From: Bacteroidales bacterium
GTDB lineage: Bacteria; Bacteroidota; Bacteroidia; Bacteroidales; F082
Direction of reading: 5' to 3'
DNA: 46,825 nt
NCBI GenBank assembly: GCA_017466405.1
Contig: JAFTUF010000024.1
Coordinates: forward strand, 1 to 46,825
A model generated the notes under the pieces. The model was not told where the DNA came from, ran no database searches, and saw only the letters and a program-made list of their open reading frames with translations. Position 1 is the stretch's first letter. Every line of letters starts with the position of its first letter. The position numbers and the translations under genes were made by a program. Positions 1 to 46,825 of this stretch are shown here, piece after piece.

Positions 1-1030
1 GAGTTTGTTTGAACAGGAAAATACGATGGAATCGTTGTCGAAGATGGGCAATCCTCTTGTTGTTTTAAAAGACATTATTGATTTCGAGCAGTTTAGGAGC
101 ATACTTGAGAGCTTGTTTGCAAACGACCATAAGAAGAGCAGCGCCGGACGCAAGCCAATAGATCCTGTCTTCATGCTGAAAGTCCTTTTTCTTCAAAGGC
201 TGTACAACATCAGCGACCATCAGATAGAATATCAGATCAAGGACAGGATGAGCTTCAGGGAGTTCCTTGACATCCAGAGCGTTGATGATGTTCCGGACGA
301 AAAGACCGTATGGAAATACAGAGACATCATGTCGGAATCGGGAGTTGGCGAAAGACTATTTGCGAAATTCAACGAGCAACTGGCTTCGATGGGGCTGATT
401 GTCAATGAGGGGAAAATAGTTGATGCCAGTTTCGTGATAGTGCCGAAACAGAGAAACACCCGCGAGGAGAACAAGAAGATAAAGGAGGGTAAAGGCAATG
501 AACTCTGGAACGACAATCCTCACAAGAAATGCCACAAAGATATTGACGCACGCTGGACGAAGAAAGGCGGAGTTAATTATTATGGATATAAGGATCATAC
601 GGTAGTTATAGAGAAGACCAAGATAATCAGGAACTTCGTGGTAACACCGGCAAGCGTTCACGATTCCACACCTGTTGGTATTCTGATAGAAGGCGATAAC
701 AACGAAGGAGAATTCTGCTGGTTCGACTCGGCGTATGTCGGCACTGAGGAAATGGTGAAGTCAAAAGGTCTGACCCCACTGATAATAGAGAAAGGATACA
801 GGTACAAATCACTTACGGAGGAACAGAAAGAAAACAACAGAGTCAAGTCGAAGACACGCTGCCGCATCGAACATGTCTATGTCTTCATGGAACAGAGCAT
901 GAAAGGACTGTTTTTCAGAGGAGTGGGAATCTTGAGGGCGGTATTCTACATCGGATTCACCAATTTGGTCTATAACATGTGCCGATTAGTTCAGATAAAG
1001 AAGTATCATCCCGAATGGATAATTGGTTAA
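1..1030 (+). mobile_element. IS5-family insertion sequence, left end cut by window
   Basis: The first kilobase is occupied by an IS5-type transposase gene, so an insertion sequence starts at or before the left edge. The left terminal inverted repeat lies outside the window. I could not define the right terminal repeat, so the right boundary given is only the transposase stop. A C8 run at 1053-1060 follows the gene and may lie within the element's right end. Confidence 0.8.
2..1030 (+). CDS. IS5-family transposase (start codon cut by two bases)
   Basis: This is a DDE transposase of the IS5 family, which would catalyse excision and insertion of its own element. The N-terminal part has the helical DNA-binding region of the family, with a segment FLQRLYNISDHQIEYQIKDR. 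The first catalytic Asp is in VDASFV, the second in WFDSAYVG, and the Glu is in RIEHVYVF near the C-terminus. The first complete codons read Ser-Leu-Phe-Glu-Gln-Glu-Asn. Family members commonly begin Met-Ser-Leu-Phe-Glu-Gln-Glu-Asn, and base 1 is G, so the true ATG probably spans the two bases before the window plus base 1. The next in-frame ATG is at 26. Apart from the missing start the gene looks intact at roughly 343 residues, so the element may be active. Confidence 0.88.
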   Translation, partial: SLFEQENTMESLSKMGNPLVVLKDIIDFEQFRSILESLFANDHKKSSAGRKPIDPVFMLKVLFLQRLYNISDHQIEYQIKDRMSFREFLDIQSVDDVPDEKTVWKYRDIMSESGVGERLFAKFNEQLASMGLIVNEGKIVDASFVIVPKQRNTREENKKIKEGKGNELWNDNPHKKCHKDIDARWTKKGGVNYYGYKDHTVVIEKTKIIRNFVVTPASVHDSTPVGILIEGDNNEGEFCWFDSAYVGTEEMVKSKGLTPLIIEKGYRYKSLTEEQKENNRVKSKTRCRIEHVYVFMEQSMKGLFFRGVGILRAVFYIGFTNLVYNMCRLVQIKKYHPEWIIG

Positions 1031-1084
1031 ATATTTAATATTCAACTAATTACCCCCCCCATTTTTAAAAAAATATTAAAAAAT

Positions 1085-1117
1085 GTTTGGAAAATTGAAA
1101 TAAAAATATAAACTTTG
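1085..1117 (+). promoter_or_regulatory. Bacteroidota-type promoter pair
   Basis: TTTG at 1085-1088 is followed after 18 bases by TATAAACTTTG at 1107-1117, close to the -33/-7 arrangement of Bacteroidota sigma-ABfr promoters (the -7 box has one extra spacer base). The only reading frame directly downstream is a 22-codon one. Confidence 0.4.
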
Positions 1118-1146
1118 CGGAACATAATAGAGAAGTAAAAAAAGAT

Positions 1147-1215
1147 ATGGAGAACAAGAAAAACGACATACGAATTTTAGGTAAGAACAAGTTCATAGAA
1201 CGTTTGTCTCGATGA
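1147..1215 (+). CDS. 22-residue reading frame, possible gene remnant
   Basis: An ATG 30 bases after the promoter-like pair opens a frame of 22 codons rich in Lys, Asn and Arg that ends at a TGA inside a hairpin (TCTCGAT at 1207-1213 pairs with ATCGAGA at 1227-1233). I recognise no family. It may be a leader peptide, the broken head of a gene interrupted near the insertion sequence, or chance. Confidence 0.2.
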   Translation: MENKKNDIRILGKNKFIERLSR

Positions 1216-1960
1216 ATATAGCATTTATCGAGAGCTGTTTTTAAAGAAATAAATCAAACTACTGACGTGGGAAAATGGGTTCTACCCATTGATGTAGGAA
1301 AATTAATAATAAATAGAACCCTCCTATATTTAATTAACGTGAGTTCGATATGATGTCTTACATTTCTATTTGGAAACTAATTTCTCACTAATAAAAAATA
1401 TTTCCCCATATTATATTTTAATTAAAAAATAATATTACTTTTGCCATCTGAAAACGAAGTGTAAATCATTAACAAAAAAATAAGAATTAAGAGACAGGTA
1501 TTAAGGTAGTTTTGAGATATAAATAAAGTTTACTTTTTGCTTATTATTCATAAAATCGCCAATTTAATGAATTAGCCAATGATAGCAATGAGTGGGCTGT
1601 ACTGTTTTGGTGCGGTGCTATTTTGCTTATTGGCGTAGGTGTTTGGCGATACCTTTGAATGGAGCAATGTAATGCCGTACCTTTTTTATTACTATGAAAT
1701 AATGATGATAATAAAATAAAAAATGAGATGTAAGAATAGGGGATAACATATAAAGAATAAGAGGATAGTTTTGCTTTTTGCTATAACATTCAAGAAATCG
1801 CCAATTTTAAGAACACGTTAATGAAGCAATAGAGTAATCTCGCACGTATATATACACTAGCGATGTTATATGCTTTAACGATGGTCGTTGTTTTTGACGA
1901 TGATGTTGTTAGGCATTTAATATCGCTTTTTTTTATTGGCAAAAAGCAAATAGCAAACTT

Positions 1961-1999
1961 GGACAAAGTCTGTTGACTGTTGTCCGTTGTCTGTTGACA
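1961..1999 (+). repeat. Dispersed TGTTGTCCGTTG repeat, copy S1
   Basis: This 39-base word, built from near-copies of CTGTTGAC and TGTTGTCCG, matches the copy at 18232-18267 at 35 of 36 aligned bases. It ends 73 bases before the ATG of the gene at 2073 and reads in the same direction as that gene. Confidence 0.8.
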
Positions 2000-2072
2000 T
2001 TTGAAAAAATCATTAAATAAATTAACATTTAGAACCCGATGCGCCGATGGGATATAACAGGCAACAGAAAAA

Positions 2073-3077
2073 ATGAAAAAAACTTTATTCTTAGCTTTAA
2101 TGCTTATGATTGCTGCAACATCTTTTGCACAACAACAAATGGCAACCCTTAACCATAACGACACTATCACTGTGTTCTATGGGAACTATGCTTTACGTGA
2201 TGCGCATAATGCAGCGGTAAATGGAGATATTATTACCTTATCTTCAGGAAGTTTTAATGCTTGTAATATAACTAAGGCTATAACTTTACATGGTGCAGGA
2301 TGTGATTTTGATACCATTACAGGAATGACTAGTACGATTATAATTGGTAATTATAAAATAGACATAGAAAATGATTCAACATATAACTTAACAATGGAGG
2401 GGATTTATAACAATGAACAAGTTACTTGTTTAGAATGCTATAATTCAAATTTTATAAGATGTTATTTTTATGTTTTTTCTCTTAATAATTCTTCAACATA
2501 TGTTACGGATTATGATACTAAAGCCGAGAATTTATCTTTCATAAATTGTATAGTAGATCGTTTTTATGGAGGAAGTTACAATGAAAATACATATACTTCC
2601 ATAAATTCAATACTGCGAGATGTATCTTTGCGTACCGGAATTTCAGATAAATACTCTGTGTTAAATGCATACAATTCAGTAATACAAGCTACGACAAACA
2701 GTTCAGATTTCCGATATTCCACATTTCATAATTCTATATGTTTAGGAATCAGAGGTTTGGTAAACTATATGATAAAATGCATATGTTATAATGTTAGTTA
2801 TGATAGTTCTACAAATATGTATATATCTAAATTGTCAGATGTATTTGAAACATATCATGAGCTTAGCAACTTCTCCTTCGATGAACGTTACATTCTCAAA
2901 GAAGAAATAGCAACATCTTTCTTAGGTTCTGACGGAACAGAAGTGGGTATTCATGGCGGTATGTTCCCATTCGATATAAGACCTTCATATATGGTTGTGA
3001 AGAAATGTAATGTGGCTAACAAATCTACTATAGACGGCAAGCTCAGCGTGGATATTGAGGTAATGGTTGAAGAATAA
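2073..3077 (+). CDS. Secreted protein, probable right-handed beta-helix
   Basis: The protein has a clear signal peptide (MKKTLFLALMLMIAATSFAQ), so it is exported to the periplasm or surface. Residues about 35-250 contain many short beta-prone stretches rich in Asn, Ser, Thr and Ile with repeated 'ITLHGAG', 'LSFINCIVD' and 'NAYNSVIQA' patterns. These are typical of pectin-lyase-like parallel beta-helix proteins of Bacteroidota, but no catalytic residues can be assigned. The C-terminal 60 residues contain TEVGIHGGMFPF and end in an acidic stretch, without the Gly-Val-Tyr and Lys pattern of a T9SS type A sorting domain. It lies 19 bases upstream of the large surface-protein gene and is probably transcribed with it. 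Codon use is more AT-rich than in that gene. Function is unknown. Confidence 0.75.
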   Translation: MKKTLFLALMLMIAATSFAQQQMATLNHNDTITVFYGNYALRDAHNAAVNGDIITLSSGSFNACNITKAITLHGAGCDFDTITGMTSTIIIGNYKIDIENDSTYNLTMEGIYNNEQVTCLECYNSNFIRCYFYVFSLNNSSTYVTDYDTKAENLSFINCIVDRFYGGSYNENTYTSINSILRDVSLRTGISDKYSVLNAYNSVIQATTNSSDFRYSTFHNSICLGIRGLVNYMIKCICYNVSYDSSTNMYISKLSDVFETYHELSNFSFDERYILKEEIATSFLGSDGTEVGIHGGMFPFDIRPSYMVVKKCNVANKSTIDGKLSVDIEVMVEE

Positions 3078-3096
3078 CAAATAAAATCTTATAGCA

Positions 3097-6000
3097 ATGA
3101 AACGCTGCATATTATTATGCTTCTGCTTGTTGCTGTCGTCGTATCTCTTCTCGCAGAATGTCTATACCTATCAGTATTGGTTCGATAATAAGTATGAGGA
3201 CAAAGTAACTGCCACTTTCAACGACAGCATAATGCAGGCGGATTTGGATGTGGGGAGCCTCAAAGATGGCTTGCACTTCATCAACATTCATGTAAAAGAC
3301 ACTTCCAACGTATGGAGCGCTCCGCAGTCTTATATGTTCATTAAAATGGCGGAGATGGAATACGATAGCACCGGAGCAATCTCTAATCTTCAATATCAAT
3401 GTTGGTTCGATCAGGACTATTCCGGCAGACAGACTGGTGCTTTGGGCAATGGTCATATCATGCTCGATGTCACGGGACTTTCCGACGGCATGCATACCGT
3501 CAATGTGATGCTGCAAAACAACAAAACTTATTCAGCCCCGCAGTCTTATATGTTTATCAAGATTGCTGAGATGGAACAAGACACCATTGGCATGGGAACT
3601 AATCTTCAATATCAATGTTGGTTCGATCAGGACTATTCCGACAGACAGACTGGCGCTTTGGGCAATGGTCATATCATGCTCGATGTCACGGGACTTTCCG
3701 ACGGCATACATACTGTCAATGTGATGTTAGAAGGAAATATGATGTCATCTCCGATGTCTTATATGTTTATAAAGGTCGCTCCTTCGGTAGGAACGGAGCC
3801 TCTTCAATATCAATGCTGGTTCGACAGAGACTATTCGTCGTTGCAGACTGGAATGTTGGGTGAAGGCATTTTTAATTTAGATGTGAGCGAACTATCCGAC
3901 GGACTTCATACCGTGAACATTCAGCTTTATAACGGAACATATACCGCGCCGAGCAGTTATATGTTCTACAAACTGCCTCTTGGAGGAACGAAGATAAAAC
4001 GTTGGGAATATTATCTCAATGGAGATTATGAAAATAGAGAGAGAATAGACATAGATCCTGCTTTAGCAGATCTCTCGATAATGACACTTCTTCCTGTCGA
4101 GACGCAGCCAATAAGAAGTATGTGCTTCGAGTATGACGCCAACGATGGCGAGCCTGTCATCTACGCCAAGAACGAGATCTCGTTCCGTTTCTGGACTACT
4201 GACGATCGTTTTGTCGACAGGACGCATTTCTACGTAGATGAGACCGTAAGTCAGGACGTGGTGGCTGATGTATTTGAACCCAACACTTCCGAGTTGATAA
4301 TTAAGCCTGCCGAGAACGAGATACGTTGGTTTAAGATTATGGCGCAGGTAGGCGATTCGTTGACTTTCAAGGCGGACAAAGCATGCAGTTTGCAGTTGTT
4401 TTCTCCGTCGGGAGAAGAAGTCTATAATGTATCGGGACAAGAGTCTATGAGATACGGCGGACGTCACGCTTGGGAAGACGGCTATTATTATTTAGCTGTT
4501 CATGATGTTATGGGAAGCGGCAGTACCGTGAATGTGTCGTATCAACATATTGAGAAATTCGCATTGTTGGTACATACACCGCATAACATAGGAAACAAAA
4601 CCGGGAACATATTTGTCATGGATTATTTCGGCAACGGATTCAACTTCCTGCAAGATGCGAAATTGATTTCAGGAAATGATACGTTAGTATATAACGAGAT
4701 AATCTCGCAAGAAAGAACTGAGGCAACTGTAGAATTCAGAATAACAGATACGATACCAAATGGCAAATATGATTTGCACCTCACTTTCGTAGATAATGAG
4801 GAAGTGGGACATCTGACGATAGAAGATGCTGTTGTGATGGAAGACATTGACTACGGCGAGAAGTTAATAAGTATTACCGAACCAGCTAGAATGGCAAAGC
4901 CATATCCTGTTGTCATAACAGTAAAAAATACAGGCAATGTTGATTATGCCTATGTGCCGTTTAATATAGCATTTACTGGAATAAGAAAAATTGAAAAAGT
5001 TGAATTTGCAGATTTCTATATAAGTATTCCAAAAGATAAAGACTCATTAGGATATACAAATGCCGTTTTGACAGAAAATCTATTAAATAAACAGGAAGAA
5101 GGTTTTATGATGTACATGTATATACCGCTTATGAAAGCTAATGAAGAAATATCCTATACATTAGAATATACGGCACCTGGTCATACTCGTTTTAAGCTTT
5201 ATGCTTGGACTGGAAATGGTTATATATTTGGTCAAATACCTGATTCAATTTTAGACAACGAAAACTTACGTGACTCTCAACAAACTAGAAATATGCTTGA
5301 AATGGGAGATATGGCAAATATGGTTGGAGGTAGAATATCAGGTAATGTTGGAGCAGCATCAAATTTAACAAATAATGCTATTAAGAATGCAGCTACCTTT
5401 GGTAGTATTCAAAATGCAGTGGCATATAATCAAACTAAATGTAATCTTGACAATAATTGGGGAGTTGATCCAAGTGACCCTTTGTATCAAAATGTATTAG
5501 AACCATACAATAACATGGTGTCTCCTGGCGATATAGTAGGTGGTGCTTTAGGTGATTTGATTAATAGGTTGTTAGGTGCTCAAGGCGGAGGTTGTGAATC
5601 TGAAGACCCTAATCCAGGAGATCCAACCGAGATAGAAATCGTCGTTCCAGGCGACCCTAACGACATCTACGGTTATACAGCTGAGTCGGGCAGCCGTTAT
5701 ATGCGTCAGGATGTTCAGAAGATTAACTATGAGATTGAGTTTGAAAACGACACCACCTTGGCAAACGCTGCCGCTCATACTATAGTGGTGACAGATACCT
5801 TGGATGTCAATCGTTTCGAGCTTGCTTCTTTGGAAACTCATGGCGTTACAATAGGCGAGAAGATTCTGCAAGTCGATGGCGAACAGAACTTCGTATATAC
5901 ATTAGACTTACGTCCGGAGATTAACGTAATCGCTCAGATAGAGCAGGAATATGATGCTGAGACGGGTATCATCAAATGGACTATATCTTCATTAGACCCA

Positions 6001-8055
6001 ATGACGATGGAACCTTCAACAGACCCTGACCAGGGCGCTTTGCCTGTGAACTATTACGGCGACGGCGTGGGTACTTTCAACTATAGCATCAACCTCAAAG
6101 ATACCTTCGAGGATGGCACCGAGGTAAGCAACAGAGCTTGCATAGTATTCGACTTGGAAGCTGCTATCGTGACCCCAACATGGACCAATATAGTCGATGC
6201 TTATAGTCCGGTTTCTGAGATTGAGAGCGTGACGCCATTTGCCGATAGCCTACGTTTTGTTTTCAATTCGGAAGATAATCGTTCAGGTGTGTGGTATCAT
6301 ACCTTATATCACCGCAACGATTCCACCAAGTCGGAATGGGATATACTCAAGACTCGTATCTTCGATGATACATTCACCATGAAACTCGAGAGCTTGCAGA
6401 CTACTGACTATCTCGTTATGGCAACAGACTCGGCAGGTAACAACGAGACAAAAGTCTTAGAATCGGAATATCTCTTCACCTTAGATTCGTTGAACTATTA
6501 CGAGCTTCAAGCTTATAGCACAAATGAATTCGGCGAGGTGTTGGGATCTGGCGTTTATGTAGAAAACAGCGACATCAAGATAGAGGCTGTCCCTGTTGAA
6601 GGTTATCACTTCGTACAATGGAACGACTTCAATTCCGATAATCCAAGAAATATCCATCTGACAAAAGACAGCACCTTCATCGCTCAATTTATGATAAACC
6701 AATATAATGTCGAACTCGCAGTTCAAGACACTCTGAATATGGGAACTGTCGAAGGCGCAGGCGTATATGAACATAATGAGATGGTGAATGTGATAGCCGA
6801 CAGCAACAAAGGTTATATCTTCCTCTATTGGTTGGAGAGCGACACCATAGCATCGACGGAAGCTGAATTTAGCTTTGAGATTAAAGGCGACAGAAATCTT
6901 ACCGCAGTGTTTGGTCCTGCCGACGCTCATTACACCTTGCTCAAGGAAGGATGGAACTGGTATTCTACATATATCGATGTACGTCGCGACAAAGGTTATG
7001 AAAAACTTACCGATGGATTGGATACCAATGGCGTTGTCATAAAATCGCAGACACATTTCGCTACATATTATGAAGGCTATAACACTTGGGACGGAAGTCT
7101 CACCGAAGTAGATAACAAGAATATGTATATGATTGATATGTCGTCGGAACATTATCTGATGATGGACGGAAGCATCAGCAATGTGTCGCAGACATCGATG
7201 ACCTTGAAGCCAGGCTGGAACTGGATTAGCTATCCTATCAACAAGACTCAGACTTTGACAAGAAGCCTTCAGAATTTCACCCCAAAAGACGGCGACTATT
7301 TCAAATCGCAGACCGGATATGCCACATATTATGAAGGCTACGGATGGGACGGATCGTTGTTGTCGTTAGAACCAGGTCAGGGTTATATGTATATGAACAG
7401 CGACACTGTCGAAAAGACCCTGACATATTCTAAATCGTATGTGAGAAAGAACAAGATGAAAAACATCACCACAGACGGCAACTACTGGCAGGCTGACGTC
7501 AACAAATATCCTAACAACATGAACATTACGGCTGTCGCTATGATAGACGGAGTGGAGCAGATGTCGGATAATTTGGAGATTGGAGTCTTTGCCGATGGCG
7601 AATGCCGCGGAAGTGCTAAGGCTGTCTATAAGGAAATGATAGACAGATATGTGTTCTATCTCACCGTATATGGAGAAGGTAACGAAGAACTTACGTTCAA
7701 GTTGTATGATGCCGACATGAACGACATTCAAGAGGCTGACGTAACAATCACCTTCGACATAAACGCTACGATAGGAAATATCAACAATCCTCATATCATC
7801 AATTTCACAACAATGGATATTGATGAACATGAAGTAGTAGAGACAGATGCTATTTATCCAAATCCTGTAGCTACGGGTGAGGTGGCATATCTCGATAAAA
7901 AATATGAAAAGGTCGAAATAATCAACTCTCTTGGCATGACGGTACAATCGTACAGCAACACAGATAAGATTGATGTCGTTATGGGATCTGGAGTTTACAT
8001 TGTCAAGACCATAGAAGGAAAAACAATTAACTATAACAAATTAATAGTCAAATAA
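3097..8055 (+). CDS. Giant multidomain surface protein with T9SS type A sorting domain
   Basis: A 1652-residue exported protein. After the signal peptide (about 1-20) come four copies of a roughly 70-residue module (about 24-290), each with YQYWFD or YQCWFD near its start and SYMF at its end, then a partial fifth. Residues about 385-490 resemble the beta-sandwich domains that precede adhesin regions. Residues about 875-1030 form a DUF11/DUF7619-like domain. Residues about 1130-1275 hold two InlB B-type bacterial repeats (GYHFVQWND, GYIFLYWLE). Two WNWYSTYI/WNWISYPI segments follow. A module around 1490-1570 (TAVAMIDGVEQ, LEIGVFADGECRGSA) recurs in the next gene. The last 75 residues are a T9SS type A sorting domain (IYPNPV, GVYIVKTIEG, NKLIVK). 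I infer an outer-membrane-anchored or released adhesin. No catalytic centre is visible. The stop overlaps the next ATG by one base, indicating translational coupling. Confidence 0.9.
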   Translation: MKRCILLCFCLLLSSYLFSQNVYTYQYWFDNKYEDKVTATFNDSIMQADLDVGSLKDGLHFINIHVKDTSNVWSAPQSYMFIKMAEMEYDSTGAISNLQYQCWFDQDYSGRQTGALGNGHIMLDVTGLSDGMHTVNVMLQNNKTYSAPQSYMFIKIAEMEQDTIGMGTNLQYQCWFDQDYSDRQTGALGNGHIMLDVTGLSDGIHTVNVMLEGNMMSSPMSYMFIKVAPSVGTEPLQYQCWFDRDYSSLQTGMLGEGIFNLDVSELSDGLHTVNIQLYNGTYTAPSSYMFYKLPLGGTKIKRWEYYLNGDYENRERIDIDPALADLSIMTLLPVETQPIRSMCFEYDANDGEPVIYAKNEISFRFWTTDDRFVDRTHFYVDETVSQDVVADVFEPNTSELIIKPAENEIRWFKIMAQVGDSLTFKADKACSLQLFSPSGEEVYNVSGQESMRYGGRHAWEDGYYYLAVHDVMGSGSTVNVSYQHIEKFALLVHTPHNIGNKTGNIFVMDYFGNGFNFLQDAKLISGNDTLVYNEIISQERTEATVEFRITDTIPNGKYDLHLTFVDNEEVGHLTIEDAVVMEDIDYGEKLISITEPARMAKPYPVVITVKNTGNVDYAYVPFNIAFTGIRKIEKVEFADFYISIPKDKDSLGYTNAVLTENLLNKQEEGFMMYMYIPLMKANEEISYTLEYTAPGHTRFKLYAWTGNGYIFGQIPDSILDNENLRDSQQTRNMLEMGDMANMVGGRISGNVGAASNLTNNAIKNAATFGSIQNAVAYNQTKCNLDNNWGVDPSDPLYQNVLEPYNNMVSPGDIVGGALGDLINRLLGAQGGGCESEDPNPGDPTEIEIVVPGDPNDIYGYTAESGSRYMRQDVQKINYEIEFENDTTLANAAAHTIVVTDTLDVNRFELASLETHGVTIGEKILQVDGEQNFVYTLDLRPEINVIAQIEQEYDAETGIIKWTISSLDPMTMEPSTDPDQGALPVNYYGDGVGTFNYSINLKDTFEDGTEVSNRACIVFDLEAAIVTPTWTNIVDAYSPVSEIESVTPFADSLRFVFNSEDNRSGVWYHTLYHRNDSTKSEWDILKTRIFDDTFTMKLESLQTTDYLVMATDSAGNNETKVLESEYLFTLDSLNYYELQAYSTNEFGEVLGSGVYVENSDIKIEAVPVEGYHFVQWNDFNSDNPRNIHLTKDSTFIAQFMINQYNVELAVQDTLNMGTVEGAGVYEHNEMVNVIADSNKGYIFLYWLESDTIASTEAEFSFEIKGDRNLTAVFGPADAHYTLLKEGWNWYSTYIDVRRDKGYEKLTDGLDTNGVVIKSQTHFATYYEGYNTWDGSLTEVDNKNMYMIDMSSEHYLMMDGSISNVSQTSMTLKPGWNWISYPINKTQTLTRSLQNFTPKDGDYFKSQTGYATYYEGYGWDGSLLSLEPGQGYMYMNSDTVEKTLTYSKSYVRKNKMKNITTDGNYWQADVNKYPNNMNITAVAMIDGVEQMSDNLEIGVFADGECRGSAKAVYKEMIDRYVFYLTVYGEGNEELTFKLYDADMNDIQEADVTITFDINATIGNINNPHIINFTTMDIDEHEVVETDAIYPNPVATGEVAYLDKKYEKVEIINSLGMTVQSYSNTDKIDVVMGSGVYIVKTIEGKTINYNKLIVK
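3383..3510 (+). repeat. 128-bp direct repeat, first copy
   Basis: This segment of the large surface-protein gene recurs 216 bases (72 codons) downstream at 3599-3726 with four differences by eye, two of them silent. It encodes the core of modules 2 and 3. Confidence 0.9.
3599..3726 (+). repeat. 128-bp direct repeat, second copy
   Basis: This is the second copy of the near-identical module core, in frame with the first. Modules 1 and 4 are much more diverged, so copies 2 and 3 arose recently or were homogenised by gene conversion. Confidence 0.9.
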
Positions 8056-9902
8056 TGAAGAAGTTATTTATAACAATAAGTATGTTTTTGATTGCCAATT
8101 TTGCATATTCCACAGATTTGTATTGGCAGGTTAATCCATACGCCTTTGAATTCAATATGAATGTGACAGCCACAGTTTATATTGATGATGTCGAGCAACA
8201 AAACGAAATGTTAGAACTTGGTGTTTTCTGCGGTGACGAGTTAAGAGGTTCTGCTTTGCCTCGACTCTCGCCATTGGTAAACAAATATATCTACGACCTT
8301 ACGATTTACTCTGACCAAGCATGTGATTTGTCGTTTAAATTGTATGATCATTCCACAAATACAGTATCTGATCTCGTCAATGATCAGATACTTGTATTCG
8401 TCGCGAACGGAACAGCAGGCAATGCTTTCAATCCGTATGTCGTTAATTTCACAACTCCAATCCCAGCCGTTACCTTCACCGGTAACGGCTCCTGGGAGGA
8501 GACTTCCAACTGGCAAGGCGCTACTTTGCCAACAGAAACCGACGATGTCGTTATTGACGGCGATGCTCTTATCTCTAATGAGGTCGTGATAAAATCATTG
8601 GTAATAAATGCAGGCAAGTCGTTGACGATACAAAATGGCGGAATCCTTACTGTGACAGAGACAATCACCAATACCGATTACGACGCTCTGATTATAGAAG
8701 ACGGAGGTCAGATTATTCAGACAAATGAAAACGTCGCTGCTACTTTCAAGAAGAATATCGTCAATCCTACATCGTGGAGCAATCCTGTGAGCGGATGGCA
8801 GTTCATATCTTCTCCAATGTTGGATGCTGCAACAGAAGGCTTCGTATCGGCAGAAGGCGACTACGACTTGTATAAGTTCGACGGCGCAGCAGAACTTCAA
8901 TGGGTCAACTATAAAAAACATGACGACTTTGAAGAGACATTTACTCCAGGAGTAGGTTATATAGCTTCTTACGAATCACAGACTACAGCATCTTTCCAAG
9001 GAACACTCAATAATGAAACAGAATATTTCGACTTCGGTATCGATTACAATTCAAGTAATGATTGGGTCAATTTCAATCTGTTGGGCAATCCTTTCTGTTT
9101 CGATATTGTATGGGAAGACAATATTCATTGTAAAAAAATAGCAGAGGATGGATTCATAACATTAAATTCTACTACAGGAGGTTATGTTTATAACGTTGAA
9201 GGTGTGATAAAGCCAGGTGAAGGTTTTATGGTTTATGCCGAGACAAAGAGGGTTTCATTGGAATATTATAAGGAACTCTCAAAATCAAGAAATGAAATTA
9301 CTGATTATATTAATGTAATTGCGTCAAATAATAATACTTTCGACAATGTCATTATTCGATTAGGTGAAAAGGAAGTCGCGGGCTTGCCAAAATTAGATAA
9401 CATTAATCCTAACATCGCCGAAATCTATGTTAAAAATGATGAAAGACGTTATGGCATTTTTTCTTATAGTCCAGATGTTACAGAAATCCTTCTTCATTTC
9501 GACGCAAAAGAAATGGGTAATTATACACTGACTTTCGACATCAACGGAAACTACGAAAATCTTTATCTCATCGACAAGATGACAGGAGAGAGAGTAAATC
9601 TTCTTTTGGAAAACGAATATACATTTACAGCGATGTCAAATGATAATCCAGAACGTTTCATCATTAAGATGGACAACAGTCAACAGACAACTGACAACAG
9701 TCACTTCGCATATATATCAGGAGAAGAATTATTCGTCAACGCTGAAGGAACAATTCAGATTATAGATTTGATGGGAAGAGTAGTTATGACAGAAGAAAAT
9801 CATAGTGGTTCTATCAATATCGGTGAATTGAAAAATGCAGCTTATATTGTACGTTGCGTGAATGAAAAAGAAGTAAGAACTCAAAAAATCGTTGTGTTAT
9901 GA
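8055..9902 (+). CDS. Secreted T9SS-sorted protein, shares module with upstream protein
   Basis: A 615-residue protein with a signal peptide (cleavage after about residue 19). The first mature domain (about 22-135) contains VTATVYIDDVEQ, LELGVFCGDELRGSA and a closing VVNFTT. This is the same module that sits before the sorting domain of the upstream gene product. The middle region (about 140-230) has a beta-solenoid-like stretch (NGSWEETSNW, VVIDGDALI, SLVINAGKSL), followed by 'SGWQFISSP' and 'NLLGNPFCF' segments seen in T9SS cargo. The last 70 residues form a type A sorting domain (FVNAEGTIQIIDLMGRVV, ending QKIVVL). The start ATG overlaps the previous stop and its own stop overlaps the next ATG, so the three genes form a tight operon. 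An unusual DNSQQTTDNSH linker at about 541-551 is encoded by a dispersed DNA repeat. Role unknown, probably cell-surface. Confidence 0.88.
   Translation: MKKLFITISMFLIANFAYSTDLYWQVNPYAFEFNMNVTATVYIDDVEQQNEMLELGVFCGDELRGSALPRLSPLVNKYIYDLTIYSDQACDLSFKLYDHSTNTVSDLVNDQILVFVANGTAGNAFNPYVVNFTTPIPAVTFTGNGSWEETSNWQGATLPTETDDVVIDGDALISNEVVIKSLVINAGKSLTIQNGGILTVTETITNTDYDALIIEDGGQIIQTNENVAATFKKNIVNPTSWSNPVSGWQFISSPMLDAATEGFVSAEGDYDLYKFDGAAELQWVNYKKHDDFEETFTPGVGYIASYESQTTASFQGTLNNETEYFDFGIDYNSSNDWVNFNLLGNPFCFDIVWEDNIHCKKIAEDGFITLNSTTGGYVYNVEGVIKPGEGFMVYAETKRVSLEYYKELSKSRNEITDYINVIASNNNTFDNVIIRLGEKEVAGLPKLDNINPNIAEIYVKNDERRYGIFSYSPDVTEILLHFDAKEMGNYTLTFDINGNYENLYLIDKMTGERVNLLLENEYTFTAMSNDNPERFIIKMDNSQQTTDNSHFAYISGEELFVNAEGTIQIIDLMGRVVMTEENHSGSINIGELKNAAYIVRCVNEKEVRTQKIVVL
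9671..9703 (-). repeat. Dispersed TGTTGTCCGTTG repeat inside a coding region, copy S6
   Basis: The bases are the reverse-orientation version of the intergenic repeat found at 1961, 18232, 21277, 22252 and 23757. Here they are translated in frame as a Gln/Thr/Asn/Ser linker just before the C-terminal sorting domain. Confidence 0.7.
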
Positions 9903-10159
9903 AAAAGAAATTAATGATAATATCAAGCATAATAATATTAGGTTGCAGCACTTTGTTTGCTCAGAGCGACGGCTTCTTTACATCTAACTATTCTGAATAC
10001 AGAGGAGCTGAAAACGATTGGGATATAAATATGCCTTTCTTGCCAGGTTCTCATGGCTATATAGACGACTACTCATGCGCAGAACCAGCGCCTCTCGGCA
10101 ACGGACTGCTTCTCTTAGGAGGCTTAGCCTTGGCGTATGGACTTCGTAAGAAAAAATAA
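9899..10159 (+). CDS. Small exported protein with C-terminal glycine-rich helix and basic tail
   Basis: An 86-residue protein with an N-terminal signal peptide ending near 'LFAQS', a short polar body (YSEYRGAENDWDINMPFLPG, then GSHGYIDDYSC), and a C-terminus made of PLGNGLLLLGGLALAYGLRKKK-like elements: a Pro-Leu-Gly motif, one hydrophobic helix of about 14 residues, and an Arg-Lys-Lys-Lys tail. That tripartite end resembles C-terminal protein-sorting signals of the PEP-CTERM/PID-CTERM kind. Small proteins with this ending occur in many Bacteroidota next to T9SS cargo genes, but I cannot name the processing enzyme and none is encoded in this window. Its start codon overlaps the stop of the T9SS gene upstream (ATGA), so it is translated with that pair. 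It could be a membrane anchor or assembly partner for the two large surface proteins. Confidence 0.8.
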   Translation: MKKKLMIISSIIILGCSTLFAQSDGFFTSNYSEYRGAENDWDINMPFLPGSHGYIDDYSCAEPAPLGNGLLLLGGLALAYGLRKKK

Positions 10160-10163
10160 GATG

Positions 10164-10270
10164 CTAAGATACTAAGTTGCTGAGATACTAAGTGTCTCAG
10201 TAACTTAGTATCTCAGTAACTCAGTATCTCAGTAACTCAGTAACTCGGTAACTTAGTAACTCAGTAACAC
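10164..10270. repeat. Hairpin and CTCAGTAAC tandem array between convergent genes
   Basis: A 29-base arm at 10164-10192 pairs with 10204-10232 with three mismatches, giving a long stem with a loop of about 11 bases. Beyond it, CTCAGTAAC and TTAGTATCT units alternate to 10270. There is no T-run, but the position between the convergent genes ending at 10159 and 10272 suggests a bidirectional transcription stop or mRNA 3' protector. Confidence 0.75.
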
Positions 10271-10271
10271 T

Positions 10272-11693
10272 TTACAAAAACAAATCGTCTAAAATAACTT
10301 CACTTTGAATCATGCCAGAATATGAATTCTGTTTTAAACCGTAAGTTGTTATCATTGTGAGATGTAGGGCTTTCTTTGTTTTGGAAATGCTTCTGAACAA
10401 CTCTCTTCGTTCTCTCAACTCCTCATCATATTTTTTACTTATCTCAAACTCATTAATGGAATATTTCATCTCACATAAATTGATTATCTGATCTTTCCTG
10501 TCAATCAAGAGATCTATTTGTCCACCTTTGTGTTCTTCTGTAGATGCTGTATTCCATGAGCATACGTCGCTCTGTATTCCACTGATTCCAAGTCTGTTCT
10601 TAATCTGAAAGATATGATGAAGACATAATTGCTCGAAAGAATATCCGCACCATGTCCTTCTTTCTGCCGAATCTATCATATTCGACCAAAGATGTTCGTC
10701 TCTGCCATTGCTATTTTTTACAAATTTTAAATAAAACAAAGTGAACAGATCGGTGAGTTGATACAAGACATCTCTTTCTTTCTTTCCAAAAGCCGAATAT
10801 TTTCTTATAAAATCACAGTTGCATAAATTTTCAAGAACTTGCGTAAAGTTTCCGCCATCATTTAACTTTAGGTTAGTTTGAATTTCTGCTCTCGTCATTC
10901 CTTTTGACTTTTTACTCAAAAGTTCAACTACATTACGATAAATGGCAGAATTGTTGAATAATGATCTAAATAAAAACGTATATTCATCTTTAAGTTCAGC
11001 ATTTTCTGAGAAAAAAAGATAGTCGATATTTTGAGAAAGACTATATGATTTCTGCAACATCTGAAGATAATAAGGCGTTCCTCCCAATATCATATAAGCT
11101 TCTGCTATCTGATAACGATTCCATACAATACCTTGACTTTTCAGAAATTGCTCTGTTTCATACAAATTAAATGGCGATAATTTCATTCTTCTTGTCACCC
11201 GATTGTGAAGTCCACCTTTGTCACCCAAAAGATGGGACATCATCCATGTTGTAGCAGATCCGCAAACTATCAATTTAATTTGCGACTTGTCTGAAGCCCA
11301 ACTATTCCAAAACAATTCAAAAGCTTTTAAAAAACGAGAACGAGGTGTATCCAACCATGGCAACTCATCGATAAAAATAACTATTTTATCTTTTTTCAGC
11401 GTTGATAAATAATGCTTTAACTGATCGAATGCATCAAACCAATTGTCAACCATTGGATATAACACTTTGGAGTAGTCGCACAATTGCTTGTTGAAAAAAG
11501 TAAGCTGTTCCTTTTTACTACCTTGATATATGCCCGTTATATAAAACGCAAACTCATCCTTAAAATAATTTTTAACGAGATACGTCTTTCCCACACGTCT
11601 CCTTCCATATACTGCAACAAGTTCAGCCTTCTCAGATTCATAACAACTCTTCAATATGGAACATTCCTGCTTTCTTCCTATAATTTTATTCAT
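10272..11693 (-). CDS. AAA-family ATPase with DUF234 C-terminal domain
   Basis: A 473-residue P-loop ATPase of the archaeal-type ATPase_2 plus DUF234 family. The Walker A motif GRRRVGKT is at residues 30-37 and Walker B is in VIFIDELPWLD near residue 110. A helical/winged-helix region follows (about 240-320). The C-terminal third ends in a segment with Asp in QIDLLID and Glu-x-Lys in CEMKY (about 395-417), resembling a PD-(D/E)XK nuclease core. These ATPases are common, often multicopy, in Bacteroidota, and their cellular role is not established. The length is typical and all nucleotide-binding motifs are intact. Its promoter region contains two pairs of inverted repeats that overlap the -7 box, which suggests regulation by a DNA-binding protein, possibly itself. 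Confidence 0.85.
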   Translation of the reverse strand: MNKIIGRKQECSILKSCYESEKAELVAVYGRRRVGKTYLVKNYFKDEFAFYITGIYQGSKKEQLTFFNKQLCDYSKVLYPMVDNWFDAFDQLKHYLSTLKKDKIVIFIDELPWLDTPRSRFLKAFELFWNSWASDKSQIKLIVCGSATTWMMSHLLGDKGGLHNRVTRRMKLSPFNLYETEQFLKSQGIVWNRYQIAEAYMILGGTPYYLQMLQKSYSLSQNIDYLFFSENAELKDEYTFLFRSLFNNSAIYRNVVELLSKKSKGMTRAEIQTNLKLNDGGNFTQVLENLCNCDFIRKYSAFGKKERDVLYQLTDLFTLFYLKFVKNSNGRDEHLWSNMIDSAERRTWCGYSFEQLCLHHIFQIKNRLGISGIQSDVCSWNTASTEEHKGGQIDLLIDRKDQIINLCEMKYSINEFEISKKYDEELRERRELFRSISKTKKALHLTMITTYGLKQNSYSGMIQSEVILDDLFL

Positions 11694-11710
11694 TGTGATA
11701 ATAATGTTTT

Positions 11711-11805
11711 ACTCGTCCGCAAATATAAAAAAAAATCACTTACGGACGTTGTAAAAATAAAAATACTCGTCCGTAACTATTATTTTTTAAGGCTTACGGA
11801 CGAGT
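11711..11805 (-). promoter_or_regulatory. Promoter with paired inverted repeats (ACTCGTCCGTAA)
   Basis: A perfect 12-base inverted repeat (11765-11776 with 11794-11805) and an adjacent weaker copy (11714-11722 with 11740-11748) lie upstream of the ATPase gene on the minus strand. The minus-strand -7 box TATATTTG occupies 11727-11720 and runs directly into the repeat word TTGCGGACGAGT. That placement is what an operator would have, although a small mobile-element remnant is also possible. Confidence 0.6.
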
Positions 11806-11830
11806 TTAAAGTAAAAATATTAAAGTCGGA

Positions 11831-11860
11831 AAACTCTGCGTTCCTTTGCGTCTTTACGAG
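11831..11860. repeat. CTCTGCGTTCCTTTGCGTCTTTACGAG dispersed-repeat-like word
   Basis: A G/T-rich 30-base word built from CTGCGT, TTTGCGTC and TTACGAG lies just after the pseudouridine synthase stop. Words of this form recur in Bacteroidales intergenic regions. Only one copy is present here, so this is a weak call. Confidence 0.35.
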
Positions 11861-11868
11861 ATATGAGC

Positions 11869-12786
11869 TTAATAACTTCCGTTGTCTTCAAATACTGAAT
11901 AAAATCCTTTCGGAATATCACTTTCAAATCTCATGTCTTCACCGGTGACAGGATGCTTGAAGCATAATTTATATGCGTGAAGTCCGAGCCTGTTGATAGG
12001 GTCGCTGCCATCACCGTATTTCAGGTCACCAACAACAGGACATCCTAAATCTTGAAGATGAACTCTGATCTGATTCTTACGACCTGTCTCTAACTGCAAC
12101 TCAACTAACGAATAACCGTTGCCTGACTTCAATTTCTTATAATGTGTGACTGCGAACTTGCCGCCGTTGTCTTCCTGAGAGGAATGTGTCACATAATGGC
12201 TGTCGTCTTTCAAATATGAAGAAACACTGCCTTGCGATTTAGGAAGCTCGCCATGAACTAAAGCGACGTAGCGTCTGTCATAAACTCTTTCTTTCCAATC
12301 TTCTTCAAATTCAAGAGCTACTTTCTTGCTCTTGGCGAATATAATCAAGCCGGAAGTGAATTTGTCGAGACGATGAACGGTATGAGCCGTAGCATGCTGA
12401 TGTGTCTTATCTAAATAATAATTTAAGATTGACTTAACCGACTCGTCTTTAGGACTTGTGCTGCTCGATAAAATTCCAGGTTTCTTATCGACGACAATCA
12501 GATGGTCGTCTTCAAAGACAATCTTAATCCAGAAGTTTTTGAATCTGCTGCCTTCGCTCGACTTCTTAATGCTGACTCTCATATTAGGCTTAAGAATGAA
12601 GTCGTGCTGAGAAACGCTTCTGTCATTGACATGTACCATATCGTTAGTAAGCATTTTCTTAACTTTAGTACGACTGATTCCGTCCATGACCTTCATTAAG
12701 AAATTCATTAATTCGCTCTCTTCTCTCACGATAAAAACAGTCTCCTGCGACTTCTTTTTATACCTATTATTATAGTGTTTTGCCAT
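11869..12786 (-). CDS. RluA-family 23S rRNA pseudouridine synthase
   Basis: A 305-residue RNA modification enzyme that isomerises uridine to pseudouridine in rRNA. An S4-type RNA-binding domain is at about residues 25-80 (GISRTKVKKMLTNDMVHVND). The catalytic domain has the RluA/RluC/RluD motif HRLDKFTSGL near residues 131-140, whose Asp is the catalytic residue. Later conserved blocks include ETGRKNQIRVHL and GCPVVGDLKYG. The exact uridine targets cannot be told from sequence. The minus-strand -7 box TAATTTTG lies 17-24 bases before the ATG. The Lys-rich N-terminal 20 residues extend before the S4 domain. The downstream ATPase appears to have its own promoter. Confidence 0.9.
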   Translation of the reverse strand: MAKHYNNRYKKKSQETVFIVREESELMNFLMKVMDGISRTKVKKMLTNDMVHVNDRSVSQHDFILKPNMRVSIKKSSEGSRFKNFWIKIVFEDDHLIVVDKKPGILSSSTSPKDESVKSILNYYLDKTHQHATAHTVHRLDKFTSGLIIFAKSKKVALEFEEDWKERVYDRRYVALVHGELPKSQGSVSSYLKDDSHYVTHSSQEDNGGKFAVTHYKKLKSGNGYSLVELQLETGRKNQIRVHLQDLGCPVVGDLKYGDGSDPINRLGLHAYKLCFKHPVTGEDMRFESDIPKGFYSVFEDNGSY

Positions 12787-12802
12787 CTGAAAAACTTTTA
12801 TG

Positions 12803-12810
12803 CAAAATTA
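12803..12810 (-). promoter_or_regulatory. -7 box of the pseudouridine synthase gene
   Basis: TAATTTTG, followed by C on the minus strand, matches TAnnTTTG and lies 17 bases upstream of the ATG at 12786. Confidence 0.45.
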
Positions 12811-12842
12811 TTAAAAAAAAGTAAAACTATCACAAAATTCAT

Positions 12843-12850
12843 TACATTTG
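12843..12850 (+). promoter_or_regulatory. -7 box of the transketolase operon
   Basis: TACATTTG followed by C matches the TAnnTTTG form. Transcription from here would place the long hairpin at 12866-12941 in the 5' leader of the transketolase mRNA. I see no convincing -33 TTG. Confidence 0.45.
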
Positions 12851-12865
12851 CATAACATAAAAATG

Positions 12866-12941
12866 GTAGAGACGCGTCAATGATGTTCTTTAAGTCTTGA
12901 CATATTTTGACGTTATAAAATCATCATTGACACGTCTCTAC
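12866..12941. repeat. REP-like palindrome, GTAGAGACG family, copy R1
   Basis: The 20-base arm at 12866-12885 pairs with 12922-12941 with one G:U-type mismatch. It starts GTAGAGACG and ends CGTCTCTAC, the shared signature of a family with further copies downstream in the window. Confidence 0.8.
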
Positions 12942-12983
12942 AGAATTAAGAATAATTATTAATCCTAAAAAAAATATCAAAAT

Positions 12984-13826
12984 ATGGAAATCAATCAGTT
13001 GAAAGATGTCGCATCACAAGTGAGACGTGATATCATCAGAATGGTTCATGGTTGTCAGTCAGGACACCCAGGTGGTTCATTGGGAGCAACCGACATTGTC
13101 ACAGCTCTTTATTTCGATCAAATGCAAATCAATCCTGAGAAATTTACTATGGATGGAGCAGGAGAGGATATGTTCTTCCTTTCAAACGGACACATCAGTC
13201 CTATGTTCTACAGTATCTTAGCTCATCGCGGATATTTCCCAGTATCTGAGTTGGCAACATTCCGTCGTCTTGGAACACGTCTTCAAGGTCACCCGACAAC
13301 AGCTGAAGGTCTTCCAGGCGTGAGAGTAGCAAGCGGTTCATTGGGACAAGGTCTCTCCGTAGCTGTCGGCGCTGCTCAGGCAAAGAAACTCATGAAAGAC
13401 GATCATATCGTTTACGTCTTGATGGGTGACGGCGAACAAGAAGAAGGTCAAATCTGGGAAGCAGCAATGTATGCTCCAGCAAAGAATGTCGATAATATCA
13501 TCGCCATCGTTGACTATAACAAAAAACAAATCGACGGTCCAACAGACGACGTCTTGAACCTCGGAGACCTCAGAGCAAAATACGAATCTTTCGGCTGGAG
13601 AGTATGGGAATGCAACGGCAACGATATGCAAGAAGTCGTTGACACTCTTACTAAGATGCGCGAAAACGCTCATAAAGGTCAGTCACAAGTTCTTCTCGCT
13701 CACACCGAGATGGGTATGGGTGTTGATTTCATGATGGGTACACATAAATGGCACGGCGTCGCTCCAAACGACGAACAAGCTGCTAACGCTTTGTCACAAC
13801 TTAAAGAGACTTTAGGAGATTATTAA
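12984..13826 (+). CDS. Transketolase, N-terminal subunit
   Basis: This 280-residue protein is the thiamin-diphosphate-binding half of transketolase (EC 2.2.1.1), which moves two-carbon ketol units in the non-oxidative pentose phosphate pathway. Diagnostic segments are the N-terminal GHPGGSLGATDIVTALYF, the substrate/cofactor region LSNGHISPMFYS, and the cofactor motif GDGEQEEGQIWEAAMYA followed by IAIVDYNKKQIDG. The family's second half is the next gene, 18 bases downstream. The halves are in different frames, each with its own start and typical subunit length, so this is a natural two-gene transketolase and not a frameshift. A -7 box at 12843 and a long hairpin occupy the leader. Confidence 0.95.
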   Translation: MEINQLKDVASQVRRDIIRMVHGCQSGHPGGSLGATDIVTALYFDQMQINPEKFTMDGAGEDMFFLSNGHISPMFYSILAHRGYFPVSELATFRRLGTRLQGHPTTAEGLPGVRVASGSLGQGLSVAVGAAQAKKLMKDDHIVYVLMGDGEQEEGQIWEAAMYAPAKNVDNIIAIVDYNKKQIDGPTDDVLNLGDLRAKYESFGWRVWECNGNDMQEVVDTLTKMRENAHKGQSQVLLAHTEMGMGVDFMMGTHKWHGVAPNDEQAANALSQLKETLGDY

Positions 13827-13844
13827 TTTAAAAAACACATTACC

Positions 13845-14795
13845 ATGGATTTCACAGTACAAAATTATAAAGATACAAGATCAGGATTTGGTGAAGGTCT
13901 TTTAGAAGCCGGTAAACGCAATCCTAAAGTTGTTGGACTCTGCGCCGACTTAATCGGTTCTCTCAAGATGGACGCTTTCGCAAAGGAATTTCCAGAGAGA
14001 TTTTTCCAAGTAGGTATCGCTGAAGCTAATATGATAGGCATGGCAGCAGGTTTGAGCATCGGTGGTATGGTTCCTTTCACAGGTACTTTCGCCAACTTCT
14101 CAACAGCACGCGTCTATGACCAGATTCGTCAAGTGGTTTCTTATTCAAATAAAAACGTTAAGATTTGTGCTTCACACGCTGGTATCACTCTCGGCGAAGA
14201 CGGAGCTACACACCAAACCCTTGAAGACATTGGCATGATGAAGATGTTACCTAACATGACTGTCATCGTTCCTTGCGACTTCAACCAAACAAAAGCAGCT
14301 ACTATCGCTGTGGCAGAACACGAAGGTCCTGTATATCTCCGCTTCGGTCGTCCAAAAGTAGCTAATTTCACTCCAGCCGACGAGCCATTCGTAATTGGTA
14401 AAGCTCAGATGATGCAAGAAGGAACTGACGTCACTATCTTCGCTTGCGGTCACTTGGTATGGAAAGCAGTTCAAGCACTTCCAATCTTGAAAGAAATGGG
14501 AATCAATGCTGAACTTATCAACATCCACACACTAAAACCATTAGACGTAGAAGCAGTTATCGCTTCAGCTAAGAAGACAGGCTGTGTCGTGACAGCAGAA
14601 GAACACCAACTCAACGGCGGTTTGTTCGACAGCATCTCACAAGTCCTTTCGATGAATTGCCCAACTCCAATCGAGCCTGTTGCAATCTTCGATCAATACG
14701 GACAAAGCGGCACACCAGACGAACTCATGAAACACTATCATTTAGATACAGAAGACATCGTCGCTGCTGCCAAGAAAGCTGTCGCTAGAAAATAA
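13845..14795 (+). CDS. Transketolase, C-terminal subunit
   Basis: This 316-residue protein carries the pyrimidine-binding and C-terminal domains of transketolase. Visible family blocks are FPERFFQVGIAEANMIGMAA (the Glu of GIAE activates thiamin diphosphate), the SHAGITLGEDGATHQ loop, GPVYLRFGRP, and the C-terminal domain beginning near residue 185. It forms a heteromeric enzyme with the product of the gene 18 bases upstream. The Bacteroidota-style start has no Shine-Dalgarno. A strong hairpin terminator at 14881-14916 follows, after a REP-like palindrome. Confidence 0.95.
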   Translation: MDFTVQNYKDTRSGFGEGLLEAGKRNPKVVGLCADLIGSLKMDAFAKEFPERFFQVGIAEANMIGMAAGLSIGGMVPFTGTFANFSTARVYDQIRQVVSYSNKNVKICASHAGITLGEDGATHQTLEDIGMMKMLPNMTVIVPCDFNQTKAATIAVAEHEGPVYLRFGRPKVANFTPADEPFVIGKAQMMQEGTDVTIFACGHLVWKAVQALPILKEMGINAELINIHTLKPLDVEAVIASAKKTGCVVTAEEHQLNGGLFDSISQVLSMNCPTPIEPVAIFDQYGQSGTPDELMKHYHLDTEDIVAAAKKAVARK

Positions 14796-14807
14796 TCAAT
14801 AATTGTA

Positions 14808-14859
14808 GAGACGTATCAATTACACCATAAAAATAAACAATCTGTAATTGCTGCGTCTC
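14808..14859. repeat. REP-like palindrome, GTAGAGACG family, copy R2
   Basis: The arms 14808-14824 (GAGACGTATCAATTACA) and 14843-14859 pair imperfectly. The same arm words, GAGACGTATCAA and TTGCTGCGTCTC, recur in R3. Confidence 0.7.
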
Positions 14860-14880
14860 AAATTGACAATTTTAAAATTA

Positions 14881-14920
14881 AAAATGGACACCTCTCATTA
14901 TTGAAGTGTCCATTTTTTTA
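14881..14920 (+). terminator. Terminator of the transketolase operon
   Basis: A perfect 11-base stem (14881-14891 with 14906-14916) with a 14-base loop is followed by more T residues. Confidence 0.85.
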
Positions 14921-14929
14921 TTATATTTG
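14901..14929 (+). promoter_or_regulatory. Promoter of the lipoprotein hydrolase gene
   Basis: TTG at 14901-14903 and TATATTTG at 14922-14929 are separated by 18 bases, matching the Bacteroidota -33/-7 arrangement. They lie 24 bases before the ATG and overlap the preceding terminator hairpin. Confidence 0.5.
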
Positions 14930-14952
14930 TGAGTACTTAAAATTTTTATCTT

Positions 14953-16320
14953 ATGAAAAGATTTACAATGTTTTACGTTTTGATTTCTTTTGCGATGATG
15001 ATGCTTTTATCGTGTAAAGAACCTAATGGCGGTGACGAAAACGACAATCCAGACAATAATGAGACAATAGAGACAGCGTTCTATGAAATTCAAGATGATT
15101 CAAAGCTTGTAGCTTTAGATTGTGTGGAAGATTTGTTTTCATCGATGGGACAGGACGAACAGATTGCTTCTTTCAAAGAGTTTATGGTTAATTACATCAA
15201 TAATGTAACTCAAAAAGTTGAAAGAGAATTAGGTGTCGAAGGAATAGAATTAGGATTGAGAAAAGTATCGTATATCTATAACAGCGTTGATGTTCATAAC
15301 GAGCCGACACAGTTGTCGTCGGTGGCGTTTTGGAGAGGATACTATCTCAACGACGAATGGCACGATTTGTCACCAGATAATATCTGTCTGATGGAACATT
15401 ACACCATAACATCAGATAATGAATGTCCAACCCAAGGCTTCCCAATGGAATTGATGATAACAGGCAACACTCTCACTATCATGCCTGACTATTTAGGATA
15501 TGGTCTTACAAGACATCTTTCTCATCCTTACCTTAATCACGAGATATGCGCAGTCAATTCCGTTGATGCATTACCTTCAGGTTATACCTTATTTAATGAT
15601 TTATCGTCAGCCGATATGAAAGAGGATTGGGAGTTATCTGTTCTCGGCGCATCTCAAGGCGGCGCTAATGCTCTCGCAGTTCATAAATATATTGATACAC
15701 ATAATGACTTTGCAAACACATGGAACTTCTCACATTCTTATTGTGCTGTAGGTCCTCATAATCCATCACTTACGATTGAGAAATATTTCGAGTCGGGAAA
15801 GAGTGCGCTTCCTGTGGTTTTTCCTATGACTATAAAATCGATGTTCGATTCATATCCTGAGATTCTTGGCAAATATACAGAAGAGATGATGTATTCGGAA
15901 AACTACTTGCGTATAAAAGACACTATTGATGCCATGTTGGAAAGCAAGAACTACAGCAACTATGAAATTGCTTTGGTGCTTCTTGAGAATGTGAAAGTTA
16001 CTGTAGATGAAAACATCGCTCCTGATGAGATATATCTGACAGATATTCTTAGCGAAGTTATGTTTGACGAGGATTCTGAGATTGTTAAAGATTTATACAG
16101 ATGTTTGGAAAAGAACAATCTCACCACAGGCTGGACGCCGTCGCATCCGATAAAATTATTTTATGGCAAAGGCGATAGAGTAGTGCCATACGAAAATTCT
16201 ATATCAGTTCAAGAAGCTTTTGGCTCTGAGAAAGTAACCCTGATTGAAGCTGACGAAACTTTAGATCACCAAACCATCACCGTGATGTGGATGCTGGGTG
16301 TTCTTCTAAATGGAATATGA
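14953..16320 (+). CDS. Lipoprotein alpha/beta-hydrolase (secretory lipase-like)
   Basis: A 455-residue exported lipoprotein: the signal peptide ends in the lipobox LLSC (Cys about residue 21), so it should be lipid-anchored. An acidic spacer follows (GGDENDNPDNN). The fold is an alpha/beta-hydrolase. The nucleophile elbow GASQGG has Ser at residue 234. A candidate acid is Asp in GKGDRVVPYENS (about 410) and a candidate base is His in LDHQTITVMW near the C-terminus. The segment MPDYLGYGLT resembles the oxyanion-side loop of the secretory-lipase/prolyl aminopeptidase-like group. Substrate unknown, possibly an ester or lipid outside the cell. The gene has its own promoter and stands alone between REP-like elements. 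Confidence 0.75.
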   Translation: MKRFTMFYVLISFAMMMLLSCKEPNGGDENDNPDNNETIETAFYEIQDDSKLVALDCVEDLFSSMGQDEQIASFKEFMVNYINNVTQKVERELGVEGIELGLRKVSYIYNSVDVHNEPTQLSSVAFWRGYYLNDEWHDLSPDNICLMEHYTITSDNECPTQGFPMELMITGNTLTIMPDYLGYGLTRHLSHPYLNHEICAVNSVDALPSGYTLFNDLSSADMKEDWELSVLGASQGGANALAVHKYIDTHNDFANTWNFSHSYCAVGPHNPSLTIEKYFESGKSALPVVFPMTIKSMFDSYPEILGKYTEEMMYSENYLRIKDTIDAMLESKNYSNYEIALVLLENVKVTVDENIAPDEIYLTDILSEVMFDEDSEIVKDLYRCLEKNNLTTGWTPSHPIKLFYGKGDRVVPYENSISVQEAFGSEKVTLIEADETLDHQTITVMWMLGVLLNGI

Positions 16321-16326
16321 CATGTA

Positions 16327-16364
16327 GAGACGTATCAAAATTCGATAGAATTTTGCTGCGTCTC
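16327..16364. repeat. REP-like palindrome, GTAGAGACG family, copy R3
   Basis: The arms 16327-16342 and 16349-16364 pair over 16 bases with a few mismatches around a 6-base loop. It lies between convergent genes, followed by a T-run on the plus strand at 16383-16389, and may act as a terminator. Confidence 0.7.
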
Positions 16365-16388
16365 ATAGAAATTTAATATGTCTCTTTT

Positions 16389-16919
16389 TTAATTCAATCC
16401 TAACATTTTATATCCCATCTCATTGAGTTGCACAGCCATTCCCATAAGATAAAGCTGACCTAGACTTTGAATGTAAGCTTCGATAGCATCTTTAGTTCCA
16501 GGTTCTATATTGGAATGTCTTAAGAAATCGTTGGTGATACTTGAACATTCAGCGACGAGTTCAGTCGTTTTCTTACATTTTTCTTCGTCAAACTGAAGCA
16601 CTTCTTCAAGGATGTATTCGTCCATCTCGTCGAAACCTCTCTTGTCGCGGATGTATTCATACAAGAAAGACATATTGTCGTATTTCACCCAGTCTTCGTC
16701 CCAATATTTTGCAATTGCCATTCCGAGGAACATCGTCCATCCGAGAGAGACCATAGGGTAATCGTTGAATTCTCTAACTCCATCAGGGAGATAAGCTTCC
16801 AAAAGAGTCTTCCATTTCTCTTCAACGTCGGGGCAGATCGGGAAACGCTCGCCGATAGCACCTTCTTGTCTTAAATATTGCAATAATATCTGTTTTAATT
16901 TATCTTCAAATTTTTCCAT
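16389..16919 (-). CDS. Conserved all-alpha hypothetical protein, partner of Fic gene
   Basis: I do not recognise this 176-residue family. It has no signal peptide or membrane segment, is acidic, and is predicted mostly helical, with recognisable blocks RFPICPDVEEKWKTLLEAYL, PMVSLGWTMFLGMAIAKYWD and LYLMGMAVQLNEMGY. It starts 8 bases after the Fic stop on the same strand, so the two are probably co-transcribed. The adjacency raises the possibility that it is a target, adaptor or antidote of the Fic enzyme, but nothing in the sequence shows this. Confidence 0.6.
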   Translation of the reverse strand: MEKFEDKLKQILLQYLRQEGAIGERFPICPDVEEKWKTLLEAYLPDGVREFNDYPMVSLGWTMFLGMAIAKYWDEDWVKYDNMSFLYEYIRDKRGFDEMDEYILEEVLQFDEEKCKKTTELVAECSSITNDFLRHSNIEPGTKDAIEAYIQSLGQLYLMGMAVQLNEMGYKMLGLN

Positions 16920-16927
16920 GACTAATA

Positions 16928-18097
16928 TTAATTTTTATTGTTTTTTATCAATTCATTATATAATGCCAATCCTTTTACAGTTAAAAGGTATTTTTGTTTT
17001 GGATGGCGAGGCGAATTAGGATAAAGCATACGAATATAACCTTCTTTGATAGCAGGGTTGAGGTAAAGAGTCACTACGTTTTTTCTGTCATTTAATCCTA
17101 TTTCTGCTAATATCTCTTTCACTGATAATTCTCGTTTGCATATAATAGATATTAATTTTATAATGTTTGAATTATCTACGAGGAACTTGTCCTGTACTTG
17201 TGGGGTACTTGTAGGGTACTTGTAGGGTACTTGTTCGGGTTTTGACAGATTAGGTTGTTCGCTCCATTCTTCTGTCGGATAAATATGCAGATACCGATTT
17301 CGTAAATCCCATTGTTCGCCAAATAATAGATTTCTGAAGAAACGTTCCAAATATATTGGACTGTAATCAATTCCTTTTCTTGCATTACGGTAATTAGCTC
17401 TTACTAATGCGTTACGGAAATACCACGAATGCTCGGCGAACATATCGTTAGCAACATTAAAACCAATATTGCGCAAATACAAAATAGCGAATACTGCAGT
17501 CGTACGAGTGTTGCCTTCTCGAAAAGCATGAATCTGCCAAATTCCTGAAATAAAACGAGTGATGTGAGATATAAAATTATCCGATGAAATACCTTTATAT
17601 AGAAAGTTACGTTCTTGTTCAATATCATAATCTAATGCACGACGTAAATCTTCCCAATTCAAGTAGTTTACGGTATCACCATTCAAAACCCATTCTTTTT
17701 TAGTAATATCATATTCTCGAATTTGACCAGCATGTTTGAAAACGCCCTCAAAGATTCTTCGATGTAACGCAATGTATCCTTTGGTACTGAAATCCAAAGC
17801 ATCAGAAGAGAGAATTTTTGTGATGTTTGCGGAAACCTGATCCGCTTCTTGTTTTTCATCATCATCAGGTTCGTGCTGAGTTTTTGATATATAATAGTTC
17901 TTTATCAGTTCTCTCGCTTCATCGATGGAAATCTCGCCTTCAATGTTTCTGCGTGCGGTCTCGTGCAGATATTCTGATGTCTTCAAACCATCAACAGCCT
18001 GCAAACCAATCGCAACGCGCCATGCCTCAGCACGTTCTTTCATTTGCGGCTCGCCTTGTCTGATGTATTCGTCGAAATCTAAATATCCGTTTTTCAT
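16928..18097 (-). CDS. Fic-domain protein with C-terminal winged helix
   Basis: A 389-residue Fic enzyme of the kind that transfers AMP or another nucleotide to protein hydroxyls. The core motif is HAFREGNTRTTAVF, fitting H-x-F-x-E-G-N-x-R with His and Arg intact. An N-terminal block TARRNIEGEISIDEA has Glu at residue 53 of an inhibitory-helix-like I-E-G motif, although the usual Ser/Thr four residues earlier is replaced. The C-terminal 75 residues look like a winged helix (ELSVKEILAEIGLNDRKNV, YPNSPRHPKQKYLLT). Between the domains lies a linker encoded by an 11-base tandem repeat at 17187-17230. I chose the ATG at 18097; a frame-open TTG at 18124 would add nine residues but looks unlikely. 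It probably forms an operon with the gene 8 bases downstream. Confidence 0.85.
   Translation of the reverse strand: MKNGYLDFDEYIRQGEPQMKERAEAWRVAIGLQAVDGLKTSEYLHETARRNIEGEISIDEARELIKNYYISKTQHEPDDDEKQEADQVSANITKILSSDALDFSTKGYIALHRRIFEGVFKHAGQIREYDITKKEWVLNGDTVNYLNWEDLRRALDYDIEQERNFLYKGISSDNFISHITRFISGIWQIHAFREGNTRTTAVFAILYLRNIGFNVANDMFAEHSWYFRNALVRANYRNARKGIDYSPIYLERFFRNLLFGEQWDLRNRYLHIYPTEEWSEQPNLSKPEQVPYKYPTSTPQVQDKFLVDNSNIIKLISIICKRELSVKEILAEIGLNDRKNVVTLYLNPAIKEGYIRMLYPNSPRHPKQKYLLTVKGLALYNELIKNNKN
17187..17230 (-). repeat. 11-base tandem repeat inside the Fic gene
   Basis: Four units of TTGTAGGGTAC (plus-strand reading; the first two units vary) lie end to end, followed by a partial one. 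Eleven is not a multiple of three, so each unit shifts the reading frame and the translated pattern repeats only every 33 bases. No stop codon occurs in any forward frame of the repeat itself. Confidence 0.9.
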
Positions 18098-18231
18098 AAA
18101 AATTGATGTAGTATAAACTTGCAATGAAGAGTTTACAAATTTACGAAATAAAACTCAATTTGTTTCATAAAAAGGGATTGATTTGCTAAAAAAATAACTG
18201 ACACTTTTTATAAACAAATAATTAGAATACT

Positions 18232-18267
18232 CAAAGTCTGTTGACTGTTGTCCGTTGTCTGTTGGCA
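18232..18267 (+). repeat. Dispersed TGTTGTCCGTTG repeat, copy S2
   Basis: This is identical to copy S1 at 35 of 36 aligned bases and ends 72 bases before the ATG at 18340, in the same orientation as that gene. The matching spacing in S1 is 73 bases. Confidence 0.85.
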
Positions 18268-18339
18268 TAAAATTAACAAATCATTGCCAACATTTATTTC
18301 ATCAATTTGTTTTTCAATCAAAATTAAAAAACAGAAGTT

Positions 18340-18795
18340 ATGAAAAAGACCTTTTTATTAATTGGATTATTTATCCTTTCATTGCCTTTGGTTTTCACAA
18401 GCTGCGATGAAAATGACGGACCTGATGAGGTGATTCTAACAAACAACGTCATCACTATTGGCGACGCTATTTCACCGATAACATCGGTTTTTAACAAAAC
18501 AGAAAACGATGATGCTTATCTCATTGTCAACACCGACGCTATGGAATTAATCATAGAATTTGACAATAAAGATAGCATTCCTACAGGAAACTATCGCCTT
18601 ACATTCAATGGTGACAATAACGGAGAGATAACTATGGTATGGACAGGAGTGGAATATGTTCTTACGGGAGATCTCAGCATCTCTGTATCCGACGACGTTT
18701 ATACAATCTCTGCTATCGGAAATGCTTTCTTAGATTATTACACTTTTACTCCTTTTAGCCTGTATTATAAAGGCAAGATCACTGATGGAAATTAA
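18340..18795 (+). CDS. Small lipoprotein of unknown function
   Basis: A 151-residue lipoprotein: signal peptide with lipobox FTSC (Cys near residue 22), then an acidic spacer DENDGPDE that could act as a lipoprotein export signal for the surface in Bacteroidota. The mature domain of about 115 residues is beta-rich (IGDAISPITSVFN, YRLTFNGDNNGEITMVW, TGDLSISVSDDVYTISA), suggesting one small beta-sandwich or barrel. I do not recognise the family. It is a single-gene unit between the upstream repeat and the galactose operon terminator. Confidence 0.7.
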   Translation: MKKTFLLIGLFILSLPLVFTSCDENDGPDEVILTNNVITIGDAISPITSVFNKTENDDAYLIVNTDAMELIIEFDNKDSIPTGNYRLTFNGDNNGEITMVWTGVEYVLTGDLSISVSDDVYTISAIGNAFLDYYTFTPFSLYYKGKITDGN

Positions 18796-18820
18796 GGGAT
18801 ATATTGATTAAAAATTAAAA

Positions 18821-18860
18821 GACGTGTTAATGCAGATGTTTGTAATCACATTAACACGTC
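18821..18860 (-). terminator. Hairpin ending the galactose operon (REP-like copy R4)
   Basis: A perfect 12-base stem (18821-18832 with 18849-18860), of the GACGTGTTAATG form related to the other palindromes, is followed on the minus strand by a T-rich run at 18820-18806. It lies 45 bases past the transporter stop, so it likely terminates the minus-strand operon. It may also stop the lipoprotein transcript from the other side. Confidence 0.7.
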
Positions 18861-18904
18861 ATATATCAATTCTTAGATTCTGAATTTCTCAGATTCTCAG
18901 ATTT

Positions 18905-20191
18905 TTATTCAACAGGAATATCTTTGTTAACGTTCTTTGATCCTACTAAAGCGTAGAACAACAAGAATGCGAGACCAGCTGCTACAACCCAGTAACTTAC
19001 TAAGTAGTTGCCGCTTAAGTCAACGACGAAGTTCTGTACGAAAGGCAAGATACCGCCACCGCAAACCAATGCCATGAAGATACCTGAAGCTTTCTCAGTG
19101 TATTTGCCGAGACCTTCAACAGCTAAGTTGAAGATGCCGCCCCACATGACTGAAGTGCAGAGACCGCATAATACTAACAACGCTGCGTTGACAGGAACTT
19201 GTGCGATGCCGAAACCGTCTGTGCCTTTGAATACTGGAAGACCGACAACTGTTGATGGGTTTAAGAATATCGCCAAAATGACGAATAATAAACCGATGCA
19301 TGATACTGTTGTCAACATAGCTTTTGCTGATACCTTAGCACCGACTGCTGCACCTAACAAACGACCGACTAACATTAAGAACCAATATGTTGCTGTAACT
19401 GTGCCAGCAATAGCTTCAGCACCTGTTGCAACATTCAAACCTCCGTTTTGTAACCATTTTTGCAATACGTTTGGAATACCAACTTCAACACCAACGTAGA
19501 TGAAGATAGCTATGGCACCAAATACGAAGTGACGGAATGACATTGGACCGTATTGTGAATTTTCTTTTTTCTCGATTTTTTGAACTGGGTTCTCTGGGAT
19601 GTCTGTCAATGAGATGACGATGAATGCCAATGCGAAGATTCCTAAAGCGATGAACATCAATGGGAATACTTGACTGATTTTAGCGTTGACGATGCTAGGA
19701 ACGAAAACACCTGTCAAGAAGATACATGCTGTACCCATCAATGAGTTGAATGAACCACCGACTTGTACGAGTTGGTTACCTTTGTTACCGCCACCGCCGA
19801 GTTTGTTAAGCATTGGGTTGACAACGATGTTTAACATACACATTGAGAAACCTGCGATGAAAGCACCGAGGAGATAAACTCCGAAAGCTGTGTTGCTATC
19901 AATCAAACCTGAAAGTGTTTGAACGCCAACACCGACGAAACCTACTGTAACAGCAGCTAAAGCTGTTTTCTTGTAACCATATTTTTGCAACATGTTACCT
20001 GCTGGAATACCCATCACTGCGTAAGCGATGAAGTTTGCCAAAACGCCTAAGGTACCCATCCAGTTGGCTACGCTAAATTGATTTTTTAAAATGTCTCCCA
20101 TTGGTGATGCAAGGTTGGTGACGAATGAAATCATACCAAACAAAAGAATCATCACGAGGATTGCTAAGAAATTACCTTTTTTCTTTTCCAT
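18905..20191 (-). CDS. FucP/GluP-type sugar:proton symporter (MFS)
   Basis: A 428-residue integral membrane protein with 12 hydrophobic segments, of the FHS (fucose-galactose-glucose) branch of the major facilitator superfamily. Typical blocks are FIAYAVMGIPAGNMLQKYGY in the first half, the cytoplasmic loop GFSMCMLNIVVNPMLNKLGG, and the C-terminal half beginning near MSFRHFVFGAIAIFIYVGVE. It is the last gene of the galactose operon, 12 bases after galM, so galactose or a mixed glucose/galactose role is most likely. Substrate residues cannot be confirmed by eye. A hairpin terminator follows the stop. Confidence 0.88.
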   Translation of the reverse strand: MEKKKGNFLAILVMILLFGMISFVTNLASPMGDILKNQFSVANWMGTLGVLANFIAYAVMGIPAGNMLQKYGYKKTALAAVTVGFVGVGVQTLSGLIDSNTAFGVYLLGAFIAGFSMCMLNIVVNPMLNKLGGGGNKGNQLVQVGGSFNSLMGTACIFLTGVFVPSIVNAKISQVFPLMFIALGIFALAFIVISLTDIPENPVQKIEKKENSQYGPMSFRHFVFGAIAIFIYVGVEVGIPNVLQKWLQNGGLNVATGAEAIAGTVTATYWFLMLVGRLLGAAVGAKVSAKAMLTTVSCIGLLFVILAIFLNPSTVVGLPVFKGTDGFGIAQVPVNAALLVLCGLCTSVMWGGIFNLAVEGLGKYTEKASGIFMALVCGGGILPFVQNFVVDLSGNYLVSYWVVAAGLAFLLFYALVGSKNVNKDIPVE

Positions 20192-20203
20192 TGTTTTAAG
20201 TTT

Positions 20204-21262
20204 TTATAATACTGAAAATTTAAATTTAATTACTTCTTTATATTCTTCTCCTGGACGCAAGACTGTGTTAGGGAAGTTTGCCTTGTTAGGAGAGTCGGGG
20301 AGTGCTTGGCATTCCATCGCTACGCCTTCGTAGTCTTCGTAGCTCTTGCCGCATTTTCCTTCTGGGCATCCGCTCAGCCAGTTGCCTGTATAAATCTGAA
20401 GTCCAGGTTGTGTGGTGAACACATCGACTTTTATTCCTGAAGCGTCGCTGCTTAATGTAGCGGCAGGATTTATCACACCTTTGTTATAATTGTCGAGAAC
20501 CCAGCAGCTGTCGTAGCCTTTGCCGTTTACCAATGCAGGGAAGTCGGCCTTGATGTCACGACCGATGAGTTTTGTCTCAGTGAAATCCATAGGTGTTTCT
20601 TTGACGGTAGCTATTTCGCCTGTTGTAATCAACTCGTTTGTTGCAGGAAGATAGTTCTGTGCGTAAATCTTAAGATTGTGATCTATGATATTGCCGTTGC
20701 CTTCGCCTTTTAAGTTGAAATAAACGTGATTGGTGAGATTTACTACTGTGGCTTCGTTGGTTTCGGCTCTTAAAGTAAGAGTGAGTTCGTTGTCGTCGCT
20801 CCAGTGATATTCTGCTTTAGCGAGGAGCTCTCCAGGATAACCGCATTCGCCGTCTTCTGAGAAATATGTGAATTCTACGTTGCCGTTATCATTTATCTCT
20901 CCGACCCAAAGTTGGTTGGCGAAGCCATCATTACCGCCGTGGAGGTGATGCTTGCCGTCGCCGGTATTGAGAACCAACTGATATTCTTTGCCGTCGATGC
21001 TGAACTTGCCTTCGCATATTCTGTTGGAGAAACGTCCAGGAACCTTGCCGGCGCAAGGACCATCGCCGATATATGATTTCAAATCTTTATAACCCAAAAC
21101 GACATCTGTCATTTTGCCTTCTTTGTCTGGAACCACGATAGAAACGATGCCAGCGCCGATGTTACATAATGTCACGCTCGCGCCAGAAGCGTTAGTGAGT
21201 TTGTAAACATAGATAGCACCGCCATCTTCTAATGTTCCATGTTCTATTCTTTCGATGTTCAT
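20204..21262 (-). CDS. galM: Galactose mutarotase (aldose 1-epimerase)
   Basis: A 352-residue GalM family enzyme interconverting alpha and beta anomers of galactose, feeding the alpha form to galactokinase. Family marks are GRFSNRI, the first catalytic His region in KHHLHGGNDGF, VVNLTNHVYFNL with the second His, and the C-terminal GLQIYTGNWL followed by a Glu in the GVAMECQALPDSPN block. The length is normal and there is no signal peptide, so it is cytoplasmic. It sits between the nucleotidyltransferase and the transporter in a four-gene minus-strand operon. A copy of the dispersed repeat ends 14 bases before its ATG. Confidence 0.93.
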   Translation of the reverse strand: MNIERIEHGTLEDGGAIYVYKLTNASGASVTLCNIGAGIVSIVVPDKEGKMTDVVLGYKDLKSYIGDGPCAGKVPGRFSNRICEGKFSIDGKEYQLVLNTGDGKHHLHGGNDGFANQLWVGEINDNGNVEFTYFSEDGECGYPGELLAKAEYHWSDDNELTLTLRAETNEATVVNLTNHVYFNLKGEGNGNIIDHNLKIYAQNYLPATNELITTGEIATVKETPMDFTETKLIGRDIKADFPALVNGKGYDSCWVLDNYNKGVINPAATLSSDASGIKVDVFTTQPGLQIYTGNWLSGCPEGKCGKSYEDYEGVAMECQALPDSPNKANFPNTVLRPGEEYKEVIKFKFSVL

Positions 21263-21276
21263 ATCTTTTATTTTTA

Positions 21277-21300
21277 GTCAACGGACAACAGACTTCGTCC
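21277..21300 (-). repeat. Dispersed TGTTGTCCGTTG repeat, copy S4
   Basis: Read on the minus strand this is a shortened copy (CTGTTGTCCGTTGAC core) that ends 14 bases before the galM ATG, in the gene's orientation. Next to it, 21301-21334 holds an A/T-rich word with ATTGTTAAT repeated. Confidence 0.7.
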
Positions 21301-21334
21301 AATTGTTAATTGTACATTGTAAATTGTTAATGTA

Positions 21335-22237
21335 TTATTCCCAAAGTTTATTTGGATAAATTCCTCTGTCAACGAGGTTCTGAATCTTAGCGACTACGTC
21401 TGGCTTATCTTCTTTATATGTCACGCCGAACCAGACAGCATCGCTCGACAATACTCTCAACTTAGCTTCGCCGCCAGTGATGAGCTTGTTGACCATCAAA
21501 GGAATGAAGAACTCTGCTTTGATGTTTGTCTTTGCTTGTGTGTCTAAGAATTCTTTGAAACCTTCTGTTGAATATTCGAAGAAGTCAGGTGTGAAACCGA
21601 AGAAGTTCATTGACACTAAAGTCTCGAGGTCGAGTGGGTGAGAGCCTTCTTCATCTGTGTAAGCAGCGCCGTCTTCTGTCTTGGCGATGGAAGTACGTTC
21701 GACGATTGTCTGGAGATAATGATTTTCGTCTTGAGTACAAACGCCTCTTGATACGGTGCCGAATTCTGACAATGTGTTTCTTAATTTATATGCGACCATG
21801 CTATAAGCGCCTTTCTTGCCTTCGCATTCTGTGAGATATTTTGCCATCACTTCGTAAGCTTCCTTGCCATAGAAGTCGTCGGCGTTGATGACTGCGAAAG
21901 GCTCCTTGATGGTGTTGGCTGCCATCAAAACAGCGTGGCATGTTCCCCAAGGTTTCACTCTGCCTTCTGGTACGCTATAACCTTCAGGAAGACATTCCAA
22001 TCCTTGATAAACATATTCTACAGGAATGCCGAAACGCTCGGTGTTATTCACTTTTTCAAAAGCTTCAGCGAAATCTTTGCGAATCACGAAAACGACTTTG
22101 CCAAATCCAGCTCTTTTTGCATCATAAATTGAATAATCTAAAATAGCCTCGTTGTTTGGACCAACGCCGTCCATCTGTTTCAATGCGCCGTAACGAGAAC
22201 CCATACCGGCTGCTAATACTAATAATGTTGGTTTCAT
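21335..22237 (-). CDS. Sugar-1-phosphate nucleotidyltransferase, possible galT replacement
   Basis: A 300-residue nucleotidyltransferase. The N-terminal nucleotide-binding loop is LAAGMGSRYGALKQ, the metal-site Asp is in INADDFYG, and the product side has VERTSIAK and FFIPLMVNKL. Members of this group make nucleotide sugars from a sugar 1-phosphate and an NTP. Standing between galK and galM, and with no galT in the operon, it could convert galactose 1-phosphate to UDP-galactose directly, which is an inference. The start is the ATG at 22237; an earlier frame-open TTG at 22264 lies inside a dispersed repeat and is rejected. The NTP used cannot be read from sequence. Confidence 0.8.
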   Translation of the reverse strand: MKPTLLVLAAGMGSRYGALKQMDGVGPNNEAILDYSIYDAKRAGFGKVVFVIRKDFAEAFEKVNNTERFGIPVEYVYQGLECLPEGYSVPEGRVKPWGTCHAVLMAANTIKEPFAVINADDFYGKEAYEVMAKYLTECEGKKGAYSMVAYKLRNTLSEFGTVSRGVCTQDENHYLQTIVERTSIAKTEDGAAYTDEEGSHPLDLETLVSMNFFGFTPDFFEYSTEGFKEFLDTQAKTNIKAEFFIPLMVNKLITGGEAKLRVLSSDAVWFGVTYKEDKPDVVAKIQNLVDRGIYPNKLWE

Positions 22238-22251
22238 TTTTTCTATTTTAA

Positions 22252-22290
22252 TGTCAACGGACAACAGACAACAGTCAACAGTCTTTGTCC
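22252..22290 (-). repeat. Dispersed TGTTGTCCGTTG repeat, copy S3
   Basis: On the minus strand this reads almost as copy S1, with the two inner units swapped. It ends 14 bases before the nucleotidyltransferase ATG, in the gene's orientation. Confidence 0.8.
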
Positions 22291-22311
22291 ATAATTATTT
22301 TAATTTTCTTT

Positions 22312-22412
22312 GGACGTTTGCGATACGTCCCTACAAATTTTCAACTTTCAATTTCTCAGACGTGTCAACGACATATTGTTTATTATTATTGTTGTCGTCG
22401 ACGCGTCCCTAC
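22312..22412. repeat. REP-like element R5 (composite)
   Basis: GGACGTTTGCGATACGTCCCTACAA lies at 22312-22336. The word GACGTGTCAACGACA at 22359-22373 pairs imperfectly with 22391-22407, followed again by CCCTACAA. These arms carry the ACGTCYCTAC signature of R1 to R3 in changed order. Confidence 0.6.
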
Positions 22413-22500
22413 AATTATGAATTATGCATTATGAATTATGCATTATGAATTATGCATTATGAATTATGCATTATGAATTATGCATTATGAATTATGAATT
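22413..22500. repeat. 14-base tandem repeat AATTATGCATTATG
   Basis: About five full units of AATTATGCATTATG run head to tail between the REP-like element and the galK stop codon, with part units at both ends. Each unit is itself two variants of a 7-mer. Confidence 0.9.
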
Positions 22501-23647
22501 ATTTAATCCTTCTCGCTCCGTCAGAAATCACCACGTCATAGACTTTAGGTTCGCGGTTGAATTTTGCGAGATATTCTTTCTTCGCCGTCGCGATAAATCC
22601 GTCGTATAACTCTTCTTTGACGAGGTTTATTGTGCAACCGCCGAAGCCGCCGCCCATCACGCGTGAACCTGTTACGCCACATTGTTTTGCAACGTCGTTC
22701 AAGAAGTCCAATTCTTCACAGCTCACTTCATATTCTTTGCTCATGCCGTAGTGTGTGCCAAACATTCTGTCGCCTACTGTTTCATAGTCGCCTTTTTCAA
22801 GAGCGTCGCAGACATCAAGGACACGTTGTTTCTCGCCGATGACATAGACAGCGCGTTTGTAATCTTCTTCAGAGATTTCAGATTTCACTTCTTCGAGCAT
22901 CGCCATTGTGGCGTCGCTGAGGAAATTCACTTCTGGATGTCTTGCCTTGATATGAGCGCAGGCGTTTTCGCATGACTCACGGCGTTTGTTATATGCTGAT
23001 GATGCGAGTTCGTGTTTTACTACAGTGTCGAGGAGAACGACTTTATAACCTTCTGGATTGAATGGGAAATATTCGAATTCCATAGTAGCGCAGTTGAGGC
23101 GCATGAGATGACCTTTCTTTCCGAAGACAGAAGCGAATTGGTCCATGATGCCACATTTCACTCCGCAGTAGTTATGTTCTGTTGATTGTCCGATTCTTGC
23201 GAGTTCGAAACGGTCGATATTAAGGTTGAAGATTTCATTCAAGGCATTGGCGAAAGTGCTTTCCAAAGCTGCTGATGACGACATGCCAGCTCCGAGAGGA
23301 ACGTCTCCTACGAAAACAGTGTCGAAGCCTTTTGGTTCGAAGCCGCGTTTCTTCATCTCACGGCATACACCGAAAATATAACGAGCCCACGATTCTTTTG
23401 GAGCGTCATCTTCGTTCATGCCGAATTCCACTTGTTCGTTATAGTCGGCGGAATAAGCACGAACTTTATCTGTTCCGTTAGGATTTATAGCAGCGTAGAT
23501 ACCTTTGTCGATTGCGCCTGGGAAAACGAAGCCGCCGTTATAGTCGGTGTGTTCTCCAATAAGATTGACGCGACCTGGTGAGGTGTAAACCATATAATTA
23601 TCGCCAAATAATGACTTGAATTTTTCTTCGATGATTCTTGTATCCAT
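22499..23647 (-). CDS. galK: Galactokinase
   Basis: A 382-residue GHMP kinase that phosphorylates galactose to galactose 1-phosphate. The galactokinase signature GRVNLIGEHTDYNGG is near residue 25, the ATP-binding loop DVPLGAGMSSSAALE near 115, and the C-terminal GHMP motif GSRVMGGGFGGCTINLV near 340. An Asp in GIMDQFAS matches the catalytic base position. It is the first gene of the minus-strand galactose operon; a TACTTTTG box on the minus strand at 23704-23697 lies about 50 bases before its ATG. The stop codon abuts the 14-base tandem repeat that separates it from the next gene. Confidence 0.96.
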   Translation of the reverse strand: MDTRIIEEKFKSLFGDNYMVYTSPGRVNLIGEHTDYNGGFVFPGAIDKGIYAAINPNGTDKVRAYSADYNEQVEFGMNEDDAPKESWARYIFGVCREMKKRGFEPKGFDTVFVGDVPLGAGMSSSAALESTFANALNEIFNLNIDRFELARIGQSTEHNYCGVKCGIMDQFASVFGKKGHLMRLNCATMEFEYFPFNPEGYKVVLLDTVVKHELASSAYNKRRESCENACAHIKARHPEVNFLSDATMAMLEEVKSEISEEDYKRAVYVIGEKQRVLDVCDALEKGDYETVGDRMFGTHYGMSKEYEVSCEELDFLNDVAKQCGVTGSRVMGGGFGGCTINLVKEELYDGFIATAKKEYLAKFNREPKVYDVVISDGARRIK

Positions 23648-23696
23648 AATTATTATGTTTTAATTCAAAAATATTGAACGGATTTTATTTAACCCT

Positions 23697-23704
23697 CAAA
23701 AGTA
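23697..23704 (-). promoter_or_regulatory. Likely -7 box of the galactose operon
   Basis: TACTTTTG on the minus strand matches TAnnTTTG, 49 bases upstream of the galK ATG. No clear TTG is present at -33. Confidence 0.4.
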
Positions 23705-23756
23705 CGAAAAAAAATCATACGAAATATTATTTTCTTTTATAAAAACTGATGTTCAT

Positions 23757-23774
23757 TGTCTGTTGTCCGTTGAC
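23757..23774 (+). repeat. Dispersed TGTTGTCCGTTG repeat, copy S5
   Basis: The core TTGTCTGTTGTCCGTTGAC lies 30 bases before the ABC-F start, in the gene's orientation. One of its TTG words provides the plausible -33 element of that gene. Confidence 0.7.
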
Positions 23775-23789
23775 TTTTATTATCTTTGC
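23762..23789 (+). promoter_or_regulatory. Promoter of the ABC-F gene
   Basis: TTG at 23762-23764 and TATCTTTG at 23781-23788 are separated by 16 bases, giving a short leader of about 10 bases before the ATG at 23805. Confidence 0.55.
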
Positions 23790-23804
23790 CAAAATTCTTT
23801 TACG

Positions 23805-25691
23805 ATGAATTATATCTCTATCGACAATATATCGAAGGCTTTTAGCGACAAATTATTATTTGAAAATATCAGTTTTGGAATCGAGAAAGGTGAGAAGACA
23901 GCTTTGGTAGCAGCCAACGGAACTGGCAAATCTACAATGATGAAGATTCTTGTCGGCAAGGAGGAAAGCGACAAAGGCTCAATAGCATATAACGAGAATA
24001 TTAGAATAGGTTACTTAGAACAGCTTCCTCAGTTTGACCCAGAGCTTACTATTCAGGAAGTTATCTCTACAGGTCATACTGATATCATGAATGTCATTCA
24101 ACGTTATGAAAACGCCTTGCTTAATCATGTCGATGATAATAATATATCTACGAAGAAAGAATTGGAAGACTCTATCTCACAGATGGACTCTCTTCAGGCT
24201 TGGTCGTACGAACAACGTCTGAAACAGCTTCTCTACACATTTGAAATCACCGACTTAAGTCAGAAAGTGGGAACTCTATCTGGAGGTCAGGTTAAGCGTT
24301 TGGCACTCGCTCTCGTGCTTCTTGATGATCCGGATATTCTTTTCTTGGACGAGCCTACCAACCATCTCGACATGGGAATGATAGAATGGCTGGAGAAGTA
24401 TCTCACTCAATCGACAAAAACGCTCTTTATGGTTACACACGACCGATATTTTCTTGACAGAGTTTGTAATAAAATATTTGAGCTTTATCAGGGAACGATG
24501 TACACCCATAACGGCAATTATGATTATTATGTGAGAAAGAGCCGCGAGAGAGAAGAGAATAAACGCGTCGCTGCAGAACGAGCCGGTCAGCTTCTGAAAC
24601 ATGAACTCGAATGGATGCGCAGTACTCCACAGGCTCGCACAGGCAAAGCCAAAGCTCGTATCGATGCTTTTTATGACCTTCAAGAAAAAGCTAAGATGCG
24701 TCGCGAGAATAACGAATTGCAATTTGGAGCCGATATGCAGCGTCTCGGCGGTAAGATTCTCGAGATGGACAGAGTGTCAAAGTCGTACGGAGATATGACA
24801 ATACTCAAAGACTTCGATTATATATTCAAAAAAGGTGAACGCATCGGTATCATAGGAAAAAATGGAATAGGTAAATCGACATTCCTAAATATGATTACGG
24901 GAAATGAGAATCCTGATAAGGGAAGTATCGTTACTGGCCAGACTGTCGTTTATGGTTATTATACTCAGAAAGGCATAAAATTCGACGAGCGAAAGACGGT
25001 TCTGGAGACGATAAAAGACATTGCTGAGGTGATTCATTACGGCAAGGATAAGACTTATTCCGCCGACCAGCTTCTGGCGCATTTTATGTTCCCGTATCCA
25101 ATGCATCGTCAGCCTGTCTCGCTTCTTAGCGGCGGAGAGAAAAGACGTCTGTATCTTCTTACAGTATTGGTTTCCAACCCTAACTTCCTGATTCTCGACG
25201 AGCCTACCAACGACCTTGACTTGTTGACATTGCAAAAGTTAGAGGATTTCCTTCAGACTTACAAAGGTTGTCTTTTAGTTGTATCGCACGACAGATTTTT
25301 CTTAGACCAGACCGTAGATCAGCTTTTTGTTTTTGAAGGCGATGGAAAGGTTAAGGGATTCATGGGCAATTATTCTCAGTATCACGATTATCTGGAAGAA
25401 AAGAATAAGGAAGAGAAAAGAGAACAAGCTGCTCTTAAACAAGAGACTCGTGCCGAGAAGCCGACATCCGAACGTAAGAAGAAAAGAACATATAAGGAAC
25501 AACTGGAATATGAACAGCTTGCTAAAGAAATAGAAGCATTGGAAATAGAAAAAGCAGGACTCACTTCTAAGATGCAGGAAATGTTGGATTATCAAGAGTT
25601 GGAAAGATTAGGTAAGAGAATGAATGAGATAACAGATCTCATCGATGAGAAAGAACTACGCTGGCTCGAACTCGATGAAATAGGAGGATGA
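23805..25691 (+). CDS. ABC-F family ATPase (Uup-like)
   Basis: A 628-residue soluble protein with two ABC ATPase domains and no membrane segment. Domain 1 has Walker A AANGTGKST (36-44), signature LSGGQ (about 156) and LFLDEPTNHLD. Domain 2 has GKNGIGKST (about 352), LLSGGEKRR (about 441) and LILDEPTNDLD. The linker between them is rich in Arg, Lys and Glu (REREENKRVAAERAGQ). A C-terminal Lys/Glu-rich segment followed by a coiled coil (about 545-628) resembles the DNA/ribosome-contacting tail of Uup. ABC-F proteins act on the ribosome, and no antibiotic-resistance role can be claimed from sequence. I take the ATG at 23805; an upstream in-frame TTG would lie inside the dispersed repeat and promoter. 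Confidence 0.9.
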   Translation: MNYISIDNISKAFSDKLLFENISFGIEKGEKTALVAANGTGKSTMMKILVGKEESDKGSIAYNENIRIGYLEQLPQFDPELTIQEVISTGHTDIMNVIQRYENALLNHVDDNNISTKKELEDSISQMDSLQAWSYEQRLKQLLYTFEITDLSQKVGTLSGGQVKRLALALVLLDDPDILFLDEPTNHLDMGMIEWLEKYLTQSTKTLFMVTHDRYFLDRVCNKIFELYQGTMYTHNGNYDYYVRKSREREENKRVAAERAGQLLKHELEWMRSTPQARTGKAKARIDAFYDLQEKAKMRRENNELQFGADMQRLGGKILEMDRVSKSYGDMTILKDFDYIFKKGERIGIIGKNGIGKSTFLNMITGNENPDKGSIVTGQTVVYGYYTQKGIKFDERKTVLETIKDIAEVIHYGKDKTYSADQLLAHFMFPYPMHRQPVSLLSGGEKRRLYLLTVLVSNPNFLILDEPTNDLDLLTLQKLEDFLQTYKGCLLVVSHDRFFLDQTVDQLFVFEGDGKVKGFMGNYSQYHDYLEEKNKEEKREQAALKQETRAEKPTSERKKKRTYKEQLEYEQLAKEIEALEIEKAGLTSKMQEMLDYQELERLGKRMNEITDLIDEKELRWLELDEIGG

Positions 25692-25729
25692 TTTTTAATC
25701 TGAGAAATTGAATTCTAAATTTAAAAAAT

Positions 25730-26197
25730 ATGAATAACATTGAATTATTGAAGAATTTTATTACGGAAGTAAAAGAGAATGACAACTTCTGGTTGTTGGA
25801 GGCAAAACCAGGACTTTTTGCTATGGTTGAAGATGGAAACGAAAACTCTTTCATTCCTGTATGGAGTAAGGAGCAAGACGCTCTCAACAATGCGAGTGAT
25901 GACTGGGAAGGCTATAACGTGTCGAGTATGAGTATAGATGAGTTTGTCGGTTGGATGCGTGAGCTTCATGAAGATGAGATTGGAATCGCTATCTCTACAG
26001 GTGAAGACGGACAGATGCTTCCGATGCCTGCTTTGTCGATGAAGCAGATTTTGGTAGGCGCAGAGGTCGATGTCGAAGAGGACAAGAAACTTGTAGGTGA
26101 ATATTACGACGAGGAATGGGCAGAGGGTATCCCTGACAACTGGGAAGAAGAATTCTTAGACAGCCTCAGCGATGACGAGGACGATGATGATGAATGA
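25730..26197 (+). CDS. DUF2750 family protein
   Basis: A 155-residue soluble acidic protein. The DUF2750 pattern is clear: NDNFWLLEAKPGLFAMVEDG, SFIPVWSKEQDALNNASDDW, and MSIDEFVGWMRELHEDEIG. The C-terminal 35 residues extend beyond the domain and end in a run of Asp/Glu. It probably follows the ABC-F gene in one transcript (38-base gap), and its stop is only two bases from the stop of convergent aat. Function of the family is unknown. Confidence 0.82.
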   Translation: MNNIELLKNFITEVKENDNFWLLEAKPGLFAMVEDGNENSFIPVWSKEQDALNNASDDWEGYNVSSMSIDEFVGWMRELHEDEIGIAISTGEDGQMLPMPALSMKQILVGAEVDVEEDKKLVGEYYDEEWAEGIPDNWEEEFLDSLSDDEDDDDE

Positions 26198-26199
26198 CC

Positions 26200-26919
26200 T
26201 TAGTCGCTGATGACAACCTCTTTCCAGCTGGCGCTTCCATCGCCCCAGTTTCCTACTAAGGAAGGATGCTTGACGTAGTTCTTCAATAATTTCAAGAAAT
26301 CTTTTCTTGGAATGGTGTATGCTCCCATTCTTCTGAAATGCGGTGTGTCTTGTTGTACGTCGATGATGTCGAAACCATTATGTATTAAGAAGTCGCAGAG
26401 ATTATATAACGCCACTTTTGATGCGTCAGTCTTTGTGTGGAACATCGACTCGCCGCAGAAGACGCTGCCGATAGAGACGCCGTACAAACCGCCAACCAAT
26501 TCGTTGTCTAAGTATGTCTCGACAGAATGAGCGAAGCCTAACCTGTGAAGTTCCTTGTATGCAGCTATCATATCTTCGCTGATCCAAGTTCCGTCCTGGT
26601 CTTTTCTCTCTACGCTGGCGCACATCTCAATGACTTTGTCGAAGTTGGTGTCGATAGAGCATGAATATTTGTTGGAATCGATGGTCTTCTGTAAAGATTT
26701 CGTTATTTTCATCTCGGTAGGTTTCATTACCATCCTCGGGTCGAGCGACCACCACAATATAGGTTCGCCTTCAGAATACCAAGGGAAGATGCCCGACGAA
26801 TAGGCGATGATAAGTCTCTCTGGTGACAAGTCTCCTCCAATAGCGAGGAGCCCGTCTTTGGTGGCTAAGTTCGCAGATGGGAAATCGAAAACGTCGTCTG
26901 CTAAAAGATATATCGACAT
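26200..26919 (-). CDS. aat: Leucyl/phenylalanyl-tRNA-protein transferase
   Basis: A 239-residue enzyme that adds Leu or Phe from aminoacyl-tRNA to the N-terminus of proteins starting with Lys or Arg, marking them for ClpS/ClpAP degradation. Family blocks are GLLAIGGDLSPERLIIAYSS, GIFPWYSEGEPILWW, SLDPRMVM, the VGGLYGVSIGSVFCGESMFH core, and DVQQDTPHFRRMGAYTIPR. The length is slightly above the usual 230. It is convergent with DUF2750 and has a 150-base AT-rich upstream region. Confidence 0.95.
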   Translation of the reverse strand: MSIYLLADDVFDFPSANLATKDGLLAIGGDLSPERLIIAYSSGIFPWYSEGEPILWWSLDPRMVMKPTEMKITKSLQKTIDSNKYSCSIDTNFDKVIEMCASVERKDQDGTWISEDMIAAYKELHRLGFAHSVETYLDNELVGGLYGVSIGSVFCGESMFHTKTDASKVALYNLCDFLIHNGFDIIDVQQDTPHFRRMGAYTIPRKDFLKLLKNYVKHPSLVGNWGDGSASWKEVVISD

Positions 26920-27070
26920 GGCGTAAGCGTTTTTATTAACTATTGGATTTTCTTCCTTGCAAATTTATATATAATGATATACGAATGCAACTAATTTTAT
27001 GATTAGTTATCCACAAAAATTATATAAAAATTGTTGATAAATAATTTATTCCCCAATAATTGATAACAAT

Positions 27071-27805
27071 TCAATCATACGTCACGTCTTCTAAAAATAG
27101 AGCGTGTGCTGGCATGGAAGTTCCTGCCGAACATCTATCCTTGTTTTCTATTATGTTTCTGAATTGTTCGATGCTTAGTCTGCCGCGTCCGACTTCTAAA
27201 AGTGTTCCCACTATGGCTCTGACCATATTCCTTAAGAATCTGTCGGCTTTTATCTCAAAAACTAACAAGTCATTTTCTTTGAAAAATCGTGCCTCCATGA
27301 TTTTACAATTGTTGGTCTGAACCTGTGTATGTAATTTCGAGAAACTTGTGAAATCGGTATAATCGAATAATGTGTCAGCTGCTTGCTGCATGGATTCTAT
27401 ATCTAAACTTCCATAATAATAGTAAGCGTCTTGCGTGTGGAACGGATTTTTGTTTTGTGTTATGTAATAATGGTAAGTCCTTGAAGTCGCGTCAAATCGA
27501 GCGTGTAAATCGTTGTCAACTTCCCAGCATTTGTAAATGACAATGTCGTTTGGCAAAAATATATTAAGACGATGAACGAATTCTTTGCAGTCTGAAATCT
27601 CTTTCTCTACATCAAAATGAGCGTAGAAATTTCGTGCGTGTACGCCGGCGTCAGTTCTTCCGCAACCTGTGATGCTTACCTTTTCGCCAAGTTTAAGACT
27701 AAGACATTTTTCTAACTCCTCTTGTACCGAAATTGCAGACGGTTGAATTTGCCATCCGTGATATCGAGTTCCATTGTAAGCGAGGTGTAAAAAATATCTT
27801 CTCAT
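27071..27805 (-). CDS. truA: tRNA pseudouridine(38-40) synthase
   Basis: A 244-residue TruA enzyme that modifies U38, U39 and U40 in the anticodon arm of tRNAs. The catalytic Asp is residue 52 in GCGRTDAGVHA. Other family blocks are YNGTRYHGWQIQP at the N-terminus, RFDATSRTYHYYI-like ARFDATSRTYHYYI mid-protein, and the C-terminal FLRNMVRAIVGTLLEVG. It lies 20 bases downstream of the MATE gene on the same strand and is likely co-transcribed with it. Confidence 0.95.
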   Translation of the reverse strand: MRRYFLHLAYNGTRYHGWQIQPSAISVQEELEKCLSLKLGEKVSITGCGRTDAGVHARNFYAHFDVEKEISDCKEFVHRLNIFLPNDIVIYKCWEVDNDLHARFDATSRTYHYYITQNKNPFHTQDAYYYYGSLDIESMQQAADTLFDYTDFTSFSKLHTQVQTNNCKIMEARFFKENDLLVFEIKADRFLRNMVRAIVGTLLEVGRGRLSIEQFRNIIENKDRCSAGTSMPAHALFLEDVTYD

Positions 27806-27825
27806 TGTTAAATTCTTTTAACTTG

Positions 27826-29172
27826 TCAGGACTTTACGTCGAATTTGTAATATCTATAAATCATTATCAACGAAAGTATTGTCGCTATAACGTCTGAGAT
27901 TGGGATGCTCCACCATACACCTTTTATTCCGATGAAGTTAGGTAATATTATTAATAAAGGTATAAGGAATAAGACTTGTCGTGATAATGACAATACTATT
28001 GATTTCTTGGCTTTTCCTATGCTTTGGAAGAAGTTACCAATCACGATAGGGAAGGCGATGATTGGAAATGTCGCCATCACTATCCTCATGCCATCGACAG
28101 AATAATTCAATAATTCTTCGTCGTTGGTGAAAAGCGAACAAACAAATCTTGGTATCGTCTCTCCAACTAAACATCCAAAACTTAATGTCGAGATGGCTAA
28201 TAATATGGCTTTCTTAAGAGCTTCGGTAACGCGTTCGTATTGTCGAGCTCCGTAATTATAGCTGACGATAGGCTGCATTCCCTGCGTGATACCCATGACA
28301 ATCATGGTGAAGAAGAATGTCACTCTGTTGACGATACCGTAAGCTCCTACGGATAAGTCGCCACCGAATTTCTTAAGTCCGTTGTTGATCAAGATGACTA
28401 TAACGCAAAGTGCCGAGTTTAATAATAATGGAGATATTCCTATCGCGAGTATGTCTTTGATAATCTTTATGTCGAAGACGAAGTCCTTTCTGTCTAAGTG
28501 GACGAGTTCGTTTTTGTTTAAAAATATCTTGAAGAGATAGATGAGTGGCAGGGTCTGAGCCAATATTGTTGCGATAGCGGCGCCTCTGATGCCCATTCCG
28601 AGAGGGAAGATGAAGAGCCAGTCGAGGACAACGTTTGCCAAGACTGTTATTATCGTCGCAACCATTGCTTCGTTAGGATGGCCGGACGCTCTTAATACAG
28701 AGTTAAGTCCGTGATATAAGTGAGTGATGATGTTACCTAACAAGATGACCTGCATATATTCGTATGCGTAAGGAAGCGTGTTTTCGCTAGCGCCGAAGAA
28801 GAAGAGTATCGGCTTAAGAAATGCGAGGCATACCACTGTGAAAATAATTCCGAAGAAGACGTTGAGCATAATGGTGTTTGCCAAGGCGCGGCAGCTTTTC
28901 TCATAATTCTTCTTTCCGAGTTCTATGGCTGTCACTGTGGATGCGCCGACACCGACCATAGCTCCGATTGCTGCTCCTAAGTTCATGAAAGGGAAGGTGA
29001 TGGCTAATCCTGAAATTGCCAATGGACCTACACCATGTCCGATGAAAATGCTGTCTATCATATTATACAACGACGAGGCTGTCATCGCGATGATAGCAGG
29101 TGTGGCATATTTCTTTAATAACTTACCAACGTCTTCTGTTCCTAAAAGCAAAGCTCCCTTCGGTTCACTCAT
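27826..29172 (-). CDS. MATE family multidrug/cation exporter
   Basis: A 448-residue inner-membrane protein with 12 hydrophobic segments in two similar halves. MATE marks include NMIDSIFIGHGVGPLAISGLA near the N-terminus, FPFMNLGAAIGAMVGVGAST, the LGNIITHLYHGLNSVLRASG block before the midpoint, and GITQGMQPIVSYNYGAR in the second half. Such proteins exchange Na+ or H+ for organic cations; the substrate is unknown. I take the ATG at 29172, giving MSEPKGALLLG; the frame extends upstream but the extra residues do not look native. It is transcribed toward truA. Confidence 0.9.
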   Translation of the reverse strand: MSEPKGALLLGTEDVGKLLKKYATPAIIAMTASSLYNMIDSIFIGHGVGPLAISGLAITFPFMNLGAAIGAMVGVGASTVTAIELGKKNYEKSCRALANTIMLNVFFGIIFTVVCLAFLKPILFFFGASENTLPYAYEYMQVILLGNIITHLYHGLNSVLRASGHPNEAMVATIITVLANVVLDWLFIFPLGMGIRGAAIATILAQTLPLIYLFKIFLNKNELVHLDRKDFVFDIKIIKDILAIGISPLLLNSALCVIVILINNGLKKFGGDLSVGAYGIVNRVTFFFTMIVMGITQGMQPIVSYNYGARQYERVTEALKKAILLAISTLSFGCLVGETIPRFVCSLFTNDEELLNYSVDGMRIVMATFPIIAFPIVIGNFFQSIGKAKKSIVLSLSRQVLFLIPLLIILPNFIGIKGVWWSIPISDVIATILSLIMIYRYYKFDVKS

Positions 29173-29283
29173 ATCTATATATGTCCTTATATTTTTTGAG
29201 GTGCAAAGTTGCAAAAAAATCCTCAAATATAAACTCAATTTGAGGAAATAATTTTTTAAATGAAAATGTTAAATATCAATATT

Positions 29284-31278
29284 TTAGAAAATAATTACAA
29301 AACCTCCGCCTTTACGCATCGTGGCTTTGTAGGTGTTGTTTTCTATAGTGATATTGTTTTTGACGTAGTCTTCAGCGATTTTGTTTGCGTTGACGCCATC
29401 GCGGAATTCTATCGCTTGATTTGTCTTGAGGTCTAATTCTGTGAGGTCTATCTCGATTTCGCGTTCGTCCCAATTTGTTATGCCGCCTACATACCATCTG
29501 TCGCCAGAACGACGAGCTATCACTGTATATTCACCGACTTTTCCGTCTAATGCAATAGTTTCGTCCCATACTGTTGGAATTTCTGCGATATATCTTGTAC
29601 ACTCGTCTTCGTCGCGGTAGTTACTTGGACTGTCGCAGAGCATATTGAAAGGTGATTCGAAGATGACGTATTCTGCGAGTTGTCGGCATCGTGTTCCCTG
29701 GCTCATCGGCTCGCTCCACACGGCTCTGTAGTTGTCTTTGTTTGCGTTTCGCATTGCTCCTTGTGTGAAATCCATCGGACCGGCGAGCATTCTTATATAA
29801 GGTGTTGTCGTCTCGTATGTCACCAAGTCGATGTCTGGAGCCCATTTGACTTGTTCCAATCCGAAGACGCCCTCAAAATTAAGGACGTTAGGATAAGTAC
29901 GGTTCATGCCCGTAGGTTTATATGCTCCGTGGAAATCGACGATGAGATGATATTTGGCTGCCGTAGCTGCCATTCTGTAGTAGAAGTCAACGGTTTTCTG
30001 GTCGTCTCTGTCCATGAAATCGACCTTAAATCCTTTGACTCCCATCTCGGAATAATATTTACAAACTTCTTCCATGTCGCGGTCCATGGCAAGATAACCA
30101 GCCCATAATACTATTCCGACGCCTTTGTTGTCAGCGTATTCCACTAATTCAGCGATGTCTATTTCTGGAATGACATCAAATAAATCAGCTTCTTTGTTGA
30201 CGGCCCAACCTTCGTCTAAAATGACGTATTCGATTCCATATTCGGAAGCGAAGTCGATGTAATGTTTGTAAGTCTCGTTATTAATTCCTGATTCAAAATC
30301 GACATCTTTAATGTTCCATGCGTTCCACCATTCCCAAGCGACTTTTCCTGGGATAATCCAACTTACGTCTTCAATACGTGATGGTGATGCTAATCTATAG
30401 ACCATGTCGTTGTTAGCTAACTCCTTGTCTTCCGTCGAGATAATCATGCAACGCCATGGAAAGTCGCGAGTGCCTTGAACTCTGGCAATGTAATCTTCTC
30501 TTTCTTCGACAACATATTGCAGCATATTATGTCCGCCTTGTACTTCGGTTTTTGGATATGTAGCATGCAAGCCTTTGATGCTGTTTTCTTCGCTGTTCCT
30601 GATAAGATATGTCCCTGGATAATTCTCCAAGTCGGCTTCTGTTATAACGACTTTCTTTCCGTCTTCCAAAGAGACTAAGATTGGCATGAAGGCTAATCTG
30701 TCTGTAATCATATCAGAAATAGGAGTGATGGCGTATGTGTTTTCAAAGGAATTGAAGAATTGTTTCGTGATGAAATCCAATTCGCTTCTTCTTGCGTTGA
30801 CGTATGGGATGTGTGCCGTGTGATTGTCGCTGAAGTTATATACGATACCTTCTCTCACAATGGTGATTGGTTTTGGGTATCTTGTGCAGAAACGATAAGC
30901 TACGCCATCGTTATAAGCTCTGAATTGAACGTTGTAACTTCCTTTAAATGTTATTGTCAATTCATTGTAATAATCTTCTACGTATTCTTTTTTGTAAAAG
31001 TTAGCTTTGATAAGTTTATCGACAGTCTCAGTTTTATAGTTCCTCACGACTGGATTTTTGCCTAAGACTTTACCATCGCTGAGTTCCATAGTGATAGGAG
31101 AGTCGTTGATTACGATGGTGCTGTCGTGTGTTACGGAATAAGTAAGATATTCTTCGCCTATAGTTACAACGACATTGATTTTTTTATCGGGCGACTGCAA
31201 TGAGTATTTTTTTTGAGCTAAAACAAAATTACTGCTAATCAATAAGACGATGCAGATTATTAAGGATTTAATTTTCAT
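29284..31278 (-). CDS. GH97 glycoside hydrolase, retaining alpha-galactosidase type
   Basis: A 664-residue exported enzyme with a signal peptide (about 1-21), so it is periplasmic or surface. The family 97 layout is visible: N-terminal beta-sandwich (about 25-290), catalytic barrel with WEWWNAWN, EYVILDEGWA and GIVLWAGY, then a C-terminal beta domain with ARRSGDRWYVGGITNW. Asp420 lies in FKVDFMDRDDQ and Glu475 in FEGVFGLEQVKW. Their 55-residue spacing equals that of the nucleophile Asp415 and acid/base Glu470 described for the retaining alpha-galactosidase BtGH97b. The inverting SusB-type alpha-glucosidases lack that Asp. The enzyme therefore probably releases galactose and would feed the galactose operon 6 kb away. 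Confidence 0.9.
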   Translation of the reverse strand: MKIKSLIICIVLLISSNFVLAQKKYSLQSPDKKINVVVTIGEEYLTYSVTHDSTIVINDSPITMELSDGKVLGKNPVVRNYKTETVDKLIKANFYKKEYVEDYYNELTITFKGSYNVQFRAYNDGVAYRFCTRYPKPITIVREGIVYNFSDNHTAHIPYVNARRSELDFITKQFFNSFENTYAITPISDMITDRLAFMPILVSLEDGKKVVITEADLENYPGTYLIRNSEENSIKGLHATYPKTEVQGGHNMLQYVVEEREDYIARVQGTRDFPWRCMIISTEDKELANNDMVYRLASPSRIEDVSWIIPGKVAWEWWNAWNIKDVDFESGINNETYKHYIDFASEYGIEYVILDEGWAVNKEADLFDVIPEIDIAELVEYADNKGVGIVLWAGYLAMDRDMEEVCKYYSEMGVKGFKVDFMDRDDQKTVDFYYRMAATAAKYHLIVDFHGAYKPTGMNRTYPNVLNFEGVFGLEQVKWAPDIDLVTYETTTPYIRMLAGPMDFTQGAMRNANKDNYRAVWSEPMSQGTRCRQLAEYVIFESPFNMLCDSPSNYRDEDECTRYIAEIPTVWDETIALDGKVGEYTVIARRSGDRWYVGGITNWDEREIEIDLTELDLKTNQAIEFRDGVNANKIAEDYVKNNITIENNTYKATMRKGGGFVIIF

Positions 31279-31316
31279 AATATTATATATTAAAGTCTGT
31301 TACAAAATTATTGTTT

Positions 31317-31324
31317 CAAAGATA
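31317..31324 (-). promoter_or_regulatory. -7 box of the GH97 gene
   Basis: TATCTTTG on the minus strand fits TAnnTTTG, 38 bases before the GH97 ATG. It sits about 40 bases from the divergent pepE promoter. Confidence 0.5.
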
Positions 31325-31357
31325 AGAAAAAATAATGGATATTATAAGAAAAATGCT

Positions 31358-31365
31358 TAACTTTG
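31358..31365 (+). promoter_or_regulatory. -7 box of the pepE gene
   Basis: TAACTTTG fits TAnnTTTG, 22 bases before the pepE ATG. Confidence 0.5.
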
Positions 31366-31387
31366 TCAAAATTAAAAATTAGAAATT

Positions 31388-32149
31388 ATGAATTTATTAT
31401 TGATAAGTAATTCAACCAATTTTGGTGAGACTTATTTGGCTTGGGCAATGAGTCAACTTGAGTCATTTTGTGAGAAAAACAAACTTAATTCCGACAGTAG
31501 AATCGTTTTCGTTCCTTTTGCAGGTGTATTTATTAATGGTAATCCATATCCACAAAGTTACGACGCTTATACAGCAAGAGTGAAGAAAGTGTTTGAAGAG
31601 AAATTAGGACTTGGCAATTTTGTTTCCGTTCATGAAGTTGAAGATAAGATCAAACTTGTTGAAGAAGCAGCATGCGTCGTCGTCGGCGGTGGCAATACGT
31701 TCCATCTCGTCGCTGAACTTCATAAATATGGTCTGATGGACGCTATCTCAGCTGTAGCTAAAAAAGGCACACCTTATATTGGATGGAGCGCAGGCTCAAA
31801 CATCGCTTGTCCAACATTATGTACAACCAACGACATGCCTATCGTACAGCCAGCTTCTTTCAACACTTTGAATTTGGTTCCATTCCAAATCAATCCTCAC
31901 TACCTCGATCCACATCCAGAAATCGACAAGATGATAAAACACGGAGGTGAGACACGTCAGGATCGTATCAATGAATATCTTGCTGTAAATCAGAATATGA
32001 AAGTTGTCGGACTTCGTGAAGCATCAGCATTATGGGTGACAGGCGACAAGATTGCTTTGAAGGGCGGCAAGAAAATGATGGTCTTCAAATATGGAACAGA
32101 GCCTCTTGAATTAGAGCCAAATACAGATGTGACACAATATGTGATCTGA
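31388..32149 (+). CDS. pepE: Peptidase E (alpha-aspartyl dipeptidase), S51 family
   Basis: A 253-residue cytoplasmic serine peptidase that cleaves dipeptides with N-terminal Asp. The glutamine-amidotransferase-like fold is shown by VVVGGGNTFHLVAELHKYGL and the nucleophile elbow GWSAGSN with Ser near residue 134. NTLNLVPFQINPHYLD supplies the downstream conserved His. Slightly longer than the roughly 230-residue E. coli enzyme. It has its own Bacteroidota-type promoter and is divergent from the GH97 gene. Confidence 0.9.
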   Translation: MNLLLISNSTNFGETYLAWAMSQLESFCEKNKLNSDSRIVFVPFAGVFINGNPYPQSYDAYTARVKKVFEEKLGLGNFVSVHEVEDKIKLVEEAACVVVGGGNTFHLVAELHKYGLMDAISAVAKKGTPYIGWSAGSNIACPTLCTTNDMPIVQPASFNTLNLVPFQINPHYLDPHPEIDKMIKHGGETRQDRINEYLAVNQNMKVVGLREASALWVTGDKIALKGGKKMMVFKYGTEPLELEPNTDVTQYVI

Positions 32150-32213
32150 TAAATTTAAGTTTCATTGAAACAAAAGACGATGTTTGATGTTTAGTGGAAA
32201 AACATCAAATATT

Positions 32214-32864
32214 ATGAAACCTAAATTATTAACATTAACATTATTCTTGGTCTTGGGCGGCAGTCTCTTCGCACAGAGTGCCGCCAAGGCTGAAAGAATG
32301 CAGCGTCGTGAGGCACGCAAACAACGTCAGGCTTTAGAGTTGGCACAATCTAAAGCAGAGATGATTAAGTTGGTGAAAGACACCACTTTCGTTCTGGAAG
32401 CTAATACTTTCATCGGTCCGTTTGGACAAGAGTCTCCTGTTTCTTCATTTCAAAATTATTTTGCGATAATAGGTGATAAAGTCGCCATCAATATCGCTTT
32501 CGACAATCCTGTTTCAACTTCATCAGCAGCTCCTTTGGCATGGTATGGACCAGGAATACCAGGTGTGGGTCCAGGATATACGAGTCCTGGTTGGCCAGGC
32601 TGGAACTGGCAGTCATGGGACACACCTAACACTCCAGCCACGTTGACATCATACGACATTGACCTCTCTGACTCAGACGGTCCTTTCGTCATCACCGGCG
32701 CATTCAGAACATGGACAGGCGTGATACCAGTCAACTTTAAAGTGTATGTGCAAGCAAACGGAACGGGAAGAATCATCTTTTATTCCAACGACGGAGGTCA
32801 GGTGACATTCAGCGGCGATATTGTTTCGCCTGATAACGCATCAACCATTTATCCGTTACCGTAA
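32214..32864 (+). CDS. Exported DUF4251 family protein
   Basis: A 216-residue protein. The ATG at 32214 gives a good signal peptide (MKPKLLTLTLFLVLGGSLFAQ), so I reject an upstream frame-open start. After a basic, Ala/Gln-rich helix (AERMQRREARKQRQALELAQ) comes the DUF4251 domain: FVLEANTFIGPFG, NYFAIIGDKVAINIAF and FKVYVQANGTGRIIFYSNDG. An unusual Pro/Gly/Trp-rich loop (WYGPGIPGVGPGYTSPGWPG) interrupts the domain. The function of DUF4251 is unknown; it is restricted to Bacteroidota. A terminator hairpin follows. Confidence 0.82.
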   Translation: MKPKLLTLTLFLVLGGSLFAQSAAKAERMQRREARKQRQALELAQSKAEMIKLVKDTTFVLEANTFIGPFGQESPVSSFQNYFAIIGDKVAINIAFDNPVSTSSAAPLAWYGPGIPGVGPGYTSPGWPGWNWQSWDTPNTPATLTSYDIDLSDSDGPFVITGAFRTWTGVIPVNFKVYVQANGTGRIIFYSNDGGQVTFSGDIVSPDNASTIYPLP

Positions 32865-32896
32865 ACATTTAATTACAAACCATTTATCACTATTTA

Positions 32897-32926
32897 AAAG
32901 ATGTCTGTTATAGGCATCTTTTTTTT
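32897..32926 (+). terminator. Terminator after the DUF4251 gene
   Basis: An 8-base stem AAAAGATG/CATCTTTT (32897-32904 with 32915-32922) is followed by a T-run. Confidence 0.85.
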
Positions 32927-32946
32927 AATATTTTTTTTATAGATAA

Positions 32947-32977
32947 TTTGTTTTTTGTGGAAATAACTTTATATTTG
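32947..32977 (+). promoter_or_regulatory. Promoter of the five-gene envelope operon
   Basis: TTTG at 32947-32950 and TATATTTG (then C) at 32970-32977 are 19 bases apart, an excellent Bacteroidota -33/-7 pair. The leader to the first ATG is about 65 bases. Confidence 0.7.
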
Positions 32978-33049
32978 CAAATGAATTTAAATTAAGTTGT
33001 TAATGTAAATTCACGAGATAGATAGAATGTTAATTAAAAATAGTTTTCT

Positions 33050-34027
33050 ATGAAAAAGTATTTAATGCTGTGTTTGCTTGTCGTAATTTCCATTGTGTCA
33101 ATGGCGCAGGCAAAGAAACCTACAATCATGGTTGTACCAGCTGATGCATATTGCTCAAGAAATGGATATACTACGGAATGGGTAGATGAAAATGGTAACT
33201 CAAATGTTGTGTCAGATCTTTCAAATATTTTCAAACAAGACAACATTGAAGATCTGCGACTTGTCATTTCGGAATTGTCAAAGATTATGGCAGAAAGAGG
33301 ATTCCCGCTGAAAGACTTGGAGCAGACCTTAAAGTCGATACAACAAGAGAGTGTTGAAATGGGATTGTTATCAAGTTCATCTTCCGGTGCATATATTACA
33401 GAATCAATGCTTGATAAGGTTAAAAGAACAGCAAAAGCCGATATTATAATAGACCTCGACTACACACCTATGCAAAAAGGGCCTCAACGTTATATCTCAT
33501 ATAATATGAGAGCATTAGACGCATATACTAATAAGGTAGTAGCTGCTAGTTCAGGTGTCGGTTCTCCTTCTACCTCAGCGCCAATCAACTTGCTCCTAGA
33601 AGAAGCTGTGCTTAATCACATGGATTCTTTCTGCGCCCAGCTGATGTCGCATTTTGAAGATATGTCGCAAAACGGTCGTGAGATAGTGATGAAATTCAGA
33701 GTTTGGGATAATGCTGATGTCAACTTTGAATCGGAATTCGATTTTGAAGACGAATATCTGGAACTGACAGATATAATCTCTTATTGGATGGAAGACAATA
33801 CATTGAACCATGCTCCGACACGTACTAACGCTACTGAAAATTATATTGTCTTTGAACAGGTTAGAATACCTTTGTATAAAGAACGTAACGGCAGAATGTC
33901 GGCACTTGATGCTCGTGGTTTTGCCAATGGCATAAGAAGTTATCTTAAAAAAGAACCGTTCTTGATAGATAGTAAAATTTATGAACGCGGACTCGGTGAA
34001 GTCTGGATTATTATAGGAGAGAAGTGA
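33050..34027 (+). CDS. Exported protein, probable DUF6175 family
   Basis: A 325-residue protein with a signal peptide ending near 'SMAQA'. The mature start KKPTIMVVPADAYCSRNGY is the recognisable mark of a Bacteroidota family I believe is DUF6175. The middle (about 95-165) has ADIIIDLDYTPM and YNMRALDAYTNKVVAAS, like the nucleotide-free CsgG-type alpha/beta fold of envelope assembly proteins. The C-terminal half has an acidic stretch (NFESEFDFEDEYLELTD) and ends with GLGEVWIIIGEK. No lipobox is seen. First gene of five; the next starts 2 bases after its stop. Function not established. Confidence 0.72.
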   Translation: MKKYLMLCLLVVISIVSMAQAKKPTIMVVPADAYCSRNGYTTEWVDENGNSNVVSDLSNIFKQDNIEDLRLVISELSKIMAERGFPLKDLEQTLKSIQQESVEMGLLSSSSSGAYITESMLDKVKRTAKADIIIDLDYTPMQKGPQRYISYNMRALDAYTNKVVAASSGVGSPSTSAPINLLLEEAVLNHMDSFCAQLMSHFEDMSQNGREIVMKFRVWDNADVNFESEFDFEDEYLELTDIISYWMEDNTLNHAPTRTNATENYIVFEQVRIPLYKERNGRMSALDARGFANGIRSYLKKEPFLIDSKIYERGLGEVWIIIGEK

Positions 34028-34028
34028 T

Positions 34029-34709
34029 ATGAGAAGAATTAAGTCTATACTATTGATATTGTTTTTAGCTGTAGCTTCATTTTCGGCAGAGGCACAGAAT
34101 CTGAGAGTGTTAACGCCTTCAACATCAAATATTAGCAATGATGCAGCTTTGACATTATATAACAGATTGAATCAGGCAGTGACTCTTAACGGAATCGGCT
34201 CGACGGATAATTCAAACAAATTCTTGATGATACCTTCTGTGATTGTTACTTCCATAGAAGCAACGGCAACAGCTCCAATAAATTACGTGGCAGAGTTAGA
34301 AATAACTATTTATATAGTCGATAATAGTAGAAAACTGTTGTTTGCACAAGAGACTCTCGTTAAAAAAGGTGTGGGTGAAAATGAAACCAAGGCTGTCATG
34401 GAAGCGGTTAAATCTCTCAAAGCTCGTGACCCTAAACTTAAGAAAATAATTACAATAGCCAAAGATAAAATAGTTGAATATTACAACACTGAATGTGATA
34501 ATGTAATAAAAACCATCAATACATATATAGAAATGGGAATGTATGATGAAGCGCTTAGCGAATTAAACGCGATTCCTCAAATAGATGGATTAAATGGTTG
34601 TTATGATAATACATTGAATATCTTAATTAAAATATCTCAGGAACAACAGAGTTCTTCTCAGACAGCAATAAAGAATTCCGATCCTGATGTATCATGGATA
34701 AATAAATAA
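34029..34709 (+). CDS. Exported protein with CsgG/FlgO-like and short TPR-like parts
   Basis: A 226-residue protein with a signal peptide ending near 'AEAQ'. Residues about 24-120 hold an alternating alpha/beta region (NLRVLTPSTSNISNDAALTL, KFLMIPSVIVTSIE, AELEITIYIVDN) that recalls small CsgG/FlgO-like domains. Residues about 150-200 contain a TPR-like pair (NTYIEMGMYDEALSELNAIP). I do not recognise a named family. It is the second gene of the envelope operon, 2 bases after the first and 10 bases before the third, which implies production in fixed ratio with its neighbours. Confidence 0.65.
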   Translation: MRRIKSILLILFLAVASFSAEAQNLRVLTPSTSNISNDAALTLYNRLNQAVTLNGIGSTDNSNKFLMIPSVIVTSIEATATAPINYVAELEITIYIVDNSRKLLFAQETLVKKGVGENETKAVMEAVKSLKARDPKLKKIITIAKDKIVEYYNTECDNVIKTINTYIEMGMYDEALSELNAIPQIDGLNGCYDNTLNILIKISQEQQSSSQTAIKNSDPDVSWINK

Positions 34710-34718
34710 TAAAAAAAT

Positions 34719-35648
34719 ATGAAGAGATATATTATTATATTATTGTTGCTTGTAATTCCATTTGTTGGTTTCTCTCAAAAGGATTTTAAACTTGTAGAAC
34801 AAAGCAGCAAGAATAAACCAAACTGGATTTATGCAAATCAGATGGATACATATATGATTCAGGCAAATATGGCTGCAAGTATTGAAGAAGCACAGGATAT
34901 GGTTATGACATCTTTGTTAGATAGAATAGCTTCATCGGTGGCGGTGGTTGTCGCAAGTGAATCGACGAAAGAGACAGATTGGACTGTTGTCAATGATAAA
35001 GATTCGTATGTTGAGAATATAAAGGCAAGTACGACGCTCAAAGTAGCAAAGATGCCTGCTCTTCAAGGTATTAGCCTTTCAAAAGCTGAAGTATATTGGG
35101 AACGTTATATGAATAAGAAGACTAAGGAATCATACTACGACTATTATATACTTTATCCGTTTTCACAATTTGAATTGCAAGATCTAATCAATACTTATAA
35201 TGCGCAAGAGAAAGCATATAATGATAAGATAGAATCATATAAAAATTCCTTAGCAGAGAAGAATAGTGTTGATCAGATACTTACTGATATAAATGATATG
35301 AAAACCTTGATGAAGGAATTTGATGAAGCTGATTCTAAATATGGAAATATCAAGAATATCATATCACTTTATGAAAAGACAATATCAAATATTTATATTG
35401 ATGTATTGGAAAATGAAAATGGCAAACTTGTAATACAATTGAAATATGATGAGAAAGTAATGGAGACGAAATCATTGCCAAAGCTTAAGAGTGAATGTGC
35501 AAGAGATTTCTCTAAAAAACATAATGGTGATAAGATAGAATTGACGTTCAATACTTTCGATTGCTATGAACAAGATGATAATTATGTTGAAATACGTTTC
35601 GATTTTGGAAAGAAAAGAATAGTTGAGAAAGTTAACATTAAATTATAA
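34719..35648 (+). CDS. Exported LPP20-like protein
   Basis: A 309-residue protein with a signal peptide ending near 'GFSQ' and no lipobox. Residues about 25-110 have the LPP20 pattern: KPNWIYANQMDTYMIQANMA, then a helix EEAQDMVMTSLLDRIASSVAV followed by beta strands. The middle (about 145-225) is a long Lys/Glu/Asn-rich helical stretch likely to form a coiled coil. The C-terminal 80 residues are a beta-rich domain with one Cys pair (ECARDF, FDCYEQ). LPP20-type proteins include Vibrio FlgP, part of an outer-membrane flagellar ring, and Helicobacter surface lipoproteins. It is the third gene of the operon. Confidence 0.65.
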   Translation: MKRYIIILLLLVIPFVGFSQKDFKLVEQSSKNKPNWIYANQMDTYMIQANMAASIEEAQDMVMTSLLDRIASSVAVVVASESTKETDWTVVNDKDSYVENIKASTTLKVAKMPALQGISLSKAEVYWERYMNKKTKESYYDYYILYPFSQFELQDLINTYNAQEKAYNDKIESYKNSLAEKNSVDQILTDINDMKTLMKEFDEADSKYGNIKNIISLYEKTISNIYIDVLENENGKLVIQLKYDEKVMETKSLPKLKSECARDFSKKHNGDKIELTFNTFDCYEQDDNYVEIRFDFGKKRIVEKVNIKL

Positions 35649-35651
35649 TAT

Positions 35652-36209
35652 ATGAAAAAGTTTAGTTTGTTTATTATATCAGTTGTTATTGCAATAATAA
35701 GCGGTAATAATTGTTTTGCTCAGGTTGAAGATCCGTTGAATCAGCATAAGAAAGTTCATGGAGAATGGAGCAGTGAATCAGAAACAGTTATAAGCAAGAA
35801 GAAAAAGGACCAAAATAAAGAAGAGGATAAAACAAGTACTAACAATGTGCAATCGGCAACACAGTCGAAAGTCAAGATTAATAATTCATGTCCCGATGAT
35901 TTGACAGTGGAACTTATTTCATTGGTAGGCAATAAGTCATCACAAGAAGTTACGATTACAATTAGATTTACAAATCATAAAGTCAATGACTATTATTATA
36001 TTAGAAATTTCTTAGCATTCAATCAAGAAGGTGATGAGTTCTCGTCTTATACAATAGGAGGTTATAATACATTGACAGATGTCCCTCAAAAGACATCATG
36101 GAAAGTCGGACAGATGTTGCCTTCAAAGAATATGAAGTTAACGGCGCTTTCCTTTAACATAGGAGGATGCACTGTGGAAATGAGAAATATACCCATTGAT
36201 TGGAAATAA
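35652..36209 (+). CDS. Exported Lys-rich spacer plus Ig-like domain protein
   Basis: A 185-residue protein with a signal peptide ending near 'CFAQ'. Residues about 40-75 are a low-complexity Lys/Glu/Asn/Ser spacer (SKKKKDQNKEEDKTSTNN). The rest (about 80-185) is beta-rich with NNSCPDDLTVELISLVG, EVTITIRFTNHKVNDYYYI and SFNIGGCTVEMRNIPIDW, resembling a small Ig-like or telokin-like fold with one potential disulfide. I do not recognise a family. It is the fourth gene, 3 bases after the LPP20-like gene. Confidence 0.6.
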   Translation: MKKFSLFIISVVIAIISGNNCFAQVEDPLNQHKKVHGEWSSESETVISKKKKDQNKEEDKTSTNNVQSATQSKVKINNSCPDDLTVELISLVGNKSSQEVTITIRFTNHKVNDYYYIRNFLAFNQEGDEFSSYTIGGYNTLTDVPQKTSWKVGQMLPSKNMKLTALSFNIGGCTVEMRNIPIDWK

Positions 36210-36273
36210 TTAAGTTAAATAATAAGCGGAAGCCGAAAAGCAAAGAGTAGGCATAAACGAAAAAATTAAAAAA

Positions 36274-36822
36274 ATGAAAAAAGTTACTTTATTTTTAGGT
36301 GTAGCCTTGATGACTTTAATAATGGCATCATGTGGTTCAGAAAAACAAGTTGCATCAAACTTGCCATGCCCAGAATGTAGATCTACAACAGACGTGTTCA
36401 AATATTTAGGTCAACATATTGCAAGTAGTGATAGACAAATGCAACAAGCACGTTCTCAGGCTGCTAATGCAGCACGTTCCGAATTAGCAGCTCAAGTGAG
36501 TGCAACAATACAACGCGTTGTTGACAATTATACAAGCGAGTATGTTACAGGAGCTGAGAGTGATTTTAGACAACGTCTTCAAGACCTTTCTCGTACAGTT
36601 ATTAATCAATTATTGGTCGGTACTCCAATAACATGCGAAGGCACAATGCCAAGCACTTCAATCCAAGGTGCAACAATATGCTATGCATGCGTTGAACTCA
36701 CTGGCAAATCAGTGATGGATGAGATTGCAAAGAAAGTTTCAAACGATGAAAAACTCAGAACAGACTTTGAATACGAGAAATTCAAGAAAGTTCTTGAAGA
36801 AGAAATGGGTAAGTTACAATAA
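36274..36822 (+). CDS. LPP20-like lipoprotein
   Basis: A 182-residue lipoprotein with lipobox MASC (Cys near residue 20). A CPEC motif follows soon after (LPCPECRST). The body is the LPP20-type helix-strand unit: QQARSQAANAARSELAAQVS, a VVDNYTSEYVTGAES region and CYACVELTGKSVMDEIAKK. Six cysteines are present, four of them in CPEC and CYAC, so a disulfide or metal site is possible. It is the last gene of the operon (64 bases after the fourth) and the only clear lipoprotein, hence the likely outer-membrane anchor of the set. A strong terminator follows. Confidence 0.72.
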   Translation: MKKVTLFLGVALMTLIMASCGSEKQVASNLPCPECRSTTDVFKYLGQHIASSDRQMQQARSQAANAARSELAAQVSATIQRVVDNYTSEYVTGAESDFRQRLQDLSRTVINQLLVGTPITCEGTMPSTSIQGATICYACVELTGKSVMDEIAKKVSNDEKLRTDFEYEKFKKVLEEEMGKLQ

Positions 36823-36852
36823 GCTATTGTAAATTCAAATAATATGAACGAT

Positions 36853-36885
36853 ACGGAGGATTTTATTAGTCCTCCGTTTTTTTTG
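36853..36885 (+). terminator. Terminator of the five-gene envelope operon
   Basis: A perfect 8-base stem ACGGAGGA/TCCTCCGT (36853-36860 with 36870-36877) with a 9-base loop is followed by a run of T. Confidence 0.92.
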
Positions 36886-36983
36886 AGAAAAATATTTAGG
36901 TCTTACATATATATGAAATAAACATTTATTGAAAATAATTGTTTTATATGATGTCGAAGGTTATTAAAATGTGAAAAAAATTG

Positions 36984-36991
36984 TAAATTTG
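36984..36991 (+). promoter_or_regulatory. -7 box of the P-type ATPase gene
   Basis: TAAATTTG, then C, fits TAnnTTTG and lies 66 bases before the ATG at 37058. No clear -33 TTG is present at normal spacing. Confidence 0.4.
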
Positions 36992-37057
36992 CATTTCGTA
37001 TTTTTCCGATAACATAATGTAACAATTAGGAATTATTTTTTACATAACAAATTTTTT

Positions 37058-39802
37058 ATGATACATAAAGGTTTAACTAACGAACAGGTTGAAGAAAGCC
37101 GTAAGAAGTACGGCAGTAATGTTTTAACACCGCCAAAGAAAGAATCTCTATGGCATCAATTCTTCGAGAAACTGACAGATCCAATCATTAGAATATTGCT
37201 GATAGCATTGGCTTTGTCTGTTGGCGTTTCTCTTTATCAATATTTCACGACAGACGAAGGCTTCGCTGTCTTATTTGAACCTCTCGGAATCTTTGTAGCA
37301 ATTATGCTCGCTACTTGTATCGGTTTCGCTTTTGAGGTGAGTGCAAACAAAAAATTTGAAGTACTTAATAAAGTTAGCGACGACGAGGAAGTAAAGGTCG
37401 TTCGTAATGGCAATATTACAGTCATAGGTCGTAAGGAAATAGTAGTAGGAGACATCGTTATTATTGAAACCGGCGATGAAGTTCCTGCTGATGGAGAGCT
37501 TATTGATGCGTTCTCATTGCAAGTCAATGAGTCGGATCTTACAGGTGAGCCTATGGCAAATAAGACCATCGACCCTAAAGATTTCAATCCGGATGCTACA
37601 TATCCTTCAAACTGGGTCTTGCGAGGAAGTAAGATAATCGATGGTCACGGCGTGATGCGCGTTGAAAGAGTAGGCGATGCAACAGAATGGGGCAAAGTTT
37701 ATAAAGGCTCACAAATTGACAATAATATAAAAACGCCTCTCGATAACCAGTTGGATCGTCTTGGCAAGATAATTACAGTCGCAAGTTATTGTATAGCAGC
37801 TATAATATTAGTGATGCGTCTCGTGATGTTCTTCACAAGCAACGAACAATTTGAGTGGCTTGCTTTCGCTCAGTATCTCCTCAATACTCTTATGATGGCT
37901 GTGACAATTATTGTTGTTTCTGTTCCAGAAGGTCTTCCAATGAGTGTCACTCTCAGTTTGGCTCTCAGCATGAAACGTATGCTTACAGCAAACAACCTCG
38001 TGAGAAAAATGCATGCTTGCGAAACAATGGGTGCTGCTACTGTAATATGTACAGATAAAACAGGAACATTGACTCAAAATCAAATGAGTGTTAACGATTT
38101 GAGTTTCCCAGCTTTCCCTGAAAAACAACTCTCAGATAACGAAATAAGCAATCTTATAAAAGAAAGCTTAGCACTTAATACAACGGCATTCCTCGATTTC
38201 AGCGACGAAAAGAAAATCAAAGCTATCGGTAATCCTACAGAAGGTGCTCTCTTGTTATGGCTTAACAAACAAGGCGTTGATTACATGAAGATTAGAGAAG
38301 GTGTTAAGATGTATCAACAGGTTCCTTTCTCTACAAAATATAAGTTCATGGCATCTATCGTGGAGTCTCCTGCAATGGGAAAACCTATATTCTACGTGAA
38401 AGGAGCTCCTGAAATGATTCTAAAACATTGTAATAAGATAGCTACACAAGAAGGTAATGTTGATATTACACCTTACCGCTTAGATGTTGAAAAGCAGCTT
38501 CTTGAATATCAAGGTAAAGCTATGCGTACATTAGCGTTCGCTTATAAAATCGGTGACCCTAATGAACAATCCTTCGATCCAAAGACCGATGAACTTGTAG
38601 CAGAAAACTTTATATTATTAGGTATCGTTGCTATCGCTGACCCAATACGTCACGATGTCGCTGACGCTGTCAAGAATTGTATGTCAGCAGGTATAGATGT
38701 TAAGATTGTTACAGGCGACACTCCTGGTACAGCCATAGAAATCGGTCGTCAACTTGGATTGTGGCTCGGTACTGACTCTAAGGATGTTAACCATATCACT
38801 GGTAAAGATTGGGAAGCACTCTCAGACGAAGAAGCTCTTTCTGTCATTCATAACATTAAGATAATGTCGAGAGCACGTCCTATGGATAAAGAACGTCTTG
38901 TAAGATTGTTGCAATCTGAAGGTGAAGTCGTAGCAGTTACAGGCGATGGCACCAACGACGCTCCTGCTCTTAAAGCTGCACAAGTAGGTCTCTCAATGGG
39001 TGATGGAACAACTGTAGCAAAAGAAGCATCCGACATTACAATCTTGGATAACTCCTTCAACAGTATCGCTCGTGCTGTGATGTGGGGAAGATCATTGTAT
39101 ATTAACATCCAACGTTTCATCGTATTCCAAATGACAATCAATGTGGCAGCATGTCTTATCGTTATGCTCGGTGCATTACTCGGATCAGAAATGGTTCTTA
39201 CTGTTACACAGATGCTTTGGGTTAACTTAATCATGGATACATTCGCAGCTATGGCTCTCGCTTCATTGCCACCTTCACCATTGGTAATGAAAGAGAAACC
39301 TCGTAGCAGAGAAGCTAATATCATAACAAAGCCAATGGCATATTTCATCTTTGGCGTCGGTATATTCTTTGTTCTCCTTATGTTCGGTCTCGTCCAATAT
39401 TTCAAACATGTCGATGTGACTTCAATGTCAGATTTCTCATTCGCAGAATATCTCAGGAATTATTTCAATTTCAATATGGTTCATGAAGGAATCTCTGCAA
39501 TAGAGCAGACATTCATCTTCACAATATTCGTGTTCTTGCAGTTCTGGAACTTATTCAACGCTAAGGCATTCCATAGCGAGAGTTCAGCCTTGAAAGGATT
39601 GTTCTCCAAAGATGTCATCGCTGGATTCGGATTAGCATTGCTCGTAATATTAGGCGGTCAATATCTTATCGTTACATTCGGCGGCGAGATGTTCAACGTC
39701 ACAGCTATGACAATGAAAGACTGGCTGTATATCTTACTCGGAACATTCCCAGTCTTGTTTGTTGGTGAGGCTGTTAGAGCAATCAGGAAATTGATAAAAT
39801 AA
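37058..39802 (+). CDS. Calcium-translocating P-type ATPase (PMCA-like)
   Basis: A 914-residue P2-type ATPase that pumps cations, most likely Ca2+, out of the cell. The N-terminal actuator region has IIETGDEVPADGEL and the conserved ESDLTGE turn. The transmembrane ion site is VPEGLPMSVTLSLALSM (M4). The phosphorylated Asp is residue 333 in CTDKTGTLTQN. The nucleotide domain has KGAPEMIL, and the hinge is VTGDGTNDAPALK. M6 contains NLIMDTFAAMALAS, typical of plasma-membrane-type calcium pumps. Ten membrane segments are expected. No C-terminal autoinhibitory domain is visible. The family call is firm, the ion is an inference. A palindromic terminator follows. Confidence 0.92.
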   Translation: MIHKGLTNEQVEESRKKYGSNVLTPPKKESLWHQFFEKLTDPIIRILLIALALSVGVSLYQYFTTDEGFAVLFEPLGIFVAIMLATCIGFAFEVSANKKFEVLNKVSDDEEVKVVRNGNITVIGRKEIVVGDIVIIETGDEVPADGELIDAFSLQVNESDLTGEPMANKTIDPKDFNPDATYPSNWVLRGSKIIDGHGVMRVERVGDATEWGKVYKGSQIDNNIKTPLDNQLDRLGKIITVASYCIAAIILVMRLVMFFTSNEQFEWLAFAQYLLNTLMMAVTIIVVSVPEGLPMSVTLSLALSMKRMLTANNLVRKMHACETMGAATVICTDKTGTLTQNQMSVNDLSFPAFPEKQLSDNEISNLIKESLALNTTAFLDFSDEKKIKAIGNPTEGALLLWLNKQGVDYMKIREGVKMYQQVPFSTKYKFMASIVESPAMGKPIFYVKGAPEMILKHCNKIATQEGNVDITPYRLDVEKQLLEYQGKAMRTLAFAYKIGDPNEQSFDPKTDELVAENFILLGIVAIADPIRHDVADAVKNCMSAGIDVKIVTGDTPGTAIEIGRQLGLWLGTDSKDVNHITGKDWEALSDEEALSVIHNIKIMSRARPMDKERLVRLLQSEGEVVAVTGDGTNDAPALKAAQVGLSMGDGTTVAKEASDITILDNSFNSIARAVMWGRSLYINIQRFIVFQMTINVAACLIVMLGALLGSEMVLTVTQMLWVNLIMDTFAAMALASLPPSPLVMKEKPRSREANIITKPMAYFIFGVGIFFVLLMFGLVQYFKHVDVTSMSDFSFAEYLRNYFNFNMVHEGISAIEQTFIFTIFVFLQFWNLFNAKAFHSESSALKGLFSKDVIAGFGLALLVILGGQYLIVTFGGEMFNVTAMTMKDWLYILLGTFPVLFVGEAVRAIRKLIK

Positions 39803-39821
39803 TTTTAAAATGTAAATGTAA

Positions 39822-39849
39822 AGACGTCACACTGTGGCGTCTCTTTTTT
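39822..39849 (+). terminator. Terminator (REP-like copy R6)
   Basis: A 9-base stem AGACGTCAC/GTGGCGTCT (39822-39830 with 39834-39842, one G:U) with a 3-base loop is followed by a T-run. Its arms carry the AGACG/CGTCT ends of the REP-like family. Confidence 0.8.
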
Positions 39850-39853
39850 TACA

Positions 39854-42274
39854 TCATATCCCAACAATAACGCTGAACATAAAATTAAATCCGGCTTGTG
39901 AAAAATATCCGTCTTCGATATATTCTTCACCACCGACTAAAGCTTTGTAAACCCAAGCGTTACTGCAATATCTGCTGTTAAAGATATTATTCAACGATAA
40001 GTTGAAATTCAACTCTTTAAAGAGCGACTGCTTCCATTCATAATTTATATTAACATTGCTGATAAAATAAGGATCCAAACTTCTTGAATGGGTAGAGGTG
40101 TTGTCGATATATTGTCGTCCTACATATTTCTCCTGAAAGACGATATCTAAATATCTCACCGGACTTACTTTCAGATTTAAACCTGCAATGATATTTGGAG
40201 AAAATGAAATGTCTGTGCTTCCTAAATGATTATCAATCTGTCCTAAATAATTCCAGTCGGAATCGTAATTATCGACATAATCAACGAAGTCGATAATCTT
40301 ATTTTGACTCAAAGCGAAATTACAGTCTATGGCAAAATATCTGTTGAACTTAAACAAAGCGCTTCCTTCCAAACCAAATCTGTAACTCTTATCGACATTC
40401 ATCATGATTGTATTTCCAACATTATTTATCTCGCCGGTCATGACAAGCTGGTCTCTGTAATCCATATAAAATAAGTTGGTGTTGAAAGTCATTTTGTTGT
40501 TTCTATGAGAATATCCTAATTCATAATCAATGAGCTTCTCGTGTGTGACACGCTCTCTTTGAAATTCGTCGGCGTCAGTGTAGATGTCGCGGTTTGGTTC
40601 TCTATTGGAATAAGCCACCGAGAAATAAGCGTTGTTTCTGTCGTTAATGGTGTAGAATATTCCGCCTTTAGGATTCCAGAAGTTAAATATGTGATTCTGT
40701 GTTACGTCGTTCAAATCGTCATGGATTCCTTCTATGTCGTAGCGGATGTGACGATATTGCATCTCTGCGAAGAAATTAAGGTGTGAGTTTAACTCGTAAT
40801 TCGCTGATACATAAATGTTGTAATATTCTTTATTGCCTGTGTTCTCATACCATCTGTAATTTAGCGGAACTCCATATTCTGCCCAGTTTATTATTCCGAA
40901 ATGATCACCATCATATTTGTTCCAACTTCCGCCATAATTAATGTCGAGTCGTCCTGCCTTCTGGTTCAAAGCAAGGTTGAATCCGTAATATTTATTGTCT
41001 AACCATTTCTGTTGTATTAAGTTGAGTCTGTCGATGACGGTGTCGCCGATTACGAAAGAAGGCAATCCGTAACTCGAAAACTTCTTGTCGTTTTTGTAAT
41101 TCTCGTAATAACCTTTTCCTGTTGTGAGAAATGCTGAGGCTGTTAATGTAAGTTGTGTCGAGAAGCTATGAGCATAGTGCAGCTGATAATACGACTGATT
41201 ATATTTGTCGATTTCGTTATCATAATAACCTAAGATATTTCCTTCTTTGTCGTACATAATTCCCGAAGGGTTGTAAGTAGGATTTGTGGCAAGACTATCT
41301 TTAGGAGCGCCGTTCCAAGCCTGGTAAGTCTCTTCCTTACCATTCATAATCATAAATTTAAGGAAGTTGTTTTCATTCGACCACGAAGCCGAGAGTTGAT
41401 AAGAAAATAAATCAGAATAAGCTCTGTCGATGTAGCCGTCAGAATTTATCTTGCTTATTCTTCCGTTGAAGTTGAATCCGTTTTTGTCGCGGCCTGATGA
41501 GAAGTTTATTGTGTTTTTCAAGGTGTTAAACGAACCAACTGAAGAGCTTATTCTCGCGAAAGGCTCTGTTATCTGTTCGTCGGTTTTGATATTTATTGAA
41601 GCTCCGAATGCAGCAGCGCCGTTACTTGAATTGCCGACACCTCTCTGTATCTGTATGTTATCTACGGAAGAAGCTAAGTCGGGCAAATCTACGAAATAGA
41701 CGAGATTCGATTCTGGATCGTTGACAGGAATTCCATTCAGCGTGACGTTGATTCTTGTTAGGTCGCTGCCGCGTATTCTCATTCCGGTGTAGCCTACGCC
41801 AGATCCAGCGTCGGAGGTCACTATTAAAGAAGGTGTGTTTTGCAGAAGATAAGGAAGGTCGGCTCCTTGGTTGCTTGTCTTCAGTTCTTTGGAAGAAATC
41901 TCAGAGTAGGTGAGAGGTGTCTTCTCTCCGACACGCGATGCCGTGACAATGATTTCGTCTTCCATCATGAAGTCTTGTCGCATCATAATATTTACATGAT
42001 GATTCTTAACTATTTTAATTTCAGTCTTATAATTCTGAAATCCTACGAAAGAAGCTTCTAAACTATAAGAACCTTTAGCGATGTTGTTAAACTCGAAATA
42101 ACCGTTCTCGTCGGTGACGGTAATCATGTCGAGTTCTTTTAAAGAGATGTGTGCGCCTATCAAGGCTTCGTGGTTTTCTTTGTCGAGGACATTTCCGCTG
42201 ACGTTAAATTGTGCCAGCAGTTGCATTGGCATCAGTACTGCCAGGATGATGATTGTTGTGATTTTTTTGAACAT
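39854..42274 (-). CDS. TonB-dependent outer-membrane receptor, probable thiamin transporter
   Basis: An 806-residue outer-membrane protein. The signal peptide ends near 'LLAQ'. Residues about 23-105 form a carboxypeptidase-regulatory-like domain (VSGNVLDKENHEALIGAHIS), followed by a TonB-box-like EIIVTASR and the plug (about 115-235; RIRGSDLTRINVTLNGIPVN, IQRGVGNSSNGAAAFG). The rest is a beta-barrel ending in an aromatic strand (FMFSVIVGI). A TPP riboswitch lies directly upstream on the same strand, so expression should drop when thiamin diphosphate is abundant. This fits the thiamin-regulated outer-membrane transporter class (OMR1) reported in Bacteroidetes. No pnuT or thiamin pyrophosphokinase gene is adjacent; the downstream neighbour is convergent. 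Confidence 0.9.
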   Translation of the reverse strand: MFKKITTIIILAVLMPMQLLAQFNVSGNVLDKENHEALIGAHISLKELDMITVTDENGYFEFNNIAKGSYSLEASFVGFQNYKTEIKIVKNHHVNIMMRQDFMMEDEIIVTASRVGEKTPLTYSEISSKELKTSNQGADLPYLLQNTPSLIVTSDAGSGVGYTGMRIRGSDLTRINVTLNGIPVNDPESNLVYFVDLPDLASSVDNIQIQRGVGNSSNGAAAFGASINIKTDEQITEPFARISSSVGSFNTLKNTINFSSGRDKNGFNFNGRISKINSDGYIDRAYSDLFSYQLSASWSNENNFLKFMIMNGKEETYQAWNGAPKDSLATNPTYNPSGIMYDKEGNILGYYDNEIDKYNQSYYQLHYAHSFSTQLTLTASAFLTTGKGYYENYKNDKKFSSYGLPSFVIGDTVIDRLNLIQQKWLDNKYYGFNLALNQKAGRLDINYGGSWNKYDGDHFGIINWAEYGVPLNYRWYENTGNKEYYNIYVSANYELNSHLNFFAEMQYRHIRYDIEGIHDDLNDVTQNHIFNFWNPKGGIFYTINDRNNAYFSVAYSNREPNRDIYTDADEFQRERVTHEKLIDYELGYSHRNNKMTFNTNLFYMDYRDQLVMTGEINNVGNTIMMNVDKSYRFGLEGSALFKFNRYFAIDCNFALSQNKIIDFVDYVDNYDSDWNYLGQIDNHLGSTDISFSPNIIAGLNLKVSPVRYLDIVFQEKYVGRQYIDNTSTHSRSLDPYFISNVNINYEWKQSLFKELNFNLSLNNIFNSRYCSNAWVYKALVGGEEYIEDGYFSQAGFNFMFSVIVGI

Positions 42275-42329
42275 AATTAATTGATTTAATTGTTAATAAA
42301 TTTAATTAAATCAATAGGAGGAAATTTTT

Positions 42330-42437
42330 TGATGTATCTCATTTCCCGGTCTCGGCATTATCCGTATCCGGTTCAGAGGGTGTGATCTCAGCCTGTTTTT
42401 CATTTTACTTTCGTAAAAAAGGCACCCCTATTGAAAG
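42330..42437 (-). ncRNA. TPP (thiamin diphosphate) riboswitch
   Basis: On the minus strand the THI-box core is present in order: AGGGGTGCC at 42429-42421, GGCTGAGATCACACCCTCTGAACC at 42393-42370 (given here in two pieces, GGCTGAGA then CACCCTCTGAACC), GGATACGGATAATGCCG, and GGGAAATGAG at 42347-42338. The sequence after the aptamer holds TTTCCTCCTATTGA at 42322-42309, which could pair back with the 5' TCAATAGGGG and suggests an expression platform within the leader. It controls the TonB receptor starting at 42274. Confidence 0.95.
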
Positions 42438-42443
42438 TCGAGG

Positions 42444-42451
42444 CAAAGGTA
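42444..42451 (-). promoter_or_regulatory. -7 box of the riboswitch-controlled receptor gene
   Basis: TACCTTTG, then C, on the minus strand fits TAnnTTTG. A TTG at 42475-42473 lies 21 bases upstream as -33. Transcription would start a few bases before the riboswitch. Confidence 0.55.
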
Positions 42452-42464
42452 TTACATTTTTTTT

Positions 42465-42472
42465 TAAGTTTG
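42465..42472 (+). promoter_or_regulatory. -7 box of aroQ, overlapping the divergent promoter
   Basis: TAAGTTTG, then C, fits TAnnTTTG and lies 15 bases before the aroQ ATG at 42488. It abuts the -33 TTG of the divergent receptor promoter, so the two polymerases would compete for this site. Confidence 0.5.
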
Positions 42473-42487
42473 CAAGAAAAAATTACG

Positions 42488-42907
42488 ATGAAGATATTAA
42501 TTTTAAACGGACCTAATTTAAACCTCATAGGCAGAAGAGAACCACATATTTACGGAACTGTCTCGCTCGTCGATTACATCAACGTGATGAAAAAGAGATT
42601 TCCAGAGCATCAGTTAGATTATTTCCAGTCAAACCATGAAGGCGTTTTGATTGACAAGTTGCATGAAACTTGGGATAATTACGACGGTGTAGTCTTCAAT
42701 CCGGGAGCTTATTGTCATACTTCAATTGCTTTGGCAGACGCTATACGTTCTATAGAAACACCTGTCGTTGAAGTGCACATCAGCGACATCTATTCGCGAG
42801 AAGAATATCGTCATCATTCTTATACGGCAGAAGCTTCTGTTAAAAGCATCGTTGGCAAAGGACTTGGCGGATATGCTGAAGCGGTGGAGTTTTTGATTGA
42901 GAATTGA
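42488..42907 (+). CDS. aroQ: Type II 3-dehydroquinate dehydratase
   Basis: A 139-residue enzyme of the shikimate pathway that dehydrates 3-dehydroquinate to 3-dehydroshikimate. Family marks are ILNGPNLNLIGRREPHIYG with the catalytic Arg and Tyr, FNPGAYCHTSIALADAI, and VEVHISDIYSREEYRHHSY with the catalytic His. The length is typical of the dodecameric type II family. The ATG at 42488 is chosen because the protein then begins MKILILNGPN, and an upstream frame-open start would cross the receptor promoter. A hairpin plus T-run follows. Confidence 0.95.
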   Translation: MKILILNGPNLNLIGRREPHIYGTVSLVDYINVMKKRFPEHQLDYFQSNHEGVLIDKLHETWDNYDGVVFNPGAYCHTSIALADAIRSIETPVVEVHISDIYSREEYRHHSYTAEASVKSIVGKGLGGYAEAVEFLIEN

Positions 42908-42916
42908 CAATTGTAC

Positions 42917-42965
42917 GGACACATTGAATGTGTCCTCCAGTAATTGCTGCGTCTCTCTTTTTTTT
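42917..42965 (+). terminator. Terminator-like hairpin after aroQ
   Basis: A perfect 9-base stem GGACACATT/AATGTGTCC (42917-42925 with 42927-42935) is followed by a half copy of the REP-like arm (TTGCTGCGTCTC) and a T-run at 42958-42965. Confidence 0.65.
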
Positions 42966-43006
42966 GAAATTCTTTAATTTTGAATTTTTCATAAAGGAAA
43001 TATTTA

Positions 43007-43014
43007 TAAATTTG
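43007..43014 (+). promoter_or_regulatory. -7 box of the EF-hand-like membrane protein gene
   Basis: TAAATTTG, then C, fits TAnnTTTG, 51 bases before the ATG at 43066. TTTG at 42979 is a candidate -33 element at long spacing. Confidence 0.4.
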
Positions 43015-43065
43015 CAGAAATCAAAATCTGTAAGTCAATTCTGACTGTAAATTAAATATTGTATT

Positions 43066-45315
43066 ATGTCACTCATCAATAAAGAAAAGAAATACAAGTG
43101 GAGCTTTGTTAACATAGGAGGCTCGGCTCGTGTAAGGATAAAATCAGGCGACGATATCGCTCATCTCGCAGAACTCGACCCTAAAATGTGGACCGTACTT
43201 TCATGTCCGACGACAGGTCTCGAAATAGATGATAAGAGTCTGAAATATATGGATTGTGATGGCGATGGCAAGCTTCGTATCAACGATATTATTTCGGTAT
43301 CACAATGGATAATGTCGATTTTGAAAGACAAAGACTTAATCCTTAAAGGTGATGATTCTATCGACATAAACCAAATTAACACTGATGATGCCAATGGCAA
43401 GAAACTCTATTCTTCAGCGAAACAGATATTAGAGAATCTTGGCAAAGAAGGAAACCTTATCTCATTAGCCGATACCGCCGACATCACAGCTATTTTCGCA
43501 AAGACACGCTTCAATGGCGATGGTATCATCACTGAGGCTTCTTCCGATGACGCGGATATAAAATCAACTATAGCAACAATAATATCAACAGTTGGAAGTG
43601 TTGCCGATAGGAGTGGAGCCCAGGGTGTTGGAGCAGAACAGATAGAAGCGTTTTATAAAAACATAAATGATTATTTAGCTTGGACTGCCGCAAAGGTAGA
43701 GGCGCCATTTAGTGATAAGACAGATGCTATCATCGAGGCTTACAATGCTTTAGATGCAAAAGTAAGAGACTATTTCATGCGTTCTAAATTAGCAGCCTTC
43801 TCTCCAAACAACACAGCCGCCCTCGACATCCAGACTTCTCAGATTGATGCCATAAGCGCAGAAAACCTCTCGACAAAAAATAATGAAATAGCAGCATATC
43901 CGCTCACTCACATAACAGGAAAAGCTGAGTTAAATCTCAGGGCTGCAATAAATCCTGCCTGGGAAAAATATTTCAACATAATAAAAGATAACGCAATAGA
44001 TACTTCTAAAGACGTTATCACTGAAGAAGATTGGAATGCTGTAGCAGTAAAATTCTCTGCATATAACACTTGGAAAAACTCTAAAGCTGGTGCCGCTGTA
44101 GAATCTCTCGGCATCGATGCGATGAATAACTTCCTTACTCAGGATAAGAAAGCGGAACTCCTTGATTTAGTCGCTCAGGATGCAGCATTGAAAGAACAAT
44201 CCGATAATATTGATATGGTCGATAAATTCCTTCATATCTATCGCGATTTTTATAGACTGCTTAAGAACTTCGTTACTTTCAACGACTTCTATGATAAAGA
44301 TAGAAACTTGAAGTCGATATTCCAATGCGGAACACTCATCATCGACCAAAGAGCGTGTAAGTTCTGTATGAAGGTCAACGACACTGGTAAACATAGCGCT
44401 GCAGCTGGTACGAGCGGTATGTATCTCATCTATTGCGATTGTACTACAAAGACAAAAACAGCTAAGATGCAAATCGCTGCAGCTGTTACCGTCGGCGACA
44501 TAGGAGAATTGACAGTAGGTAAGAATGGTGTTTTCTATGACAACAACGGTTTGGAATGGGACGCTGTGATTACCAAGATTGTAGATAATCCTATAAATAT
44601 TTCACAGTCGTTCTGGTCGCCTTATCGCAGAATGGCGACAGCGATAGAGAATCTCATTAACAAGAGCGCTGCTGAGAAAGACGCTAAGATGATGGCAAAC
44701 GCTACAGCTAACATCAACGCTGCTCCAACAAAGACAGCTGCCGATGCCAAAGCAGCCGCTGCGACACCTCCTTTCGACATCGCTAAGGTCGCTGGTATCT
44801 TCGCAGCTATAGGTATGGCTTTCGGTATGATAGGAACAGCATTGGCAAGTATCTTCAAAGGTCTATTCGCATTGAAATGGTGGCAACTTATTATGTTGTT
44901 CGTAGGAATCATCATTCTTATCTCAGGACCTGCTATGGTAATGGCATGGCTTAAGTTACGTCGTAGAAACATAGCTCCTTTACTCAATGCTAACGGCTGG
45001 GCTGTCAACGCCGCCTCGAAGATAAGCATTCCTTTCGGTGAGACATTGACCGACATTGCTAAATATCCAAAGATGAAACTAAAAGACCCATTCGCAAAGA
45101 AAGGTCTTAAGACATGGCAAAAATGTCTCATTACATTTGGTGTCATAGTATTGACAGTTGGCGCTTTATGGATTTTCAATGTCTTATCTTACATCAATCC
45201 AAAAGTGAAATCACCGCTGCCAAGATATAATAAGGTAGAAGTCGTTGAGGGAGTCGTTAGCGACAGTCTTAATGTAGAACAGGTTGAAGTTATTGAAGAA
45301 GTTGTAACAGAATAA
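43066..45315 (+). CDS. Large membrane protein with EF-hand-like loop and two Cys pairs
   Basis: A 749-residue protein with no signal peptide. A perfect calcium-loop pattern lies at residues 63-74 (DCDGDGKLRIND, with Asp at positions 1, 3, 5 and 12). A partial second loop (FNGDGIITEASSDD) is near 148-162. Residues about 180-420 are a long Ala/Asp/Lys-rich helical region. CKFC at about 430 and CDC at about 459 could form a zinc site. Three hydrophobic segments follow near 577-602, 606-632 and 687-707, then an acidic Val/Glu-rich tail (VEVVEGVVSDSLNVEQVEVI). I do not recognise a named family, although similar Bacteroidales hypotheticals exist. The bulk is probably cytoplasmic with a membrane-anchored C-terminus. 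The DUF1349 gene begins 9 bases after its stop. Confidence 0.75.
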   Translation: MSLINKEKKYKWSFVNIGGSARVRIKSGDDIAHLAELDPKMWTVLSCPTTGLEIDDKSLKYMDCDGDGKLRINDIISVSQWIMSILKDKDLILKGDDSIDINQINTDDANGKKLYSSAKQILENLGKEGNLISLADTADITAIFAKTRFNGDGIITEASSDDADIKSTIATIISTVGSVADRSGAQGVGAEQIEAFYKNINDYLAWTAAKVEAPFSDKTDAIIEAYNALDAKVRDYFMRSKLAAFSPNNTAALDIQTSQIDAISAENLSTKNNEIAAYPLTHITGKAELNLRAAINPAWEKYFNIIKDNAIDTSKDVITEEDWNAVAVKFSAYNTWKNSKAGAAVESLGIDAMNNFLTQDKKAELLDLVAQDAALKEQSDNIDMVDKFLHIYRDFYRLLKNFVTFNDFYDKDRNLKSIFQCGTLIIDQRACKFCMKVNDTGKHSAAAGTSGMYLIYCDCTTKTKTAKMQIAAAVTVGDIGELTVGKNGVFYDNNGLEWDAVITKIVDNPINISQSFWSPYRRMATAIENLINKSAAEKDAKMMANATANINAAPTKTAADAKAAAATPPFDIAKVAGIFAAIGMAFGMIGTALASIFKGLFALKWWQLIMLFVGIIILISGPAMVMAWLKLRRRNIAPLLNANGWAVNAASKISIPFGETLTDIAKYPKMKLKDPFAKKGLKTWQKCLITFGVIVLTVGALWIFNVLSYINPKVKSPLPRYNKVEVVEGVVSDSLNVEQVEVIEEVVTE

Positions 45316-45324
45316 TTTTTGAGT

Positions 45325-45969
45325 ATGAGACATTATTTTTTAACATTAGTATTATTTGTTGTTTCTACGATAGTTTCGGCTCAGACACTTGAGAAGATGC
45401 AGTGGTTCAATGAACCAGAGAACTGGAATATTGAGAATGAAACATTGACAATGGATGTTACTCCACAAAGTGACTACTGGCGTATATCTCATTATGGTTT
45501 TACCGTTGATGATGCACCTTTTTTATATACAACGAGAGGAGGAGAGTTTGAGGTGAAAGTAAAGATTTCCGGTGAATATAAAGAGCGCTTCGATCAAGCA
45601 GGACTTATGATTAGAATTGACAAAGAAAACTATATCAAGACAGGTATCGAGTTCGTGGATGGAAAATACAATCTAAGTACAGTCGTGACACATACTACCA
45701 GCGACTGGAGCGTTATTGAATTAGATGAACCAGTTGAGTTCGTATGGATTAAAGCTGTTAGACGACTTGATGCTGTTGAGATATTTTATTCGTTTGACGA
45801 TAAGAACTACACCATGATGCGCAACTGCTGGTTACAGGACAATACTCCAGTCATGGTCGGCATGATGGCAGCCTGTCCCGACGGAAAAGGATTCAAGGCA
45901 ACATTCAGCGATTTCAAGATAAAACACCTTCCAGATCAGCGACGCCTGGAATGGCTGAAGAACAATTAA
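45325..45969 (+). CDS. Exported DUF1349 (concanavalin A-like) protein
   Basis: A 214-residue protein. The ATG at 45325 gives a signal peptide (MRHYFLTLVLFVVSTIVSAQ); a TTG two codons earlier is less likely. The mature part is one DUF1349 domain, a beta-sandwich of the concanavalin A-like superfamily: WFNEPENWNIENETLTMDV, FDQAGLMIRIDKENYIKTGI, EIFYSFDDKNYTMMRNCW, and VGMMAACPDGKGFKATFSDF. Homologues are often described as regulation of enolase protein 1-like, but a lectin-like or structural role is as likely. It follows the EF-hand-like gene closely and shares its terminator. Confidence 0.85.
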   Translation: MRHYFLTLVLFVVSTIVSAQTLEKMQWFNEPENWNIENETLTMDVTPQSDYWRISHYGFTVDDAPFLYTTRGGEFEVKVKISGEYKERFDQAGLMIRIDKENYIKTGIEFVDGKYNLSTVVTHTTSDWSVIELDEPVEFVWIKAVRRLDAVEIFYSFDDKNYTMMRNCWLQDNTPVMVGMMAACPDGKGFKATFSDFKIKHLPDQRRLEWLKNN

Positions 45970-45975
45970 AAGCGT

Positions 45976-46010
45976 AAAGGAGATATGATTAGATTCTATC
46001 TCCTTTTTTT
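45976..46010 (+). terminator. Terminator after the DUF1349 gene
   Basis: A perfect 10-base stem AAAGGAGATA/TATCTCCTTT (45976-45985 with 45997-46006) with an 11-base loop is followed by a T-run. Confidence 0.92.
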
Positions 46011-46057
46011 AGGGTTTGTAGATTGAGATAAAGAAAATAAGACTTCATTTTTAAATC

Positions 46058-46240
46058 ATGAAAATAGAGGAAGCCATTTTATATTGTCTTGAGAGTACTA
46101 ACAGAGGAATTCGGACTGAGCAGATAGCGGAAATGATAAACCGAGAGCGTCTGCATATTCGTAAGGACGGACAGCAAGTAACATCGCAGCAAGTATATGC
46201 GACACTGATTATTGTTATGACATTGTCCATATATAAGTAA
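46058..46240 (+). pseudogene. Truncated winged-helix (HB1/ASXL-like) fragment
   Basis: A 60-residue frame. The first 50 residues (KIEEAILYCLESTNRGIRTE, then QIAEMINRERLHIRKDGQQV) look like the start of a HARE/HB1-type restriction-associated winged-helix domain. After QVYATL the sequence turns hydrophobic (IIVMTLSIYK) and stops, whereas such domains normally continue with one more strand and helix. I infer a truncation near 46205. It could also be a natural short protein. It is convergent with the Fic gene, 13 bases away. Confidence 0.45.
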
Positions 46241-46253
46241 TACGTTTATGTGT

Positions 46254-46825
46254 TTATTTTACTTTCCAATAACCGCCTTTGGCCGGACCGATACGCTCTA
46301 TGATGCCATTGGCTTTAAGGTTGGCAAGGTGTTTTTCTACAGCCTTGGCTGAAATGCCAATCTTTTCAGCAAGTGCCGCCGCGCTCAGCTTGCCATCTTC
46401 CGATAGCAAAGCAACGATTTTCTCCCTACTTTTTGTCGGTTTCACCCCACCTTTTGGAGTTTTCTCCTTACTTTCTTCATTCCCGATAGATTCCAAGTAA
46501 GTCGCAATTTCGTTTTGTAGGTTTTGCTCCATCATAGAGGTCATAAATCCTCTAAAAACATCAAGGTCATCATCCTCTCGGGTGGCAACTAACGCTTTGA
46601 TATATTCCTCTTTATCATCTTTGAGAATCATTGTGGGGATGAGACTAAATTCAAACTGCAACATATTCATCACCAAACGAGCCATACGACCATTGCCATC
46701 AGCCCAAGGATGAATTGTCACTAAATTGTAGTGAGCATCAAATGACATTTGGTATAGTTCATCGACCGTCATTGTAGCAGACTTTGCTCTTTCTGAGTTA
46801 AGTTTTTCGCAAAATTCTGCCAACC
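46254..46825 (-). CDS. Fic-domain protein, N-terminus cut by window end
   Basis: At least 190 residues of a second Fic protein; the 5' part lies beyond the right edge, so no start codon is assigned. The Fic motif is HPWADGNGRMARLVMN with His, Asp/Glu position, Gly-Asn-Gly and Arg in place, preceded by a flap region (DAHYNLVTI). After a helical stretch and a Lys/Pro/Thr-rich linker (KEKTPKGGVKPTKSREK), the C-terminal 55 residues form a winged helix (AAALAEKIGISAKAVEKHLA, GIIERIGPAKGGYW). This architecture, Fic plus C-terminal winged helix, suggests self-regulated transcription. It is not closely related to the Fic gene at 17 kb. Confidence 0.88.
   Translation of the reverse strand, partial: LAEFCEKLNSERAKSATMTVDELYQMSFDAHYNLVTIHPWADGNGRMARLVMNMLQFEFSLIPTMILKDDKEEYIKALVATREDDDLDVFRGFMTSMMEQNLQNEIATYLESIGNEESKEKTPKGGVKPTKSREKIVALLSEDGKLSAAALAEKIGISAKAVEKHLANLKANGIIERIGPAKGGYWKVK

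Follow-up and report, generated by a model that had tools for sequence, protein, structure and literature searches.

The five-gene unit and its boundaries

The window, that is, the whole stretch of 46,825 nucleotides analysed here, belongs to a Bacteroidales bacterium and carries on its forward strand five neighboring genes that we call A to E. Gene A (33050..34027, +, 325 aa) opens with a signal-peptide-like start and matches PF19672 (DUF6175). Gene B (34029..34709, +, 226 aa) encodes an exported protein and is the near-invariant partner of A. Gene C (34719..35648, +, 309 aa) encodes another exported protein, in which an LPP20-like domain comes first, then a charged stretch of helical appearance and, last, a C-terminal portion. 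Gene D (35652..36209, +, 185 aa), also exported, has a linker rich in Lys and ends in a domain whose sequence pattern reads as Ig-like. Gene E (36274..36822, +, 182 aa) encodes a predicted lipoprotein that is LPP20-like as well. The five same-strand open reading frames (ORFs) are as the first-pass annotation described them, except that the gaps measure 1, 9, 3, and 64 bases rather than 2, 10, 3, and 64; its description of all products as exported also holds, as a signal-peptide-like stretch can be read at the start of each of the five sequences. A-E are real coding ORFs under purifying selection, with dN/dS of 0.04-0.14 against the relative locus L114 (0.046 for gene A) and 0.29 for gene C against L115, values to be read with the caveat that dS above 1 is near saturation. 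No Pfam or NCBIfam model scores above cut-off for any of genes B-E.

Upstream of gene A, at 32947..32977 (+), lies a match to the Bacteroidetes-type promoter consensus, TTTG-N19-TATATTTG, and neither strand of the window has another sequence that fits TTTG-N18-21-TANNTTTG in full. Among seven near relatives, four have a full match ahead of the unit's first gene, which is A in L114 and L115 and S in L116 and L117; in the other three (L118, L119, and L120), none is found in the 1200 bases upstream of A. What had been called a clear promoter is a full consensus match, partly kept in relatives, but 1.28 such matches are expected by chance. The terminator reported after gene E is present at 36853..36877 (+) as an intrinsic terminator with a 10-pair stem, including 5 G-C pairs, followed by TTTTTTT; the surrounding region, 31500-38500, holds eight terminator-like sites versus 3.4 expected.

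Genes A and B: a DUF6175 protein and its partner

Gene A matches PF19672 over the full length of the model (E 1.4e-100; 336.6 bits vs. a cut-off of 23; positions 1-293 of 293), which settles the earlier suggestion of a DUF6175 protein. No paper naming DUF6175 was found in the literature searched. Gene B has what a reading of its sequence suggests are TPR-like helices, and its match to TPR_19 reaches E 0.071 only.

Gene A had also been described as having CsgG-like features, and gene B as CsgG/FlgO-like. We compared them by hhalign with profiles of 18 canonical CsgG domains and 41 broad members, alongside 33 decoy profiles. Neither has a Pfam match to CsgG (PF03783), and the hhalign probability is at most 1.5%. 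For gene A, the canonical CsgG profile is equalled or outscored by two of the 33 decoys; for gene B, the broad CsgG profile is the best match outside its own family, at 1.5% probability, with no decoy as high. Against canonical and broad CsgG profiles alike, then, the likeness of A and B is not significant, and we rejected it. In a forced alignment, the motifs of gene A fall in CsgG order, which is a lead only. Searches of the PDB with profiles of A, B, C, S, and O (the last two introduced below) gave no match judged meaningful.

LPP20 domains in genes C and E

The presence of two LPP20-like proteins, by contrast with the CsgG assignment, is confirmed by profile-profile comparison, though both fall under the Pfam cut-off: PF02169 gives no match to C or E at E up to 1. 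Against 30 PF02169 reference domains, gene C reaches an hhalign probability of 97.1% (best of 33 decoys, 1.2%) and gene E 99.2% (best decoy, 0.6%), and none of the 33 decoys scores as high as LPP20 for either. In the opposite direction, the gene E profile matches 20 of the 30 reference domains at E < 1e-3, and the gene C profile matches 10. Relatives of gene E approach the family model more closely, with E-values of 0.057 and 0.04 and, in one case, 24.1 bits vs. a cut-off of 25.9. These sequence profiles confirm C and E as carriers of predicted LPP20 (SHS2-type) domains.

The gene E profile finds the LPP20 lipoprotein in the PDB (5ok8) with E 1.3e-5 as a whole and 0.041 with the mature part, the latter weak by itself as the next matches stand at 0.19. 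With the signal peptide included, the second PDB match of this profile is 9hmf ('Lipoprotein, putative'; E 0.0055). The alignment of gene E to Lpp20 contains short gaps only and no large insert. The signal stretch of gene E ends in the lipobox-like LIMASC, read from the sequence; gene C is without a lipoprotein signal. Gene E is thus an LPP20-like lipoprotein by prediction, as first annotated, and the CPEC and CYAC motifs reported in it are present but local: both cysteines of each are kept in four of the 19 rows of alignment A5. Broad conservation belongs instead to the cysteines of 'PC' and 'ITCEG', which do not vary across the 13 rows of alignment A9. The relatives of gene D, for their part, form a 13-row alignment (A8).

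A larger Bacteroidales module

In Bacteroidales, A and B are part of a module that includes O (about 400-630 aa) and S (about 165 aa) and, optionally, C, D, and E; S is sometimes fused to A. The unit in the window had been taken to be self-contained, which it is not, because its S and O partners lie together on another contig of this species, and A-B sits within the larger module.

We compared gene order in two sets of loci, whose counts are kept separate because the sets share loci (one contig appears both as L054 and as L116). Set 1 comprises 60 requested stretches, a subset of the listed places, among them one without A (L063); set 2 comprises the best 80 of at least 534 relatives and leans to close, long matches. 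Each count excludes loci too close to the edge of a contig. Genes were called as longest ORFs, so errors in some starts and some small genes are to be expected. B lies directly 3' of A in 52 of 58 loci with downstream room in set 1 and in 72 of 74 among the best 80 of at least 534. S lies upstream of A or is fused to it in 51/59 and 67/76 loci of sets 1 and 2, respectively, with the fusion itself in 13 and three loci. For the remaining genes, the two sets give 20/51 and 35/58 loci with C near A, 16/51 and 19/58 with E, and 6/51 and 5/58 with D. Conservation of gene order in Bacteroidales, which the first-pass annotation had proposed as a check, was therefore found for A-B, which is near-invariant, and mostly for S. 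Many A-B loci lack C, D, and E, so A and B must be able to do their work without the LPP20 parts.

Among 40 genomes, including that of the window, A and B share one set of 11, and C, O, and S one set of nine, figures that overstate independence because 24 of the 40 genomes belong to one genus. Two of the 11 A-B genomes (G012, 80% complete, and G026, 98%) are without C, O, and S by these searches, and in six of the nine C/O/S genomes no copy of O shares a contig with A. All seven parts are kept in two genomes whose modules are split in different ways: in the genome of the window, S-O is apart from A-E, and in G005, O and an S-A fusion are found in L062 and D-B-C-E in L063. In the cultured Dysgonomonas macrotermitis DSM 27370, locus L191 carries S, S, A, B, and O.

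The O protein of this species covers no more than positions 1-408 of the 574-position profile, and the barrel suggested for O rests on a sub-threshold OMP_b-brl match (E 0.27) in one relative. S is, by its sequence, a predicted lipoprotein in this species. We rejected an LPP20 likeness of S, for which hhalign and hmmsearch against LPP20 references found nothing; 15 S proteins cross-match the gene E profile, and these matches may come from signal or lipobox stretches. A crude lipobox pattern fits 29 of 54 proteins labelled as gene E and 20 of 128 labelled as S. In a few loci, carbohydrate-binding-type domains are fused to module members: Laminin_G_3 and CarboxypepD_reg to C (L129 and L130) and F5/8 type C to B (L160), the fusions amounting to five long C proteins, two of them scanned, and one B over cut-off.

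Flagella, type IX secretion, and defence

Flagellar genes had been said to be missing, and the survey agrees: FlhA (PF00771) is over cut-off in none of 295 Bacteroidales genomes, with two weak matches below it and none in the genome of the window, in a search that was positive in four of 14 control genomes. The type IX secretion system (T9SS), whose cargo figured in the checks proposed earlier, fares poorly. The host genome has SprA, and DUF6175 occurs in 64 of 278 SprA-positive and three of 17 SprA-negative genomes (Fisher p 0.77), two of these three being 99% complete. We rejected the T9SS link as DUF6175 does not track SprA, the one T9SS gene examined. A defence system was rejected too, since PADLOC gave no convincing match for the seven proteins at E up to 0.01; the one weak, partial match was that of gene E to LeoBC (0.0011, 16.2 bits).

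A proposed outer-membrane-facing assembly

We propose that the window holds, in A-E, one portion of an envelope module that Bacteroidales inherit as a set and that forms an outer-membrane-facing periplasmic LPP20 assembly acting as a scaffold or stabiliser, a reading that we consider evenly poised between right and wrong. It draws on gene order, co-inheritance, export signals, the LPP20 domains of C and E, the lack of FlhA over cut-off, and the lack of correlation with T9SS. The best reading of the module is a core of O, S, A, and B with C, D, and E as accessories. Gene E would be held by its lipid on the periplasmic face of the outer membrane, and its LPP20/SHS2 domain and that of C would pair or stack within an assembly of several subunits. 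A and B would be soluble periplasmic proteins and partners of each other, while S and O would tie the physical complex to the outer membrane, O via its barrel where present. D may contact glycan, as may, in some species, the lectin-like domains fused to C or B. Such an assembly would most likely be an outer-membrane scaffold or stabiliser rather than a flagellar part or a T9SS subunit; that it forms a ring or disk is a guess by analogy. The more specific version, in which O-S-A-B-C-D-E is an undescribed, Bacteroidales-wide outer-membrane assembly built on a flagellum-independent LPP20/SHS2 scaffold in contact with envelope glycan, is one we consider rather unlikely.

Four other explanations deserve weight. 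The module could be a complex that contacts peptidoglycan or surface glycans and tunes envelope synthesis or stability, its lectin-like parts being the glycan contacts. LpoB-type proteins elsewhere act from the outer membrane on peptidoglycan synthesis, an analogy that, with the Laminin_G_3 and F5/8 type C fusions, speaks for this idea; the fusions are nevertheless confined to the few loci given above, and the Pfam scan finds no glycan enzyme among A-E, which leaves it unlikely. Less probable again is a system for curli-like export or surface fibres in which A or B takes the CsgG-type role: the order of motifs in gene A, the standing of broad CsgG as the best outside match of gene B, and a CsgG protein that adjoins a gene E homologue in L255 point that way, against profile probabilities of 1.5% or less for both proteins, the lack of a Pfam match, and the decoys that equal CsgG for gene A.

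Between these two in likelihood, and still improbable, we place a non-flagellar counterpart of the Vibrio H-ring, in which LPP20-type proteins would encircle another machine as a closed ring or disk beneath the outer membrane. C and E do have LPP20 domains, and the available text of a paper on the Campylobacter motor describes an SHS2-like fold common to LPP20, FlgP, and FlgT (PMC12222027). The same text links the forming of rings by the LPP20/FlgP family to an inserted beta-hairpin, which a figure legend describes as present in FlgP alone of the folds it compares (PMC12222027), and gene E aligns to Lpp20 with short gaps only; moreover, CsgG profiles reveal no CsgG-type partner, and the module is accompanied by neither flagella (by FlhA) nor T9SS (by SprA). 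An accessory of T9SS, or of the assembly of its cargo, has in its favor that both envelope systems occur in the same order and that SprA is in the host genome, yet the distribution of DUF6175 over SprA-positive and SprA-negative genomes makes it very improbable.

The proposed scaffold module would bring together a Pfam family of no assigned function and several proteins lacking annotation in a single testable set of up to seven genes, which is apparently undescribed yet widespread in Bacteroidales and, judging by record titles, occurs in both gut and environmental members. No experiments on any of its members were found in the literature searched. It also extends LPP20-type proteins, which are otherwise known from flagellar disks and from lipoproteins of Helicobacter, to bacteria in which no flagella were detected, and if the module builds an outer-membrane structure, this would bear on the origin of FlgP-type disks.

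Comparison with known systems

Gene A is a full-length member of PF19672, whose entry gives a name without a function. With Lpp20 of H. pylori (HP1456, PDB 5ok8) and the PF02169 family, the module has in common the LPP20-type domain predicted in C and E, and gene E has a similar length and is likewise predicted to be a lipoprotein; C and E differ from that family in falling below its Pfam cut-off and in being joined to A, B, S, and O.

In two Bacteroidia of other orders, a close homologue of gene E adjoins a PF02169 protein, and in L255 a CsgG protein stands beside it as well. The CsgG/TPR-LPP20-LPP20 clusters of L255, L260, and L261 resemble the unit in their adjacent LPP20 proteins and, in L255 and L261, in the close gene E homologue. 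The L255 cluster has a recognisable CsgG protein, unlike the module described here, and the module profiles find no A, B, S, or O in the three stretches.

The comparison with the FlgO-FlgP-FlgT proteins of the Vibrio H-ring and the Campylobacter basal disk has two sides. Here, the Bacteroidales are without FlhA over cut-off, the Pfam scan of window proteins named neither FlgO nor FlgT, CsgG profiles show no CsgG-type partner, and no FlgP-like insert is seen in the alignment of gene E to Lpp20. What the two have in common, as far as the available text on the flagellar disks goes, is the combination of an outer-membrane lipoprotein with periplasmic subunits and, probably, a like small domain.

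Gene Content and Probable Transcription Unit

The five ORFs, here called A to E, occupy 33050-36822 head-to-tail on the + strand, separated by 1, 9, 3 and 64 bases, much as the first-pass annotation had read them. All are real genes; dN/dS, measured against the related locus L114, is 0.04-0.14 for all five. They most likely form a single transcription unit. Of the two signals said to enclose it, the strong terminator 3' of E (36853-36877) stands, while the promoter is less secure: 32947-32977 is the sole full match within the window to the Bacteroidetes promoter consensus TTTG-N19-21-TANNTTTG, but 1.28 matches are expected by chance. Seven near relatives (L114-L120) were scanned over the 1200 bases 5' of A. 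In two of them (L114 and L115) the unit begins with A and has a full match before it; in two others (L116 and L117) it begins with the partner gene S, and the full match lies ahead of S. No full match was found in this range in L118, L119 or L120. The upstream neighbor (32184-32864) encodes an exported DUF4251 protein (PF14059, E 2.2e-8) and is closed by its own hairpin at 32896-32922. This protein is matched solely in L054 among 60 stretches from relatives, and ORFs of similar length occupy its place in L114-L120.

A is a DUF6175 protein over its full length (PF19672, E 1.4e-100), as had been proposed, and B, C, D and E match no family over cut-off in Pfam or NCBIfam. Searched against the PDB, the profile of E including the signal peptide finds Helicobacter pylori Lpp20 (5ok8, E 1.3e-5); with the mature part only, 5ok8 is again the top match but a weak one (0.041, the next matches being at 0.19). 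Against a set of 30 reference LPP20 domains drawn from other Bacteroidota, profile-profile comparison (hhalign) gives 99.2% for E and 97.1% for C; the best scores with 33 decoy families are 0.6% and 1.2%, respectively. Because these scores stand far above the decoys, the E and C profiles match one another (82.7% and 89.9%), and a close E homolog in another order (L261) reaches 24.1 bits on PF02169 (cut-off 25.9), C and E are LPP20-type proteins, though remote ones, in agreement with the initial reading. The CsgG likeness ascribed to A and B was not borne out, as neither matches CsgG profiles significantly (probability <=1.5%). S does not match LPP20.

A Larger Module in Bacteroidales

The unit had been described as self-contained, but its partner genes O and S adjoin on another contig (C49) of the same genome, spaced by 15 bases between profile matches and 12 between ORFs; the species has therefore not lost them. 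We counted gene order in two overlapping sets, the 60 stretches (set 1) and the best 80 of 534 relatives (set 2), and found it conserved, as the first-pass annotation had asked to be checked. Of the loci with room downstream, B lies directly 3' of A in 52/58 (set 1) and 72/74 (set 2). S, a protein of about 165 aa, is encoded just 5' of A or fused to it in 51/59 and 67/76. O, of about 400-630 aa, is on the same strand within six genes of A in 33/51 and 41/58; the corresponding counts are 20/51 and 35/58 for C, 16/51 and 19/58 for E, and 6/51 and 5/58 for D. From these frequencies, the module core is O, S, A and B, with C, D and E as additions in part of the Bacteroidales. S is doubled and O lies downstream in L180, L186 and L191 (labeled Tannerella, Prevotella and Dysgonomonas), with C and E absent within the stretch; O lies upstream in L177 (Prevotella) and L181, and C and E are present in L135 and L161 (labeled Prevotellaceae).

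Several loci show further variation. In L056, L057, L066 and L067 (genomes G011, G017, G124 and G309), the genes for the S-A fusion and for D are each present twice, in the order A-D-D-A-B-C-E, the two fusion copies of G011 being 47% and 40% identical to A. A WG-repeat protein (L083:5216-6886; PF14903, E 4e-64) sits between B and O, with cluster-mates at the same position in L079, L084 and L103. A conserved gene cluster precedes the module at six loci (L074, L076, L086, L089, L092 and L097); its members in L086 are presumably ExbB/TolQ, two ExbD and alkaline phosphatase.

A and B occur in the same 11 of 40 genomes (own included), and C, O and S share nine, all inside those 11; in six of the nine genomes having O, no O copy is on the contig with A. 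Were the 40 genomes independent, the O set would lie within the A set by chance with a probability of 2e-7; they are not independent, since 24 belong to one genus, and within that genus alone the value is 1.2e-5. Splitting recurs in G005, which carries O and an S-A fusion on one contig (L062) and D-B-C-E on another (L063), and the operon of the sister species G009 (L054) retains S without D and E at that place. This repeated splitting, together with the patchy presence of A within the genus (9/24 genomes), argues that the genes are retained or lost as one unit. The same two flanking genes (clusters c6 and c7; window 31388-32149 and 37058-39802), which we take to encode a peptidase E-like protein and a P-type ATPase, enclose the module, or its B-C-E portion, both in the window and at nine loci of the genus, so a single site sees both gain and loss of parts.

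Possible Function

The noted lack of flagellar genes holds as judged by FlhA, which is over cut-off in 0/295 Bacteroidales genomes, with two weak matches below it. A link to the T9SS, for which a test had been suggested, was rejected as judged by the T9SS protein SprA. SprA is found in 278/295 genomes (277 over cut-off) and DUF6175 in 67/295 (66 over cut-off), and the two occur independently (64/278 SprA-positive vs 3/17 SprA-negative genomes; p 0.77); the three SprA-negative genomes with DUF6175 are G149, G249 (just 82% complete) and G281. No anti-phage defense model fits convincingly.

A run of acidic residues after the lipobox is a surface-export signal in Bacteroidetes. The lipobox of E is followed by GSEKQ, with no obvious acidic run, and E would thus be anchored in the outer membrane facing the periplasm. 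The H-ring, with which the operon was first compared, comprises the outer-membrane lipoproteins FlgO and FlgP and the periplasmic FlgT (PMC7990780; see also PMC5758724), and FlgP, Lpp20 and FlgT have a common SHS2-like fold (PMC12222027). Ring formation in this family is reported to accompany an insertion located after the helix and before the second strand; a figure legend terms the ring-forming hairpin unique to FlgP (PMC12222027). E tracks Lpp20 with short gaps, which, at the level of alignment, argues against a FlgP-like ring. Nor does every LPP20 protein build rings, since deletion of hp1456 is reported to leave motility and motor structure unaltered despite the interaction of HP1456 with FlgP and FapH (PMC11756786).

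Some relatives carry added domains. The C protein reaches 637-640 aa in five loci (L123, L125, L129, L130 and L141), and the two scanned (L129:10704-12617 and L130:10713-12629) have CarboxypepD_reg and Laminin_G_3 domains at the C-terminus. In B, the C-terminal addition is an F5/8 type C domain, seen in L160 (over cut-off) and L085 (below cut-off). Domains of this sort are often glycan-binding. The best reading is that O, S, A and B would form an outer-membrane-facing periplasmic assembly, to which C and E are added as LPP20 subunits, and that it may act as a scaffold or stabilizer, perhaps in touch with glycan.

Relation to Known Systems

Our literature search, with most subscription journals outside its scope, found no paper on DUF6175/PF19672, 'LPP20 family lipoprotein' or 'LPP20 domain', nor, as far as listings on LPP20/CsgG/FlgP in Bacteroidetes show, any describing the O-S-A-B-C-D-E module. 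Outside Bacteroidales, two Bacteroidia genomes from other orders carry close E homologs next to PF02169 proteins; in L255 the homolog also adjoins a CsgG protein whose TPR matches fall below threshold. As a lead, these neighborhoods suggest that the module may be the form that a broader CsgG/LPP20 envelope theme has taken, with elaboration, in Bacteroidales, A and B occupying the position of CsgG.
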